Origin: Salinibacter sp. 10B
GTDB lineage: Bacteria; Bacteroidota; Rhodothermia; Rhodothermales; Salinibacteraceae
Assembly (NCBI RefSeq): GCF_002954405.1
Contig: NZ_MQWC01000004.1
Span: 2,531,909 to 2,595,908, forward strand
Reading direction: 5' to 3'
DNA: 64,000 nucleotides
Shown here: positions 1-64,000 of the stretch, piece by piece
How positions within the stretch are numbered: position 1 is the stretch's first letter
Layout of the letters: every line of letters begins with the position of its first letter
Notes under the pieces: generated by a model
Seen by the model: only the letters and a program-made list of their open reading frames with translations
The model's database searches: none
Told to the model about the DNA's origin: nothing
Translations under genes and position numbers: made by a program

Positions 1-876
1 GCGACGGCCCGCCCCTTCAAGACGCATCACAATGCGCTCGACATGCCGCTCTATCTCCGCATTGCGGACGAGCTGTACCTGAAGCGGCTCCTCGTGGGCG
101 GTCTAGAGGGCGTCTATGAGATTGGCAAGGACTTCCGGAACGAGGGCCTCAGCCGGTTCCACAACCCGGAGTTCACGATGATGGAGTGCTACGTGGCCTA
201 CAAGGACTACCGGTGGATGATGGACATGACGGAGGAGCTGCTCCGCACCGTCACTACCGCGCTCCACGACGATCCCGTGATCGAGTTTGAGGGCCACGAA
301 ATCGACATGGGGGGCGACTGGACGCGCATTCCGTTCTTCGACGCCATCGAGGAGATGACGGGCTTCAACCTCTACCAGGCCGACACGGAGCGGGTCTACG
401 AGGTGGCCAATGATGAGCTGGGACTGGACGAAGTGGACCCGGACATGGACCTCGGGGCGCTGCTCGACGAGATCTTCAGCGAAACGGTGGAGCCGGAGTG
501 CATCGAGCCGACGTTCATCACCGATTATCCAATTGAGCTCAGTCCCCTTGCCAAGAAGCACCGCGAGAAGGAGGGGCTCGTGGAGCGGTTCGAGCTGGTG
601 GTGGCCGGGCGCGAGATCGCCAATGCCTTCAGCGAGCTCAACGATCCGCAGGACCAGCGCGAGCGCTTCGAGGCACAGGCGCGCCAGCGGGCCGAGGAGG
701 AAGACGTGGACGTGTCCGACCTCATCGACGAGGACTACCTCCGTGCGCTCGAATACGGCATGCCTCCCGCCGCCGGGCTCGGCATCGGCATCGACCGCCT
801 CACGATGCTTCTCACCGGCCAGGAGTCCATCCGCGACGTGATTCTCTTCCCGCTCCTTCGCCCCGAACGAAAGTGA
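1..876 (+). CDS. lysS: Lysyl-tRNA synthetase, class II (5' truncated by window edge)
   Basis: The frame is open from base 1, so only the C-terminal 291 residues are present. The visible part is the class II aaRS catalytic core: the segment [13 protein letters not shown] followed by [18 protein letters not shown] and [11 protein letters not shown] (motif 2), and near the end the motif 3 region [15 protein letters not shown]. The N-terminal OB-fold anticodon-binding domain lies outside the window. The enzyme charges tRNA-Lys with lysine in the cytoplasm. It ends convergently with the lipoprotein gene at 1043-2110. If the origin is near 13 kb, this is one of the few genes left of it on the lagging strand. 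Identification is secure. Confidence 0.97.
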
Positions 877-1042
877 GGAAGCTGGTCTTGGGCCGCGCCC
901 CGAATCAGGCAATCGATGAGTGCGACAATCGGTATGGGATTATGAGGATTCCCCGCCGGACGTGATGGATGCTCCTGCGGTTAATCTCGCAAAGGCCCAG
1001 TCCAGCGGCGCGACGGTCAACCCATCTCTCCAAGATCTGGCC

Positions 1043-2110
1043 TCAGTCGCCCCGGAGGCCCCGATTGACGGACGACCAGTCCCCCTCCAGGGTGGGCGCG
1101 CGCATCACTCCGCGGTCGGTGCTTAGGTACCACTGTCCATCAAGGACCTGCACGGCAGCGTGGACGCGGGTGTCCGGTCCCGAGAGGCGAGACCATCCAT
1201 CGTCGCCCCGAACGAACATCCCGTCCATGCCGAGCCCCAGCACGCGCCCCTTGGCGTCGCGGGTGAAGTCGACCACACGCTCCAATGCCCCCACCGGACG
1301 CCACGTCTCTCCTCGATCGTCCGACCGAACGGCTTCCAGTCCGGCCCCGAACCCCACGCCGAAGAGCACGCCGTCCCGCGCAGCAGTAAGCGCGCGAAAC
1401 GGCACCGGGGGATCGGGCAGGCGCGCCCAAGTGGTGCCCCCATCCTCAGAGCGGTGAACGGTAGGCTCTGAACCGTACGTATCCGTCAGCACAGCGTAGA
1501 GCGTGCCGTCAGGGGCCTCGGTGAAGGCTCGCGCCCCGCGGTCCTCACTCCCCAACACACGCGACCAGAGCCCGCCCTGATTGGGGGAGCGGAGGAGTCC
1601 ACCGTTCGCAAACCCGGCGAAAAGCGCGCTGTCGGTGTGGGCAAGAAGCAAAACGTCCGAGCGTCCCCCGTTGTCGTGTCGTACGTTTTCTTTGAGAGAC
1701 GACCAGGTGGCGCCGCCGTCGAGCGAGCGGTAGAGGCTGTGATGCGCCGACAGCAGGGTTCCGCGGGGGCCTTCGGTGAGGTGCTTCACCATACTGTGCG
1801 CCCGCCCCCGGGCGGCTGCGGCGCCGGTCGTCACAAACTGCCAGACCGAGTCGGCCGGGGCGCGGCGAAAGAGGCCGTGGTCGGTACCGGCCCACAGCAC
1901 ACTGTCGTCCGCGGCCAGGAGAGCGTAGATGCGGTTGTCCGCAGGCGGAGGGGAAGAAGCAGCAGCGGTCGTCGTGGACTCTTCAGGAGCGGATGTCGGG
2001 CCGGCCGAAGACTGGAGAGTGTCCGTCTCAGTCGTGCAGCCGGCCCCTATCAGACCGCCCATTAGGAAAACAAAAAACGAGGACACAAAGAAGCGAGACA
2101 GAACCGACAT
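1043..2110 (-). CDS. BNR/sialidase-repeat lipoprotein (Ycf48-like beta-propeller)
   Basis: The 355-residue product starts with a lipoprotein signal peptide (hydrophobic FFVSSFFVFLMGG, lipobox GAGC, Cys about 25). A Ser/Thr/Ala/Pro-rich linker follows to about residue 60. The rest is beta-propeller with at least four BNR 'Asp-box' signatures of the form S-x-D-x-G-x-T-W: SLDGGATW, SPNQGGLW, SEDGGTTW and SDDRGETW. It is probably anchored to a membrane facing the periplasm or the outside. Proteins of this kind are annotated as photosystem-assembly-like or sialidase-like, but nothing here indicates a substrate. It lies 69 bp downstream of the prolyl oligopeptidase gene in the same direction and may be co-transcribed with it. 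Confidence 0.85.
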   Translation of the reverse strand: MSVLSRFFVSSFFVFLMGGLIGAGCTTETDTLQSSAGPTSAPEESTTTAAASSPPPADNRIYALLAADDSVLWAGTDHGLFRRAPADSVWQFVTTGAAAARGRAHSMVKHLTEGPRGTLLSAHHSLYRSLDGGATWSSLKENVRHDNGGRSDVLLLAHTDSALFAGFANGGLLRSPNQGGLWSRVLGSEDRGARAFTEAPDGTLYAVLTDTYGSEPTVHRSEDGGTTWARLPDPPVPFRALTAARDGVLFGVGFGAGLEAVRSDDRGETWRPVGALERVVDFTRDAKGRVLGLGMDGMFVRGDDGWSRLSGPDTRVHAAVQVLDGQWYLSTDRGVMRAPTLEGDWSSVNRGLRGD

Positions 2111-2179
2111 GATGCCTGGGCATCTGGGAGATGTTCGATGCCGTCAAGATACGGTTCTGCCAGAAGAAGTGGAAGGCTC

Positions 2180-4351
2180 CTACTCCGACGAGGGAGTGCC
2201 GGAAGACGAGAATGCAGGCACTTCCATCTTCAGGGCGTCCACGAGGAACGCGAAGACGTCGGTCGTCTCCTCGATCTCTTTGCTGGTCGGTGTACCGCCG
2301 CCGTGGCCAGTATCCGTTTCTACCCGGAGAAGGATGGGGGCATCGCCCGCCTGCGCGTCCTGCATAGCAGCGGCGAACTTGTAGGAGTGCGAGGGCACGA
2401 CGCGGTCGTCCGTGTCGGCAGTCGTTATCATTGTGGGCGGATAGGCCGTGCCCGGCTCCACGTTGTGGAGGGGGGAGTACGCGTAGAGGTACTCAAACTG
2501 CTCCGGGTCGTCCGAGGAGCCGTACTCCGGCACCCAGGCCCACCCGATCGTAAACTCGTCGTAGCGAAGCATATCGAGCACGCCGCGCTCCACAACCGCC
2601 GCGCCGAAGAGGTTGGGCCGCTGCGTGACGGACGCGCCGGTAAGCAAGCCGCCGTTGGACGCCCCCGAAATGGCGAGCTTCGACCGCGAGGTGTAGTTCT
2701 CGTCGATCAGGTAGAGGGCCGCAGAGGCGAAGTCGTCGAAGACCTGCTGCTTGTTCTCTAGCTTGCCGGCCTCGTGCCAGGACTGGCCGTAGGCGCCGCC
2801 GCCGCGCAAGTTGGGCACGGCGTAGATGCCGCCCATTTCCAGCCAGGCCAGCGTCTTCGGCGAAAAGCTGGGGGTAATCGTGATGTTGAAGCCCCCGTAG
2901 CCGTAGAGGCGGGTCGGATGGGTTCCGTTCTGCTCCAGGCCCTTTTTGTGCACCAAGAACATCGGGATCTCCGTTCCGTCGGTGCTCTCGTAGAACACCT
3001 GGTTCACAGCATATCGATCGGCCTCGAAGCCCGGTACCTCTGCCTCGTAGATCGTTTCCGAGGTCCCGGTGTCGAGATCGTATTTAAAGACCGTCGTCGG
3101 ATAGGTAAACGACGTAAAGCCGTAGTAGAAGCTGCTGCGGTCCGGATCGCCACTCACTGAGCCCACGGTGCCGATCGTGGGCAGCTCCACCTGCGTCTGC
3201 TGCCGTCCCTCCAGACTGTAGATGGCAAGGCGCCCCTTCACGTCCTTCAGGCGCTGGACGACCAATTTTCCGCCGGCAAGCTCCACGGACTGGAGAACAG
3301 CATCGGATTCCGGAATGACGGTCCGCCAGTTTGACTGATCCGGACTCGCAAGGTCGATGGCCACCACGCGGCGATTGGGGGCGTCGAGGTTGGTCTGCAC
3401 GTAGAGCGTTTGCTCCTCGACCCCAATCACGTCATAGCTGGCGTCGAAGCCCGTTATGAGCGGGCGAATTTCCGCGTCGGCTTCCGTCAGATCCTTCACG
3501 TAGAGCTCGGTCTTTTCCGAGGTGCCCTCACTGGCCGAGATGATCAGATAACGGCCGTCGTGGGTCACGTCGGTGCCGAAGCCGAGCTTCGGATTGTCGG
3601 GCCGCTGGTACACGAGCCGGTCCTCGGACTGCGGCGTGCCGACCTCGTGGTAGTAGATCTTCTGTGCCTTCGTCTCATCCTCGTACTCCTCGCCCTCCTT
3701 CGGCTCAGGATATCGGCCGTAATAAAAGCCTTCTCCGTCGGTCGTCCAGGTCGGATTGCTGAATTTGACCCACCGGAGGGTATCGGCCATCGTCTCCTGC
3801 GTGTTCACATTGCGGACGTAAAGGGTTTTCCAATCGGAGCCCCCTTTGCTCTTGCCGTAGGCGACGTAGTTTCCGTTCGGGCCGGGCGCGAAGGCAGACA
3901 AAGACACCGTGCCGTCCTCGCTCCACTCGTTGGGGTTGAAAAGAACCCGCGGCTCCTCATCGCTATTGGTGGGCTGAACGTAAACGACGGCGTGGTTCTG
4001 GAGACCGGCATTCTTGCTGTGATACCGGTAGCCTCCCTTTTGCTGCGGCACGCCGTACTTCGGATAGTCCCAGAGCGCTCGTAGCCGATTGCCAATCTGC
4101 TCTCGCTCCGGAATCTGGCGGAGGTGACGCGTGGTGTACGCGTTCTGCTCTTCAACCCACTGCCGGGTGTCCTCGCTGTCGATTTCTTCCAGCCATCGAT
4201 ACGGCGCGGGCACCCGAGTGCCGTGGTATACGTCGACGCTGTCGACGGTCGTCGTTTTGGGCGGGGATGCCCGGTCCTGGGCCGGCGTTGAAGCAAAGAG
4301 ACCGGACAGGGAGAGGGTGAGAAGCGTGAGAAGTGCAGTACGAACGTACAT
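2180..4351 (-). CDS. Prolyl oligopeptidase, family S9A, secreted
   Basis: A 723-residue serine peptidase with an N-terminal signal peptide (about residues 1-25, ending ASTPAQ), so it acts in the periplasm or outside. Residues about 35-440 form the S9A N-terminal propeller, starting with DVYHGTRVPAPYRWLE. The C-terminal alpha/beta-hydrolase domain carries the triad: Ser about 565 in GASNGG, Asp about 648 in TADTDDRVVP, and His about 683 in TGHGGG. Family members cleave short peptides after proline. The length matches the family (about 700-730). A gene-poor stretch of 569 bp lies upstream. Confidence 0.95.
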   Translation of the reverse strand: MYVRTALLTLLTLSLSGLFASTPAQDRASPPKTTTVDSVDVYHGTRVPAPYRWLEEIDSEDTRQWVEEQNAYTTRHLRQIPEREQIGNRLRALWDYPKYGVPQQKGGYRYHSKNAGLQNHAVVYVQPTNSDEEPRVLFNPNEWSEDGTVSLSAFAPGPNGNYVAYGKSKGGSDWKTLYVRNVNTQETMADTLRWVKFSNPTWTTDGEGFYYGRYPEPKEGEEYEDETKAQKIYYHEVGTPQSEDRLVYQRPDNPKLGFGTDVTHDGRYLIISASEGTSEKTELYVKDLTEADAEIRPLITGFDASYDVIGVEEQTLYVQTNLDAPNRRVVAIDLASPDQSNWRTVIPESDAVLQSVELAGGKLVVQRLKDVKGRLAIYSLEGRQQTQVELPTIGTVGSVSGDPDRSSFYYGFTSFTYPTTVFKYDLDTGTSETIYEAEVPGFEADRYAVNQVFYESTDGTEIPMFLVHKKGLEQNGTHPTRLYGYGGFNITITPSFSPKTLAWLEMGGIYAVPNLRGGGAYGQSWHEAGKLENKQQVFDDFASAALYLIDENYTSRSKLAISGASNGGLLTGASVTQRPNLFGAAVVERGVLDMLRYDEFTIGWAWVPEYGSSDDPEQFEYLYAYSPLHNVEPGTAYPPTMITTADTDDRVVPSHSYKFAAAMQDAQAGDAPILLRVETDTGHGGGTPTSKEIEETTDVFAFLVDALKMEVPAFSSSGTPSSE

Positions 4352-4920
4352 GACGAAGGAAACGGACCCGTGAAGAGAAGCGAACTGGGAATTCCTATTG
4401 CGCCTCTGCAGAATTGGTCCGACGCCGTGCGGTTTGAGCTGCTCCGCTTGCCGGCCGCCGTTGGCGTTCTACTCATCGGCTCCTGCCCGTGATCGCTAGG
4501 CCGAGGGGCGTCCTGTTTTTCATGTCGGAGAAACGCGGGCTCCTGAACTGTACTCAGGCTGCTGAATGCCGGATGCAACACAGCGTGTTCAATTCAGCCC
4601 CCACTCTCTCAGATTGACTCATCACTGATATGGGGGCTATTGCATCAGCTTGAAACCACTCCTCCAGACGTGAGAAATGAATTCCATCGTCGCGCCTGGA
4701 AATCTCAGATGCTGGGAATCTCAGATTCCCAAGAGCGACGAAGGTGGTTTTCTCCGTCTCATAGAGACATTTTCAATAGCACCACCCGTACGAATTGCAG
4801 TCAAGAATAGCGTTGGGGAATCACGTTTGCGCCGATCCACGAATTTCCGCCCCGAATACGACATCTCGCGTCGTTACGAAGTTCAACCCGCACTCCGACT
4901 TCCCAATTCCGCGATTGAAG
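4352..4920. other. Intergenic region without a convincing gene
   Basis: 569 bp between the prolyl oligopeptidase start and the stop of the small secreted protein. No open frame has a recognisable protein or biased codon use. It contains a perfect 7-bp hairpin, GGGAATC-TCA-GATTCCC, at 4714-4730, and the 10-mer AATCTCAGAT occurs twice (4700-4709 and 4718-4727). It probably holds the promoter of the peptidase gene, but no clear -7/-33 or -10/-35 pair could be assigned. Confidence 0.4.
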
Positions 4921-5535
4921 TCACTTAGGGGAGGCTGGAGGGAGTTCGTCCATCTGAGGAGGGTCGGGCCGGTTGAGTCCCACGTAATCAGTCAGGTGCT
5001 CCAGCGCATCGAGATAGGGGCGCACGGCAGGCCAGTCGCGACGGGTTGGATCGATGTGTCGCGCCTGCCGGATCGAATCCATGCGGGCCACCTGCGCAAG
5101 GGCCTCCTCTCTTTCCTCGGCGGTCATGTGGGGCGACTGTTTGAAGGCACGAATGTCGGCACGCTGTTGGGCACGGTACTCCGCCGAATCGGCCACCATT
5201 TCGAGAGCGGTTTCCGCCCGCATGATGCGTTTCTGCAGGGCATCGAAGGCCTCAGGCGCCCAGCCCTCCTTCTTGAGAAACGCAGCCCGGCGCTCGTAAA
5301 AGGCCTGAATCAGGGCGTCGTACTGATCGGCATTCGCCTTCATTTTCTCCTGCATCTGATGTGTGTCCACCCGCAAGCGAATGTAGTCGCGCACGTGCTG
5401 TCGTTGCAGCGGGCCGTCTACGGCCTCCTGGGCGCTCACGGGGGGAACGACCACTAGGATGGCCGTGAGGGCGATCATGAGAAGGGTTGCCGGGACAAAG
5501 AACGGTCGGAAGCACGGCGAACGGGCAGGGAGCAT
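4921..5535 (-). CDS. Small secreted protein, helical, unknown function
   Basis: 204 residues if translation starts at the ATG at 5533-5535. That start gives a clean signal peptide (MLPARSP, a long hydrophobic run, cleavage after VSAQ). The longer open frame upstream codes for unlikely sequence. The mature part is charged and predicted helical, with many Gln/Arg/Glu and a KMKANADQYDALIQAFYERR segment, and ends in a Pro-rich tail. It recalls periplasmic Spy/heavy-metal-resistance-like or DUF4168-like helical proteins, but no family was recognised with confidence. Confidence 0.7.
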   Translation of the reverse strand: MLPARSPCFRPFFVPATLLMIALTAILVVVPPVSAQEAVDGPLQRQHVRDYIRLRVDTHQMQEKMKANADQYDALIQAFYERRAAFLKKEGWAPEAFDALQKRIMRAETALEMVADSAEYRAQQRADIRAFKQSPHMTAEEREEALAQVARMDSIRQARHIDPTRRDWPAVRPYLDALEHLTDYVGLNRPDPPQMDELPPASPK

Positions 5536-5728
5536 CGTGGGGGGAGGGAAAGTAAGGGAGCGCGGGCTGGTACGGGAAGATCCGAACGGGGAGACCCAAC
5601 CACAACCACCCGCCCCCATGAACGCCCTTTCCATCCTCGGTCGATACTCTCGGGGACGTGCAACTGACGCCGAATACGTGTCGAGAGACGGCGGCCCAGT
5701 CTCTTCCCCCCTACGACACACATGGCTC

Positions 5729-6823
5729 TCACACGTTGAACCGAAACTCCATCACGTCCCCGTCCTCCACGACGTAGTCTTTACCCTCGGTTCGCAGGAG
5801 CCCGGCGTCCCGAGCGGCCTTTTCGGAGCCGGCCTCGTCGAAGTCGGAGAAGTGAATCGTCTCGGCCTTGATGAAGCCCTCCTCGAAGTCCGTGTGCACC
5901 TGACCGGCGGCCTGCGGGGCACGGGTGCCCTTCCGGATCGTCCAGGCGTAGGCGCCCTTCTCGTCCGCCGTAAAGAAGGTGATGAGATCCAGCACGTCAT
6001 ATGCGGCGTGGATGAGCCGTTCGAGCCCGGAGCGCTCCAGTCCGAGGTCGTCCAAAAAGAACTGCCGCTCCTCCGGCTCCAGCTCGGCAATCTGCGCCTC
6101 CGCCTCCGCCGAAATCACAACGACCTGCGTGTTCTCCTCCTCCGCTCGTGCCCGAAGCGCATCCACGTGCGCATTGCCTTCTGAGATGTCGTCCTCCGCC
6201 ACATTCGCCACGTAGAGCACCGGCTTGTCGGTGAGGAGGAAGAGCTCGTCCACCAGCGCCTGATTGTCGTTCGATATGTCGAATGAACGCACCCAGTTGC
6301 CATTGCTCAGGTGCTCGTGGAGCCGGTGAAACAGAGGCAGGTTCTCCGCCGCCTCTTTGTCACCCTTCTTCGCTGCCGGCTCCAGCTTGTCGATGCGCTT
6401 CTCGACCGTCTCCAGATCCTTCAGCAAGAGCTCGGTATTGATCGTCTCCACGTCCCGGACCGGATCGACCGACCCGTCCACGTGCGCGACGCTGTCGTCC
6501 TCAAAGCAACGCACGACATGGATGATGGCGTCGACCTCGCGGATGTTGGCCAGAAACTGGTTGCCCAATCCTTCGCCCTCGGACGCGCCCTCCACGAGCC
6601 CGGCGATGTCCACAAACTCGATGGTGGTGGGCACCGCCTCAGGCGACCCGGCTAATTCCTTTACCCGCTCCAGCCGGTCGTCGGGGACGGGCACGACGCC
6701 GACGTTCGCATCCACCGTACAGAAGGGATAGTTCTCGGCGTCGACGCCGGCGTTGCTCAGGGCGTTAAAGATGGTAGACTTGCCAACATTGGGCAGGCCG
6801 ACGAGGCCGCATTGGAGAGACAT
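5729..6823 (-). CDS. ychF: YchF/OLA1-family ATPase, copy 1
   Basis: 364 residues, the family's usual length (363). The start at 6821-6823 gives the canonical N-terminus MSLQCGLVGLPNVGKST with an intact P-loop (G1). DIAGLVEGASEGEGLGNQFL is the G3 and following switch region. The usual NKxD (G4) is replaced by NVAE, the substitution that gives YchF/OLA1 ATP rather than GTP preference. The C-terminus has the TGS domain, ending in the conserved DGDVMEFRFNV. The protein binds ribosomes and affects translation and stress responses. It is followed upstream by a second, clearly homologous ychF (7104-8207). Confidence 0.96.
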   Translation of the reverse strand: MSLQCGLVGLPNVGKSTIFNALSNAGVDAENYPFCTVDANVGVVPVPDDRLERVKELAGSPEAVPTTIEFVDIAGLVEGASEGEGLGNQFLANIREVDAIIHVVRCFEDDSVAHVDGSVDPVRDVETINTELLLKDLETVEKRIDKLEPAAKKGDKEAAENLPLFHRLHEHLSNGNWVRSFDISNDNQALVDELFLLTDKPVLYVANVAEDDISEGNAHVDALRARAEEENTQVVVISAEAEAQIAELEPEERQFFLDDLGLERSGLERLIHAAYDVLDLITFFTADEKGAYAWTIRKGTRAPQAAGQVHTDFEEGFIKAETIHFSDFDEAGSEKAARDAGLLRTEGKDYVVEDGDVMEFRFNV

Positions 6824-7103
6824 GGCACCCTGGTGAACGCTCGTGAGACGATGACGAAACCTCCCCCTCAACAACTCTTCCCGGACACCCACTTATCGGA
6901 CAATTTCAGGAAGGCCCCGAAAAATCCTTGTCGAGACCGCTTAACTTTCCCTCGGGATCACTACCCAGAGTCAAAGCTGCCGAAACAGCATCACCTGTTT
7001 CCTTACTTTTCTCCGTCGCTCCTGGACATCTCAGGAGTGACGGTTGGAGAGGATTTTTCGGTGCCCACAGCTGTGAAACTGTACACTGTCCGGCTGCTTG
7101 CCC

Positions 7104-8207
7104 TCACACGTTGAACCGAAAAAACATGACGTCGCCGTCGTCGACGACGTAGTCTTTGCCTTCGGCCCGCATCTCTCCCGCTTCCCGCGCCGCCGCTTCG
7201 GAGCCAAGCCGATCGTAGTCGGAAAAATCAACCGTTTCCGCCCGAATGAACCCCTTCTCAAAGTCGGAGTGGATCGTGCCGCCGGCCTCCGGGGCGCGCG
7301 TGCCTTTTTCGATGGTCCAGGCCCGGGCCTCCGACGGGCCAGCCGTAAAGAAGGTAATCAATCCCAGTTGGTCGTACGCTGCCCGAATCAGGCGTTCAAG
7401 TCCGGGTTGCTCCAAACCAAGATCGTCGAGAAAGAGTTGCCGCTCGTCGGGGTCGTCGAACGCTACGATCTGCGACTCCACGTCGGCCGAGATCACAACC
7501 GTCTCGGCCTCTTCTTCGTCGGCAACCTCGCGGACCTGCTCCACGTGGTCGTTCCCCTCCGGGAGATCGCTCTCGGCCACGTTGGCGGCATAGAGCACCG
7601 GTTTGTCCGTGAGCAGAAACAGCTCGTCGATGAGGGAGCGGTCGACTCCATTCGCGGGAAGCTCGAAGGTACGGGCCCAATGGCCGTCCGACAGGTGATC
7701 GTGCAGAGCTTCAAACACCGTCAGCTTCTCCTGAGCCTCCTGGTCTCCACTGTTCGCAGCTTTCTGGTGGGCCTCCACGCGCTTCGCCACCGTCTCCAGA
7801 TCCTTCAGCAGGAGCTCGGTGTTGATCACGTCGATGTCCCGCGCCGGGTCGACCGAACCGGAGACGTGCCCCACGTTGTCGTCCTCAAAGCAGCGCACGA
7901 CATGCACGATGAGGTCTACCTCGCGGATGTTGCCGAGAAACTGGTTCCCCAGTCCTTCGCCCTCGGACGCGCCTTCCACAAGCCCCGCGATGTCCACGAA
8001 CTCGATGGTAGCGGGCGTGGTGTCATCGGCATCCGCCAGCTCGGCGAGGCGGTAGAGGCGGTCGTCCGGGACCGGCACGACGCCCACGTTGGGTTCGATG
8101 GTGCAAAAGGGGTAGTTCTCGGAGTCCGCGCCGGCGTCGCTCAACGCGTTGAAGATGGTCGATTTTCCGACGTTGGGCAGGCCGACGAGGCCGCACTGCA
8201 GGGACAT
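7104..8207 (-). CDS. ychF: YchF/OLA1-family ATPase, copy 2 (tandem paralogue)
   Basis: 367 residues, co-linear with copy 1 over its full length, with the same N-terminus (MSLQCGLVGLPNVGKST), G3 block and C-terminal TGS end (DGDVMFFRFNV). The two are closely related but not recent duplicates: substitutions are scattered, especially around residues 140-185 and 225-250. Both retain intact P-loops and the NVAE G4 variant, so neither looks like a pseudogene. The copies lie in the same direction, separated by 280 bp without a gene. One ychF per genome is usual. Confidence 0.96.
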   Translation of the reverse strand: MSLQCGLVGLPNVGKSTIFNALSDAGADSENYPFCTIEPNVGVVPVPDDRLYRLAELADADDTTPATIEFVDIAGLVEGASEGEGLGNQFLGNIREVDLIVHVVRCFEDDNVGHVSGSVDPARDIDVINTELLLKDLETVAKRVEAHQKAANSGDQEAQEKLTVFEALHDHLSDGHWARTFELPANGVDRSLIDELFLLTDKPVLYAANVAESDLPEGNDHVEQVREVADEEEAETVVISADVESQIVAFDDPDERQLFLDDLGLEQPGLERLIRAAYDQLGLITFFTAGPSEARAWTIEKGTRAPEAGGTIHSDFEKGFIRAETVDFSDYDRLGSEAAAREAGEMRAEGKDYVVDDGDVMFFRFNV

Positions 8208-8294
8208 AAGGGGGGAACGACTTTACTCGAGATCGACGGGCGTAGAGGGGTATCGAACGCCGTGATAAAATCAGGAGGGCGTTGCGCTACCGTA

Positions 8295-8350
8295 TTTCGT
8301 ATTGCGTACTCCGTTGGGACCCTCAAGAATACGCAGTACGGAATACGCAA
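8295..8350. repeat. Heptad-built inverted repeat A
   Basis: The left arm at 8295-8315 reads as three 7-mers, TTTCGTA TTGCGTA CTCCGTT. The right arm at 8328-8350 is its inverted counterpart (AATACGC AGTACGG AATACGC). The arms pair with three mismatches around a 12-nt loop. It lies between the phosphatase gene (stop 8413) and ychF copy 2 (start 8207). It belongs to the same structural class as repeats B to G in this window. Confidence 0.75.
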
Positions 8351-8412
8351 CCTCTGTGACCCTCTAAGGATCTCATACGAGGAGGATTTTCCCTCGGATT
8401 TCGATGAGCGCC

Positions 8413-9072
8413 TCAGTCCACGTACTCCACGTCAATGAACTCTCGCTCGGGGAGGCGAACGGCGGTGAGGCGGCCCATTCCCGGCTGCATGTGGTAGACG
8501 CAGCCCGTGTCGATGAGAATCAGCTTGTCCCGATTGATGGGCTCGGGACGGGGCGTGTGCCCGCAGACGACCGTTTTCTCCCACGCGAACTCGTCGGAGC
8601 CGAGGTGCTCCCGTTCCCACATGAACACCTTTTCGTCGTTCTGCTCCAGGTTCTCCTCAATCGTGAGGTGGGGCTTGAGCCCGGCGTGGACAAAGAAGTA
8701 GTCCTCCGTCTCGTGGTAGAGCTTCGTCTCCCGAACGAACTCGGCGTGGTGGTCGGGAATTTCGATGTCCGACTCGCCGCTGCCGAGATAGCTCTGTAGA
8801 GTCGAGACGCCGCCATTCACTCGCCACAGGTTGAACGCCCCATCGTTGAGATAGCCCAACATCAGGGACTCGTGGTTCCCCCGGAGAAACGTACACTCCA
8901 CCTCCTCGCGGAGCTCCAAGAGACGATCGATGACGCCCTTCGAATCGGGTCCTCGGTCGATGTAGTCGCCGACGAAGAGAAGATGATCGTCGGACGACGG
9001 GTCAATCTTTTCTAGAAGCGCTTCGAACGATTTTGCGCATCCGTGTATGTCACCTATTGCTATGAGGCCCAT
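8413..9072 (-). CDS. Metallophosphoesterase, PrpA/ApaH-like serine/threonine phosphatase
   Basis: 219 residues. It has the full PPP-family metal-binding set in order: GDIHGC at the N-terminus, GDYIDRGPDS at about 35, GNHE at about 68, then HAGL (about 120) and the C-terminal GHT (about 155). The small size and spacing fit bacterial protein serine/threonine phosphatase 1 (PrpA/PrpB) or a diadenosine tetraphosphatase (ApaH-like), which cannot be separated by eye. Cytoplasmic, with no signal peptide. The GTVCGHTP-like segment near residue 155 completes the active site. Confidence 0.9.
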   Translation of the reverse strand: MGLIAIGDIHGCAKSFEALLEKIDPSSDDHLLFVGDYIDRGPDSKGVIDRLLELREEVECTFLRGNHESLMLGYLNDGAFNLWRVNGGVSTLQSYLGSGESDIEIPDHHAEFVRETKLYHETEDYFFVHAGLKPHLTIEENLEQNDEKVFMWEREHLGSDEFAWEKTVVCGHTPRPEPINRDKLILIDTGCVYHMQPGMGRLTAVRLPEREFIDVEYVD

Positions 9073-9207
9073 CGCATTGTGCCCCGCCTTTCGGCGGTGG
9101 GGTACCGTCGTGAAGCGAGTATTCGAGGAGAAGGGAATCTCACCCTCCAGATAATGTTGCGAATTTGTGCAGAGAAAGGCAACTCCAGTTCTGAGTCGGA
9201 GCGGCCT

Positions 9208-9690
9208 TTACTGAGACTGTGCCCGTTCTCGGATGGCGTCCATGCCGATCAATCCGCGTCCCGATTTTTCGAGTCGCCCCTGCCGGTGGAGGTCCATCAA
9301 CACCGAATCGAGCACCCCATTGATGAAGGGGCCGCTGTCGTCCGTGCTGTAGGTCTTGGCAATCTCGATGGCCTCGTCAATTGTCACCTTCGGCGGGATC
9401 TCTTCAAACTCCAGAAACTCGGCCGTGGCCATCCGGAGAAGGGCCCGATCGATCGCGGTAATGCGGTGCAGCTTCCAATTCGTGGCGTGGGCCTGAATAA
9501 TCTCATCGGCCTCATCAGCCACCTCCAGGGTCGTCCGGAAAAGGCTTTCGGCAAAGTTCATTACCTCCGGATCGTCCTCAAACTCCGCAGCCAGCAGAGT
9601 GTGAACGAAGTGGCTCGGGTTCCCCCCAGCCTGCTCCTGGGCGTACAACGCCTGCATGACACGTTCTCGGGCTTCGCGGCGGGTGCTCAT
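9208..9690 (-). CDS. nusB: Transcription antitermination factor NusB
   Basis: 160 residues, all helical. The N-terminus [21 protein letters not shown] and the C-terminal block [27 protein letters not shown] are the diagnostic NusB segments. With NusE (S10) it binds boxA RNA and supports antitermination of rRNA operons. The length is slightly above the usual 140 or so because of a C-terminal extension rich in Arg and Gln. Confidence 0.95.
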
Positions 9691-10049
9691 ACCGACACGT
9701 GAGGAAGTTGATTAGAAATCGTCTCCGCTTGCAGTCGAACACTGCCCCCATCTTCCGGGAGAAATGGTTGACGCCTCTTCTCACGGATCGGCATGTTTGG
9801 TCGCCTGCATTCAACCGTCGAGAAAGACGACCACGCCTCATACGGCGTCGGGCATGCTTTCAGAGGAAAGCTTTGTTCCTATCCCCGAGGGGTACGGAGG
9901 TTCAGGGGTCACTGCGGATTCCCTTAATCTTGGATCTTGCCGGCTTGCCTGCACTGCTATGAGAGCATGTTATACTCAGGTGTAATGATGTGTCTGTGCG
10001 ACTGAGTAACCTGCCTTGATTTCATTGTCTATCGGCTGATTCCTCTCCC
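9691..10049. other. Divergent intergenic region nusB / comEC
   Basis: 359 bp between two divergent genes, so it must hold both promoters. A TATACT hexamer within TGTTATACTCAGGTGTAATGATG, at about 9968-9990, is the best -10-like candidate for comEC and resembles the TATACTGGT cores seen near 27450 and 28245. No protein-coding or RNA gene is apparent. Confidence 0.35.
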
Positions 10050-12542
10050 GTGCGTTCCTCCTCCGCCCTTCATTGGTCGGCTTATCCGGCGCTCGTGCCG
10101 GCGGGCGCATTTGCTGGCGGGATTCTTCTCGACGCCCTTGCGGGGAGGTGGCCCCCATTCTTCTGGAGGGGCTGCGTCGGGCTCGGTGTGCTTCTCTTTG
10201 CACTCATGCACTGGTGGGGAAAGCAGCGGATGGTCACGTTAGCGCCACTGGGGCGGGTCGTTGCCATTGTGCTGTTGGGTCTCGGGGCCGGAGGTACCTC
10301 CTATACCATCTACACGACTTCGTCCCCCCGGGCGCTGGGTCCAGTGGTGGAGAAGATGCCCGATCGCGCCCTCCCGATTTTTGGAACAGTCGTCGATGCC
10401 CCTGAGCGGTCGGAGTTGTCCACACGTTTTACACTGGTTGTGGATGAGATTGCATGGGCAGACTCCCTCATAAAAGCAGACGGAAGGGTCCGCGTGACTC
10501 TTCGACCGTCTCCGTGGGAAGCGAGCCCCAAGCCGTTTCCTCGGATTTATGAAGGGGATCGCCTTCGTCTCACGAGTATCATTCGCCCAGCGCCCGGACA
10601 ACGAAACCCAGGAGGATTCGACTATGGGGAGTACCTTGCGCGGCGCGGCGTCTGCTGCACGGCATATGTGGATCGGCCATCTCGTATTCGTCGACTCGAC
10701 CGAAGCTCTGCTCTGCTTACGAACGTCGTCGTTCGGACGCGTCAACACATCCGTCGGCAAATCCGCCGGTACGTGCCGAGCGCCGACGGACGTGCGGTAC
10801 TTCAAGCCCTCCTGCTGGGCGACCGGAGCCGTGTGACGGACGAGCAGCGGCAGCAGTTTGCGGAAACGGGGCTCATGCATCTGTTGGCTGTTTCAGGACT
10901 CCATGTGTTCCTGGTAGGCATGGTCCTGTACATTCTACTCCAGCCTCTTTTGATGCGGCTGCGGCTTCGCTGGCAGACTGTGGAGATCGGGCGAGCGGGA
11001 CTCACAGTCGTAGTGCTTTGTCTGTATATGCTACTGACGGGAATGCGGCCGTCGGTGGTACGCGCTGTCGTCATGTCTACGTTGTTTATCGGCGGTGTTG
11101 TCTTTCAGCGATCCACTCATCCGTTGAACACGCTCGGCGTGGCGGCACTGGTGCTTCTCGCTGTTCGTCCCCCAGCGCTCTTCGACGCGGGATTTCAGCT
11201 CTCCATGGCGGCCGTCGCGGCAATTGTGACCATCGATCCTCGATTCAAGGAGTGGATTCCGTCGGAGTGGACGCAAACGGCCGCTGGGGACTGGCTTATT
11301 TCTACAATCACTGTATCCGCGGCGGCGACGATTGGGACGGCTCCCGTGCTCCTTTACCACTTCGGGTGGGTATCAGTCGCCGGCTTGCTTTTGAACGTGG
11401 CAGGCATTCCTTGCACGGGGCTCGCCCTATCGGCGGCCGTGATGATGACCGTGGTGGGCGAGTTGTGGTCCTTGGCCGGTGCTGCCTTTGGGAGTACTGC
11501 GGATCTGTTTGTTCGGGGGCTGTTGCTCATCTCTCACAGCGGGGCGACGTGGTTGTCGTGGGGCGGCCTCCGAATGGTAAATCCGAATCCGTGGGTGCTT
11601 GGAGCGCTCGTTTGTGGGTCGGGGGCTTTGGCTCAGTGGCCGCGCCCCCGTTACCGCTGGCGGTGCACCGTCTGTGCTCTTCTGATCGCAACGGCTGGGG
11701 TATGGGTAGGGCTGTTTGAGCCGGAGGCGGACCCCACACTCGATGTACTCTTCTTTGACGTAGGGCAGGGGGATGCTGCTCTAATTACGACTCCCGAGGA
11801 GCGTCGGATTCTGGTGGACACGGGTCCCCGGTCTCCCTACGGCGGGAGTGCAGCTGCGTCCTCAATTCTCCCGTTTTTGCGTCGCCGAGGTATTCACCGG
11901 TTGGACCTCGTGGTTGTTACGCACCCCGATGAGGATCACCTCGGCGGACTTCCTGCCATTTTGCAGGAGGTCGACGTTGGGAAGGTAATCCACAGTGGGC
12001 AGAAGACGGATACCGATCTCTTTCGCGAGACGCGCCGGATGCTTTCTCGCTTGGACGTGCCATCGTCCTCTGTGCAACGTGGAGATATGCTTTCGGCGGG
12101 ACCGTCGGTTGGAATTGAAGTACTTGGGCCACCGGTCCATCCCGAGCGTTGGGGAGTCGAGAGTGAAAATAGCCGGTCGGTTGTTCTCCGTGTAGGATTC
12201 GGTCGTACCGATGTGCTTCTGCCGGGGGACATTGAGGCAGCTGCCGAGCAAGCCCTTGTGCGGATGTACGAGAGGAGTCTCGGAAGCCGAGTTGTAAAAC
12301 TGCCCCACCACGGATCCGAGACGAGTAGTACTTCTGCTTTCGTGCACGCCTGTGTGGATTCGAGTCGGAAGACACACGCCGTTGTCAGTGTTGGGCGTGA
12401 GAACCGATTTGGGATGCCTAGTAGAGATGTATTGGCGCGATGGCGAAGGGAAGGAGCTGAGATTCACAGCACCGCACGCTCGGGGGCCGTTTGGCTCCGA
12501 TCGGATGGGGTGCAGGTCTGGACAGTTCCCTGGCGGGAGTGA
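10050..12542 (+). CDS. comEC: ComEC/Rec2-family DNA uptake channel with C-terminal metallo-beta-lactamase domain
   Basis: 830 residues from a GTG start. The order is typical of full-length ComEC: N-terminal membrane segments, a soluble OB-like (DUF4131) region at about 90-220, the polytopic competence domain (signature GLMHLLAVSGLHVFLVG at about 270-290, further helices to about 560), and a C-terminal beta-lactamase-fold domain beginning LDVLFFDVGQGDAALI with the metal motif THPDEDHLGG (about 630). It forms the inner-membrane channel for single-stranded DNA in natural transformation. Its codon use is less GC3-rich than that of its neighbours. It points away from nusB and towards the candidate oriC. 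Confidence 0.94.
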   Translation: MRSSSALHWSAYPALVPAGAFAGGILLDALAGRWPPFFWRGCVGLGVLLFALMHWWGKQRMVTLAPLGRVVAIVLLGLGAGGTSYTIYTTSSPRALGPVVEKMPDRALPIFGTVVDAPERSELSTRFTLVVDEIAWADSLIKADGRVRVTLRPSPWEASPKPFPRIYEGDRLRLTSIIRPAPGQRNPGGFDYGEYLARRGVCCTAYVDRPSRIRRLDRSSALLTNVVVRTRQHIRRQIRRYVPSADGRAVLQALLLGDRSRVTDEQRQQFAETGLMHLLAVSGLHVFLVGMVLYILLQPLLMRLRLRWQTVEIGRAGLTVVVLCLYMLLTGMRPSVVRAVVMSTLFIGGVVFQRSTHPLNTLGVAALVLLAVRPPALFDAGFQLSMAAVAAIVTIDPRFKEWIPSEWTQTAAGDWLISTITVSAAATIGTAPVLLYHFGWVSVAGLLLNVAGIPCTGLALSAAVMMTVVGELWSLAGAAFGSTADLFVRGLLLISHSGATWLSWGGLRMVNPNPWVLGALVCGSGALAQWPRPRYRWRCTVCALLIATAGVWVGLFEPEADPTLDVLFFDVGQGDAALITTPEERRILVDTGPRSPYGGSAAASSILPFLRRRGIHRLDLVVVTHPDEDHLGGLPAILQEVDVGKVIHSGQKTDTDLFRETRRMLSRLDVPSSSVQRGDMLSAGPSVGIEVLGPPVHPERWGVESENSRSVVLRVGFGRTDVLLPGDIEAAAEQALVRMYERSLGSRVVKLPHHGSETSSTSAFVHACVDSSRKTHAVVSVGRENRFGMPSRDVLARWRREGAEIHSTARSGAVWLRSDGVQVWTVPWRE

Positions 12543-12732
12543 ACAAAGAGGAGGGCAAGCATCCCATCAACATGGACTGCTGGTGATCCCCCGTTGTGGT
12601 ACTCTAGCACTCCTAGCGGTGTTATTCCTCTACAGGAATATCCTACTTCTTGGTTTGGTACACGTCGATGTACCAGTACAAAGCTCTTACTGAGCGGTAT
12701 ATCGATTTGAGCTGCGCCGTATTCCTATCGAG

Positions 12733-13190
12733 GAAAGTTATCCACACGCCCTACTGTGAATAAAGCACTCTGGGATTTTTAAAAAGATGTGGTTGTTGTT
12801 GTTAGGCGTGTGGAAATGTGGACAAGTAAACGACCCACAACCGCGATCGAGAGATGTGGACAGCATCGCGCTTCATTCACGGAGTTATCCACAAGAAACT
12901 GGATTCAAGAGTCGGTATACGGCGTAAATCGACGATTTTCGGGGTGTTTTCCACCTTTCCACAGCTATCCACAGTAAATCACGGTGTTCTCGTGCATAGT
13001 TGTGCACACTCATCCACAGTGTTGAGAACGCGGTGATGGGTGTGGACGGACCCCAAAGTTATGCACCGGCGCAGACGATCAAAATTCGTCGTTTTGGTTA
13101 TCCAGATGTTATGGACCACTTATCCACCGGTTATCCACAACATTGTGGAGAAGTCCACAGCCCCCTGACGAGGGCTGCGGACCATCCACA
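12733..13190. other. oriC: Candidate chromosomal replication origin (oriC) with DnaA-box cluster
   Basis: The comEC-pgi gap (828 bp) has no gene but many DnaA boxes. Three are perfect TTATCCACA sites, at 12738-12746, 12885-12893 and 13131-13139 on the plus strand. One-mismatch boxes include 12817-12825 (minus), 12965-12973, 13010-13018, 13098-13106, 13120-13128 and 13144-13152 (minus). Several more have two mismatches. An AT-rich stretch with ATTTTTAAAAA and GTTGTTGTTGTT lies at about 12757-12803, close to the first boxes, and could be the unwinding element. Neighbouring genes on the left are mostly minus and on the right mostly plus, as expected at an origin. dnaA is not adjacent. Confidence 0.85.
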
Positions 13191-13265
13191 AACGGTACAT
13201 CTGCGTTGTTAGAAAAGGGGGGCGAGGGACGCAGGAGACGACCTGGTCGTAGACGTGAAAACAGT

Positions 13266-13300
13266 CCGGCCCCTCGTTTACCCTGCAGGAGAGGGGCCGG
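13266..13300 (-). terminator. Probable pgi terminator
   Basis: A perfect 10-bp inverted repeat, CCGGCCCCTC / GAGGGGCCGG, with a 15-nt loop. On the minus strand it is followed by ACTGTTTTC, so it can terminate pgi transcription 71 bp after the stop codon. It also separates pgi from the DnaA-box cluster. Confidence 0.6.
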
Positions 13301-13370
13301 CGTGCCGGGCGTGGACTTGTGTTGGAGTCGCTGGCGGGATACCATTCATTTTTTTGGTCGAAGAGCGAGT

Positions 13371-14696
13371 TCACCGGTCGAGTCGGTCGTACATCTCACT
13401 CTTGTAATCTTCCACGCCGGGCTGATTGAAGGGGTTGACGTCGAGCAGGTACCCGCTAACCGCCACGGCGTGCTCGAAGAAGTAGAGGAGTTCTCCGATC
13501 GGTTGGGGAGCTAGGGCGTCGAACCAGATGGTGACGTTTGGGACGCCCCCGTTGGCGTGTGCCTGGGCCGTTCCGTCGTACGCGGCGCGGGTGACGTCGC
13601 CCATCGTTTTTCCGGCGACGTAGTTGAGTCCGTCCACGTCGTCCTCTGTTTCAGGAATGGAGAGCGACGCCGGATCCTTCTTCGGCATCAGGAACGTCTC
13701 CATCAAATTGCGCTGCCCCTGCTGCATGTACTGGCCGATCGAGTGGAGGTCGGTGGTGTACTGGGCAACGGTGGGAAAGAGGCCGGTGTGCTCTTTGCCC
13801 TCGCTCTCCCCGAAGAGTTGTTGCCACCACCGCCCGATATTCCGGAGCTTTGGTTCGAACACCGCGAGGGCTTCTACGTCGTAGTCGTCGTTCAGGAGCA
13901 GATACCGAAGAGCAGCGTATCGGAGGGCATCGTGCTCGGCGTCGGCACTGATCTCTTCACAAGCCGACACGGCCCCATAAAAGAAGGAATGGATGTCGAT
14001 CCCGGCCGCGGCAATGGGAAGCAGGCCGACGGGCGTAAGCACTGAGAACCGTCCCCCGACGTCGTCGGGAATGACGTACTTCTTGTAGAAGTCGTTGGCC
14101 TCGTGGAGGGCGTTGAGGGCGCCCTGTTCCTTGTCGGTTGTGATGATGATCCGGTCGGAGGGGGCGTCGAACTGGTCGTGCATCCATGCACGCACCACTC
14201 GGAAGGAAAGGGCAGTTTCGAGGGTCGTGCCACTCTTGGAGATGACATTTACAAAGACGGATTTTCCGTCCAGGTCGGAAAGGAGCTCTCGAAGGTAGGC
14301 CCCGCTCGTGTGATGGCCGGCAAAGCGCACCTCAGGGGGCTGGGAGGGGTGCATGCTCTGGCCCTCGGGGGTATCGGGCGAAGGGGGGTCGGGTTGGCGG
14401 GCGGACAGGTACGGCGTGAGGGCGCTAATTACTGCCCGGGCACCGAGGTAGGAACCGCCGATGCCGAGACACAGCAGCACGTCGGCGTCGCGCCGGAGCC
14501 GGTGGGCGGTGGCTTCGATGTCTTGCAGAAGGGCATCATCCGGGTCTAGGAGAAGATCGCGCCATCCCAGCATGTGGCTGCCCTTTCCTGTTTTGTTCAG
14601 AACCGCTTCGTGGGCCTCTTCGATCTGAGGCTTAAGGTCGGCGAGTGCGCCGTCGTCGAGGAACGACTGTGCGTGTTGAGTGTCGAGGCTGACCAT
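13371..14696 (-). CDS. pgi: Glucose-6-phosphate isomerase
   Basis: 441 residues, the short form found in Firmicutes and Bacteroidota (about 440-450). It contains LLCLGIGGSYLGARAV (sugar-phosphate binding), SKSGTTLETALSFRVVR (phosphate-binding SKSGTT), the second PGI signature around FSVLTPVGLLPIAAAGID, and a C-terminal region rich in conserved aromatic residues. It interconverts glucose-6-phosphate and fructose-6-phosphate in the cytoplasm. It lies on the side of the candidate origin where most other genes are on the plus strand. Confidence 0.96.
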   Translation of the reverse strand: MVSLDTQHAQSFLDDGALADLKPQIEEAHEAVLNKTGKGSHMLGWRDLLLDPDDALLQDIEATAHRLRRDADVLLCLGIGGSYLGARAVISALTPYLSARQPDPPSPDTPEGQSMHPSQPPEVRFAGHHTSGAYLRELLSDLDGKSVFVNVISKSGTTLETALSFRVVRAWMHDQFDAPSDRIIITTDKEQGALNALHEANDFYKKYVIPDDVGGRFSVLTPVGLLPIAAAGIDIHSFFYGAVSACEEISADAEHDALRYAALRYLLLNDDYDVEALAVFEPKLRNIGRWWQQLFGESEGKEHTGLFPTVAQYTTDLHSIGQYMQQGQRNLMETFLMPKKDPASLSIPETEDDVDGLNYVAGKTMGDVTRAAYDGTAQAHANGGVPNVTIWFDALAPQPIGELLYFFEHAVAVSGYLLDVNPFNQPGVEDYKSEMYDRLDR

Positions 14697-15198
14697 GATG
14701 GCAGATGTCTTCAGTTTGATAATGACGTCATGAGAACCTATCTGGCGGAGTGTCTACGGCCTGCGACTGCGTGGATTTCGTGCAGAGCGGCTTCTGCGCT
14801 CCCCCGGCAGCTCTGCTACAGGGAGAGGCGCTTGGCGTCTTTCTATCACTTCGCCACTGTGTCTTAGCATCGTAGCCATCCCCCAAGCAGATTCGGAGAG
14901 ACGGATCGAGCAGTCCGGGGGAGGACCGCCAGCATCCGAAAACCTACAAAACGAATGCACCATCCGTGAAATGGGGGCGCCCGTCAGGTCTACAATCGAC
15001 GGCGTTCTCGTTTTCGGGAGGCGAGTGGCACTTTGCATCCCAACGCTCCCATCTCGGTTTGATCGGGAGCACCGGAACTCTTTCCGACCAGCTTGACTTT
15101 GGGGCGGAGGCGCGCCACTATATCTTTTCTCCTCTTCGGGGCTGCCGTAGGTGGAGGGCGCCACACCTCCAATTTACTGAGCGACTGGTTCGTACCTC
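14697..15198. other. Divergent intergenic region pgi / antiporter
   Basis: 502 bp. No supported gene; the open frames on both strands have atypical composition and no recognisable motif. The region should hold the promoters of pgi (minus) and the CaCA antiporter (plus). I see no terminator, repeat or riboswitch-like structure. Confidence 0.3.
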
Positions 15199-16203
15199 AT
15201 GCAGTTACTCCTCTATATTGGTTTCGCGGTGGGGGGCACCGCGATCTGTTGGTGGGGGAGTGGGATCCTGGAAGACACGTCTCGGCGACTGTCGGTCTAT
15301 TACCAGCTTCCCGCAGCCGTGCAGGGAGCCGTCATCACGGCCATTGGGTCCAGCTTTCCGGAGTTGTCGAGTACAGTGTTGGCGACGCTCCTGCACGGGA
15401 CCTTTGATCTTGGGGTCGCCTCCGTCGTGGGGTCGGCACTCTTCAATATTCTCGTGATTCCGGGCGTGTCCGGGCTCGTGGGCGGGCGCATCGATACGGG
15501 ACGACTCCTCGTGTTCAAAGACGTGCAGTTCTACGTTACGTCCGTGGCAGTGCTGATGCTGACGTTTGCACTGGCGGCCCTGTATTATCCTGTGCCCGGT
15601 CCCGATCGCGTTGGGATTGTAACCCGTCCCCTCGCCCTGATGCCCTTGATGTTCTACGGGCTGTACTTCTATCTCCAGCTGCTTGCGGTGCGGGATCACA
15701 CTGGAGAGGCTCCTCCCGAACACTTGACGCCGATGGGCGACTGGGTTCGACTGGGGGGAAGCTTGGCTCTGATTCTGGTTGGGACCGAAGGGCTGGTGCG
15801 TGCGGCTATTGGGTTTGGCGATTGGTTCGGCACGCCCTCTTTTTTATGGGGGCTCACCGTTGTGGCTGCCGGGACAAGCCTGCCGGACATGTTTGTGAGT
15901 GTTCGGGCAGCCCATGGGGGACGTGGGACCGTAAGTCTCGCCAACGTGTTGGGCAGCAATATTTTTGATCTTCTCGTGGCAGTTCCGGCCGGCATCTTCC
16001 TCGCAGGGGCCTCCACCGTCAACGTGTCGGCAGCCGTGCCGATGATGGCTGTTCTTGCCCTCGCGACCCTCGTGCTCTTCGTCATCCTGCGAACCAATGA
16101 GTCGCTGGAGCCGAATGAGGCCGTTGGGCTTCTCGGGCTCTACGCTCTCTTTCTTGTGCTGGTCGCGCTAGAGACGGCCGGTGTGCTCTCGATCATGACC
16201 TGA
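15199..16203 (+). CDS. Calcium/sodium antiporter, CaCA family (YrbG-like)
   Basis: 334 residues with about ten hydrophobic segments. It carries the two inverted CaCA alpha repeats: alpha-1 with GSSFPELSS at about 51-59 and alpha-2 with GTSLPDMFVS at about 229-238, each holding the conserved Glu or Asp that binds the cation. An acidic loop (DHTGEAPPE) separates the halves. It probably exchanges Na+ (or K+) for Ca2+ across the inner membrane, a sensible function in a halophile. The specific ion cannot be read from the sequence. Confidence 0.92.
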   Translation: MQLLLYIGFAVGGTAICWWGSGILEDTSRRLSVYYQLPAAVQGAVITAIGSSFPELSSTVLATLLHGTFDLGVASVVGSALFNILVIPGVSGLVGGRIDTGRLLVFKDVQFYVTSVAVLMLTFALAALYYPVPGPDRVGIVTRPLALMPLMFYGLYFYLQLLAVRDHTGEAPPEHLTPMGDWVRLGGSLALILVGTEGLVRAAIGFGDWFGTPSFLWGLTVVAAGTSLPDMFVSVRAAHGGRGTVSLANVLGSNIFDLLVAVPAGIFLAGASTVNVSAAVPMMAVLALATLVLFVILRTNESLEPNEAVGLLGLYALFLVLVALETAGVLSIMT

Positions 16204-16475
16204 CCCGACCGTGTGCTGATGCGGATGAAGGGCGGCGGATCGGCAGTGGAGGCGTTGGACGAGTCTTCGACAGAGTGTTGAACCCACCGTGCGCCCATCT
16301 CCTGCGGTCAATCGTTTGTCGGCTGATGTTGTGCAGGAGGAGGGCGGGGAAGAGGGCGATCCAGCATGCGTTCGTGTGCGCACTGAACCCGGAACCCCAA
16401 TGCGGTAGACGGCATATCTGATCAGATACCGAAATAGATTTCTTTGCGCGGTTTGTTCACGAACGGCTCGGTGCC

Positions 16476-16988
16476 ATGCTGACGGTCGACGTCACCTCCC
16501 TTTCGGACGGCATCCATCACCTTGAGTTTTCCCCGTCGGCAGAAGAGGCGGCTCTTGATCCGACGACGTTTCGCGACGTGTACGTGGAGGCGGAGTTGCA
16601 GTGTCATCGGGATCGCATTCTCGTGAAGCTGTCGGCCACGGCGACCGCCGAGCTCACCTGCGATCGAACGCTCAAGTCGTACGACGAGGATGTGGAGGGA
16701 CATTACAATCTGCTCTTCGGACCGCCGGAGATGGTTGGGCGGGAAGGGGAAGAGTTTGAAGAGGTGCGCCCCTTCCATCCCTCAGACCAGGAAATCGACC
16801 TGACCGACGTGGTTCGGGATACCCTGCTTCTGGCACTTCCGCAGCGGCAGATTGCGCCGGGGGCCGAAGAGGAGCCCATCGATCAGGAGTTTGGAAGGCC
16901 CGAGGAGGCCGAAGAGGAGCCGATCGATCCGCGGTGGGAGGAGCTGCAGAAGCTGAAAAATAACAACTCGACCGGGGAGAGTTCGTAA
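16476..16988 (+). CDS. DUF177/YceD family protein (23S rRNA accumulation)
   Basis: 170 residues. The segment LVKLSATATAELTCDRTLKSY, followed by an acidic stretch and EIDLTDVVRDTLLLALPQRQIAP, is the DUF177 signature. The family occurs directly before rpmF in most bacteria, and here rpmF follows 208 bp later. YceD is associated with 23S rRNA processing or accumulation. The tail contains an acidic duplicated motif (EEEPIDQEF and EEEPIDPRW). It opens the rpmF-plsX-fab gene group. Confidence 0.9.
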   Translation: MLTVDVTSLSDGIHHLEFSPSAEEAALDPTTFRDVYVEAELQCHRDRILVKLSATATAELTCDRTLKSYDEDVEGHYNLLFGPPEMVGREGEEFEEVRPFHPSDQEIDLTDVVRDTLLLALPQRQIAPGAEEEPIDQEFGRPEEAEEEPIDPRWEELQKLKNNNSTGESS

Positions 16989-17196
16989 GCCCGACAGCAC
17001 TATACCCGGCAGGGGCGGGCAGGGTGTGCTATAAATTCTGAGCAAATTGAGCCGAGGGGGCTGAACATCTGGATTCTTCCCCTCATCTTATGGAGTCCGC
17101 CGTGTCCGAATAGGAGGCCGCGTTTACGGAGTGTCCGTGATCGGTCTCGGAGGATGGGCCCGCGCGCTGTTTGTATTCATTGACTGGGACTGAGTT

Positions 17197-17394
17197 ATGG
17201 CTGTACCGAAACGACGACACTCGAAGTCGCGCACACGCAAGCGCCGCTCCACGTACTACAATGAGTTGGAGCCGCCGCAGCTTATGGACTGCAACAACTG
17301 CGGCAATCCGAAGGTGATGCACCGCGCCTGCAAGCACTGCGGCCACTACCGAGGACGGCAAGTAATCGAACCGTCCGAAGAGTACATGGTGTAG
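17197..17394 (+). CDS. rpmF: 50S ribosomal protein L32
   Basis: 65 residues: MAVPKRRHSKSRTRKRR at the N-terminus, then two CxxC pairs (CNNCGNP and CKHCGHY) forming a zinc ribbon. It is therefore the zinc-binding (C+) form of L32. It lies between the DUF177 gene and plsX, the widely conserved arrangement that couples ribosome and membrane lipid synthesis. Confidence 0.97.
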   Translation: MAVPKRRHSKSRTRKRRSTYYNELEPPQLMDCNNCGNPKVMHRACKHCGHYRGRQVIEPSEEYMV

Positions 17395-17647
17395 CGCACC
17401 GGGACGTACACGTTCTGGCTCGCGGCACCCGCACACGTCCCACCGAGGAAGCTTGCTGCATTCGGTTTGGGGCGTGTCATTTCTTTGTCGGGTCTTCGTC
17501 CCGTCTTTCGACGGTGACCCGGTGATTTTCCCTGCGCACACCTATGTTTGCGCCGGGTCCGTCTTTTCCAGGATGGGTCCAGTAGGGCGAAGGCGTTCCC
17601 TCTTTTCCTCACTACACTCGTTTTCGGGACACACTCTGACGGCTCGT

Positions 17648-18661
17648 ATGGCTTCGCGTATTGCTGTGGACGCAATGGGAGGCGACGATGCGCCGGAAGC
17701 GGTCGTCACGGGAGCAATTCAGGCCGTGAACCACGCAGACCGGGATCCCTCCGTTCTCCTCGTTGGCCCCGAGGCACAGATCCGAGCAGTGTTGGAGGAG
17801 CATCCTGACGCTCCCCACGACGCCCTCGACATCATTGATGCCCCGGATGTGATTGGAATGGGGGAGGCGCCGGCGGCGGCCGTTAAACAAAAGACGAATT
17901 CGTCGATCCATCAGGGCCTCGCCGCTCATCACGACGACAAAGCCGACGCGTTTGTGAGTGCCGGCAACACCGGGGCCATCATGGGTGCGGCAATGTTCAT
18001 TCTTGGTCGGATTGCGGGGGTCGAGCGTCCGTCGATTGCGGGGTTCTTTCCCAATCTTCGGGGCTCGTCTGTTGTCCTGGACATTGGCTCGAACGTGGAC
18101 TGCAAGCCCTCGCACCTGGTCCAGTTTGCCCGCATGGGGACCATTTATGCCCGGCAGGTGCTGGACAATGAGGACCCCACCGTGGGGTTGATCAACATTG
18201 GGGAGGAGCCGGGGAAAGGCAATGAGCTCGTCAAGGAGGCGTATGAGCGGCTTCAGAACATTGACGATATCCACTTCAAAGGAAATGTCGAGGGAGGAGA
18301 TCTACTGTTTTATGCCGCCGATATCCTCATTTGCGATGGGTTTGTTGGAAATGTTCTGCTCAAGTTCGGGGAGAGCATGACGACGGTCCTGTCGGAAATG
18401 ACGCAGCAGGAGATGGACCGCCAAGGGCTGTCGGACGACGAGCAGGCTCTCGTGTCGAATGTGTTGGGGGAGGTAAGCCATCACTTCGACCCGGAGTCGA
18501 TGGGCGGGGCTCCGCTGTTGGGAGTCAATGGAAACGTCTTGATTGGTCACGGCAGCTCGTCGCCCGACGTGATCGAGCAGATGATTCACGCGGCCGCCGC
18601 ACTGTCCACGACGGAGGTCATCCCCGCGATTGAGTCCGCATTTCAGTCCGAGACCGGATAA
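17648..18661 (+). CDS. plsX: Phosphate acyltransferase PlsX
   Basis: 337 residues from the ATG at 17648, which gives the canonical N-terminus MASRIAVDAMGGDDAPEAVV. Longer in-frame starts upstream add unrelated sequence. Conserved blocks include KQKTNSSIHQGL, FVSAGNTGAIMGAA and LLGVNGNVLIGHGSS. PlsX makes acyl-phosphate from acyl-ACP for phosphatidic acid synthesis, a peripheral inner-membrane step. fabH follows 44 bp downstream. Confidence 0.96.
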   Translation: MASRIAVDAMGGDDAPEAVVTGAIQAVNHADRDPSVLLVGPEAQIRAVLEEHPDAPHDALDIIDAPDVIGMGEAPAAAVKQKTNSSIHQGLAAHHDDKADAFVSAGNTGAIMGAAMFILGRIAGVERPSIAGFFPNLRGSSVVLDIGSNVDCKPSHLVQFARMGTIYARQVLDNEDPTVGLINIGEEPGKGNELVKEAYERLQNIDDIHFKGNVEGGDLLFYAADILICDGFVGNVLLKFGESMTTVLSEMTQQEMDRQGLSDDEQALVSNVLGEVSHHFDPESMGGAPLLGVNGNVLIGHGSSSPDVIEQMIHAAAALSTTEVIPAIESAFQSETG

Positions 18662-18705
18662 CATCGCCGGGATCCGTGTCATCGTCCCACCACCCGCACT
18701 GATCT

Positions 18706-19713
18706 ATGTCTTCCCCTTCCGCTTTGCGTCACGCCGCCATTACGTCCGTCGGTCACTACCTGCCGGACGAACGGCTCACCAACAGTGACCTGGAGGCGAT
18801 GGTGGAGACCAACGACGAGTGGATCCGGACCCGCACCGGCATTCGTGAGCGTCGCATCCTGGGGGACGACGGGAAAGCGACTGCGTTTATGGCCACCGAG
18901 GCGGCGCGCGAGGCCCTCGACAAGCGAGGCCTCACGCCCGACGACGTGGACGTAATTGTCGTGGCCACCGTTACGCCGGATATGCTGTTTCCGGCCACGG
19001 CCTGTCTCGTGCAGGACAACCTTGGCGCTTCGAATGCCTGGGGGTTCGACCTCTCGGCGGCGTGCAGCGGCTTTTTGTACGGCCTCACCACCGGGGCCCA
19101 GTTTGTTGAAACCGGCCGGGCGGACACGGTCCTCGTCATTGGGACCGATAAGATGAGCTCTATCGTCGACTACACGGACCGCACCACGTGCATTCTCTTT
19201 GGGGACGGTGCGGGGGCGGTTGTACTGGAGGCCGACGAGGACGTGGGACTCCAGGATACGGTGCACCACACGGACGGGGAGCATCGGGATCTGCTCTGTA
19301 TGGAGGGCGGAGGAAGTCTCCATCCCCCGACCCACGAAACGGTGGACAATCACATGCACTACGTTCACCAGGACGGTCGGCAGGTCTTCAAGTTTGCCGT
19401 GACTCGCATGGCCGACGTCTGTGTGGAGGTCATGGAGCGAAATGACCTTACTGCCGACGACGTGCAATACCTCGTGCCCCATCAGGCCAATCAGCGCATC
19501 ATTGATGCGACGGCCAAGCGGATGGGCCTCGACTCTAACAAGGTGATGGTCAACATTGACCGCTACGGCAACACCACGGCGGCAACTATTCCGCTTTGTC
19601 TCTACGACTGGGAGGACGAGCTTACGCGAGGGGATAACCTCATTCTCACGGCTTTTGGGGGCGGATTTACCTGGGGAGCCAGCTACCTTACCTGGGCCTA
19701 CGAGGGGCAATGA
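18706..19713 (+). CDS. fabH: 3-oxoacyl-ACP synthase III (KAS III)
   Basis: 335 residues with the FabH triad Cys120 ([10 protein letters not shown]), His259 (VPHQANQRI) and Asn289 (DRYGNTTAA). The N-terminus has [15 protein letters not shown], typical of the family. It condenses acetyl-CoA (or a branched starter) with malonyl-ACP to start fatty-acid synthesis. It lies between plsX and fabD in the lipid operon; an inverted repeat (B) fills the gap to fabD. Confidence 0.97.
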
Positions 19714-19721
19714 CGAGTGGT

Positions 19722-19810
19722 GAATTGCGAGTGTCGAATTGATCTCGGCTTCTCGCTCGGTTGCCCATTGTCTTCAACAATTCGCACTTCGAAACTCGAA
19801 ATTCGACATT
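19722..19810. repeat. Heptad-built inverted repeat B
   Basis: The left arm, 19722-19740, reads GAATTGC GAGTGTC GAATT. The right arm, 19779-19810, in reverse complement contains GAATTTC GAGTTTC GAAGTGC GAATTGT. Both arms have 7-bp periodicity and pair imperfectly around a loop of about 38 nt. It fills the fabH-fabD junction and ends only a few bases before the fabD start. Confidence 0.75.
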
Positions 19811-19813
19811 GCC

Positions 19814-20746
19814 ATGATGGCATTTCTCTTTCCCGGGCAGGGGTCGCAATCAGTGGGCATGGGCTACGAACTCTTTGAGCAGCATCCCGAGGCTCGGGCG
19901 CGCTTCGAGGCGGCCAACGACTTGCTGGACGACGTCGACCTTCTGACGTTCATGTTTGGGCTCGACTCCAGTGTCGCGGAGCCGGCCGAGCGGTTGAAGC
20001 AGACGGCGATCACACAGCCGGCGCTCTACACGCACAGCCTGGCGGCTGCGGCGGTACTGGAGGCCAAGGGGGTTCAGCCGGACCAGGCGGCCGGGCACAG
20101 CCTGGGGGAGTATAGCGCGCTGGCGGCTGTTGGGGCGCTCTCCTTCGAGGACGGACTGCGCGTGGTGCGCCGGCGAGGCGAGTTGATGGCGAAGGCCGGT
20201 GAGCAGCGCCCCGGGGCAATGGCGGCCATCATGGGGGCCGACGACGAGGAGGTGGAGGCCGCCTGCACGGCCGTGTCGGACGAGGGCGAGGGCGTCGTAC
20301 AGACCGCCAACTACAACGCGCCCGGACAGATTGTCATCTCCGGAGACGAGGCGGCAGTAGAGAAGGCCACGGCTCGCATCAAAGGACGCGCCATCCCGCT
20401 TCCGGTGAGTGGAGCGTTCCATTCCCCTCTTATGGAGTATGCGCGGGAGGGGCTCCGGGAGGTGCTGGAGGCAGTGACCATCAACGAGCCGGAGTGTCCG
20501 GTGTACTTGAACGTAACGGCTGAGCCCACCGTCGACCCCGACGAGATCCGGCAGCGGCTCATGGAGCAGTTGCTTTCGCCGGTGCGGTGGGCGCAAACAC
20601 TCCGACGCATGCATGCGGATGGGGCCGACCGCTTTATCGAGGTGGGAGCAGGCAATGTGCTGCGAGGCCTCGTTGGGCGCACGCTCGACGACGTCGAGAC
20701 GGCCGGAGCAGGGACGCCCGACGAGATTGAAGCGCTCGTGGGGTGA
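19814..20746 (+). CDS. fabD: Malonyl-CoA:ACP transacylase
   Basis: 310 residues from ATG 19814 (a second ATG follows immediately). The N-terminus AFLFPGQGSQSVGMG and the nucleophile motif GHSLGEYSAL (Ser about 96) are diagnostic, and SGAFHSPLM carries the catalytic His. It loads malonyl groups onto ACP. The frame is open upstream, but that part lies in repeat B and is not counted as coding. Confidence 0.96.
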   Translation: MMAFLFPGQGSQSVGMGYELFEQHPEARARFEAANDLLDDVDLLTFMFGLDSSVAEPAERLKQTAITQPALYTHSLAAAAVLEAKGVQPDQAAGHSLGEYSALAAVGALSFEDGLRVVRRRGELMAKAGEQRPGAMAAIMGADDEEVEAACTAVSDEGEGVVQTANYNAPGQIVISGDEAAVEKATARIKGRAIPLPVSGAFHSPLMEYAREGLREVLEAVTINEPECPVYLNVTAEPTVDPDEIRQRLMEQLLSPVRWAQTLRRMHADGADRFIEVGAGNVLRGLVGRTLDDVETAGAGTPDEIEALVG

Positions 20747-20864
20747 GGCCGGAGCGACGGCTGGTCCTCTCCGGGTTTGGAACGAAGAGGAGCCGGTGGG
20801 GAACGCTGCTCGTGTGCCGTGAGTGCTACACGGTCCGCTCTCGCGTGCCCATTCTCCTCCTGTC

Positions 20865-21725
20865 ATGGTTCCGTCTCTCCCGCGGTCTCGGCTTTTCGTC
20901 GTTCTCCTGTTGCCTCTGTTTGCACTCCTCAGCGGCTGTGCCGGCGGAGGGACCTACAGCCTTAATCCGGGCGACATTGCAGAGAGATATCTGCCGACGA
21001 CTCGGTCAGTCGATCATCATCCGGACTCGCTTCGGTCCTTTTCAATTACAGAGAACGAAAATACGCTCCAGGCGAACGTTGAGGGAAGCTACGAAGCGCT
21101 CCATCGAAAGTGGTCCTGCACGTTCCAAAGCCTGGACACAAGGGCAAGCCAGCGAACCTACAGCTATGCGACGCTGCGGAGCAAAGAGATTGCCCTCGCC
21201 TCCCTCGAAGCGGAAATCGGATTCTCGTCGCTGACCAAAGAGCGGGCCCGACAGTTGCTGAAGGAACGGACGAAAGAGTACCAGAACGCCATTCAAATCG
21301 ACCTGTACTGGTTTCAGTCTGATGGCAGTACGCTCGTAGCGGGTCCGGGGTCACGGGTCGAGCTTGTGATCGATGGAGAGCCGTACCGCCCGGTGGAGGA
21401 GTCGAATGGGCCGCTCCGGGAGGCCTTTCTCCTGCAGGGCGACGGGCGTTCGCTCTATCGCCGGAATATCTTCTATTTTGCCCGCACCGTCGACGGGACC
21501 GACATTTTGGAGGATGCTACTCGTGTGGTGCTGACCATCAACCGAACCGGCAGGCGTGTTCGGTTCAGTTGGACATGGGAAGCGGAGGGGGAGTCAGAGG
21601 TCCGTCTCGGGCGGCGGCGTCCCGAACAATCCGTTGCCGCTCGGAGGGAGGACGCGTTCCACACATCGCCATACTCACTCTTTTTTCCGTCAACAGAACC
21701 GATTCGTCTTATCCATGACCGTTGA
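20865..21725 (+). CDS. Lipoprotein of unknown function inside the fab operon
   Basis: 286 residues from ATG 20865, chosen because it gives a clean lipoprotein signal (RSRLFVVLLLPLFALLSGC, lipobox LSGC). The mature protein has no recognised domain. It is mixed alpha/beta, with an Arg/Glu-rich helix at about residues 105-140 and a C-terminal strand-rich part (RVVLTINRTGRRVRFSWTW). Its last 11 bp overlap the fabG start, so it is almost certainly co-transcribed and perhaps translationally coupled. fabG or acpP usually follows fabD directly, so this is an insertion into a conserved operon. An envelope role linked to lipid synthesis is only a guess. Confidence 0.8.
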   Translation: MVPSLPRSRLFVVLLLPLFALLSGCAGGGTYSLNPGDIAERYLPTTRSVDHHPDSLRSFSITENENTLQANVEGSYEALHRKWSCTFQSLDTRASQRTYSYATLRSKEIALASLEAEIGFSSLTKERARQLLKERTKEYQNAIQIDLYWFQSDGSTLVAGPGSRVELVIDGEPYRPVEESNGPLREAFLLQGDGRSLYRRNIFYFARTVDGTDILEDATRVVLTINRTGRRVRFSWTWEAEGESEVRLGRRRPEQSVAARREDAFHTSPYSLFFPSTEPIRLIHDR

Positions 21726-22461
21726 TTTCGACGGCACGACTGTTCTCGTAACGGGCGGGACCCGGGGCATTGGGCGCGCCATCGTGCAAAAATTTGCAGA
21801 GGCCGGAGCCCGTGTCGCGTTCACGTACCGCTCGTCTGCTGCCGAAGCCGAAGCGCTGGTGGAGGAGCTTGAAGAGCAGGGCACTGAGGCCTTTTCCCTA
21901 CAGGGGGACGTGGCCGACTTCGACGTGGCACAGTCGCACGTGGACGCGGTGCTCGACCGCTGGGACACGCTCGACGTCCTGGTCAACAATGCCGGCATCA
22001 CGCGAGATGGGCTCATGCTGCGCCTCGAGGAGGAAGACTGGGACGCCGTTCTCGATACGAACCTCAAAGGGGTCTTCAACTTCTCGAAGGCGGCCTACCG
22101 GCCCATGATGCGCAGCGGAGGCTCGATCATAAACATCTCCTCCGTGGTGGGCACCACTGGAAATGCCGGCCAGACCAACTATGCTGCGTCCAAGGCCGGT
22201 GTCGTGGGCTTTTCGAAGAGTCTCGCCAAAGAGCTCGGCAGCCGAGACGTGAACGTGAACGTCGTGGCGCCCGGCTACGTACAGACCGACATGACCGACG
22301 AGCTCGACGACGACACCCGCGACAGCATTCTTGACGCCGTTCCTCTCGATCGGCTCGCTGACCCCAGCGAAATTGCCAAGTCGGTGCTTTTTCTTGCTTC
22401 TCCGGCCGCCGACTACATTACCGGTCACGTCCTTCACGTAAATGGAGGACTGTCGATGTAA
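21715..22461 (+). CDS. fabG: 3-oxoacyl-ACP reductase
   Basis: 248 residues from ATG 21715, matching the family's length. It is a classical short-chain dehydrogenase: TGGTRGIG cofactor motif at residues 13-20, NNAG at 91-94, and catalytic Ser143, Tyr156 and Lys160 (YAASK). It ends with YITGHVLHVNGGLSM, the usual FabG C-terminus. NADPH-dependent reduction of 3-oxoacyl-ACP is inferred from operon context. Confidence 0.95.
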   Translation: MTVDFDGTTVLVTGGTRGIGRAIVQKFAEAGARVAFTYRSSAAEAEALVEELEEQGTEAFSLQGDVADFDVAQSHVDAVLDRWDTLDVLVNNAGITRDGLMLRLEEEDWDAVLDTNLKGVFNFSKAAYRPMMRSGGSIINISSVVGTTGNAGQTNYAASKAGVVGFSKSLAKELGSRDVNVNVVAPGYVQTDMTDELDDDTRDSILDAVPLDRLADPSEIAKSVLFLASPAADYITGHVLHVNGGLSM

Positions 22462-22644
22462 ACATCCTCAAAACAGGCGGGCCCGACACGCGAAATTCGA
22501 AGAATGAAAGAGGATCGTTCGGGCACTGCGTTCGTAGCACTCTTCCAGCGCGTATGAACGGGCAGTCCTTCCGCCCACGCCCCTCCCGTGCTGGGTGCCC
22601 ACCTGCTCTTGCTGTATTGAACTTGGAACTCAGACGCCTGGCTG

Positions 22645-24078
22645 ATGGCCCCTGATATCTCGGAGAGTCCGTACACGAACGTCATCGACCTTACTTCGAA
22701 AGCGCAGGAGAAAGAGCGGCGCGAAAAGATGGATAGTGGGCTGCGCGAGCCGGATCCCCCGCTCGACGAGATCACGGTCGACCAACTGCCCGAAGAAATT
22801 GATCAGGCCATGCGGGCGGCGGGATGGGACGATCTCATGGAGGTGCAGCGCAAGGCCCTTCCCTACATTCTGGAAGGGCGCGACCTCATCGTACAGTCGC
22901 ATACGGGCTCGGGAAAAACCGGGGCCTTCCTGTTACCCCTCTTTCAGCTGCTCAATCCCGACAAGAAGGAGCAGCAGGTCCTGATTCTCACGCCCACGCG
23001 CGAGCTGGCCCGCCAGATCCACGAGGAGTTTGAGCGGATGAAGATCGCTACGCCCCAGACCAATCGACTGGAGGCGGCTCTCATCTACGGAGGCGTCGGC
23101 TATGGGCCACAAATCGAGGCCCTGGAAAAGGGAGCGCAGGCCGTAATCGGCACGCCGGGCCGCGTGCTCGACCACCTCAAGAAAAACAACTTCGACGCCT
23201 CTACCATCCGGATGCTCGTGCTCGACGAGGCCGACGAGATGCTGTCGATGGGTTTCTATCCGGACATGAAAGACATCGTGGATTACCTTCCGCAGAACCG
23301 GGAGTCGCACATGTATAGCGCCACGATGCCCCCGAAGGTGCGATCGGTGGCCCGCGAGTTTCTCGACGATCCCGGCTTCCTATCGCTCAGCAGCGACAAG
23401 GTGAGCGTCGATGAGATTAAGTACCGCTACTATTTGGTGACTCCGATGGAGAAGGATCGGACACTGGAGCGGCTGCTGGAGATGGAAGAGCCGGAGTCGG
23501 CCCTTATCTTTGCCAACACGAAGCGGGAGGTGCGCTACCTCGACCGCTTCCTTAGCAACAAGGGCTACGACGTGGATCAAATGTCCGGCGACCTTTCTCA
23601 GCGAGACCGAGAGAAGGCGCTCGATCGGCTTCGAGAAGGAGAACTCCGTCTCCTCGTTGCGACGGACGTTGCGGCACGCGGCATTGACGTGTCTGATCTC
23701 AGCCACGTCTTCATCTACGACGTCCCACAGGACCACGAATACATCATTCACCGCTCTGGGCGCACGGCGCGCGCCGGGAAAACGGGCACGACCATCGTTC
23801 TCGCCACGCATGAGGACGAGTTCGAGCTCAAGCGGATGGCCAACACCTACGACATCGACATCGAAAAGGCGGAGCTGCCCGAGGATCCTCACCGCACGGC
23901 CACCGAACTGCTGGAGGAGCGCTACGAAGAGGACGGGTATCCCCGCGATGACGTCGAGGAGTTTGTGCCGTTGGTACAAGAGCTTTCCGAGGAGCGTCCC
24001 GAGCTGCTGGCGTCGCTGGTAACCGATCTCTACGTGCAGTCGAAGGAGGAGGACAGTGAAGCAGAGGGGGAAGAGTAA
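22645..24078 (+). CDS. DEAD-box ATP-dependent RNA helicase (CshA/DeaD type)
   Basis: 477 residues. Motifs in order: an upstream Q-motif region ending EVQRKALPYILEGRD, motif I HTGSGKT, Ia PTRELARQI, II LDEADEML, III SATMP, IV LIFANTKREV, V VATDVAARGIDV and VI HRSGRTARAGKTG. An acidic C-terminal extension of about 80 residues (ending SEAEGEE) replaces the basic tails found in non-halophiles. Likely role: RNA unwinding in ribosome assembly or mRNA decay. Confidence 0.94.
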   Translation: MAPDISESPYTNVIDLTSKAQEKERREKMDSGLREPDPPLDEITVDQLPEEIDQAMRAAGWDDLMEVQRKALPYILEGRDLIVQSHTGSGKTGAFLLPLFQLLNPDKKEQQVLILTPTRELARQIHEEFERMKIATPQTNRLEAALIYGGVGYGPQIEALEKGAQAVIGTPGRVLDHLKKNNFDASTIRMLVLDEADEMLSMGFYPDMKDIVDYLPQNRESHMYSATMPPKVRSVAREFLDDPGFLSLSSDKVSVDEIKYRYYLVTPMEKDRTLERLLEMEEPESALIFANTKREVRYLDRFLSNKGYDVDQMSGDLSQRDREKALDRLREGELRLLVATDVAARGIDVSDLSHVFIYDVPQDHEYIIHRSGRTARAGKTGTTIVLATHEDEFELKRMANTYDIDIEKAELPEDPHRTATELLEERYEEDGYPRDDVEEFVPLVQELSEERPELLASLVTDLYVQSKEEDSEAEGEE

Positions 24079-24751
24079 GGCTGGGGCCGGGGGCGAAAGG
24101 GAAATACGCCTGCGACGGCGTTCAGCGTAGGGGGCATTTTGTTTCGGGCGTTTCGGAATTGCCGGTCCCGACCGGCAGAGGATGAGCGGCGAGCCCGTTG
24201 ATGTTCACGTCTGGCGGCACCAATCGAGAGCCTCGCTAAAGTGGATCGCACATTGCCGCGGCCGGATCGTCTCCTCCGTTCGGGACGTGCCTCGTCTGCC
24301 GACACCGATCTGGAGCGACAAGGACCGATGATAGAAATGGGCGTCCGGATGGCACCGACCGATCCCATATTCCGTCACGAGCCCTCCAACAGGAGAGAAT
24401 CGTTGTATTGACCCACTCTTTTCACAATCTTTGATGGAAGGAGGGCGTTGGGCCGGGCTGTACGATCGGAAAAATGAGTGTTGTGTTTGGGACATGCTGT
24501 CGTCTTTTCTAAAGAATAGTGCCAGCGGACCGAGGGTGGAGACCGTAGTCTTTCGTTGTTTTAAGGCAATGGCCGGTTCTCTTTTTCTTCGTTGGTCTCA
24601 TTCTTGCGGCCGCTATGATGGTCGTCTACACCGAACCTTAACGTATTTGGTCCGGTATATACCATGCGTTTCCTAATTTGAACGGTTCGATTCGAACCGG
24701 TCCGCATCTCTCTACAACCGTTGCCCTGCGCCCCTAGGCAACGCCCCGATC
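24079..24751. other. Long intergenic region upstream of the histidine kinase
   Basis: 673 bp without a convincing gene; the open frames lack motifs and codon bias. The first part is GC-rich, with a weak hairpin ACGCC/GGCGT near 24104. The last 120 bp are AT-richer and hold promoter-like elements (GTATTTGG, TAATTTG) and a perfect 17-bp palindrome (listed separately). Confidence 0.35.
24683..24699. promoter_or_regulatory. Perfect palindrome, probable operator
   Basis: CGGTTCGA-T-TCGAACCG: two perfect 8-bp half sites around one T. It starts 69 bp upstream of the histidine kinase ATG and directly follows TAATTTG, which resembles the Bacteroidota -7 element. The dyad geometry suits a dimeric repressor. 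The regulator is unknown. Confidence 0.55.
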
Positions 24752-26542
24752 ATGTTTTCGCCGACTGAAACCGGCCATGCCGTCGACCAGAGCCAGATCG
24801 CCGCGCAGTATGCACGGCGTCTCCGGGCGACGATTGTGGCCCTTCTGCTGATCGGAATGGTGCCGTTTGGGCTGCCCTGGTGGATTGCCGGGCTTGCGGT
24901 CGTTGTTGCCGGAATCCTGGACGCCGGGTTCTGGTGGTCGCGTCATCGCGTCAAGGGACTGCTCTCGCCGGAGCTTGCCAACGCGGCCCTTGACCTCTTG
25001 CCCGCTGTGTTTTTCGTGCTTGATCAGAGCGGGCGTATTCAGTACTGGAATGCCCGGTTTTCCGACCTGTCCGGACATGAGTCTGAGAATCTGTTTGGGC
25101 GTCGGCTCTACCGCTTCTTTGAAGGCGACGATCGGCAGAACGTCATCGTAGCGGTCACGCGCGCCCTCACCCGGGGGACATCCACCGTAGAGGCCGAGTT
25201 TGTGGGCGAGGAGGGCGAGACGATTCCAATGTTGCTTACGGGGATACGGGTGAACCTGGGAGGGACCTATCGCCTCATCGGGGTGGGGCAGGACATCAGT
25301 GCGCGAAAGGAGGCGGAGGCAGAGTTGCGGCGGCAGGAGGCGCGGTACCGGCTGCTGGCCGAGAATGTGACCGACGTGGTCACGCATCTGGATCCGTCGA
25401 CCACGCTTCTGTACGTGTCGCCCTCGGTGAAGAACCTGCTCGGCTATGAGCCCGACGAGCTGACCGGCGAGCGGGCGATCGACTACGTTCATCCAGACGA
25501 CCGGGAGCCGACCAAGCAGGCCGTCCAACGGGCGCTTGCTCGGGGACACCGGCCTCGTGCCGAATTTCGCATCCGGACCAAGCACCGCGGATATCTTTGG
25601 GTGGAGTCGGTGGGCAAAGAGCTGGAGGGAGAGGGCGCCCGGCGCGAGCTTGTCATCACGACCCGCGACATTTCGGAACGGAAGGCCCGCGAACGCGACC
25701 TCGTCGAGGCCCGGGACACGGCCGAGGAGGCGCGGCAAGAGGCCGAACGGGCGCGAGAGGACGCCGAACAGGCCAACCGATTGAAATCGGCCTTTCTCGC
25801 CAACATGAGCCACGAGATTCGCACTCCCCTCACGAGTGTCATTGGCTTCTCGGAGGTGCTCGAAGAGGAGGTGGAGGAGGACTACGCTCGCTTTGCGCGC
25901 CTCATTCGGGAGAGCAGCACTCGGCTCAAAGATGTGCTCAACTCTGTGTTGCGTCTCTCCAAGCTGGAGGTGGGGGCCGTCGAGTTCGAGCCCGAAGAGC
26001 TGGATCTCGCAACGGAGGTCAAACGCACGGTGGAGCTTCTGCAACCGCAGGCTGAGGACAAGGACCTTACGCTTCACATGGACGCCCCGGAGGAGTTGCA
26101 CGCCTGTCTCGATCCTGGCGCCACCGGGCGGATTCTGGATAATCTCGTGAGCAATGCCATCAAGTATACGCCGCAGGGGGGACGGGTGGATGTGCGTCTG
26201 CGGGCCTCCGAGGAGGGGGCCGAGTTAACGGTGGACGATACCGGAAAGGGCATTGAGGAGGACCTTCTGCCCAACCTCTTCGAGCCGTTTGTGCAGGCCC
26301 CCGGGGAAGATGGACGAGACGAAGGCAGTGGGCTGGGACTGGCCATTACCAAGCGGCTCGTAGAGGGAATGGACGGGGAGATTGAAGTGGAAACGGAACC
26401 GGGCGAAGGGACCTGCTTCACGGTCCGGTTTCACACCGACCGCTGCATTTTTCAGAATGGGGCGGCGACCCATTCGTCCCCGTCTTCCGATGAAGAAGAG
26501 CCGGTTCCGAAGGAGGCCGGAGCGGGCGCTCAGTCGGGCTAA
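24752..26542 (+). CDS. Hybrid-free PAS sensor histidine kinase
   Basis: 596 residues. Two hydrophobic segments near the N-terminus (about 29-65) anchor it in the membrane with only a short loop between them. Two PAS domains follow (about 85-190 and 195-310, the second with the PAC-type end LVITTRDISERKARER), then a coiled-coil linker, HisKA with phospho-acceptor His354 in NMSHEIRTPLTS, and HATPase_c with N box DNLVSNAIKYTPQ, G1 DTGKGIEED and G2 GSGLGLAI. No receiver domain and no adjacent response regulator, so it is an orphan kinase. The short periplasmic loop suggests cytoplasmic PAS sensing (redox, ligand or light). Confidence 0.93.
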   Translation: MFSPTETGHAVDQSQIAAQYARRLRATIVALLLIGMVPFGLPWWIAGLAVVVAGILDAGFWWSRHRVKGLLSPELANAALDLLPAVFFVLDQSGRIQYWNARFSDLSGHESENLFGRRLYRFFEGDDRQNVIVAVTRALTRGTSTVEAEFVGEEGETIPMLLTGIRVNLGGTYRLIGVGQDISARKEAEAELRRQEARYRLLAENVTDVVTHLDPSTTLLYVSPSVKNLLGYEPDELTGERAIDYVHPDDREPTKQAVQRALARGHRPRAEFRIRTKHRGYLWVESVGKELEGEGARRELVITTRDISERKARERDLVEARDTAEEARQEAERAREDAEQANRLKSAFLANMSHEIRTPLTSVIGFSEVLEEEVEEDYARFARLIRESSTRLKDVLNSVLRLSKLEVGAVEFEPEELDLATEVKRTVELLQPQAEDKDLTLHMDAPEELHACLDPGATGRILDNLVSNAIKYTPQGGRVDVRLRASEEGAELTVDDTGKGIEEDLLPNLFEPFVQAPGEDGRDEGSGLGLAITKRLVEGMDGEIEVETEPGEGTCFTVRFHTDRCIFQNGAATHSSPSSDEEEPVPKEAGAGAQSG

Positions 26543-26571
26543 CCCCCTTTGATAGAACGAGGGACGTGTCG

Positions 26572-26802
26572 TCAGGGGGATGTATCGGCCTCCATCACCC
26601 GTTCCGCAAGTCGGTACGCAATGAGACCGCCGGCCGCGAAGATGACCCCGTAGAGACCCAACGGGTTCTCCGCACTACTGATGGATTCGTATACTAGGGC
26701 GGAGCCACCGGCAGCCATCCCGCCCGCCAGAATGAAAATGAGAACGTGTACTACCCAGCGGCCCAGTGCCTGGCCCGGGGATAGAGACGACTGATTAGGC
26801 AT
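26572..26802 (-). CDS. Small two-helix membrane protein, unknown
   Basis: 76 residues with two hydrophobic segments (about 17-38 and 49-65) joined by a short loop (ESISSAENPLG), ending in RLAERVMEADTSP. The layout recalls small AtpZ/AtpI-like or DUF-type membrane proteins, but no family is recognised. It lies convergent to the histidine kinase, 29 bp from its stop. Confidence 0.6.
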   Translation of the reverse strand: MPNQSSLSPGQALGRWVVHVLIFILAGGMAAGGSALVYESISSAENPLGLYGVIFAAGGLIAYRLAERVMEADTSP

Positions 26803-26944
26803 AAATCAAGAGACGTTTGGTTGAGGGACAGCGCATCGAACGTAGAAGAAAACGACGATAACGACAACCGCAAGGGCAGTTTGGTGGGGATCAAGCAGTG
26901 TACGTCATCTCCTCTTTCTTCACTAGACCACGTTCTGTAATCCG

Positions 26945-27331
26945 ATGAATACGAAGCTTTTCATGTCTACGAGTGGTATCTTTCTTGGGTTTTTCGGGAT
27001 TACCATTTCTTTTTTCCCGCGAGAAATATTGACGGCTCTTGGGGCGACGCCCGATGAGGTGTCGTTGGTACTAGCGAACATGGTCGGGGCAATGTACTTA
27101 GGGGTTGGGATGCTCAATTGGATGGCACGTGGGAACCTCATCGGAGGAGTGTATAGCCGACCCGTGGCATTGGGCAACTTTGTCCTGTTTGTCATGATTG
27201 CAATTACATTGTCGAAGCAGGTGCTGGCCAGCTCGAATGCAGTTGTGTACGCAATCGGAGGGGCCTTGCACGCTGTTTTTGCGGGGGGATTTGGGTACGT
27301 ACTGTTTGGAAAAGGGGGACAGTGCGGCTGA
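26945..27331 (+). CDS. Four-helix integral membrane protein, unknown
   Basis: 128 residues with four predicted membrane helices (about 7-27, 40-60, 73-90 and 98-121) and very few charges, unlike its acidic neighbours. Conserved-looking features are SFFPREILTALGA after helix 1 and GAMYLGVGMLNWMARG in helix 2. It resembles small DUF4345-like membrane proteins by topology only. The gene has lower GC than average. Function unknown. Confidence 0.65.
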   Translation: MNTKLFMSTSGIFLGFFGITISFFPREILTALGATPDEVSLVLANMVGAMYLGVGMLNWMARGNLIGGVYSRPVALGNFVLFVMIAITLSKQVLASSNAVVYAIGGALHAVFAGGFGYVLFGKGGQCG

Positions 27332-27483
27332 CGGTGGGGGGACTGGCGCACTGCTGCTGATCCCCGTGATCGGTCCTCCCGCATTCAGTAGGGGCGATTC
27401 ACCTCATCATTTCGTTTTGTTTAAGTGTTCCCGGGAATGCTTTTTTGTATACTGGTGTTAACAGTATAGAATAAAAGTTTGCA

Positions 27484-27521
27484 AAGCGCTGCTCCCGACG
27501 GGGTCGGGCAGCGCTTTTTTT
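27484..27521 (+). terminator. Strong intrinsic terminator
   Basis: AAGCGCTGC ... GCAGCGCTT perfect 9-bp stem, with additional inner pairing (CCCGA/TCGGG), followed by TTTTTTTATTT. It lies 150 bp after the four-helix membrane protein and only about 30 bp after a TATACTGGT promoter-like core (27451-27459), so it could also end a very short transcript. Confidence 0.85.
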
Positions 27522-27575
27522 ATTTCGGTCTCGTTTTTTCTTGGTGGAGGTGGGCGTGGGGAGGCGGAGGGGCCT

Positions 27576-28125
27576 GTGCCGGTAGACCATGCCATCCGTG
27601 GGCTCGGGCCGGTCGAAGTCACTGTGGCCGATCAAGATGCTCCCCGGCAGGCGATGACGGAGGTCTTCGGCTTTCGGGAGGCGGGATCCTATGAGGTCGA
27701 GCCAGGGAAGACAGAGGACGAATCCCTTGCGCTGTACCCACCCCTCTGGCCACGGCGACGGTGTTTGACGGGGCCCGGTGGGGGGGGAAATGCACGTCAT
27801 TGAGCGTGCAGAGGGGGAGCGAGAAAGACTTGGAAGAGGCGGGGTTCATCATGTTGCTCTCCGTACCCCGACAGCGACACGATTCGTTGGTGGCACGACC
27901 GCATCTCCAGCGCCGGTCCAATTCCGTCCCCGGTCATTGATCGCCACTACTTTGAGTCGGTATACACCCGTGAGCTGGGGACATTCTCATCGGAAATTGC
28001 GACGGACACTGGAGCCCCATTCCCGGTGGAAGAAGCGGCTGCCGGTACGGTGGCTTCCACCGTCGCTGGAGCCGCAACGGGAGGAGATTGAAGCTCGACT
28101 CCAGCCGCTGGAGGGAGAGAAGTAG
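27576..28125 (+). pseudogene. Decayed ring-cleaving dioxygenase / glyoxalase-fold (VOC) gene
   Basis: Family-like peptide runs continuously but hops between frames. Frame 1 gives VDHAIRGLGPVEVTVADQDA and LTEVFGFREAG-like sequence. A second frame gives LATATVFDGARWGG. The next gives EMHVIERAEGERERLGRGGVHHVALR. After a shift near 27870 comes RWWHDRISSAGP, PVIDRHYFESVYTRE and IATDTGAPFPVEEAAA. After another near 28035 comes LEPQREEIEARLQPLEGEK and a stop. These are the second-half features of extradiol/ring-cleaving dioxygenases of the vicinal oxygen chelate fold (PcpA/MhqO-like, about 310 residues). At least three frameshifts and loss of the N-terminal half make it non-functional. Confidence 0.85.
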
Positions 28126-28282
28126 CAGGGAATTGCCGAGAGGTCCCCAATAGCGCTTCGGTCAAGCCCTGACCGAATGGTTTCGTCTCTGTCGTTACAG
28201 TATTATCACCCTAAGTTTAACCGTACCCCGGGGGTCGTTTTGTTATACTGGTAACGGACGTGATGATGAAAAATAGAGTTTT

Positions 28283-28311
28283 GCCGCCTGGCAAGTGCCG
28301 GGGGGCTTTTT
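28283..28311 (+). terminator. Probable intrinsic terminator
   Basis: GCCGCCTGGC-AAGT-GCCGGGGGGC stem with one mismatch and one wobble pair, followed by TTTTTC. Upstream, at 28244-28252, is TATACTGGT, the same core as before the 27484 terminator. The two modules bracket the decayed dioxygenase. Confidence 0.6.
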
Positions 28312-28471
28312 CTATGTCTTGCGGGTCCTTTTCTCTCCTCCTTCTCTCTCCGTCGGTCCCGGACCTCTCGATCTTCCAGCATTGTCGCATCGTGACTGAA
28401 ACGATTCGAGCAGCGCGACCACTAAGACGGGAGTAGCCACCTATTTTCGCTCTCCCGATTTTCTCTGCGCT

Positions 28472-29035
28472 ATGATGGACCGAGCCTCGTTTCTAAAGCA
28501 TTTGGCCTGGGCGTCGGTTGCGCCGATCGCCCTTTCTGCCTGCAGCCGGAGCCGCTCCACCCCCACCCCGTCGGCAGTGGACACTGACACCCTCGACGTG
28601 CACGAGCGGCGTTCCGACATTCTGCCCCTCGACAAGTCCAAAGAGGAGTGGAAGGCAATTCTCGACGACGACGCCTATCGCATCCTGTTCGAGGCCGGCA
28701 CCGAGCCGCGCCGCTCCAGTCCTCTCCTGGAGGAGACGCGCACGGGGACGTATATCTGTGCGGCCTGCTACCTCCCGCTCTTTTCCTCAAAGACGAAGTA
28801 CGAGAGCGGAACGGGTTGGCCCAGCTTTTGGGCGCCGCTGGAGGGGCGCATTGAGACGAAGAAGGACATGAAGCTTGGCTACCCGCGCACGGAGTACCAC
28901 TGCGTGCGGTGCGGCGGGCACCAGGGCCACGTGTTCGAAGATGGGCCGGAGCCGACGGGCCTGCGCTACTGCAACAACGGCCTCGCCCTCAACTTCGTCC
29001 CTCAGTCGGAGGCCCTTCCTGCATTGCGATCATAA
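28472..29035 (+). CDS. msrB: Peptide-methionine (R)-S-oxide reductase, lipoprotein form
   Basis: 187 residues. An N-terminal lipoprotein-type signal (LKHLAWASVAPIALSAC, Cys24) is followed by a short linker and the MsrB domain. Zinc ligands are the pairs C96/C99 (CAAC) and C144/C147 (CVRC); the catalytic Cys is C167 in GLRYCNNG. ESGTGWPSFW and GHVFEDGP are classic MsrB motifs. It repairs oxidised Met in envelope proteins, so it is probably periplasmic and membrane-tethered. Confidence 0.94.
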   Translation: MMDRASFLKHLAWASVAPIALSACSRSRSTPTPSAVDTDTLDVHERRSDILPLDKSKEEWKAILDDDAYRILFEAGTEPRRSSPLLEETRTGTYICAACYLPLFSSKTKYESGTGWPSFWAPLEGRIETKKDMKLGYPRTEYHCVRCGGHQGHVFEDGPEPTGLRYCNNGLALNFVPQSEALPALRS

Positions 29036-29196
29036 CTGCCGTCTGCAGCGGGCGGAATGAGGGGCCTTTCCCTCGTTGGGGGAATATCGTCTGTTCGACC
29101 GGAGTCGAGAACCCTTCTTTTTCTCGCATACCGGCCGAGACCAATGCCGTATAGCATTGCAGAAAACATTCGCTCGAACCAGGTCGGGGGCGCTCC

Positions 29197-29658
29197 TTAG
29201 GCGCTCGTGGGCTCCTCCATCGTTTCGCGTGCGGGTCCGGACGAGGCGCGTCGCCGCGCGTCGAGCGACCAGCGCCCGCCGCCGAACAGGAAGACGAGCC
29301 CGAGCAGAAAGAGCACCAGGGCGGAGAACTCCAGCGACTGGTTGGCCGACAGGAGGCCGTCCTGCCAGTGCACCACGAGTACGGCGCCGGCCAGCACGGG
29401 CAGCTGCACGAGGGCGGCCAGGCGCGTGTAGAGGCCCACGGTGAGAAGCGCGCCCCCGACGAGGTGAGCGGCCGTGACGTAGATCAGAATGCCGGACGTG
29501 GTCAGGGAGGGGGCGGCGCCGGCAGTGAATTGCTGCAGGCCCGTGTCGGTGAGGAGGAGGGCAAGTCCTCGGAAGAAGAGCCCGGCCCCGAGGTACACCC
29601 GAACGGCGTCGAGCACGAGGTGACGGTTGGCGTCGAGGCGGTCGAAGAAGCGGCGCAT
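29197..29658 (-). CDS. DoxX family membrane protein
   Basis: 153 residues from ATG 29658, chosen because it starts the amphipathic MRRFFDRLDANRHLVLDAVRVYLG typical of DoxX; the longer frame adds unlikely sequence. Four membrane helices are predicted (about 15-35, 50-70, 75-95 and 105-128), with LFFRGLALLL and AAHLVGGALLTVGLYTRLAAL resembling DoxX/SURF4-like proteins. The exact function is unknown; relatives are linked to quinone or redox processes. Confidence 0.85.
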   Translation of the reverse strand: MRRFFDRLDANRHLVLDAVRVYLGAGLFFRGLALLLTDTGLQQFTAGAAPSLTTSGILIYVTAAHLVGGALLTVGLYTRLAALVQLPVLAGAVLVVHWQDGLLSANQSLEFSALVLFLLGLVFLFGGGRWSLDARRRASSGPARETMEEPTSA

Positions 29659-29892
29659 GGCGGACCCGAACTGCAAAGAGGAAACGAATGATTGGGACGG
29701 TAAACAGACGGGCCGCACCAGTCGATCCGGGCGGTGCCGCCGTTCAGCGTCCTGTGCACCGGGGGGCGCAACGATCGGCTCTGAGGGCGGTACCGCAGGC
29801 ACAGGGCCGCTCCTTCAATTGTCCTTGCCGCGCAAAGACGCGTCGGAGGCGCGGCGCGGTTCGTCGGCTTGTTCTTCGATTCCCGATTCGAC

Positions 29893-30687
29893 ATGCGGGC
29901 TTTTTCCTTTGTATTGCGCACGGTGGCATGCATCGGCGTGGCGCTGCTACTGTACGGATGCTCCGATGCTACGACTCCTACGGGCCCTGAATCGGGCGAT
30001 GACGAAGGAGGAACGGCGTCGTTCAACAGTGAAGCGGCTCCGGGGGCGTCTGCTCAGGCTTTTCTGGACAATGCCTCGTTTTCGGTACTCAACGTAGAGG
30101 TCGACTACATGGAGGGCTACGAGCCGACCGAAGGAGGCCTCGACAGCCTCAAGACAGCGCTGGCGGACCACCTGAGCAAATCCAGCATCACCATTGAGGC
30201 CCCTACGCGCGTCCCGGCGGCGGGACAGGACAGCTACACCGCCGATGAGGTTCGGGGGCTGGAAGAAGAGCACCGAGACCACTACACGCAGGCGCAGGAC
30301 GATGCTCTCTGGGCGTACATCCTCATTCTCGACGGTACGTTCGACGAAGGAAATGTGGTCGGGATCGCCTACTACAACACGTCCACGGCCTTCTTTGGCA
30401 AGACGATCCGGGAGATTTCGGGCGGGCTGACCCAGCCCTCGCGAGAGAAGGTGGAGGCCACGGTGTTTCGGCACGAATTCGGCCACATCCTGGGACTGGT
30501 GGACAATGGCACGCCGATGCAGGAAGGACACCGAGACGACGGCCACGGTCCGCACTGCACAAACGAGCAGTGTGTGATGTACTATGCTATCGAGACGACC
30601 GACTACTTCGCAAACATCTTCGAGGGCACGGTGCCCGGGTTCGAGCAGTTCTGCACGGCGGACATGGCAGCGCAGGATGGGAAGTAA
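29893..30687 (+). CDS. Metzincin-like zinc metalloprotease lipoprotein
   Basis: 264 residues from ATG 29893. It has a lipoprotein signal (FSFVLRTVACIGVALLLYGC), an acidic linker, then a protease domain. The active-site motif is HEFGHILGLVD (HExxHxxGxxD), and CVMYYAIE downstream is a plausible Met-turn. An Asp as third zinc ligand is the arrangement of snapalysin-type metzincins; most others use His. A His/Asp/Cys-rich segment (GHRDDGHGPHC) lies between the two motifs. Probably anchored outside the inner membrane or on the outer membrane. The substrate is unknown. Confidence 0.82.
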   Translation: MRAFSFVLRTVACIGVALLLYGCSDATTPTGPESGDDEGGTASFNSEAAPGASAQAFLDNASFSVLNVEVDYMEGYEPTEGGLDSLKTALADHLSKSSITIEAPTRVPAAGQDSYTADEVRGLEEEHRDHYTQAQDDALWAYILILDGTFDEGNVVGIAYYNTSTAFFGKTIREISGGLTQPSREKVEATVFRHEFGHILGLVDNGTPMQEGHRDDGHGPHCTNEQCVMYYAIETTDYFANIFEGTVPGFEQFCTADMAAQDGK

Positions 30688-30784
30688 ACTCGAATGAGGG
30701 GCATTCTGAGCGGAAGGGGGGACGCTGCCGCTGGAGGCAAGGGGGACGCAGCCCTCCCTTCCCGAGGTCGTAATCGGGCGCGGA

Positions 30785-33700
30785 TCAGCGGGCGGGAGTC
30801 TCCACGCTGTCCCGGAGCATTTTCTGAACGGCCGTCGCCCCGTCTTCCAGAAAGTAGATCTTCCGGTCCTCGAAAGCTGCCCGGGTGTCGAGGGCCTGCT
30901 TTTCCTTGAGGACGTGGAAGTTGGTGACCGACGCGATGAAGCTGTGCAACCGAATGTCGTCCCGGCTCGCCCGAGCATTGAGGGTCTCCTGGTAGTCCTC
31001 GATGTTCTGACAAAACTGGACTTTCGGCTCCACATCGATATTCCCGACGCCGACGTCCAGGCCCTTCGGGTCGACGAAGATGATGTGCTGGAGGGGAGCG
31101 TCCAGCAGCCACAGAATGAAGTCGGGGAAGAATCGTCCGCCATTCTGCATCTGAAAGCCGACGCCCGTTCCCCGCGTCTGATTGCGCAAGACGTAGAGCT
31201 TTCGGTTCTCGCCCATAAACTCGCGTCCCTGCGCGCTTCCGAGAAACGAGCGGAAGTGCTCAATAAATTGTGTTTCCCCCGCATTCAGGGCTGGAGGACT
31301 GTACTGAACCGGCTCGTCCTGCGTGACGAGCGGATGATAGAGGTGCTTGTCGAAGTAGACCCGATCTGGTTTCCCACTCTCCTCCGTGTACAGGTGTTCG
31401 TCGCCCCTAAAGAGGATTTCTTCCTGATCGCCGGACTCCACCCTTTCCAGTCGATCAAGAAGCTCGTTCAAGAACGCGTCAGCGGACTCTTCTACTCGGG
31501 CCTCAACGACCTCAATCAAGTTGTCGTCCTCTTCGTTGAGCTCCTCGTATTGCAGAGTTTCGCGTTTCCACTCCTGCTTTTGGCTGGAGTAGTACTCTGT
31601 AATGTACGTTCGCAGGATGCGGAGGACAATGGACTCAATGCGGCCCAACTCATCGAACCGAGTGCATTCGAGCATCTCTACGGGACAGTACAGGTCGTAC
31701 TGCTCCGTTTCGATCACCCGTTTTAGGACGTCTTGCCCGAACGTGAGGTTCGTATACCCTTCCTTCTCCCGGTACCGCCAGAGGGTTCGGTAGATGCGAG
31801 GCCAGTCGAGCAATGCAATGAGGTCGGAGCCGATCGTGCGGCGCTCTTCGGTGTCCGACGAGGTCCCGGCTGGGGCTCCATCGCTCAGATCGCTGGTCCC
31901 GTTCGTGGAGGAGAGGACCTCGATCTTTCGGGTCAAGTCGATCTCCGGCGTGATGTCGCTTGAATCGACCACCTCCGGTGTGAGTGTGAGGTCCTCCACG
32001 TCCTCGAACGATTCCGTCTCGCTCGGGCGGAGAAGCTGAAGGCCGGCGCCACTGAACCGGTCGTCGACCTGCGTTTCAAACCGGACGATCTCTCGATCGT
32101 CCGTCTCAATCCCTTCATCTGCGAGGTAGTCGCGGAAGTCCGCCATGTAGTCGGCCCGGACCCCGAAAATGTTTAGCGTTTCGAGGGTCGGAAGGTGGCG
32201 CGGGTGCGACCCTTCCAGGACACTAGAGCGCTTCAAGCTCCGATCCTTCCCGAGAAGACGGACGCCCCGTCCAAACAGCTGGATAATCTGCGGGCCTTCG
32301 CCCCGCCCGATGTTCATGAGGCCCATCGTGGAGACGCGCCAGCTGCTCCACCCTTCGATAAACTTCTTCGCGCCTAAAAGGACATTGATGTCCGACCGGC
32401 TCTGGTTGATGCGCTTGAAGAGCGACCCTTCAAACTCCGATTCTTCGATCCCGATCTTCGGGAATTCCTCTTCGGTCAGATTGAGGAAGCCCCGCTTGTT
32501 GCCCACGTCAATGACCCCGAAGAATTGATCGGAATCCCCCGCCCGGAGCCCGATCTCTCCGTCGGTATTTTTGAGGTCAGAAAGGCGAAGGCCCGTGCCA
32601 CCGGACGCGTGAAACAGCCGATCGCGGAGATCTCCTAGAATGTCCTCCGCGCTGCACCCCGTCGAACGAAGAACGTCAAATTCGTCGGCGAACAGATCTT
32701 GCCCGGCAATTTCCAGCGTACCCTCGTCCGACAGCAAGTCTCGGACCGCACGGGTGGCCCAGTCGGTGTCCGTAAGCACACGGTTGAGGAATGCGACGAG
32801 ACGCTGAATGTCCGTCACGCTCCGGCGATCGTTCGTGCTCAGGTCCGAGACATTTCGTCCGCCCGTGACGCTGTGTCCGATAAACATGAGAAGGGGTTTC
32901 CGGAGGTTGTACTCCTCGCGGAGGCGCCGCTCATCCCGGTTGAACACCACCTGCTGTTCGTAAAATGTGAGCAGGTTGGCCAACAGATACCGATTGGTCA
33001 GGTCGTCGTCCTCTTCCAATGCCTCATCGGCGTTGGTGTCGAGGTTGAGGATGTTGTAGTCCTTTCCGTATCCGTCTTCGTAGAAGCGCTGATACGAGTA
33101 GTCAAACAGGATCGACGTGCCGTATTCGTCCTTCACGGAGGCGGGCGTCGATCCGCTGACGGCCTGTCCGAACGTGGCGCTGTACTCGAAGGTGAAGCCG
33201 CCGTCTGCGAGTCGTGACCGGAGGTCCCGCCACGTCCCGGCGGTTGAGCTCGCGCCCTTGTGCCCCTCGTCGACGAACACCAGGTTGTTGCCCTCGAAAG
33301 CGTCGACCTCCACCCGCACGCCCTCGTCGGTCTTCTCGTTCACGAGCTTGGAGATCTCAAGGACCTTCACGTGTTCCGGCGGTACGGATTGGCCTTCCTC
33401 TACGAGGTCCAGGTAGTACCGGCAGCCGATGCCGCTCCGGCGCAGCTCGGCCATGTGCTGGTCCGTGAGTCCCTCGTTCGGCGTCACGAGAAGGATGTGG
33501 TCGATCGCGTCGCCAAAGTGGTGCCGATACTGATAGTAGTGCAGGTGCATGAGGAGCGTCTTTCCGCTCCCAGTGGCCATCCAGAGGGCAATCTTGTTGA
33601 GCTGGCCGGGGTCCACCGTCGGGTACGTGATGTACGTCCGGTCCTCATTCTGACGGGCGGCAAACTCGTTGATCGATGCGGCCAGGCCCTTCGCATCGTG

Positions 33701-34048
33701 CTTCAGGCGGTGCAGGTAGTGCTCGGTCATCAGCCCCGCCAGGTGCTGGAAGTAGCGCCAGGTAATGCTCTCGTCCCGCCGCTCGTTGATCGAAGCGGTG
33801 TGCTCGCGAAGCCGCTCGTCGTACCGGACGAGCTGCGCGTCGCTCAGTCGGATCCCTTCACGCTGTTGCAGTGCCTTGACGAGGTGAGAGGTCCCGTCCT
33901 GATGGAATCCCTCCTTGGTCTGTCGCAGGCGTTCGTGATACCGCTGGATTGCGCTCGTATCCTCCGGGTCAGCCACCCCGAAGAGGTTTCGGAAGTACGC
34001 CGCAAGGACGAGCCGCTTCTGGAATTTGCTAAAGGAGTCGGAGGGCAT
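30785..34048 (-). CDS. Type III restriction enzyme subunit (DEAD-like helicase-nuclease)
   Basis: 1087 residues. An N-terminal region of about 150 residues precedes the helicase core: Walker A ATGSGKT at 158-164, Walker B VDEGH at 259-263, and further helicase motifs including QIIQLFGRGVRLLG (motif VI-like). The C-terminus has a PD-(D/E)xK nuclease signature: FPDFILWLLD at about 973 and FVDPKGLDVG with DPK at 993-995. It is encoded 57 bp downstream of the methyltransferase on the same strand, so together they form a complete restriction-modification operon. Cleavage would need ATP and two opposed unmodified sites if it behaves like classical type III enzymes. Confidence 0.9.
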   Translation of the reverse strand: MPSDSFSKFQKRLVLAAYFRNLFGVADPEDTSAIQRYHERLRQTKEGFHQDGTSHLVKALQQREGIRLSDAQLVRYDERLREHTASINERRDESITWRYFQHLAGLMTEHYLHRLKHDAKGLAASINEFAARQNEDRTYITYPTVDPGQLNKIALWMATGSGKTLLMHLHYYQYRHHFGDAIDHILLVTPNEGLTDQHMAELRRSGIGCRYYLDLVEEGQSVPPEHVKVLEISKLVNEKTDEGVRVEVDAFEGNNLVFVDEGHKGASSTAGTWRDLRSRLADGGFTFEYSATFGQAVSGSTPASVKDEYGTSILFDYSYQRFYEDGYGKDYNILNLDTNADEALEEDDDLTNRYLLANLLTFYEQQVVFNRDERRLREEYNLRKPLLMFIGHSVTGGRNVSDLSTNDRRSVTDIQRLVAFLNRVLTDTDWATRAVRDLLSDEGTLEIAGQDLFADEFDVLRSTGCSAEDILGDLRDRLFHASGGTGLRLSDLKNTDGEIGLRAGDSDQFFGVIDVGNKRGFLNLTEEEFPKIGIEESEFEGSLFKRINQSRSDINVLLGAKKFIEGWSSWRVSTMGLMNIGRGEGPQIIQLFGRGVRLLGKDRSLKRSSVLEGSHPRHLPTLETLNIFGVRADYMADFRDYLADEGIETDDREIVRFETQVDDRFSGAGLQLLRPSETESFEDVEDLTLTPEVVDSSDITPEIDLTRKIEVLSSTNGTSDLSDGAPAGTSSDTEERRTIGSDLIALLDWPRIYRTLWRYREKEGYTNLTFGQDVLKRVIETEQYDLYCPVEMLECTRFDELGRIESIVLRILRTYITEYYSSQKQEWKRETLQYEELNEEDDNLIEVVEARVEESADAFLNELLDRLERVESGDQEEILFRGDEHLYTEESGKPDRVYFDKHLYHPLVTQDEPVQYSPPALNAGETQFIEHFRSFLGSAQGREFMGENRKLYVLRNQTRGTGVGFQMQNGGRFFPDFILWLLDAPLQHIIFVDPKGLDVGVGNIDVEPKVQFCQNIEDYQETLNARASRDDIRLHSFIASVTNFHVLKEKQALDTRAAFEDRKIYFLEDGATAVQKMLRDSVETPAR

Positions 34049-34105
34049 CTCGGCATGTGGGCGTAGAGAGCGTGGGCGCGGGAGCGAAGAAGGAGCAGGA
34101 GAGGG

Positions 34106-37100
34106 TTATCCCGCGGCGGGGTCCATGCGGCGTTTGAATTCAATTTCGAGGGGCTCGGCCTTGCCGTAGATGTGACTCGGGCCGTTCACGTATACTGCAT
34201 CGAACGGACCGTCCGGCAGCGTGTCGGCCGCCCACGTCTTTTCGGCGTCCAGGTTCAGATCCGCTTGGTTGCGCCACACGACCATAACGGTGTCAATAGA
34301 CTGTTTCTTTTCGACACTGCCGGTGAGCACCACGTAGCGGCGGTCCTGGTGTTCGTAGACGCGGCGTGCGTCGACGTCCAGACCGATCAGATAGTTGAAC
34401 GTCGCCTCCAGGTCCACCTCGCGGGCGGAGGGACTTTCCATGCCGTGCTGGATCTGTAGCGTGTAGTCGAACGGACGCTTGAAGGCGTCGGGTTGGAGCA
34501 ACGTTTGACTTCCAGCAGCTTCGGTGGGAAGGAGGTACCGGAGGGTGTAGTCCTCAAACTGGTCGGTCAGAGACCGCTGGACATCTGGGGACGAAAGCTG
34601 GATGTTGTTGAGGGCATCCTCGTAGGATTCCAGCCGGTGGTATTGGAGGACGTGGCTTCGGCCCGATGTGTCCTGGGGGATTCCCTCTTTCCAGTTGTCG
34701 CTGAACGCGGCTTTCTTCAGGCGAGGGAGGAGGAGCGTGTCGAAGTAATCACCCATTTCCACGAGCACGTACGAGTTGTCGCCGCCGTGTTCGTCGTCGA
34801 GCCGCATGAGCGAGTGCGCCGTCGTCCCGCTGCCCGCAAAGTAGTCGACGACCGTGTGCCCGCTCTCAGACGTATCGATGGACACGTCCAGACAGTCCTC
34901 GACGGTGTGAATCGATTTCGGGAAGACTGGGTCGTCCGGCATGTTTTCTTTTCCCATTATGCCGGACAGGAGGCGCGAACCGTGTGTGCCGGCATCATAG
35001 CGAGCACCCGACCAAACTGTTCGCGGCGTTTCCCGAGATCGGGCAATCTCGATTTCCATATTGCCCCGGATCTCACGTACACGCACCGTGTCGATTACGT
35101 CGCGAAGCGAGTCGGCCTTATAGCGCCACTTCCGTTCCACCCCTTCTTGATCGATCGGCCAGACTTTCTTTTTGCCCGAATCTGTCTCCTCGACCCGACG
35201 ATCCGGGTGAAAATCGTCGGGCGGCACGTCCCCCAACTCTTCAATCTCCCCGTTCTTAACTATGATGGGGTAGAAGCAATTCCGTCCATCCTCGCGACGG
35301 GATTCACCGCCCCAGTTTCGGAGGTTCGAGTACTCCCACTTCTCTTCGTCGATCTGCTGTTGACGGATGTGGCGTCCCTCCTGGGGGAAAAGGAAGTACG
35401 CGTACTCGTGGGTGTAGGAAAAATTGTCCCCTTGGATGCCCCGGGGGTTGTGCTCCACCGTCACACACGTCTGATCTCGGCCCGGGAAGGCGCGGCGAAG
35501 GAGCAGCCCGAGGCGCTCTTGTTCGTTGTCGTCAATGGCGACGATGGTAATCCCATCATTCGTCAGTAGCTCTCGACCTGCCCGGAGGCGGTCGTTCATC
35601 ATCGAGAGCCAGGAGGAGTGCTTGTAGGCATTCTTGTAGAGGATCTCGGTTGACTGCGAGTTGTAGGGAGGGTCAATATACACGCAGTCGACCCGGTTGC
35701 GGAATCGCTCTTCCAGAAGGTTGAGGGCCTGGAAATTCTCGCCCTGGACACACAGGCCGTCTACGGCCTCGGTGAGGCCGCCGTCGGTTACGTCTGACAG
35801 ATGCGCCAGCAGGCGGTCTTCAAATTCTTGATCGAAGTGCCGCGTGTCGATCACAGCGTGTGGATGGGTCTCCACGAAGGCGGGCGTGAAATCGCCATCC
35901 TCGTAGCCCTGCGTAAACAGGCCGCCCTCCCACTCCTCTACGGCGTACAGCTCGCGCCACTCATCACACTGGTCGTCGTTGTCGAGGATCGTGTCGTGGA
36001 GCCCGTCCGGCACGTGGTCAAGAGTGACGCAATAGCCGGTGTCGACCACGAATTTCTTCTTCTCGAAGAGCCGCTTCTGGAAGTCCTCGATCTGAGCGAG
36101 GAACGTAATGATACGATCACCGATCTTTTCCACCGCTTTCGCCCGCCCAATCTGATGGTCCCGGCTATGATCGGAGGCGTCCAGTAAATTTTTAGGCTCA
36201 AGAACCTCGTTTTGAAGGAAGAAATCGAGTTGATCTCGGAGGAATCCCTCCAGATCCTTGTGTACGAAATAGTCCGCCGTATGACGGGCTGTAAACCGAT
36301 TGAGGTGACGGAGTAAAGGGCTGCGGTCAGCACCGTCTTCAGGCTCCTGAAGCTTCGCTAGAAGCCCTGCGTCGTCGATCGAGTCGAGAAGCTGTTCCGC
36401 CGTTGCACGGACAATCGTCTTTCGATCACTGGTTTTTCGGCTCTTGCCCGTGGCCTCATTGTAGACGGAAAGAAGGTGCTCATCTTCCTTCTCAGTCAAC
36501 GGGCGATACGAGAAGCGGATCACGCACGCCCCCGATTCAGCACCGGCCTCGATGGGGGAAGAGCCCTCCAACACGAAGTGCTGAGCATCGCCTGCTTTGA
36601 CGTTATCCTGCGGCACATCCGCATCCACCAATTTGAAGTGCACGTCGACCCCTCGGGTGTGGAACCGGTAGTCCCGGAAGTGCTCGGTGGTTTTGACGTA
36701 GTACTGGTCGCGGTTGGCCCAATGGAGGACGACCTCTTCGCCGTCGTACGGGACATAGTACGTCGAATCGCGGCTCGAAAACCGCCGCTGGGCAACGAAG
36801 TCTCCCTCATCGTAGTATCGTCGAAAGAAGCGAGTGAGGTCGTCGTACACCCGCCGCTTGGTCTCTGCAGTGAGGGACGCGTCCGCTAGCGCTTCCCGCG
36901 CTTCGGCGTACTCCTCCGCAACGTCCAGATTCTGATACTCCTCCCTGACGGATCCATCGGGCTTGATAGCGTCGTCAGAAAGGGACTCGCGTACTTCCTT
37001 TTCGGCCTCTGCAACAGCTTGTCGGAGCTCCTCGGTCTTCCGGTCCTCGAAGGCCTCCAGTTCGTGCTGCACCCCTTCAACGAGATCCTCTTCGATGAAC

Positions 37101-37252
37101 TGATTGATTTCGTCACGCTTTTCGTTCAGGATCCGGTAGACCCCGAAATCGAGGTCGGCAACGTCGAATTGAAAAAGGTCACGCAGGAGGGATTTGAAGT
37201 CTTCCAGCTCGTCTGAGACGTGCATTCGGAACCGGGGCGGTGGGACTGGCAT
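34106..37252 (-). CDS. Type III-like adenine-specific DNA methyltransferase (Mod)
   Basis: 1048 residues; an internal ATG at 37225 is an alternative start. Motif IV DPPYNSQ at 527-533 precedes motif I YFAGSGTT at about 804-811, the beta-class order of type III Mod proteins. It is much longer than classical Mods (about 600-650), with a 500-residue N-terminal region (beginning FKSLLRDLFQFDVADLDFGVYRI) that is charged and partly coiled-coil. Target recognition probably lies between the motifs. It starts about 280 bp from the tRNA-Val gene on the same strand. Confidence 0.9.
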   Translation of the reverse strand: MPVPPPRFRMHVSDELEDFKSLLRDLFQFDVADLDFGVYRILNEKRDEINQFIEEDLVEGVQHELEAFEDRKTEELRQAVAEAEKEVRESLSDDAIKPDGSVREEYQNLDVAEEYAEAREALADASLTAETKRRVYDDLTRFFRRYYDEGDFVAQRRFSSRDSTYYVPYDGEEVVLHWANRDQYYVKTTEHFRDYRFHTRGVDVHFKLVDADVPQDNVKAGDAQHFVLEGSSPIEAGAESGACVIRFSYRPLTEKEDEHLLSVYNEATGKSRKTSDRKTIVRATAEQLLDSIDDAGLLAKLQEPEDGADRSPLLRHLNRFTARHTADYFVHKDLEGFLRDQLDFFLQNEVLEPKNLLDASDHSRDHQIGRAKAVEKIGDRIITFLAQIEDFQKRLFEKKKFVVDTGYCVTLDHVPDGLHDTILDNDDQCDEWRELYAVEEWEGGLFTQGYEDGDFTPAFVETHPHAVIDTRHFDQEFEDRLLAHLSDVTDGGLTEAVDGLCVQGENFQALNLLEERFRNRVDCVYIDPPYNSQSTEILYKNAYKHSSWLSMMNDRLRAGRELLTNDGITIVAIDDNEQERLGLLLRRAFPGRDQTCVTVEHNPRGIQGDNFSYTHEYAYFLFPQEGRHIRQQQIDEEKWEYSNLRNWGGESRREDGRNCFYPIIVKNGEIEELGDVPPDDFHPDRRVEETDSGKKKVWPIDQEGVERKWRYKADSLRDVIDTVRVREIRGNMEIEIARSRETPRTVWSGARYDAGTHGSRLLSGIMGKENMPDDPVFPKSIHTVEDCLDVSIDTSESGHTVVDYFAGSGTTAHSLMRLDDEHGGDNSYVLVEMGDYFDTLLLPRLKKAAFSDNWKEGIPQDTSGRSHVLQYHRLESYEDALNNIQLSSPDVQRSLTDQFEDYTLRYLLPTEAAGSQTLLQPDAFKRPFDYTLQIQHGMESPSAREVDLEATFNYLIGLDVDARRVYEHQDRRYVVLTGSVEKKQSIDTVMVVWRNQADLNLDAEKTWAADTLPDGPFDAVYVNGPSHIYGKAEPLEIEFKRRMDPAAG

Positions 37253-37498
37253 CGACTGTCGGGCAAGATAACAAGGAAGGCCCGAGATCGAAACAAATAG
37301 CAGGTCGTGGTCGGGGAAAGAGACCTACCGTTGATCAGCGTTCCGAAGAGGGGAGAGTCATCCCGCCGGAGCGAGGGGCTACGGAGGACAACTGGCCTTG
37401 GAAGGGAGGTCGAGACCCGCTTGAGGGGGTGCTGAGAATGGCTGGTCTGACGTGCGGGAACTGTGCTCCGTCAGCCAAAGAAAATGCAAATACGCAAA

Positions 37499-37515
37499 CC
37501 CCTGCTGAGCAGGGG
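37499..37515 (-). terminator. Hairpin downstream of tRNA-Val
   Basis: CCCCTGCTgAGCAGGGG, a near-perfect dyad 19 bp beyond the tRNA 3' end. On the minus strand it is followed by TTTGCGTATTTGC. A plausible terminator of the tRNA transcript. Confidence 0.5.
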
Positions 37516-37533
37516 CTTACGAGGGAAGGGGAG

Positions 37534-37607
37534 TGGGCGGTGCTGGATTTGAACCAGCGACTTCCTGCTTGTAAGGCAGGTGCTCTAAACCGCTGAGCTA
37601 ACCGCCC
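37534..37607 (-). tRNA. tRNA-Val (UAC anticodon)
   Basis: Read on the minus strand: acceptor GGGCGGT, D arm TTAGCTCAGCGGTTTAGAGC, anticodon stem-loop CCTGC-CTTACAA-GCAGG with anticodon TAC, T arm GCTGG-TTCAAAT-CCAGC, acceptor ACCGCCC and discriminator A. All stems pair. The 3' CCA is not encoded. It lies on the same strand as tRNA-Gly, 115 bp apart, with repeat C between them. Confidence 0.96.
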
Positions 37608-37614
37608 CGGCAAT

Positions 37615-37717
37615 GGCGAGTGTCGAAGTGCGAATTTCGAATGAGACGAGTGGGATCGAGAATGGCAGCCGGGGTTGGCCGATCATTCGCCACTCGCACT
37701 TCCGAATTCGACACTGG
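37615..37717. repeat. Heptad-built inverted repeat C
   Basis: The left arm, 37615-37644, contains GAGTGTC GAAGTGC GAATTTC GAATGA. The right arm, 37683-37717, in reverse complement contains GTGTC GAATTCG GAAGTGC GAGTGGC GAATGAT. The same 7-mer family as repeat B is used in a different order. It lies between the two tRNA genes. Confidence 0.75.
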
Positions 37718-37722
37718 AAAAG

Positions 37723-37795
37723 AGCGGGAGACGGGGATCGAACCCGCGACCTTCAGCATGGGAAGCTGATGCTCTGCCAACTGAGCTACTCCCGC
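37723..37795 (-). tRNA. tRNA-Gly (CCC anticodon)
   Basis: Minus strand: acceptor GCGGGAG, D arm with AGCTCAGTTGGCAGAGC, anticodon loop TTCCCAT (anticodon CCC) on a TCAGC/GCTGA stem, T arm CGGG-TTCGATC-CCCG, acceptor CTCCCGC and discriminator T. U73 is usual for bacterial tRNA-Gly. No encoded CCA. Confidence 0.95.
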
Positions 37796-38221
37796 TTTTC
37801 GTTTTGCACCGTTGCTCTATGCAGAACAAGGACGCCGGTTCCGGACAGGTTGGCTCCCTCCGGTGGGTGGTGAGGAGAGAAGAGAAGGGAGAGGGGCGAT
37901 AGGCCGTGACGTCCCCGAGGTTGAGTGTAGATCCCTTCTTCCGTTGTGTTCTTCTATGACGAGCCCCCGAGTGGAACCCACTCCATTGGTACGGTCAGCG
38001 CTCCCTCGCCTCTCGCTTTCTCCTTTCGCCCATCGAAGCGGGGAACCGCTGACAGCATCAAGGAACGGGGCCTCCGCACATCCAAAGCATCCATGCTTCC
38101 ACGCGCACCGTGCCAAATTGACGCTGTCTTTGCAGAGGGGGCGCAAAACGCAAAACATCGGCCCGAGGCCGTCGTTAGACCCCGTTGCGTACACTGAACG
38201 ACACCAATCCGTACCGCTGCT
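37796..38221. other. Intergenic region tRNA-Gly / rpmH
   Basis: 426 bp, divergent, so it contains promoters for the tRNAs and for rpmH. A G/A-rich stretch at about 37868-37905 shows 7-bp periodicity (GAGGAGA GAAGAGA ... GGGGCGA) like the arms of the intergenic repeats. No DnaA boxes are seen here, although the rpmH upstream region is a usual oriC location in other bacteria. Confidence 0.35.
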
Positions 38222-38386
38222 ATGCCGAAGCGCACCTACCAGCCCAGCGACAAGAAGCGCAAAAAGAAGCACGGCTTCCTTGAGCGCATGAAGACGAAGG
38301 AAGGCCGTGAGATCATCAAGCGGCGCCGCAAGAAGGGCCGTGACAAGCTCTCCGTGAGCGACGAAGACTCCGGTAAGCCTGTGTAA
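38222..38386 (+). CDS. rpmH: 50S ribosomal protein L34
   Basis: 54 residues, [19 protein letters not shown]..., with [29 protein letters not shown], the typical L34 core. A short acidic tail (DEDSGKPV) extends it beyond the common 44-46 residues. rnpA follows 107 bp later, the conserved order near many bacterial origins. Confidence 0.97.
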
Positions 38387-38493
38387 GCTTAGGAGAGAAC
38401 GGGGACATGGGCGCGTGGGAGCAGTGAGGTTTTGCCTTTCCCAGATCGTTAGGCCGAGCCTCCGCTGGCACGGGTCTACCCACCCAAATCCTT

Positions 38494-38946
38494 GTGTCTG
38501 ACCGACCTGATCAGGACGATTCGGAACGGCGATATACCTTTCCGAGGTCGCACCGGCTGAAGCGACGGCGGCTCATCCGTTCGCTCTTCGACCGGAGCCG
38601 CGACGATGTGGACACGGTGGCCGTCGGCTGCGTCCGTCTTCTCTACCGCGTCGTGGACCGCGAGGCCATCGGCCACGACGTGCCTCTCCAGGTCGGGTTT
38701 GCGCCGGGACGCCGCGTCGACAGCGGCGTTGAGCGCAACCGCGTCCGGCGTTTATTGCGAGAGGTCTACCGGGTGCATCAGCACACCCTGGTAGACCTTT
38801 TCCTACGTCGGTCTGAGGCCCTCATCGTCATGATTCTTTTCCGCGGCGCGCCCGCACAGGCCGACGAGTGCATCGAACAGGACCTCCCGAGAGCGATGCA
38901 GCAGGTCGCGTCCCGCTTTGAGCCCATTCCAGAAGAGGGTTCTTGA
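38494..38946 (+). CDS. rnpA: Ribonuclease P protein component
   Basis: 150 residues from a GTG start. Conserved: the N-terminal FPRSHRLKRRR, and the RNR motif VDSGVERNRVRRLLREVYR that contacts the P RNA. It assists RNase P RNA in tRNA 5' maturation. The usual yidD gene is not found between it and yidC; the 256-bp gap carries no recognisable gene. Confidence 0.95.
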   Translation: MSDRPDQDDSERRYTFPRSHRLKRRRLIRSLFDRSRDDVDTVAVGCVRLLYRVVDREAIGHDVPLQVGFAPGRRVDSGVERNRVRRLLREVYRVHQHTLVDLFLRRSEALIVMILFRGAPAQADECIEQDLPRAMQQVASRFEPIPEEGS

Positions 38947-39202
38947 AACGCGCTCTTCGCCTCTCACCCCTCCCGCTTCTTCTTTGGGGGCCGCTCCGTC
39001 CGTTCAGAGCGTAACCGGTCCCGTCGCCAGTCAGTCCCCGCTCGACTGGTTTCTATTCAATTCCCACCTCTTTTTAAAATGCGCGGGGGCACGTTGACGG
39101 GGGCCGTGCGTATTGCCCCGTTGAGCCTGCCTCTATCGGACGACCATACCGGTCGTCGTTCGCAGCGGGTGTTCGACTGCATTCACCAATCCCCTTGCCC
39201 CC

Positions 39203-41161
39203 GTGGCTTCTCCCCTTCGCAACCAACCGGCGCCGGAAGATCAGCGCAACGTCATCATCGCGACCGTCCTGGTAGCGGTGATCATGTTTGGGTACATGTT
39301 CTTCTTCAGTCCGCAGCCCCAGCTCCAGCAGGCATCGGGGCCGGCGGACACGTCTCAGCAGACGGCCGCTGCGCCGGACACGCAAGAGACGCCAACCGAT
39401 ACAGGACAAACGGCCACGGCGGAGACGCAGCCGTCGGCCGCGACGACGGAGTCGACCCCGCCGGAGGCGCCGGCTGCGGATTCGATTACGGCTGGAGCGT
39501 TGCAGGGAACGGCCCGGCGCATCGTCGTCGAGACGGACCTCTACACGGCGGTCCTCAACACTAAGGGTGGTACGCTCCACCGCTTTACCCTCAAGGAGTA
39601 CGACCAGTTCAATCAGGTCGACCCCGTTCAGATTGTGGACACCACGGCAGGCGGGACGCTCTCCCTGTCCTTCCGCACGCCGACGGGCAAAAAGGTCGAC
39701 ACCCGCTCCCTCTACTTTTCTGCCGATACCGATGCGGACACGATGCGCGTGCAGGACGAGCCGGTGTCGGTCACCTTCGAGGCCGCGCTGGGGGAGGGCA
39801 CCCTCCGTCAGACCTACACGTTTCATCCGGACGATTACGACCTCGGTCTTGCCGTTCAGCAGGAGAACCCGGCGAGCTTCGTGACGGACGAGGGCTACGA
39901 CCTGACGTGGCACGGCGGCATGCCGTACTCGGAGGGCGGGGAGGAGGACGAGCTGCAGTACACGGGTCTCTTTGCCTACAGCGGCGAGACGCTCGAAAGC
40001 GTCACCCTATCGGACGGGGACCACGGCGAGACGCGGCTGAGTGGGGCTGTCTCGTGGATGGCCGTCAAGAACAAGTACTTCACCGCTGCCCTGATGCCCG
40101 ACAGTCCGGACGCGGTGAAAGGGGCGACCCTCATCGGCGACAAGGTCGGGCGGGCCACCAGTGCCGCGGACTTCAAGGAGCTTACGGGGCATTTCCGCAT
40201 GCCGCGTCCGCAGGGCGAGTCGCACGTGGACCAGTTTCACCTCTACGCCGGCCCGATCGACTACTACAACCTGGCCGACTACGAGCGGGAGCTCTACGCG
40301 ATGGTCGATTATGGGTGGGATTGGTTCGAGTGGATGACCAAGCCACTGGCGAAGTGGATCTACATCCCGATGCTCACCTACCTCGGAGGGGGGCTTCCGG
40401 AGGCCACGATTTCATCGTGGGGATTGCCGGGCTGGTTTGGGCAGGGCCTCCCATACGGCATTGTCGTCATCCTGATGGCCGTCCTCATCAAGACGGTGGT
40501 CTATCCGCTCACCAAGTCGTCCTACCGCAGCATGGCGCAGATGCGGGAGCTGCAGCCGAAGATGGAGGAGCTGCGGGACAAGTACGACGACGATCCGCAG
40601 AAGCAGCAGGAGGAGATGATGAAGCTCTACCGCGAGACGGGCGTGAACCCGCTCGGGGGCTGTCTGCCGATGTTCTTGCAGTACCCGATTCTGATTTCGC
40701 TCTACCAGTTTATTCCGAAGTCCATCCAGCTGCGGCAGAAGAGCTTCCTCTGGGCAACCGACCTGTCGGCGCCGGACAAGATTCTGCAGCTGCCTTTTGA
40801 AATTCCGTTCTATGGCGACTACGTAGCGGGCTTCACGCTGCTGATGGGCCTCGCCATGATCGTCACGATGCGCGTGCAGTCCACGCCCAGCAGTGGCGGG
40901 CAGGCCAAGATGTTCATGTATGCGATGCCGGCGGTCATCTTCTTCATCTTCAACCGGTTCGCGTCGGCCCTAAGCCTGTACTACCTCTTCTACAACATCA
41001 TGACGGCGGCGCAGCAGAAGTGGATCAACATGCAGCTGGAGAAGGAAAAAGACGAGGATGGCAATCTCACGAACGGGAGGAGTTCGGGAGAGGAGGCCGA
41101 AAAGGGCTTCTTTGGAAAGCTCATGGAGCGGGCGCGGGAGGCGCAGGAGGAGCAGCGATAG
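39203..41161 (+). CDS. yidC: Membrane protein insertase YidC
   Basis: 652 residues from a GTG start. N-terminal helix at about 17-35 (NVIIATVLVAVIMFGYMFFF), a Pro/Thr/Ala-rich linker, then the large periplasmic beta domain (about 95-380) and the Oxa1-type core from about 420 (GIVVILMAVLIKTVVYPLT, MGLAMIVTM, MPAVIFFIFNRFASALSLYYLFYN). The conserved Arg of the hydrophilic groove is in SSYRSMAQMRELQP. Full Gram-negative architecture. It inserts inner-membrane proteins with or without SecYEG. Confidence 0.96.
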   Translation: MASPLRNQPAPEDQRNVIIATVLVAVIMFGYMFFFSPQPQLQQASGPADTSQQTAAAPDTQETPTDTGQTATAETQPSAATTESTPPEAPAADSITAGALQGTARRIVVETDLYTAVLNTKGGTLHRFTLKEYDQFNQVDPVQIVDTTAGGTLSLSFRTPTGKKVDTRSLYFSADTDADTMRVQDEPVSVTFEAALGEGTLRQTYTFHPDDYDLGLAVQQENPASFVTDEGYDLTWHGGMPYSEGGEEDELQYTGLFAYSGETLESVTLSDGDHGETRLSGAVSWMAVKNKYFTAALMPDSPDAVKGATLIGDKVGRATSAADFKELTGHFRMPRPQGESHVDQFHLYAGPIDYYNLADYERELYAMVDYGWDWFEWMTKPLAKWIYIPMLTYLGGGLPEATISSWGLPGWFGQGLPYGIVVILMAVLIKTVVYPLTKSSYRSMAQMRELQPKMEELRDKYDDDPQKQQEEMMKLYRETGVNPLGGCLPMFLQYPILISLYQFIPKSIQLRQKSFLWATDLSAPDKILQLPFEIPFYGDYVAGFTLLMGLAMIVTMRVQSTPSSGGQAKMFMYAMPAVIFFIFNRFASALSLYYLFYNIMTAAQQKWINMQLEKEKDEDGNLTNGRSSGEEAEKGFFGKLMERAREAQEEQR

Positions 41162-41162
41162 C

Positions 41163-41358
41163 GTTGAAAGTCGAACGGTTGGAAAGTTGGAAGCTCGGAG
41201 GTCATTCAATGCACGTGTGAGGACATCCGGATACTAAGGGGGTCGCTACCCGCGGTAAACCCTCAACGCTGTTGGAGACGCATTCCTCGTCCGAGGTCTG
41301 TTCTCATCATTCGGAGTCGAAGACGACCACCGAACGTTCAACCTGCAACTTCCCACCC
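41163..41358. repeat. Heptad-built inverted repeat E
   Basis: The left arm (41163-41201) runs GTTGAAA GTCGAAC, then GTTGGAA twice and GCTCGGA, with single-base slips. The right arm (41326-41358) in reverse complement contains GGAAGTT GCAGGTT GAACGTT CGGTGGT. Period 7 (occasionally 8). It occupies the yidC-mnmE junction. Confidence 0.6.
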
Positions 41359-41367
41359 TTTACCTCC

Positions 41368-42747
41368 ATGGACGACACGATCGCGGCCATTGCCACAGCG
41401 CGGGGACGAGCGGCCCTCGCCATCGTGCGCACCTCCGGCCCCGACGCCATCTCCGTCGTGGATGACTGCTTCCAGGGGGGCGACCTGACGGAGGCGGAGA
41501 GTCACACGGCGCACGTCGGCTTTCTGGTCGACGCGGACGGGAACGATGTGGATCAGGTGGTGGCTACCGTTTTCCGGGCGCCCAATTCCGCGACGGGCGA
41601 GCATGTGGTCGAGGTGTCCTGCCACGGCGGCGATCTGGCCCCGCAGATGGTGTTGGAGAGTCTGCTCGATCACGGCGCCCGCATGGCCGAGCCCGGCGAG
41701 TTTACGGAGCGAGCCTTCCTGAACGGCAAGATGGACCTGACGCAGGCCGAGGCGGTGGCCGACCTCATCCACGCCAGTTCCACGAAGGCACACCAGGCCT
41801 CCCTCACCCACCTCAAGGGCCGATACTCCGACCTGCTGGAGGACCTGCGCGAGGAGTTGCTGAATCTCTGCTCGCTCGTGGAACTGGAGATCGACTTTTC
41901 AGACGAGGACGTGGAGTTTGCCGATCGAGAGCGGCTGGAGGAGCTGCTGGATGAGACGGAGGAGATTCTGGGGGACCTGCTCGACACCTATCCCACCGGC
42001 GAAAAGCTGAAAGACGGCGTGCGCGTCGTCATCGGCGGGCGGCCCAACGCGGGCAAGTCCACCCTGCTGAACGCGCTGGTGGGCCACGACCGGGCCATCG
42101 TGAGCGAGACGCCCGGCACCACGCGGGACGAGATTGAGGCGGAGGCGGAGATCGAAGGCGTGCTCTTCCGTTTCGTGGACACCGCGGGCCTCCGCGACAC
42201 CGCCGACGAGATTGAGGCCGAGGGCGTGCGCCGCGCCACCGAGTCCATCGAGGCGGCCGACGTGCTTCTCTACCTCTACGACCTCACGGTGGGCCTCGAC
42301 TCCGAGGAAATCGACTTTCTGGGCGATCTGTCTGATGACGACACGGGAGTTCGGCCCTTTCTCATCGGCAACAAGGCCGACGAAGCCCCCGATTTGCCGG
42401 TGGCCGACCTCGACGACCTCTCGGCGCTCAAGCTCTCGGCCCTCGACGCCCGCGACGATGCCGACATGCTACAGCCCCTCCTCGACCGTCTCACCGACAC
42501 GGTCGCCGAGCACCTGAGCCGCGCGGAATCTTCCCCCGTCGTCATGAACCAGCGCCACCGACAGCACCTCCAGGACGCCCTCGACGCCGTCCAGCAGGCC
42601 CGCGAGGCGCTCGACAGGGGCGTGTCCGGTGACATGCTCACGCTCGACCTCCGCGCCGCCCTTCAGGAACTGGGCGCCATCACCGGCGAGATCACGAACG
42701 AGGACGTGCTCAACCAGATCTTCTCCCGGTTCTGCATCGGGAAATGA
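41368..42747 (+). CDS. mnmE: tRNA modification GTPase MnmE
   Basis: 459 residues from ATG 41368, which gives DDTIAAIATARGRAALAIVRTSGPDA, the standard N-terminus. Order: N-terminal folate-binding domain, helical domain interrupted by the G domain (GRPNAGKSTLLNAL, DTAGLRDTADEIE, NKAD) and the C-terminal FCIGK, whose Cys is required for activity. With MnmG it makes the carboxymethylaminomethyl/5-methylaminomethyl modification at U34 of certain tRNAs. Confidence 0.97.
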   Translation: MDDTIAAIATARGRAALAIVRTSGPDAISVVDDCFQGGDLTEAESHTAHVGFLVDADGNDVDQVVATVFRAPNSATGEHVVEVSCHGGDLAPQMVLESLLDHGARMAEPGEFTERAFLNGKMDLTQAEAVADLIHASSTKAHQASLTHLKGRYSDLLEDLREELLNLCSLVELEIDFSDEDVEFADRERLEELLDETEEILGDLLDTYPTGEKLKDGVRVVIGGRPNAGKSTLLNALVGHDRAIVSETPGTTRDEIEAEAEIEGVLFRFVDTAGLRDTADEIEAEGVRRATESIEAADVLLYLYDLTVGLDSEEIDFLGDLSDDDTGVRPFLIGNKADEAPDLPVADLDDLSALKLSALDARDDADMLQPLLDRLTDTVAEHLSRAESSPVVMNQRHRQHLQDALDAVQQAREALDRGVSGDMLTLDLRAALQELGAITGEITNEDVLNQIFSRFCIGK

Positions 42748-42997
42748 GCGTGGGCGAAAGGGTGCATGGGAGAATGAGGGAGAGGGAACGCGTGACACGT
42801 CTGGATGAGTCCCGTCCTTTCCACCCCAGATTGATCTGTAACGTGCTGTTATGAAAGAGGATTGGAGAATGACTTGATGAAGTCTTTGTGTTATCGGCGT
42901 TAGGGTCGGGAGGAGATCCGTGTCTTGTGGATGAAGTCCTGGTCTTCAGCTTCACCACAGCTTATCGGCATCGCCTCTCTGTCAGTCTCGCCCGATC

Positions 42998-43939
42998 ATG
43001 ATCAACGTCCTCTCGATCGACGGCGGCGGCATTCGCGGCTTCATCCCTGCGCTCGTTCTTCAGCATATCGAAATCGAAACCGGCCGGCCCACTGCCGAGC
43101 ATTTCGACCTTATCGCCGGTACGTCCACCGGCGGCATCCTTGCGCTCGGTCTTACCCTTCCGCAGAACGGTACGGCGAGTGATCCACGGTACAGCGCCGA
43201 AGAACTGGCGGCTCTCTACCGGGATCGAGGAGAAGACATCTTTCACCAGCCGCGCTGGCGACAGGTGGCCTCTGTGGTCAATCTGTTCGACGAGAAGTAC
43301 GACCACTCCGGTCTTGAGGGCGTCCTGGACGAGTATTTCGGCGATCAGCCGGTGGGCGACGGCCTGACGGACGTGATGGTGAGCAGCTACGACATTCAGG
43401 CCCGCGAGCCCTACTTCTTCATGAGCTGGCGGGAGCCGGACCAGACGGTGCCGATGCGCCGGGCGGCCCGGGCGACCTCCGCTGCGCCCACCTATTTCGA
43501 GCCCGCAAAAGTGGCGGTGGGGGATCAGCAGCGCGTGCTCGTGGACGGCGGCGTGTTCGTAAATAATCCTGCGGTATCGGCGTACGCGGAGGCCGAACGG
43601 CGGTATCCCGACGAGCCGATCCGGCTGGTCTCCATCGGGACGGGCAGCGCCACTGAGCCCATCGGCTACGACGAGTCGCAGGAGTGGGGCAAGCTGGGAT
43701 GGGCCGTCGAGACGATCGATATTGTGTTCGACGGCGTGTCCGACGCGGCCGACTATCAGCTCCGCCACGTGCTCGGCGATCGGTTCGACCGCTTTCAGGT
43801 GCCGCTGGAGTCGGCCAGCGATGCCATGGACGACGCCTCGATCGAAAATCTGGAGGCACTCGCGCAGGACGCCGAGCGCATGATGGCGACCCAGGCCGAT
43901 GCGCTAGAGGCACTCTGTAATCGGCTGGATGAGGCGTAG
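42998..43939 (+). CDS. Patatin-like phospholipase
   Basis: 313 residues. Oxyanion motif GGGIRG at about 9-14, nucleophile elbow GTSTGG with Ser43, and catalytic Asp183 in DGGVFVNNP: a complete Ser/Asp dyad. No signal peptide, so cytoplasmic. The N-terminus VLSIDGGGIRGFIPALVL resembles bacterial patatins such as CapV, a CBASS effector. No cyclase or other CBASS gene is adjacent, so a housekeeping lipid hydrolase is the simpler reading. The following gene is an acyl-ACP thioesterase, also lipid-related. Confidence 0.92.
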   Translation: MINVLSIDGGGIRGFIPALVLQHIEIETGRPTAEHFDLIAGTSTGGILALGLTLPQNGTASDPRYSAEELAALYRDRGEDIFHQPRWRQVASVVNLFDEKYDHSGLEGVLDEYFGDQPVGDGLTDVMVSSYDIQAREPYFFMSWREPDQTVPMRRAARATSAAPTYFEPAKVAVGDQQRVLVDGGVFVNNPAVSAYAEAERRYPDEPIRLVSIGTGSATEPIGYDESQEWGKLGWAVETIDIVFDGVSDAADYQLRHVLGDRFDRFQVPLESASDAMDDASIENLEALAQDAERMMATQADALEALCNRLDEA

Positions 43940-44070
43940 TTATCGGGGTGGATGCCGGGCGCCGTTGGACTCCAACGACGCTACGGAAGAGAGCTGAGGT
44001 CGAAAAACAGGGTCGCGAGATTCCCGTTGGGGCTACCGTCGCCTCTATTTTGTTCTTTGTCTCCCCGCGC

Positions 44071-44841
44071 ATGAAGGCTCGCCCCTGGATCGAATCTCGC
44101 GTCGTCCGTGCCTCGGATGTAACCCCTAATGGCACTGCGTCCGTCCTCGCCCTTGCCACGTTTTTTCAGGAGGCCGCCGGGCGCCATGCCGCCGCGCTCG
44201 GCGTTTCGATGCAAGACCTGCTGGCCGACGGCAAGGCGTGGGTCTTGGCCCGGCTTCGGATGGAGGTGGATCGGTTGCCGGCGTGGGAAGAAGAGATCAC
44301 CATCGAGACGTGGCCGTCGGGCCTCGACCGGCTCTACGCCACGCGGGAGTTTGTTTTCCGGGACCAGGACGACCGTGAATTGGCTCGGGGCACCAGCGCC
44401 TGGCTCGTGATCGACACCGAGCGGCGGCGTCCACTGCGTCCCCCGTCGGTCCTGTACGACATCGAGGTGCCCGATCGGCCTGCGCCGCTGGGACAGGAAG
44501 AGGTTGACTTTGCAGCTCTATCCACCGTGGACCGGGAGCAGACCTTTTCCGTGCGCTACCACGACCTCGACCTCAACCGGCACGTCAACAACGTCCGCTA
44601 CCTGGAGTGGGCACTAGAGACCCTGTCCCCAGAGATTCTGGAGGAGCGTCGCTGTGTAGGGATTGCGCTCCAGTTTGAGGCCGAGACGACCCTCGGCGAT
44701 TCCGTGCGGGCGACCGCGGAGGAGCAGCAGGAAGGGGACAGCCTACGGGTACGTCACCGCCTGTCCCATGCTACGTCGGATCGGACCCTTGCACGTGCCG
44801 TGACGAGGTGGACTTCCATTTCAGAAGACGAGTCCAGATAA
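44071..44841 (+). CDS. Acyl-ACP thioesterase (FatA/FatB family)
   Basis: 256 residues from ATG 44071; upstream in-frame codons are not needed. A double hot-dog fold is expected, with the catalytic signature YHDLDLNRHVNNVRYLEW in the second half and WVLARLRMEVDRLPAWEEEI in the first. It releases fatty acids from acyl-ACP. It lies 131 bp after the patatin gene in the same direction. Confidence 0.92.
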   Translation: MKARPWIESRVVRASDVTPNGTASVLALATFFQEAAGRHAAALGVSMQDLLADGKAWVLARLRMEVDRLPAWEEEITIETWPSGLDRLYATREFVFRDQDDRELARGTSAWLVIDTERRRPLRPPSVLYDIEVPDRPAPLGQEEVDFAALSTVDREQTFSVRYHDLDLNRHVNNVRYLEWALETLSPEILEERRCVGIALQFEAETTLGDSVRATAEEQQEGDSLRVRHRLSHATSDRTLARAVTRWTSISEDESR

Positions 44842-44920
44842 GGGCAATCACACCACATCATTTTTCTCCATTTCTCTTCAGACGCTGTGTTCAACGTGCA
44901 GACAAATCGGAATCTCTGCC

Positions 44921-45670
44921 ATGGCAACAGGCGCATCGAGGGACATATGGGATTGGATCGACCTTGCGATTCGCATTTCGGCGGGCATTGCAATCCCGCT
45001 TCTCCTTTTCGTTTTCGGTCGAGAGCTTCGATTGGATCGGCAGGAAGCGCAAAACGCAGATCGCATCCGGCGCTCCATTGAGCATCTGGCGAGTCCAAAC
45101 TGGCGGGAGCGCTTGATGGGCGTGCAAGTCATGTGGCATTATTGCAGGCATCGAGAGCATTACCCGCTTCCTCTGGTTGCGGTGTTGGCGAGTACAATCG
45201 AGACGGACTCTAGCATCAGAGTGCGCCGGGCAGCCGGGCGCCTCTTTAGTGAGATTAAGTCTGAGCCCTCGGCCAATCGATCGGCTCCCTCAACGGCTAC
45301 ATGCAAAGCCGATCTTCCAGAGCGTCCCTTTCCCAAGATTAGGAAGATCCGCGAGCAGCTCCGCGTGTACATTCACATTCAGGAGGAGGCGCAGGAGGCC
45401 ACCGCGTCTGCGTTTAAGCGCTCAATTGATGGCGACACGATTGGCACCCATGTCGTAGATGTCGTCAGCATTGAGAAGTTGGACCGGGGACCGTCCTCCA
45501 CCCAGCTTCGATTCTTCAATGCCCAACAGCGAACGCTCGTCGATAGTCTCCTTGCCCACACGAGTCGGCTCCCCGCATTTTCCTCTCGCATCGACGTAAA
45601 AAATCTCAGCGATGAATACGGTCGGATTACCGACCACTTCGAGCTTTGGATAGCCCCTCAATCTCAGTAG
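44921..45670 (+). CDS. Membrane-anchored protein with a LytR-C-like C-terminal domain, unknown
   Basis: 249 residues. One membrane helix (about 17-33, IRISAGIAIPLLLFVFG) near the N-terminus, then a helical region (about 35-110) with HEAT-like pattern LASPNWRERLMGVQVMWHY and IRVRRAAGRLF. The C-terminal segment (VYIHIQEEAQEATASAFKRS ... GPSSTQLRFFNAQQ) resembles the LytR-C/SPOR-like fold, with its TxxRFF strand. The soluble part is probably cytoplasmic or periplasmic depending on topology. Function unknown. Confidence 0.65.
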   Translation: MATGASRDIWDWIDLAIRISAGIAIPLLLFVFGRELRLDRQEAQNADRIRRSIEHLASPNWRERLMGVQVMWHYCRHREHYPLPLVAVLASTIETDSSIRVRRAAGRLFSEIKSEPSANRSAPSTATCKADLPERPFPKIRKIREQLRVYIHIQEEAQEATASAFKRSIDGDTIGTHVVDVVSIEKLDRGPSSTQLRFFNAQQRTLVDSLLAHTSRLPAFSSRIDVKNLSDEYGRITDHFELWIAPQSQ

Positions 45671-45722
45671 AACGGGACGCATCGAGGATTCCTGCTGTTG
45701 CGTTTGCCTCCGTGAACGAAAA

Positions 45723-45750
45723 ACGCCCCGACCCCAGAGGGGCGGGGCGT
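45723..45750 (-). terminator. Intrinsic terminator of the NmrA gene
   Basis: ACGCCCCG-a-CCCC-agag-GGGG-c-GGGGCGT: a 12-bp stem with one A/C mismatch. On the minus strand it is followed by TTTTTCG, just beyond the stop at 45767. It also separates this gene from the convergent 44921-45670 gene. Confidence 0.85.
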
Positions 45751-45766
45751 CGGGTGGAAGGGAGGC

Positions 45767-46645
45767 TTACGTTCGTGCTGGGCGGTGCGCCCACGTCCTC
45801 GCGATGCTCTTGACGAACGAGCGGAATGAACGCGGCTCCTCTCCGAGAATCTGTCGGGTTTCCTTCTGCTGCGCCGTCGTGGCGATGAGGCCGCTCTCCT
45901 GGAAGCCGGCGTACATGATCCGGAAGTCGTATGCCATCCAGGCGGGGAGCATCGAGCGGCTTTGTGCCTCCCAGGTGTCGAGATCGTTGCCACCGTATGA
46001 CACGTCGCGGTCCAGGGCATCCCCGTAGATCCGAGCGCAGTCCGGACCGGTGAGCACGTCCGGGCCGGCCAGGGTGTATGTTTTGTTTTCGTGTCCACTC
46101 TGCGTGAGGGCATTCACGGCGGCCTTCGCGACGTCGCGGGTGTCTACGCGAGAGAGTCCGACATTGCCAATCGGCTGCGGGTAGAGGCCTTGCGACTCGA
46201 TCGCCCCCCGGAACCAGTGATCGTTTTGGTAAAAGTTGTTGGGGCGCAGAATCGTATACGTGAGATCCGACTGCTTGAGTGCGCTCTCAATCGTCATTTT
46301 GGCCGCAAAGTGCGGTGCGTTGGGGATCGTCTCTGCGTCCTGGACGGAGAGGTAGACCACGTGCTCGACGCCGACACGTTGTGCTTCGTTGAGGGCCGCG
46401 AGGCCCTGGTGCAGCTCACTCATGCTGACGGGGTTGAGGAGGAACAGCTTGTCGGTTCCCGCAAAAATGTCATCGTACGTGTTCGGGTCTTCGAGGTCGC
46501 CAAGGATGGCGGTCGCGCTCTTTGGCAATTTCTCGGCGTGCTCTTGCGAGCGGGTGAGGACACGGACGGTTTTGTTCTGCTCCAGCAGACCGGAGACGAC
46601 GTCTTTGCCGACGGTGCCGGTGCCACCGATGATGAGGTAGTTCAT
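45767..46645 (-). CDS. NmrA/atypical SDR family NAD(P)-binding protein
   Basis: 292 residues. A Rossmann GGTGTVG motif at residues 7-13, RVLTRS at about 28-33 (cofactor 2' phosphate recognition), and YLSVQDAET with TILRPNNFYQN in the NmrA-like core. The usual SDR Tyr-x3-Lys is not obvious, as in other NmrA proteins that sense NAD(P) or act on quinone-like substrates. Monocistronic, with its own terminator. Confidence 0.88.
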   Translation of the reverse strand: MNYLIIGGTGTVGKDVVSGLLEQNKTVRVLTRSQEHAEKLPKSATAILGDLEDPNTYDDIFAGTDKLFLLNPVSMSELHQGLAALNEAQRVGVEHVVYLSVQDAETIPNAPHFAAKMTIESALKQSDLTYTILRPNNFYQNDHWFRGAIESQGLYPQPIGNVGLSRVDTRDVAKAAVNALTQSGHENKTYTLAGPDVLTGPDCARIYGDALDRDVSYGGNDLDTWEAQSRSMLPAWMAYDFRIMYAGFQESGLIATTAQQKETRQILGEEPRSFRSFVKSIARTWAHRPART

Positions 46646-47101
46646 GGGCGTAAAGAATAAGGAGGAAGGATACTGGCGGCGAGAGTTTATCCTGATTCAC
46701 GGTGCACGTGGGGAGGAGATGGTCACGCGCGGGCAACAGGAACGTGCTCTCGGATTCAGACTGGAGGATACGATCCCTGGACGAGTGTGGAGAAGGGAAC
46801 CGCCTCGTGTGTTGGAACGCCAACGGCAATTCCCCCGATGTGCCACACAGGGCGATGGATTGCACCTGCCCATTTACTGCGCCGTCCCTACTCGACGCGC
46901 TCCTAAATAATCTGCGGTCCGTCGAGGACCGGCCGGTGGCGAGCGTGTCGTTGTGCAAGCCCGCCCCATGCTCAGAGGCCCGTGATTGTCTTCATTTCAG
47001 CTCCATGTGTTTTGACTTCGGTCGGAGGCCCGGGTATGATGAAAAACGGAAATCCGCTGTTCGGGCAGACCGAACTCCTCTTCTCCGATCAACAGTTTTC
47101 T
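46646..47101. other. Divergent intergenic region
   Basis: 456 bp between the NmrA gene and the zinc-ribbon membrane protein. No supported gene, repeat or terminator. It must contain promoters for both genes; none could be assigned with confidence. Confidence 0.3.
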
Positions 47102-47725
47102 ATGGGATCGACACCGCCCCAGCAACCGTCCTCTGACGATGAACTCCAACTCACGAAGCTGGAGACGGCGTTTATCGTCGGGATCGTGGGCTGTCTGCTG
47201 TTCGCCACGTGGCAGCTGGGGGACCTGCTGGTGAATGAGGTGCTGGACGGGTGGGTGGGCGACAGCGATCTCCGGGAGGATTTGATCTACTATGGCGTGG
47301 CCTTCACGGCCGCCCTCGCGGCTCTCAGCGGGACGACCCGCTCAGCGTTTCAGGTCGGCCGGTTCGGGACTACCGTTACCCGAGCGGTGCTCTGGTATGG
47401 CGCCCTGCTGCTCATCACGGCGTCGGGCATGGGTGCGATCGAATACCTGCCCGAAGTGGCGGCGGGACTTGTGGGCGCCGCCATTCTAATCGGGGCTGTG
47501 TACATCCTCCAGCAGCGGTACTTTACCCAGGAGCGCATCCTGCGGCGGCGCCTGCGCAACGACGACTGTCCGGACTGCGGGGGGCATCTGCGGGCGGAAG
47601 CGCACTTCTGCTCGCACTGCGGACGGCGGGTGGGACGCGACTGCCCAGAGTGCGATGGGTACGTGACCCGTCTCGACACGTACTGCGCCTCTTGCGGCCA
47701 CGAGTTGGCCGCAGAGTCACGATAG
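47102..47725 (+). CDS. Membrane protein with C-terminal double zinc ribbon, unknown
   Basis: 207 residues from ATG 47102; starts at 47036 or 47039 would add about 20 residues. Four hydrophobic segments (about 22-45, 60-78, 93-115 and 118-138) are followed by an Arg-rich stretch and a C-terminal region with CPDCGG, CSHCGRR, CPECDG and CASCGHE: four CxxC pairs, enough for two zinc ribbons. Such double zinc ribbons on small membrane proteins are common, but their function is unknown. Confidence 0.7.
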   Translation: MGSTPPQQPSSDDELQLTKLETAFIVGIVGCLLFATWQLGDLLVNEVLDGWVGDSDLREDLIYYGVAFTAALAALSGTTRSAFQVGRFGTTVTRAVLWYGALLLITASGMGAIEYLPEVAAGLVGAAILIGAVYILQQRYFTQERILRRRLRNDDCPDCGGHLRAEAHFCSHCGRRVGRDCPECDGYVTRLDTYCASCGHELAAESR

Positions 47726-47820
47726 CACCGGATCCCGCCCGGCCCTTGCTCGGTTTCTTCCGAACAAGCGCCGAGAAATTCGCGGCACCGCGCCCTATTT
47801 CTGCTCATCGAGTCTGCCCA

Positions 47821-48357
47821 ATGGCCGATTCCGACGCCCTCCGCACCCTCCTCACCACACAACTGGACGCCACCGTGGCCCGCCGCCCGCCCGACGAGAT
47901 TCTGCGGGCCGTGCCGCCCGAGGCGCGCGGCGTCCAGCCCGACGGCTTGCCTGAGGCCTATTCGCTGTGGCAGATTCTAGAGCACATGCGCATTTGCCAG
48001 GCGGACTACCTGGGCTACTGCAAGAATCCGGACTACACCCTTCCGACGTGGCCCGATGACTACTGGCCAGCCTCGGTCGCTCCGCCGAGCGACGCGGCCT
48101 GGGAGAAGAGCCTAGCGCGATTTCAAGACGACCTCCAGTCTGTAAAGCAGTTCGTCAACGACCCGGACCTCGAGATCGGAGGGCCGATTCCACATGCGGA
48201 CGGTGTGGCCTACCACGGCACCACCTACGCGTCGGAGATCGGGGCCATCGCCGACCACAACGCTTACCACCTCGGGCAATTCGTGACGGTGCGGCGCCTG
48301 CTGGGCGTGTGGCCGCCCGCGGACGTCGACGACCCCGACTGGAAAAACGACCTCTGA
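47821..48357 (+). CDS. DinB-family protein (putative metal-dependent)
   Basis: 178 residues. A helical-bundle protein with the DinB-type metal ligands: His in ILEHMRICQADYL (about 54) and the C-terminal DHNAYHLGQ, where two His lie four residues apart. DinB/YfiT proteins bind a divalent metal and often act as thiol-dependent S-transferases. The substrate is unknown. It precedes mnmG with repeat D between. Confidence 0.85.
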   Translation: MADSDALRTLLTTQLDATVARRPPDEILRAVPPEARGVQPDGLPEAYSLWQILEHMRICQADYLGYCKNPDYTLPTWPDDYWPASVAPPSDAAWEKSLARFQDDLQSVKQFVNDPDLEIGGPIPHADGVAYHGTTYASEIGAIADHNAYHLGQFVTVRRLLGVWPPADVDDPDWKNDL

Positions 48358-48395
48358 CTCTGAACCCTTCGTTCGGGCTTCTCGTATCTCGGGCA

Positions 48396-48543
48396 GGTTG
48401 TGAGTTGAGGATTTCGGGTTGTGCGTTTTCTCAACGGGACAACCCATCAGAAGTAATTCGGAATGGGGGCGGGTCTCCGTGGTTTTGGTTTGTCTACCGT
48501 GACTACAATCCTCCACTCGCAAACCCCATAACTCACAACCCGG
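48396..48543. repeat. Heptad-built inverted repeat D
   Basis: The left arm (48396-48430) reads GGTTGTG AGTTGAG GATTTCG GGTTGTG CGTTTTC. The right arm (48511-48543) in reverse complement reads GGTTGTG AGTTATG GGGTTTG CGAGTGG. The first heptamers are identical and the rest degenerate. It occupies the dinB-mnmG junction; the loop is about 80 nt. Confidence 0.75.
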
Positions 48544-48591
48544 TGCTCTTCCCTCGGTTGGTTTTGTTCTCGGAACGAACGGCTTCTCACC

Positions 48592-50589
48592 ATGCACACC
48601 GACTATTTTGAGTACGACGTTATTGTCGTGGGCGGCGGGCATAGCGGCAGTGAGGCCGCGGCCGCGGCGGCCAACATGGGCGCCGACACGCTGCTCGTCA
48701 CCATGAAGCTCGCGGACATCGGGCAAATGTCGTGCAATCCGGCCATTGGCGGGATCGGCAAGGGACACATCGCCCGCGAGATCGACGCGCTCGGCGGCAT
48801 CATGGGCAAGGCCACCGACCGGGCGGGCATCCAGTTTCGGATGCTCAACAAGAGCAAAGGGCCGGCCGTGTGGGGGCCGCGCGCGCAATGCGGTCGACGG
48901 GCCTATGCTCGCGCCATTCGGGAAGAACTGGAGGCGATCGAGAACCTCCGGATGCGGTCGGACATGGTGAAGGAGATCCTGACCGACGACGCCGGGGAGA
49001 CGGTGACCGGCGTCCGCACGAATCTCGGGAAGGAATTTCGCGCGCCCTGCGTGATTCTCACGACGGGCACGTTCTCGAACGGCGTCATCCACGTGGGCGA
49101 GAAGAACTTCGGCGGGGGGCGCATTGGCGAAAGTGCCTCGCACGGCATCACCGGTTGCCTGCACGACCTCGGCTTCGAGAGCGGGCGGCTCAAGACGGGC
49201 ACGCCGCCCCGCATCGATGGCCGCTCCATCGACTACAGCGGGATGGAGAAGCAGCCGGCCGACCCGGACGCCACGGCGTTTTCGTTCCTGACCGACGACC
49301 TGCCGCCGGTCGACGAGCAGCTCTGCTGCTGGCTTACGGACACGACGCCGGAGACGCACGAGGTGCTGCGCACCGGCTTCGACCGAAGTCCGATGTTCTC
49401 GGGGCGAATTGAGGCCGAAGGTCCGCGCTACTGCCCGTCCATTGAGGACAAGATCGACCGCTTTTCGGAGAAGGACCACCACCAGCTCTTCATTGAGCCC
49501 GAGGGGCGGGACACGCACGAGATCTACCTGAACGGCTTTTCGTCGAGCCTGCCGGAGGAAGTGCAGTTCGAGGCGCTGCGCACCATCCCGGGCCTGGAGA
49601 ACGCGCACATGCACCGGCCCGGCTACGCCATCGAGTACGACTTCTTCCCCCCGTACCAGATCCAGTACAGCCTGGAGACGAAGTACGTGGACGGCCTCTT
49701 CTTTGCCGGACAGATCAACGGCACCACCGGTTACGAGGAGGCGGCGGCCCAGGGCATCATGGCCGGCATCAACGCCGTGCAGAAGCTGCGGAAGGCCGAC
49801 CCGATCGTGCTGAAGCGGTCGGAGGCCTACATCGGCGTGCTCATCGACGACCTCGTGGCGAAGGGCACCGACGAGCCGTACCGTATGTTCACCAGTCGTG
49901 CCGAGCACCGGATCCTGCTGCGCCAGGACAATGCCGACCTCCGCCTCACCGAGCTGGGCCGTAAACTGGGCCTCGCCTCGCAGCAGCGCTACGATCGGAT
50001 GAAGCAAAAGGAGCAGGCCATCGAAGAGACGCGCGCCGCCCTCGACGACACCAGCGTCTCGCCCGAGCAGGTGGACGACTACCTACAGTCGGTGGGCACG
50101 TCCACCCTCAACCAGTCGCGGCCGGTTATCGAGATTTGCAAGCGGCCGGAGGTCGACTCGGAAGACCTCCTGCGTCACGCTGGCATCTACGACGAGGTGG
50201 TCACGGAGGCGCCCGGCATGCTCAGCAGTCCGCGTCTCATCGAGATCGACCTCAAATACGAAGGCTACATCGATCGGCAGGAGGACATGGTGGAGGAGAT
50301 GGAGGAGAAGGAGCGCTGGCCCATCCCGGACGACTTTGAGTACGAGGACCTCGACAACGTCTCGATCGAGGCCCGCGAGAAGCTGAGCAAGGTGGAGCCG
50401 GACAATCTGGGCCAAGCCTCCCGCGTCCCGGGCGTTCGGGCATCGGACATTTCCGTGCTCATGGTGCTTCTCAAGAACAAGGGCGTGGAGCCGCTGCCGA
50501 AGGAGCGCGATCTGGATCTCGACGCGATGGGTGGGGACGGACAGTCCTTCGGCGCGTCCCGCGAGCAGGCGGTAGAGGTGTCTGGGTGA
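48592..50589 (+). CDS. mnmG: tRNA uridine 5-carboxymethylaminomethyl modification enzyme MnmG (GidA)
   Basis: 665 residues. FAD-binding [10 protein letters not shown] at about 15-24, and the MnmG signatures [31 protein letters not shown]-like [11 protein letters not shown] and [16 protein letters not shown]. The C-terminal region binds MnmE. It is slightly longer than E. coli MnmG (629) because of acidic insertions and a Gly/Ser-rich tail. With MnmE it modifies U34 of tRNAs. rsmG follows, as is usual, but a minus-strand gene has been placed between them. Confidence 0.97.
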
Positions 50590-50660
50590 GCCCGGCACTG
50601 CCGGCGGCCCGGTGTTTTCGGAGTCGTTCGCGCCGGGGCCCGTTCGTGAAAAGGGGCGGA

Positions 50661-51422
50661 CTATGAGCTCCACAGATAGAAGAGGAGGCCGCCCAGCACC
50701 AAGAGGCCGCCCACGACCATGAATCCCCAATTCGACTCGGCGGCTGGCTGAGCAGCGGCCTCGGACGTGTCCCGCTGGGTCGTCGTGTCGGGGGCGGTGG
50801 GCACAGTAGTGGGCGCGTCCGCTGCGGCCGTGTCGCGCGGGGAGGGAGTCGATGAGGAGGAAGCAGAGTCACTCTCGCTGCGGTGTTCTTGCAGGGATCG
50901 TCTTGCCAGGAGCTCCTGCTCCGACGGCGTCTCCTGGGCCCGGTCTCTCGTTTGGGCACGAGAGGGCTGCACGCCGCGAAGCGTTGAGAGGCGGGCGAGG
51001 TCAGGAATCTTTGCGATGGGAAGCCGACCGGAGACGATTCGTCCCGCTACCGCTGCCTCTGTGAGGCCGAGTGCTTCGAGATCCGTTTTGAGGGCCTTTG
51101 GATCCGCCGTTGCAATTGCATCGATCGTAACGCGTCCGTCCCGGATCTGCATTTGCGACTCGCTGTCGTCCCCACTTTGAATGCCGTTCGTTTCCTTTGC
51201 CCGGGATCGATGGTACAAGAGCAGAAGATCCATTCCGGCCTTGGCCAGCGGTCCGTCCTTCCCTTCCAGGTCGGCTCCGTGGAAGTCCCGGAGGGCGTGC
51301 CGTCGAATGCTATCAGGAGACTGAGCGTGCGTCACGGGGACGAGCAGGATCGTAAGACATAGTGTGAGAAGAACACCGAGTGCGGCAGAGCGTCCTCGGG
51401 GCCGTCTGGCTGGGCTTTGCAT
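50661..51422 (-). CDS. Secreted or membrane-anchored protein with Ser/Thr/Pro linker, unknown
   Basis: 253 residues from ATG 51422, chosen because it starts a signal peptide (RSAALGVLLTLCLTILLVPVTHAQ). A folded region of about 110 residues with VTIDAIATADPKALKTDLEALG and AVAGRIVSGRLPIAKIPDLARLSTLRGVQP follows, a segment of a kind found before subtilisin-like domains in related surface proteins. A low-complexity Ser/Thr/Asp/Pro linker then leads to a C-terminal membrane helix (GFMVVGGLLVLGGLLFYLWSS). No protease domain is present. It is divergent from rsmG and breaks the mnmG-rsmG pair. Confidence 0.7.
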   Translation of the reverse strand: MQSPARRPRGRSAALGVLLTLCLTILLVPVTHAQSPDSIRRHALRDFHGADLEGKDGPLAKAGMDLLLLYHRSRAKETNGIQSGDDSESQMQIRDGRVTIDAIATADPKALKTDLEALGLTEAAVAGRIVSGRLPIAKIPDLARLSTLRGVQPSRAQTRDRAQETPSEQELLARRSLQEHRSESDSASSSSTPSPRDTAAADAPTTVPTAPDTTTQRDTSEAAAQPAAESNWGFMVVGGLLVLGGLLFYLWSS

Positions 51423-51546
51423 GGTCGGCGATCGGTTGGAGGGAGGAGGGAGACAAAAGAGGGACGGCTTGTGATACAGCGCAAACGCGTATTTTATGGT
51501 ATCTTTTTGAAATGTATTGTTTTGATGGACAAGGTGAAGAGGTAAA

Positions 51547-52194
51547 ATGCAAGAGCTGACTGGTATCTCCTTCATTGATCTTACCGACGATCAGCATCAG
51601 CAGCTGGAGGCATTCGAGGAGCAACTGCTCCGCTTCAACCAGCGCGTCAACCTGATCTCGGCGGAGAGCGAGCATCATTTTCGGACGCAGCACCTGCTGC
51701 ACTGCCTCACGCTCACCCGTCGCGATTTTCCCGATGGGTGTACGATTGTGGACTGGGGAACGGGCGGCGGGCTGCCGGCGATTCCCTTGGCGATTTGCTA
51801 CCCGGAGGTGACGGTCGTCGGTGTGGACTCGGTGGGAAAGAAGGGACGGGCCGTGCGAACGATCGCCCGGCGGCTCGGGCTCGACAACTGCTATTCCTGG
51901 ACGGGAAGGGCGGAGGACTGGGACGGGGAGGCGCACTACTCGGTGTCGCGCGCCACGGCGCCGCTGGGGGAGCTCTGGCAGTGGCATCGGCGGATCGCAA
52001 TCGACCTGGAGGGGACGCCCGGCGACGGTGAATGGCAGCAGGGACTGCTTGCGCTCAAGGGCGGGAACCTGAGCGGGGAGATCGAGGCGCTCCGAGCAGC
52101 AGATTCAGCCGTAGAGGTCGAGCGGTTTTCGCTGGAGTCGCTGCTCGGGCGGAATGAGTTCTTTGGAGAGAAAGAAATTGTGGCAATAGGGTAA
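51547..52194 (+). CDS. rsmG: 16S rRNA (guanine-N7) methyltransferase RsmG (GidB)
   Basis: 215 residues. SAM-binding motif VDWGTGGGLPAIPLAI at about 68-83, an N-terminal NQRVNLIS and C-terminal GEKEIVAIG, all typical of RsmG. It methylates G527 of 16S rRNA. parA/parB usually follow; here an AT-rich insert follows, and a decayed second copy of the gene's 3' end lies at 53355-53540. Confidence 0.95.
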   Translation: MQELTGISFIDLTDDQHQQLEAFEEQLLRFNQRVNLISAESEHHFRTQHLLHCLTLTRRDFPDGCTIVDWGTGGGLPAIPLAICYPEVTVVGVDSVGKKGRAVRTIARRLGLDNCYSWTGRAEDWDGEAHYSVSRATAPLGELWQWHRRIAIDLEGTPGDGEWQQGLLALKGGNLSGEIEALRAADSAVEVERFSLESLLGRNEFFGEKEIVAIG

Positions 52195-52277
52195 GGGACC
52201 TTTGCGGTCTTGCTATACGGCCTCCATCGTCTGGAAACTGCGACTGGGCGAAGCCAAATATCCAAGATCGAGCTCAG

Positions 52278-52757
52278 TTAGTCAGAACCTTCCAATTTCG
52301 CTTCTTTATCCCCGGATGATACTTCAAGGACTAGCCCTATACCAATTATAGAAGCACTACCTAATAGAGCAACTGCCAGTGAATATAGAGCATTATGATA
52401 TATCGAATTGAGAGCAGTGGGTTTGTTGAATATGTAAAAATCACCCAATACAGTAAATAAAAGATGTAAGACTGTGAAAAAAGCAACCCCCCCGATGAAG
52501 GCCTTCTGGTATTTTTTCCACCGGTCGGGGCCCACCGGAGGACTGTTTAGGCCGACGGCAGACGGTGCTATCTGGGCGATAATGCCGATCCATGGCGGAG
52601 AAAAAATGGCAGAAAATACAACCGAAAAGGCTAACTTAACACGGAAGTTAACAAAAAAGCCGAATTGAAATTTCAGAAATAGATAAAATGATAGGAGGAA
52701 AAGTGAAAAGACTGATATCCAAGTCGCGAAAACAGGAAGGCCAGAAAGTCTTTTCAT
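52278..52757 (-). CDS. AT-rich membrane protein, probably acquired
   Basis: 159 residues from ATG 52757; a GTG at 52787 would add ten. Four hydrophobic segments are predicted (about 10-30, 35-60, 83-105 and 120-145). Codon use is AT-rich, and Phe/Ile/Leu/Lys are far more frequent than in the acidic proteins around it, which indicates horizontal acquisition. No family recognised. Confidence 0.65.
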   Translation of the reverse strand: MKRLSGLPVFATWISVFSLFLLSFYLFLKFQFGFFVNFRVKLAFSVVFSAIFSPPWIGIIAQIAPSAVGLNSPPVGPDRWKKYQKAFIGGVAFFTVLHLLFTVLGDFYIFNKPTALNSIYHNALYSLAVALLGSASIIGIGLVLEVSSGDKEAKLEGSD

Positions 52758-52825
52758 GGTGGTAAACGCATAATTTGAAAAATCCACCGGGGCATGCCAC
52801 TAGGTAAACGACACGCCCCGGCAAC

Positions 52826-53053
52826 TTATGTGCTATCGAGGCTGTCATGCTCATCGAGCGTTGTTGCCACCGTCATGATAGACGTTTGACTGCTCGTTGT
52901 ATACAGCACACCCTCAACCAAGCGAACCTCCTCAACCGGCCTGTTAGAAAAGGGCTTTACAAAATAAAGCTGACCTGATGCGTCGTGTCGCACGACCCTA
53001 AAGTTGCAGAGCCAGAAATGCCAGCGTGGCTTTATGGGAGAATGGAGTATCCA
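52826..53053 (-). pseudogene. Remnant of an unknown coding sequence in the AT-rich insert
   Basis: An open frame of 75 codons ends with TAA at 52826-52828 and is cut off upstream by an in-frame TAA. Its translation is protein-like in the last 60 residues (VVRHDASGQLYFVKPFSN, RPVEEVRLVEGVLYTTSS, TTLDEHDSLDST). An internal GTG could start a 59-residue protein, so it may be a small gene or a C-terminal fragment. No homologue recognised. Confidence 0.35.
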
Positions 53054-53354
53054 TTATGGTCGCGTACATTTGGGCTTGTGATGATGGTGGCCCAAATACC
53101 CCCGAAGAGGCCTTTTATGTCAGCCGAATATAAGCTAAGCCAGGTCTGAAGTGGTTTTGAAATATTTTGTGTGGGGCACCCAACATCGAGTTAGCTATTT
53201 TAAAATAAGGCAATATTTAAGGGGTCGTACGCTTTGTACACGCTTGCTGGTCGTTTTTCGTCTGAGTTTCTGATATCTATCTATAATATCCAAGCCCCCA
53301 GTCTTATCGTCTGAGGGTAGGGGACTGGTACTTACACACTAGCTTGGCCTTCGT

Positions 53355-53540
53355 GTGACGACGGGTGCCTTGCACTCGGAGGGGGATTGTCTCATCAGTA
53401 GCGCAGATCTGAATAGTGAGATCGAGGAGCTTCGAGGCGGAGAAACGGACGTGGGTCTTCAGTGTCTTTCTCTTGAGTCGGTACTGGGCCGGCAGGGGTT
53501 CTTCGGAGAGAAGGAGATTTTGGCCGTTCGTATTGCGTAA
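53355..53540 (+). pseudogene. Decayed duplicate of the rsmG 3' end
   Basis: The translation includes LNSEIEELRGGE and SLESVLGRQGFFGEKEILAV, matching LSGEIEALRAAD and SLESLLGRNEFFGEKEIVAI of the intact rsmG about 1.3 kb upstream, in the same order and spacing. There is no N-terminal part; about 21 bp of extra sequence interrupts the conserved stretch. Divergence is substantial, so the duplication is old or the two ends come from different strains. Confidence 0.75.
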
Positions 53541-53568
53541 TTCATATTGCGTATTTGGCGGGTTGCGC
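53527..53568. repeat. Single heptad arm F
   Basis: Six consecutive 7-mers: TTCGTAT TGCGTAA TTCATAT TGCGTAT TTGGCGG GTTGCGC, the same heptamer type as repeat A (TTnCGTA). Only one arm is seen. It begins at the end of the decayed rsmG copy and stops at the next gene's stop codon. Confidence 0.55.
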
Positions 53569-53569
53569 G

Positions 53570-54064
53570 TCAATTCAGCGTCCTGCGCACTCCCTTCTGA
53601 TCCCCACCGGTCTGCGTCGTCTCTCTGAGTACGGTGGCGAGTTGGTCCGGCTCGTCCGTTCCAATTCGAATGACATTCCCGTCGCTCGTCTCGATCTCGA
53701 CGGCGTCAAGTCCCGATACGTTGTAGATCCATTCATCCACCAGCATCCGAATGCCCCATCCGTGTAGGGGGGAATTCCGTACGCGCTCGACCCGCTCGAT
53801 GGAAGAGAGGGGGAGCGTATTTCGCCAAAAACGGGGACCGAAGTACCAGATCAGCGCGTCCTCGGTGACCCGCACGGTCAGGCTGCAAAAGGGCAACGCC
53901 CCTACGCTCACAGCTCCAATGATGAGCCAAAACCCGATCCCGGGCGATTCCACGAGCACCAGAGCCGGGACCACGCCCAGCACCCCGACTCCCAGCACTG
54001 CTCCGAGGATGACGTATCCGACTTGCGTGTGCTCGTACTCTTCGTTCATGTCGTCTGACATCAT
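53570..54064 (-). CDS. Membrane protein with PH-like domain, unknown
   Basis: 164 residues. Two membrane helices close together (about 15-38 and 43-62) are followed by a beta-rich domain of about 100 residues beginning SLTVRVTEDALIWYFGPRFWRNTLPLSSIERVE, a pattern of bacterial PH-like domains (strand, basic-aromatic loop, 'ISIxxI' strand). Its function is probably membrane-associated. The AT-rich insert and repeat F adjoin its 3' end. Start codon uncertain (Met1, Met2 or Met6). Confidence 0.7.
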   Translation of the reverse strand: MMSDDMNEEYEHTQVGYVILGAVLGVGVLGVVPALVLVESPGIGFWLIIGAVSVGALPFCSLTVRVTEDALIWYFGPRFWRNTLPLSSIERVERVRNSPLHGWGIRMLVDEWIYNVSGLDAVEIETSDGNVIRIGTDEPDQLATVLRETTQTGGDQKGVRRTLN

Positions 54065-54142
54065 CGGGTGGGAAGGCGACCGACCATCCCTTTCCCCGAT
54101 CCGTATGGTTCTTTCGTGTTTCGATCGTCGTTCCTCCGTATC

Positions 54143-55003
54143 ATGCGCCGTACCATGATCAACACCGCACTTGCCATTGCTGTTGGCTACGGGGCCATCG
54201 TCGGGCTCGCGTTTGCCTTTCAGGACCAGCTCCTCTTCCAGCCCAGCAGTCGCCTACTGGCCACGCCCGATGAGGCGGGGATGGACTACGAAACGGTTCA
54301 CGTGAGCACGGAGGACGGCGAGACGCTCCACGGCTGGTGGATTCCGGCAGCCGACACTTCACGTGAAACGAGCCCTGGCGAGTTCGCGAAGCAAACGCTC
54401 CTCTTTTTCCACGGCAATGCGGGCAACATCTCCGGCCGGCTGGAGAGCGTGCAACAGTTTCACCGCCTGGGCCTCAACGTGTTGATCGTCGACTATCGGG
54501 GATATGGGCAGAGCACGGGCTCGCCGTCGGAGGAGGGAATTTACCGCGACGCGGAGGCCTGTTGGGAATATCTTACAGAGGCGCAAAACCTTGTGCCCCA
54601 AGAGATTATCGTCTTCGGACGATCGATGGGCGGCGGGCCGGCGACGTGGCTGGCGGCGCGGCTCTCACCGGGGGCCGTCATTCTAGAGTCGGTCTTTACG
54701 AACGTGCCGGACATTGGGGCGCACCACTACTCGTTTCTGCCGGTGCGCGCCCTTGCCACGAACCAGTTCGACAACGAATCGCGGGTAGCGGAGATCGACG
54801 CGCCCAAGCTCCACATCCACAGTCGGGAAGATCGCGTCGTGCCGTTTGAGCTGGGACGGCAGGTGTACGAGGCCGCTGCCGAGCCGAAGCAGTTCCTGGA
54901 GATCCAGGGTGGACACAACGACGGATTTCTCGTGTCGGCGGAGACGTACCTTCGGACGATCGACGACTTTCTGGCGGAGCATCTGGATTCGGGGAAGAAG
55001 TAA
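54143..55003 (+). CDS. Alpha/beta hydrolase (BEM46/YfhR-like), membrane-anchored
   Basis: 286 residues from ATG 54143. An N-terminal hydrophobic segment (about 5-25) is an anchor or signal. HGNAGNISGR is the oxyanion region, GRSMGGG carries the nucleophile Ser, REDRVVPFELG the Asp, and GGHNDGF the His: a complete triad. The closest type is the BEM46/YfhR esterase-like family. The substrate is unknown. Confidence 0.88.
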   Translation: MRRTMINTALAIAVGYGAIVGLAFAFQDQLLFQPSSRLLATPDEAGMDYETVHVSTEDGETLHGWWIPAADTSRETSPGEFAKQTLLFFHGNAGNISGRLESVQQFHRLGLNVLIVDYRGYGQSTGSPSEEGIYRDAEACWEYLTEAQNLVPQEIIVFGRSMGGGPATWLAARLSPGAVILESVFTNVPDIGAHHYSFLPVRALATNQFDNESRVAEIDAPKLHIHSREDRVVPFELGRQVYEAAAEPKQFLEIQGGHNDGFLVSAETYLRTIDDFLAEHLDSGKK

Positions 55004-55010
55004 AGTGCAC

Positions 55011-55216
55011 GGGGGCGTGGGGGAGAGTGGGCGAAGGGGCGAGAGAGCGCTCGGGTGCAAAACGTTCGTCCAGGATCGCTGCGGGCGGGAGTCTGATTTG
55101 TCTGTAGATCGTTCGCGCGGAGATCCTGATGCATGTGCCCCTCAGTCATCCTCACTCTCGACGCCCACGCACTCCACGTCCGCGCCCTTGCCCCCCACGC
55201 TCTCCACTCCCACGCG
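55011..55216. repeat. Heptad-built inverted repeat G (G/C-rich)
   Basis: The left arm (55011-55049) contains GGGCGTG GGGGAGA GTGGGCG AAGGGGC GAGAGAG. The right arm (55151-55216) in reverse complement contains GCGTGGG AGTGGAG AGCGTGG GGGGCAA GGGCGCG GACGTGG AGTGCGT GGGCGTC GAGAGTG. It lies between the hydrolase and mfd, which converge. The low complexity makes this member less certain. Confidence 0.45.
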
Positions 55217-55217
55217 C

Positions 55218-58200
55218 TTACGCTTCTACCGTCGCCACCGTCGCGGTCTCCTCCAGCAGCAGGTCCTCCATCACGTGAAGCGCGTCGTTGAGCGTGGACA
55301 CGTCCTGCACGATGGCTCGCATGAGGCCGCCCTCCACGTCGTCCTTCATCACGTACTCGCGGTCCAGAAGGGAGAGCTTCTCCAGCAGCGGGTGGAAGAC
55401 CTCCTCGTAGAAGTAAGGATCGGCGTTCTCGCTGGGGAGGTAGAGGAAGAGCCGCTCGTTCTTGTAGACCACCTTCGGCATGCGCAGCCGCTCGCCGAGG
55501 AGGCGGAGCTGGGCACCGGTGAGCAGATTTTCGACCGGGTCCGGGACATCCCCGAAGCGGTCCTCGAGCTCGTCCAGCAGGTCCACGAGCGTCGTCTCGT
55601 CCGGCGCGTCGCTGATGCGGCGGTAGAGGTTGAGGCGCTCGGTGTTGTCGCGCACGTACTCGTCGGGAATGTAGGCGTCCTCCTCCACGTCGACGGAGGT
55701 CTCGGGCCCCGGCGGCACGGCCTCGCCGTCGAATACCTCTTCGAACTCCTCTTCCCGCAGCTCCTTCATCGCCTGGTCGAGGATCTTGTGGTACATCTCG
55801 TAGCCCACGTCCTCCACGAAGCCGCTCTGCTCGGCGCCCAGCAGCGAGCCGGCCCCGCGGATGTCGAGGTCCCGCATCGCAATGTCGAAGCCGCTGCCGA
55901 GGTCCGAGAACTGTTCCACGGCCTTGAGCCGCTCGCGGGCGTCGTCGGTGAGACTGTGGATGGAGGGCACCAGGAGGTAGCAGAAGGCCTTCCGCTGCGA
56001 CCGGCCCACCCGGCCCCGCAACTGATGCAGTTCCGAGAGCCCGAAGTGCGAGCCCGCGTGGTTGATGATCATCGTGTTGGCGTTGGAGATGTCGACGCCG
56101 TTCTCGATGATCGAGGTGGAGACGAGCACGTCCAGCTTTTCGGTGAGGAAATCGACCATAACGTCTTCGAGCTCGCTCGCGCTCATCTGGCCGTGGCCCA
56201 CGCCGACGCGCACGTCGGGCACCATCGCCCGCACCATTTCCGCCACCTCGTTGATCGTCTTCACCCGGTTGTGGATGAAGAAGACCTGCCCGCCGCGGCT
56301 CGTCTCGTAGACGATGGCGTCGCGGATCAGGTCCTGGTCGAAGGTGTGGATCTCGGTGTTGATGGGCTGCCGGTTCGGCGGCGGCGTCTTGATGAGCGAG
56401 AGGTCCCGTGCGCCGAGGAGGGAGAACTGCAGCGTCCGGGGGATCGGCGTGGCGGTGAGGGTGAGCGTGTCGATGGAGGCCCGCATCTTCCGGAGCTTCT
56501 CTTTCGTCTTTACGCCGAAGCGCTGCTCCTCGTCAATGATGAGCAGGCCGAGGTCGTCGAACTCAATGTCGTCGGAGGTGATGCGGTGCGTGCCGATGAT
56601 AACGTCAACCTGGCCCTTCTCCAGCTTCTTGAGCACCTCCGTCTGCTCCGCCTGCGTGCGGAAGCGGGACAGCACTTCCACGTTCACGGGAAAGCGCTCC
56701 AGGCGACGACTGAATGTCTCGTGGTGCTGCTGGGCAAGGATGGTGGTGGGCACGAGCATAGCGACCTGCTTGCCGTCCTGCACGGCCTTAAACGCGGCGC
56801 GCACGGCCACCTCGGTCTTGCCGAAGCCCACGTCGCCGCACACGAGCCGGTCCATCGGCACCGGCTCCTCCATGTCACGTTTCACAGCCTCGGCGGCCTC
56901 GGCCTGGTCGGGCGTGTCCTCAAACTCAAAACTCGCCTCCATCTCGCGCTGCCACGTGGTGTCGCTGGAGAAGGCGTATCCGTCCGACGCCTTCCGCTTC
57001 GCGTAGAGCTTGATGAGGTCGCGCGCAATGTCTTTGACCTTGCTCTTCGTTCGCTCCTTCGTCTTCTCCCACTGCCCGGAGCCGAGCTTGGTGAGGGTGG
57101 GCGAGTGGCCCTCCTTGCCGGTGTACTTGTTGAGCTTGTGGAGGGCGTTGACGTTGACGTAGAGGATGTCATTGTCGGCGAAGTTGAGGCGCACGGCCTC
57201 CTGCTGCTTGTCGCGCACCGTGATCTGCTTCAGGCCCGCGAACTTGCCGATGCCGTGATCGACGTGCACCACAAAGTCGCCCGGCGTCAGATTCTTGATG
57301 TCGCGGAGGCTCATGCCGCCGCTGTACTTCTTCCGCTTCTTGGTGGAGGGGCGGTGGTAGCGGTTAAAGATCTGGTGGTCGGTGTAGACCGCGAGGCTGG
57401 CCGCGGGCAACTCGAACCCCTCGTGTAGCGACTCTACCACGAGCCGTGCCCAGCCGTGATCGATCTCCGACTCCAGCAGGTCGCGGAGGCGGGAGCTTTG
57501 CCCGTGACTGTCGCAGAGAATGAACGTGTCGAGGTCTCGATCGCCATTCTCTTGCAGCCGGTCGCGCACCACGTCCATGTCGCTGTTGAACGACGGCTGC
57601 GGATCGGCCTCCAGGTCGAGGGTCTCCTTCGGCGTCCCGTTGGTTTGCGTGCTGGCAGCAAACGTGCCGAAGAGGAGGCGCGGGTGTCGGTCGAGCGCCG
57701 CGGCAAAGTGCTCCCCATCGAGAAAGCGCTCGTCCGGCGGCGTCAGGTCGTCGGGCGATTCCTCCGCATCCTCGTCCTCCGACAGCTCTTCTTTTCGATC
57801 CTCGTATGCCTCCACCGCCTCATCGTACTGTGCCTGCGCGCCCTCGCGGAGCTGCGTTTCGTCGACTGTGGCGAGGATCACGTCTTCGGGCAGGTACTCG
57901 AAGAGCGGGATCGATCCCCGGGCCGCATTCTCGCGCTCCAGGTTGGGCACGAGACGGGCGGTGGTGAGACGGCTCACCGAGCGCTGCGTCTCCGGGTCGA
58001 ATTCGCGCAACCCGTCGATCTCGTCCCCGAAGAAGTCGACGCGCACCGGGTAGCTTCCGGCATAGGGAAAGACGTCGAGGATGCCGCCGCGCCGCGCCAA
58101 CTGCCCGGGCTCGTCCACGAACTCCACCGGCGAGAACCCCTGATCCACGAGCCGCTCAACGAGAGCGTCCATCGAGATTTCCTCGCCCGTTTCGACCGTG

Positions 58201-58649
58201 AGCGTCTCGTTCTGCACAGCCTCCGGTGGCGGCACGAGCTCGCCCACCGCATCCACGCTCGTCACGAGCAGTCCCGTAAAGCCCTCCGCCAGCCGCTGCA
58301 GCGCATCGGCCCGCTCGATGAGGGGCGTCGAGTCGGACATCTGCTCTGGGTCGTACGGCGTTTTCCGCGTCGCGGGCACCCGAAGAATGTCCTCCTCCGG
58401 GTCGGTCACCAGTTGCTCTAAGTCGCTCTGCAGGTAGGCCGCCGCGTCCTCGTCCGGCACGAGGCAGCAGAGGGGCGCGCCGGGCGTCTTGTGAATGTGG
58501 TAGAGGAGGAAGGCCGGGAGGGAGCCGGCGGCGCCCGTTACGTGCAACACTGGAGAATCGCTACCATCGACGGCGTCGCTCGCCCATGCGCGGAGGCGGC
58601 TGACGGCCGCGGTCGTCTCGATGCGATTGGCAATGGAGGAGAGAGACAC
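55218..58649 (-). CDS. mfd: Transcription-repair coupling factor Mfd
   Basis: 1143 residues from a GTG start. The UvrB-like N-terminal region is followed by the RNA-polymerase interaction domain ([18 protein letters not shown]), the translocase motor with Walker [20 protein letters not shown] (motif II) and [10 protein letters not shown] (motif III), then the TRG region with [12 protein letters not shown] and [14 protein letters not shown], and the C-terminal Mfd domain ([24 protein letters not shown]). It removes stalled RNA polymerase and recruits UvrA. An open frame on the opposite strand is a GC-rich shadow. Confidence 0.96.
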
Positions 58650-59190
58650 AGGCGGTTGTGATTCCTGATGTAAGAGAACGTTTTGGATCCGAGTGAGCAG
58701 ACTTCGCTCGGCGTGCTTCTATCTCTCGTGGAGGGCGTGGGGGGGAGAGGGCGAGTGGGCGAAGGGGGGGACGATTCCTCTTTTGCTGGATTCTGTGCGC
58801 CCTATCGCGCACCCTCATTTTTTCTCCCTTTCCCAAGACGCCCAAACACCGAAAGGCCGACGCCCCGATCAGGGTCGGGAACGGCGGCTCTGGAACGAGT
58901 CGTACCGGCGGGAGGGACGGATCACTGTCAGCCCCTTTACGAACCCCCGGAAACGGAAGATTCGCCCTGCATGCGCTCTTCGTGGGCCTTTTGGAAGAGT
59001 CGCAGATGTTTCACGTGAAACCCCGTTCGCTGTCTGGCAGGACTGCCATTTTGAGAGGGATGCGGCTCCGCGCTGGTTTTGGGAAATGCTGCAGGAACGT
59101 GTGGAAGAGAGGGGAAGGGCGAGGGGAGGAGCAATCCTTGAGGGTCGAGGGTTGAAGTATGGCGCTTCTGTCCACAATGCAGAGTCCTAG
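58650..59190. other. Intergenic region mfd / methyltransferase
   Basis: 541 bp, divergent. G-rich 7-bp periodic sequence at about 58727-58782 (GTGGAGG GCGTGGG GGGGAGA GGGCGAG ...) resembles the arms of repeat G. It contains the first parS site (59007-59022). No gene is seen. Confidence 0.4.
59007..59022. promoter_or_regulatory. parS site 1 (ParB-binding)
   Basis: TGTTTCACGTGAAACC matches the bacterial parS consensus TGTTNCACGTGAAACA at 15 of 16 positions. It lies in the mfd-methyltransferase gap. Confidence 0.85.
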
Positions 59191-59823
59191 ATGCCTGATT
59201 CTTCTATTCGAGACGCCTACGGCCAGTGGGCATCTCAGTATGATCGTGACGAGAACGCCACCCGCGACCTGAACGCAGAGGTACTACGCGAACAGTCATT
59301 TCTCCATCCCGACGACGACGTGTTGGAGATCGGCTGCGGGACGGGGTTCAACACCCAGTGGCTTGCGTCGTGCGCCGGGCGGGTGGTGGCGGTAGACTTC
59401 TCCGAGGCCATGCTGGAGACGGCGCGGACACGTCTCGAAGAAACGGACGTCGCGCTCTGGCGGCTGGACGTCACGGAGCCCTGGCCGTTTGACGGAGGGC
59501 AGTTCGATTGCGTTGTGTCCACGCTCGTCCTCGAACACGTGGAGCGGCTCGGTCCCATCTTTCGGGAGGCTCGACGCGTGCTTCGGAGCGGCGGACGGTT
59601 CTACCTCAGCGAGTTGCATCCGTATCGCCAGCTTGGGGGCGCGCAGGCGAACTTCGATCATGAGGCGTCCGGTGAGAACGTCACGATTGACGCGTTCACG
59701 CACCCGGTGTCGGAGTTTGTGAACGAGGGAGTGGGCGCTGGATTCACCGTGCGCGAAATGGGCGAGTGGTATGGAACGAACGACGATCTCCCACGACTGA
59801 TGACGATTCTCTTTGAGAAGTGA
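59191..59823 (+). CDS. Class I SAM-dependent methyltransferase
   Basis: 210 residues. Motif I VLEIGCGTGFNTQWL at about 46-60, acidic residue of motif II in VAVDFSEAML, motif post-I FDCVVSTLVLEHV and motif III-like VLRSGGRFYLSELHP. Type 11/25-like fold. The YrrT/UbiE-like architecture does not reveal the substrate. parS sites lie on both sides. Confidence 0.88.
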   Translation: MPDSSIRDAYGQWASQYDRDENATRDLNAEVLREQSFLHPDDDVLEIGCGTGFNTQWLASCAGRVVAVDFSEAMLETARTRLEETDVALWRLDVTEPWPFDGGQFDCVVSTLVLEHVERLGPIFREARRVLRSGGRFYLSELHPYRQLGGAQANFDHEASGENVTIDAFTHPVSEFVNEGVGAGFTVREMGEWYGTNDDLPRLMTILFEK

Positions 59824-59856
59824 TCGGGATCGGAGGCTCCGCGCAATAGCACCGAT

Positions 59857-59872
59857 TGTTTCACGTGGAACG
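59857..59872. promoter_or_regulatory. parS site 2
   Basis: TGTTTCACGTGGAACG; its reverse complement CGTTCCACGTGAAACA matches TGTTNCACGTGAAACA at 15 of 16 positions. It starts 34 bp after the methyltransferase stop. Confidence 0.8.
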
Positions 59873-59914
59873 TCGTTTCGGGGGATGACAGTCGAGTGGG
59901 GAGGGGAGGGTCGT

Positions 59915-59930
59915 TGTTCCACGTGAAACA
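59915..59930. promoter_or_regulatory. parS site 3 (perfect)
   Basis: TGTTCCACGTGAAACA is a perfect match to the parS consensus TGTTNCACGTGAAACA. Confidence 0.92.
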
Positions 59931-59970
59931 CTGCGACCCCCGATAGAGCGCCGCTGAGGGTGGTGTTGGA

Positions 59971-59986
59971 TGTTTCACGTGGAACG
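59971..59986. promoter_or_regulatory. parS site 4
   Basis: TGTTTCACGTGGAACG, identical to site 2 (15 of 16 in reverse complement). Sites 2, 3 and 4 have start-to-start spacings of 58 and 56 bp. Confidence 0.8.
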
Positions 59987-60090
59987 TAGGGCGGCGCTCA
60001 TGGTGAAGAGCGGGGTTCTAGATCGAATCTCAAGAGAGGGGGGAGGCGTATGCTGAAACAGTTTGAATGCGTCCAAAGAAGATCCCTGAG

Positions 60091-60408
60091 ATGGCTCCAA
60101 CTCCTTCAGCACCTCCAGCGACACGGGCAGACGTGCTTGCGATGTGTGTCCGGCGCTTTCGGGCACACTAACGGCTCGTGGCACTGTACGCCACCCATGA
60201 GGATCCGTACGAGCCAGAGCAGGGTGGGGAGGATGCCCCGCATGTCATTGTCGTTCTGCAGGGGCCGTACGAACACTGGAAAGAAACGGATGCCGTGACG
60301 GACATTCTGGACGAAACGGATTGGGTGGCGCCCGTCACGTCTCACCACGTTGCGAAAGACTCAGCGGTCGCAAAGCGAATGGAGAAGAGGGGGGGGCGTT
60401 TTGACTGA
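60091..60408 (+). pseudogene. Interrupted MNT-like nucleotidyltransferase (paralogue of 60559-60876)
   Basis: From ATG 60091 the frame codes MAPTPSAPPATRADVLAMC and VRRFRAH, then meets TAA at 60169-60171 and continues RLVALYATHEDPYEPEQ to 60408. The part after the stop aligns with the intact paralogue. Relative to RREYREAYGDRLEALYA-like sequence there, two codons are missing exactly at the stop, which suggests a 6-bp deletion created the TAA. A GTG at 60178 could still initiate a 76-residue truncated product. Confidence 0.75.
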
Positions 60409-60558
60409 GGGGTGCAGCAGGCATGAGCATGTCTTTCCTGGAGAGCACAGTCGTTGGGACAGAGAAGCAAGTTTGAGGAGGCCGGCAGCGTGAAACCGGC
60501 ACATCAACGGGTGAATAGAAAAGGTCCAGTACAATCCCGCCACAGGTACGTACGGACA

Positions 60559-60876
60559 ATGGAAGCCACTGAACGAGTAGACATTCTCGCGGCCCTTTCT
60601 CGCCGATACAGAGAGGCATATGGGGATCGTCTTGAGGCGCTATATGCCCTTCCGAGAAATCCCTTTGAGCCGGAGGAAGAACACGAGGGTAAGAATCTAG
60701 ACATCGTCGTCGTGCTCCGCGGCGTTGACGACCATTTTGCGGAGACCGATGGGGTCGTGGAGGTGGCAATGGAGATTGAGCGAGAGTATGACTTTGAGTA
60801 TGGGATTTTTCCCCATCACGCCAGTGAGGACGACGACTTTGTTCGAGTTGCCAGGGAAGAAGGGGTTCGGTTATGA
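60559..60876 (+). CDS. Divergent MNT-domain nucleotidyltransferase, predicted antitoxin
   Basis: 105 residues from ATG 60559. Layout is MNT-like: N-terminal helix (ILAALSRRYREAYGDRLEALYAL), then LDIVVVLRG where the DxD strand belongs, and C-terminal HHASEDDDFVRVAREEG. The classical GSxxRG motif is absent; in its place is PRNPFEPE, and only one Asp of DxD remains. Its 3' end overlaps the HEPN gene by 4 bp (ATGA), the usual toxin-antitoxin arrangement. In HEPN/MNT systems MNT inactivates HEPN by adding AMP; with this active site that activity is uncertain. Confidence 0.75.
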   Translation: MEATERVDILAALSRRYREAYGDRLEALYALPRNPFEPEEEHEGKNLDIVVVLRGVDDHFAETDGVVEVAMEIEREYDFEYGIFPHHASEDDDFVRVAREEGVRL

Positions 60877-61250
60877 CGAGCACAGAATGGATTGAGGCCG
60901 CTCGAATTCGACTTCAGGCCGCCACTGCTCTTCTCGAAAATGACTATCCATCGGATGCGCTCACCCGGGCCTACTTTGCCGTCTTTTCGGCGGGAAAGGC
61001 ACTTCTGCTCAGTCGGGGACTGACGTCCAAAACGCATCGAGGGACGCACACCCTCATTCACAAACATTTGCGGGAGGAGGTCGACACAGCACTGCTCCGT
61101 GCCCTCCAGGAAGAACGAGAAGACTGCGATTACCGACTCCTCCAACCGTCCACTTCGAAAGTGAAACGTCGCCTCCAGCAAGTCCAGTCGTTTGTTGAGG
61201 ATGCCGAGGAGGAAGTGAGGCCCTCTGACGAGGACGACGTTTCCAGGTAG
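60873..61250 (+). CDS. HEPN-domain protein, predicted toxin RNase
   Basis: 125 residues, all helical, COG1895-like: ALTRAYFAVFSAGKALLLSRGL is the typical HEPN helix pair. The loop THRGTHTLIHKHL carries an Arg-x6-His that could serve as the RNase motif. It starts inside the MNT stop codon, so translation is coupled. Convergent with murQ, 7 bp apart. HEPN RNase activity is inferred from the family only. Confidence 0.8.
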   Translation: MTSTEWIEAARIRLQAATALLENDYPSDALTRAYFAVFSAGKALLLSRGLTSKTHRGTHTLIHKHLREEVDTALLRALQEEREDCDYRLLQPSTSKVKRRLQQVQSFVEDAEEEVRPSDEDDVSR

Positions 61251-61257
61251 GCCGAGA

Positions 61258-62187
61258 CTACCCCCGTACACCCTCAATCGCCGGCCGCACGAAGCCGTCG
61301 GTGTTCTCCAGACGGCGTCGGGCCTCGTCCAGCTCCACATCCGCGAGGATCATCACGATGGCCGTCTTGACGTGCCCGTCGCACTGATCCAGGATCTTGT
61401 CCGCCTCGTCGTACCCCACGCCCGTGACCATCATCACGGTGCGGATGCCGCGCTCCACGAGCTTCTCGCTGGTGCGTCGCAGGTCGACCATCATGTTCTC
61501 GTAGACCTTGCCGAGCCGCACCATCGAGGCGGTGGTGATCATGTTGAGGACGAGCTTCTGCGCGGTGCCGCTCTTCATGCGCGTCGAGCCCATGAGCACC
61601 TCCGGCCCCACAACCGGGCAGATGGCCACGTCGGGGTCCACGTCCAGCTCGTCACGTGGAACGGTCGTCACGAAGAGGGTGGGGCAGCCAATCTCGTCGC
61701 GGGCGTGCTCCACGGCGCCTACCACGTAGGGGGTGCGTCCGCTGGAGGCAATGCCGCACACCACGTCGTCCTCGGTGACACCGTGCTCCTCAAGCGCCTC
61801 CGCGCCCTTTTCGGGGATGTCCTCCGCGCCCTCCTGCGAGCGGAAGACCGCCGGTTTGCCGCCCGCGATGATGCCCTGCACCATCTCCGGATCGGTGCCG
61901 AAGGTCGGCGGGCATTCCGACGCATCCACCACGCCGAGCCGTCCGCTCGTGCCGGCGCCCACGTAGAAAAGCCGTCCGCCGTTCTCGAACGCCTCCACCA
62001 CGTGCTCCACGGCCGTTGCAATGTGGTCCAACTCCCGCCGCACGGCGATGGGCACGAGGTGATCCTCCGTGTTGATGACGCGCAGGATCTCCTCCACCGA
62101 GGCGGTATCGATGTGGGTGGAGTTTGGGTTTCGTTGTTCGGTGGCGAGGGATTGCAGCTGATCGAAGAGGGCGGAGTGCTCGGACAT
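61258..62187 (-). CDS. murQ: N-acetylmuramic acid 6-phosphate etherase
   Basis: 309 residues from ATG 62187, giving the standard N-terminus SEHSALFDQLQSLATEQRNPNSTHID. The SIS-domain motifs GAGTSGRLGVVDASECPPTFG and VCGIASSGRTPYV and the signature STRMKSGTAQKLVLNMI are diagnostic. It cleaves the lactyl ether of MurNAc-6-P in peptidoglycan recycling. The neighbouring CHAT gene lies upstream in the same direction. Confidence 0.95.
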   Translation of the reverse strand: MSEHSALFDQLQSLATEQRNPNSTHIDTASVEEILRVINTEDHLVPIAVRRELDHIATAVEHVVEAFENGGRLFYVGAGTSGRLGVVDASECPPTFGTDPEMVQGIIAGGKPAVFRSQEGAEDIPEKGAEALEEHGVTEDDVVCGIASSGRTPYVVGAVEHARDEIGCPTLFVTTVPRDELDVDPDVAICPVVGPEVLMGSTRMKSGTAQKLVLNMITTASMVRLGKVYENMMVDLRRTSEKLVERGIRTVMMVTGVGYDEADKILDQCDGHVKTAIVMILADVELDEARRRLENTDGFVRPAIEGVRG

Positions 62188-62251
62188 ACGCGACCGGACG
62201 GCGATTGAGAAAAGGCGTGTACGTGTAAAAAACGAGAGCCCGGGGCGTGCA

Positions 62252-64000
62252 TCAAGAGGAACGGCCGCGGAACCGGTCCCAGTTTGGGAGGCCGCGCCCC
62301 CAGACGAAGAGGGACGCCCCGACAAGCAGTCCGATCATAAACAGAAGGGCCCAGGCCCAGAGCGGCAGGAAGGCCTTGGAGTCAAGGGGAAGCGCTGCGG
62401 GAGAGCCGTAAAGGACGGGCGGGGCCCAGAAGAAGGGGCTTGCCTTCTGCGGGTGCGCGTCCAGGTAGTCCAGTTGGGCCTTCTGCAGGGCCACGTCCTT
62501 CGGGTGTCCGTTCTGGAGGTAGTGATAAAATCCCTCCATGAGTTCCACGCTCGCCTCGTCGGCCACGGGCCAGAGCGTGGAGACGGTTGACTGCGCGCCC
62601 ATTGCCCGAAAGGCGTACTGGAGTCCCTCCATGCCTTCACCGCCTCGAAGTGTGCCTTTGGCGGTACTGCAGCCGCTCAAGACCACGAGCGGGATCCGGG
62701 TCTGCTGCTCCTGCAGTTCGTGCAGGAAGAGAACGCCGTCCGAGCCCGACGTATCCGCCTCTGCGCCGGGGGCGGTGTCGTCCGGGCGGAGGAGAATAGC
62801 GTTTTGAAGAGGCGAGGAGGCGTTCACGAACGCGTGGGAGGCCACGTGGAGAATGCCGGCCTGGCGGGCATCCCGGCAGAACGAGCGCTCCGTGGCGTTG
62901 TCGTTCAGGGCCAGGCGGGCGTCGGAGACCGAGCGTTTCAGGACATCGAGCTCTCGTTCAACGCCGGGAAGGGGCGGCAGGCGAACTGTGGAGTCCTGCA
63001 CGGCTTCGGGGAGAGCGGTCCGAAGGGCGGACGGGACGGTCTCGAGGGTGTCGAAGGTGGAGACTCCGTAGGCGGCCAGTTGCGGCTCGTAGGACGTCCA
63101 GTCGGTGGCCGACGTGTCCGGAGCGGTGACGAGCGACGGGGCCAGCTCCAGCGAGGTCGCCCGGTCGTGGACGAGGAACCGGGCCTTGGAGGGCGCAAAC
63201 CGGCCGCCGGGCATCGACGTCACGAGCATTGAAAACGGGAGGTGAAAGAGGGCGCCGTCCGGGATGATCGTCACGGGTCGGTCCTCGGGCAGATGGGAGG
63301 AGACCGGTGCGTAGACGGTGTTGTAGAGGCGATGGAGCGGACGAAGGTCAAAGTGGAAGGCATTTACGCGGTCCGGTTTTCCGCGTGCGCTGAACAGGGG
63401 AGACACGGATTTGGTGAGGGTGCGCACGGAGTCCTGCGTGAGGCCGGGGAGCGGGACGGTCCGGAGCGTGTCGGGCGTGAGGACGAACGCGGCCGAGCGG
63501 GGCGATCGGTCGTACACCGGCCACGGGTCGTCGACGAAGTACGCGACGAGGGCACGGTCCTGTCGGCGGAGCGTGGCGGCAATGGAGTCGAGGGACGGGC
63601 GGGTGGAGCGAGAGTCGAGCTGGAGCAGTTGCTGCCGGGCGGCCATGAGCTGTGCCTCCCGGTTTCGAAGCTGGGTCGTCTGCGTGTCGGGGCGAGCGTC
63701 CGTGCTGAGTTGATTGCGCACGGTGGTGAGCGCACGGGACAGGCTGTCCAGGCGAAGGCGGGCCGTCGGGGGAAGCTGTTCGGCCACGCGTGCCTGAGTC
63801 CGGAGGTCGCGGAGGTGGCGGGCGCGGGCATTGTCGAGGGCGACGAATGCCTCGCGGGTCTGATTCTGGGCAAGAAGGGTGCGCACCAGGCCACGGTGCA
63901 CGTTGCGCCACTCGGCAAAGGCCGTCATGGACCACTGCGAAGCCGTGAGGGACGTCCGGTACTCCTCAATAACCCCGATGCCACGCCGATAGTATTTTTC
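62252..64000 (-). CDS. CHAT-domain caspase-like protein, C-terminal part (truncated by window edge)
   Basis: The frame is open to the window end, so at least 582 residues are present and the N-terminus is missing. Helical TPR-like repeats occupy the first 90 or so visible residues (RGLVRTLLAQNQTREAFVAL, ARARHLRDLRTQARVAEQL). The CHAT domain has catalytic His in ILHVASHAFVN and Cys in VVLSGCSTAKGTLRGGEGM, followed by YAFRAMGAQSTVSTLWPVAD. A C-terminal membrane helix (WAWALLFMIGLLVGASLFVW) tethers it. CHAT proteases act in defence and signalling, but many are uncharacterised. murQ lies 64 bp downstream. Confidence 0.88.
   Translation of the reverse strand, partial: EKYYRRGIGVIEEYRTSLTASQWSMTAFAEWRNVHRGLVRTLLAQNQTREAFVALDNARARHLRDLRTQARVAEQLPPTARLRLDSLSRALTTVRNQLSTDARPDTQTTQLRNREAQLMAARQQLLQLDSRSTRPSLDSIAATLRRQDRALVAYFVDDPWPVYDRSPRSAAFVLTPDTLRTVPLPGLTQDSVRTLTKSVSPLFSARGKPDRVNAFHFDLRPLHRLYNTVYAPVSSHLPEDRPVTIIPDGALFHLPFSMLVTSMPGGRFAPSKARFLVHDRATSLELAPSLVTAPDTSATDWTSYEPQLAAYGVSTFDTLETVPSALRTALPEAVQDSTVRLPPLPGVERELDVLKRSVSDARLALNDNATERSFCRDARQAGILHVASHAFVNASSPLQNAILLRPDDTAPGAEADTSGSDGVLFLHELQEQQTRIPLVVLSGCSTAKGTLRGGEGMEGLQYAFRAMGAQSTVSTLWPVADEASVELMEGFYHYLQNGHPKDVALQKAQLDYLDAHPQKASPFFWAPPVLYGSPAALPLDSKAFLPLWAWALLFMIGLLVGASLFVWGRGLPNWDRFRGRSS

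Follow-up and report, generated by a model that had tools for sequence, protein, structure and literature searches.

Does this salt-loving bacterium of the Salinibacter type initiate replication of its chromosome next to dnaA, or in a gap between comEC and pgi where DnaA boxes accumulate? A preliminary description had proposed the gap as a candidate oriC away from dnaA. The analyzed stretch of DNA (the window, 64 kb) corresponds to positions 2531909-2595908 of C4, a contig of 4.32 Mb in a genome of 4.75 Mb. We concluded, with a probability of about 0.95, that window positions 12543-13370 are the chromosomal oriC and that its position next to comEC is the ancestral one for the order.

DnaA boxes in the comEC-pgi gap

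The gap is 828 bp long, holds no recognised gene and lies between convergent genes, whose identity as comEC and pgi was confirmed by family models. The genes and DnaA boxes are, in window coordinates:

10050-12542, plus strand: comEC, left neighbour and synteny marker (TIGR00361, 1.4e-87)
12543-13370, no strand: very probable oriC, the intergenic region that separates comEC from pgi (convergent genes); ten boxes of 0-1 mismatch, skew flip in the window, kept in relatives
12738-12746, plus strand: first perfect DnaA box TTATCCACA; position kept in relatives
12755-12763, minus strand: DnaA box TTATTCACA, 1 mismatch
12809-12817, minus strand: weak DnaA box ATTTCCACA, the inner of the two in the unwinding module; conserved in the alignment
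12817-12825, minus strand: DnaA box TTGTCCACA, 1 mismatch, the outer of the two in the unwinding module; several relatives have TTATCCACA there
12885-12893, plus strand: second perfect DnaA box TTATCCACA, 147 bp from the first; similar spacing in several relatives
12965-12973, plus strand: DnaA box CTATCCACA, 1 mismatch
13010-13018, plus strand: DnaA box TCATCCACA, 1 mismatch
13098-13106, plus strand: DnaA box TTATCCAGA, 1 mismatch; conserved as TTaTccaga
13120-13128, plus strand: DnaA box TTATCCACC, 1 mismatch
13131-13139, plus strand: third perfect DnaA box TTATCCACA; most relatives have an inverted box about 13 bp further
13144-13152, minus strand: DnaA box TTCTCCACA, 1 mismatch
13371-14696, minus strand: pgi (glucose-6-phosphate isomerase), right neighbour where present (NF010697, 1.6e-146)

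The three perfect boxes of the preliminary description were found at 12738, 12885 and 13131, all on the plus strand, and its count of at least six one-mismatch boxes plus weaker ones became seven with one mismatch and eight with two mismatches, the latter interspersed among the stronger boxes. Its statement that the box number is far above chance was borne out as well. Simulating the gap 20,000 times with its own dinucleotide composition gave a maximum of three boxes with 0-1 mismatch and a maximum of one perfect box, versus ten and three observed. Perfect boxes occur 15 times in the whole 4.75-Mb genome, with more than two close together at the comEC-pgi gap only. The scan for one-mismatch boxes covered about 1.3 Mb of the genome, and no other box cluster was found inside the 64-kb window. 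The claimed switch of gene orientation, minus on the left and plus on the right, fitted only loosely, because comEC and pgi themselves break the pattern.

GC skew and the position of the dnaA genes

Of 60 stretches of about 20 kb each sampled on C4, the 31 between 0.35 and 2.53 Mb were without exception negative in skew; the other 29, which run from the window past the end of the contig up to 0.28 Mb, were without exception positive. The sole switch from negative to positive falls in this window and the return switch at 0.28-0.35 Mb; provided that C4 is circular, the two switches divide it into arms of about 2.23 and 2.09 Mb. Over 96 contiguous kb surrounding the gap, the cumulative minimum lies at window position 8003, 4.7 kb left of the first box, an offset within gene-scale noise. 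The gap is located where an oriC is expected, at the skew minimum and arm switch, as was also found in the related genome G026. A GC-skew test had been proposed beforehand, with a minimum elsewhere, for example at dnaA, as the adverse outcome; it was run and the origin reading was not refuted, since the flip occurs inside the window. Two full-length dnaA genes are present:

C4:2391332-2392879: dnaA1, with dnaN beside it; 153 kb from oriC, inside the uniformly negative arm
C4:413845-415485: second dnaA, near the skew terminus

The proposed separation of oriC from dnaA was thus upheld. Both paralogues contain Walker A (GGVGLGKTH), the Walker B region and the box-recognition motif GGRDHSTVIHA. 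The second dnaA is likewise found near the terminus in G003 and G010, in G003 near the point opposite the origin.

Conservation of the site beside comEC

For comparison, pgi or comEC loci were drawn from 40 related genomes. A dense box cluster 3' of comEC was present in almost all members of family f1, with 5-19 boxes of 0-1 mismatch, and 3' of comEC also in families f8 and f11, while in family f3 the cluster lies beside pgi with comEC adjoining. Genomes without this type of pgi still have the cluster 3' of comEC, and G040 has a cluster, too. Box positions within the cluster are conserved among relatives. Four genomes of the same order (G033, G035, G036, G037) showed no cluster 3' of comEC.

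In the complete genome of the Rhodothermus type, G026, the cumulative skew minimum over 140 kb, at 31,160, fell within the comEC-pgi gap (30,456-31,801) and 31 kb from dnaA, which starts at position 25. For G003, which has dnaA at 0 and the cluster at about 13 kb, the minimum lay at 17.4 kb. The skew of G031 turns gradually over about 1.02-1.2 Mb; it is therefore ambiguous and discriminates poorly as an independent skew test. As dnaA lies only about 8 kb (G014), 13 kb (G003) and 31 kb (G026) from the cluster, it is dnaA that has become distant in the genome studied here. Judging from these gene orders, dnaA seems to have moved and the location next to comEC to have stayed the same. The site had been called unusual for an origin. 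It does lie away from dnaA, but the site itself is ordinary, being inherited in the order. Origins apart from dnaA are known from some species and share with this one a box cluster and a skew minimum away from dnaA; the difference lies in the marker, here comEC (and pgi), which is kept throughout much of the order.

The skew flip, the conserved cluster and the G026 minimum in the comEC-pgi gap together support the oriC reading. Position, skew, box array and conservation were established by computation, and the call is well supported for a purely computational case. The locus is a well-delimited addition to a known kind of oriC. It places the oriC of Salinibacter- and Rhodothermus-type bacteria at a conserved comEC site, where tools anchored on dnaA can misplace it. 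In the literature searched, we found no paper on a comEC-linked oriC in this group; DoriC may already predict such an origin.

A probable unwinding module and two inverted repeats

Between comEC and the tandem boxes at 12809-12825, further conserved features were observed:

12623-12640, no strand: inverted repeat TATTCC-n6-GGAATA, in the interval from comEC to the first box; in many family members
12657-12706, no strand: inverted repeat GGTACA-n6-TGTACC, then GGTATATC; from the alignment of 21 relatives
12775-12785, no strand: AT-rich ATTTTTAAAAA, which probably serves as DNA unwinding element; nearly all relatives are likewise AT-rich here
12792-12804, minus strand: triplet repeat (GTTGTTGTTGTTA on the plus strand) in the DnaA-trio position; aligned with three 3'-GAT-5' in G014, G021 and G031

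The preliminary description had also noted an AT-rich/GTTGTT element adjoining the first box, and both parts were recovered. The AT fraction at the 12775-12785 element is 0.87 in 15 bp, so that AT-rich DNA lies beside the boxes as in an oriC. Read on the minus strand, box TTGTCCACA comes first, then box ATTTCCACA, a 4-nt spacer, the triplets and the AT-rich stretch. The alignment shows this succession, from the tandem boxes across the short spacer and the triplets to the AT-rich DNA, to be conserved.

The basal unwinding system (BUS) consists of DnaA boxes and DnaA-trios, and the published rule asks for three or more 3'-NAN-5' trios no further than 16 bp from a DnaA box (PMC6669920, PMC8287927). 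Our module resembles it in having tandem DnaA boxes, a GC-containing spacer of 3-4 nt, a triplet repeat and AT-rich DNA in the same order. It differs in the triplets, which have diverged in this genome: a single GAT precedes triplets of the GTT type, a departure from the trio rule. At the aligned place G003, G014, G021 and G031 comply with the rule, the last three by three canonical 3'-GAT-5' trios. The same module with canonical GAT trios or GTT-type triplets, depending on the relative, offers a natural test of how strict the trio code is.

From this layout, DnaA would bind the array of strong and weak boxes at 12543-13370, and a DnaA filament would start at the tandem minus-strand boxes (12809-12825), grow over the adjoining triplet repeat and open the AT-rich stretch at 12775-12785. 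The helicase would then load at the opened stretch and two forks would depart, presumably starting synthesis. The GGTACA-n6-TGTACC repeat together with GGTATATC is a candidate site for a putative origin-binding protein. Both inverted repeats (12623-12706) are possibly sites of such a protein, or else a terminator.

Other explanations for the box cluster

Many bacteria have their origin at dnaA-dnaN, and the same might apply to dnaA1-dnaN here, with the comEC-pgi cluster merely titrating DnaA. One perfect and two one-mismatch boxes are indeed found upstream of dnaA1, but three DnaA boxes are typical of dnaA self-regulation. The skew, moreover, stays negative on both sides of dnaA1, over hundreds of kb to the left and rightward up to the window, flipping only there, and the G026 minimum sits at the cluster, 31 kb from dnaA. 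We consider an origin at dnaA1 very improbable on these grounds.

Slightly less probable still is a cluster that serves as a DnaA titration or reactivation site of the datA/DARS kind, while the true origin lies elsewhere within about 10 kb. Such an arrangement would agree with the distance of 4.7 kb between skew minimum and first box and with the existence of DnaA elements outside oriC in this genome (see below). However, those elements have another, fixed architecture, the window is devoid of any other box cluster, the comEC-pgi cluster includes the unwinding module, and in G026 the skew minimum matches the comEC-pgi gap to less than 1 kb. An oriC in the comEC-pgi gap therefore remained the preferred reading.

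A family of DnaA box pairs outside oriC

Outside the window, two perfect boxes 147-149 bp apart were detected at three other loci (C4:2035608, 2523644 and 2701657). Between the paired boxes lie AATAACRGA and, inverted, TCTGTTATTGGG; perfect CTGTTATTGGG occurs three times genome-wide, exactly at these loci. Using the right half of the element alone as query (GTTATTG-n33-41-TTATNCACA) in 41 genomes, 29 places were found in 20 of them, while the reversed control gave zero matches in the same 41 genomes. In nearly all of the 28 complete elements the middle motif is present and a left box lies 147-154 bp away, although the query contained neither of the two; exceptions were a left box at 141 bp in one and a weaker left box in two. 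A sequence model built from the elements detected 1-3 strong copies in nearly all family members and in two further families. In the layout, a DnaA box is separated by about 30 bp from ATAACRG, which is followed at about 57 bp by inverted CYGTTATTG; the second DnaA box comes 36 bp further on. Each of the two boxes frequently has a weaker one 4-5 nt behind it.

The elements are mostly origin-proximal, with distances to oriC of 21, 157 and 509 kb in the genome studied here; the corresponding values are 17.6 and 217 kb for G003 and about 18 and 195 kb for G010. One copy adjoins the same small gene here, in G005 and in G003. No obvious shared function was seen among the genes neighbouring the elements, and no known RNA families were found at the elements or at oriC. 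Extra copies of oriC were considered and rejected. BLAST and alignment revealed short motifs in common without the oriC layout, and the box pairs therefore constitute a separate family. The ATAACRG motif is absent from oriC here, with few matches in the oriC of relatives, at varying places. A mobile element was judged unlikely, as the motifs alone are conserved, the flanks differ and one copy is orthologous within the genus.

In E. coli, datA and DARS have kept both their protein sites and their distances from oriC (PMC4585315), and where they lie on the chromosome matters (PMC5010248). Like datA, DARS1 and DARS2 (PMC4585315, PMC5010248), the box-pair elements are non-coding and combine DnaA boxes with sites for another presumed protein; key sites are kept, spacers vary and distances from oriC are mostly limited. 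They also share the hallmark of several DnaA boxes at conserved spacing outside oriC. Unlike datA and DARS, they consist of two strong direct boxes 147-154 bp apart enclosing the inverted ATAACRG motif, which is conserved. No IHF or Fis sites, on which the activity of datA/DARS depends, were identified in them. What datA and DARS stimulate is ATP hydrolysis on DnaA or the exchange of its nucleotide. By analogy, a box-pair element may be a DARS/datA-like DnaA control site. Tentatively, and at somewhat below even odds, we propose that this apparently unreported element, with 1-3 copies per genome in the family, would switch or store DnaA in the manner of datA/DARS together with a putative ATAACRG-binding protein, the partners being the two DnaA paralogues, one of them encoded beside the terminus. 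The elements may represent an independent answer to the control of DnaA activity outside the gammaproteobacteria, and are a more novel lead than the oriC itself.

Further features of the window

At some distance from oriC, the following sites were observed:

59007-59986, no strand: four parS-like sites (59007, 59857, 59915 and 59971) with at most 2 mismatches, the only ones of the genome

They lie 46 kb from oriC and were counted in favour of the oriC reading; no parA or parB was recognised among the neighbouring proteins scanned. Near them, a CHAT-domain protein (caspase-like peptidase) of 558 aa is encoded at window 62252-63928 on the minus strand. In the left part of the window, two full-length ychF genes (redox-regulated ATPase) are adjacent to each other at 5729-6892 and 7104-8207, both on the minus strand.
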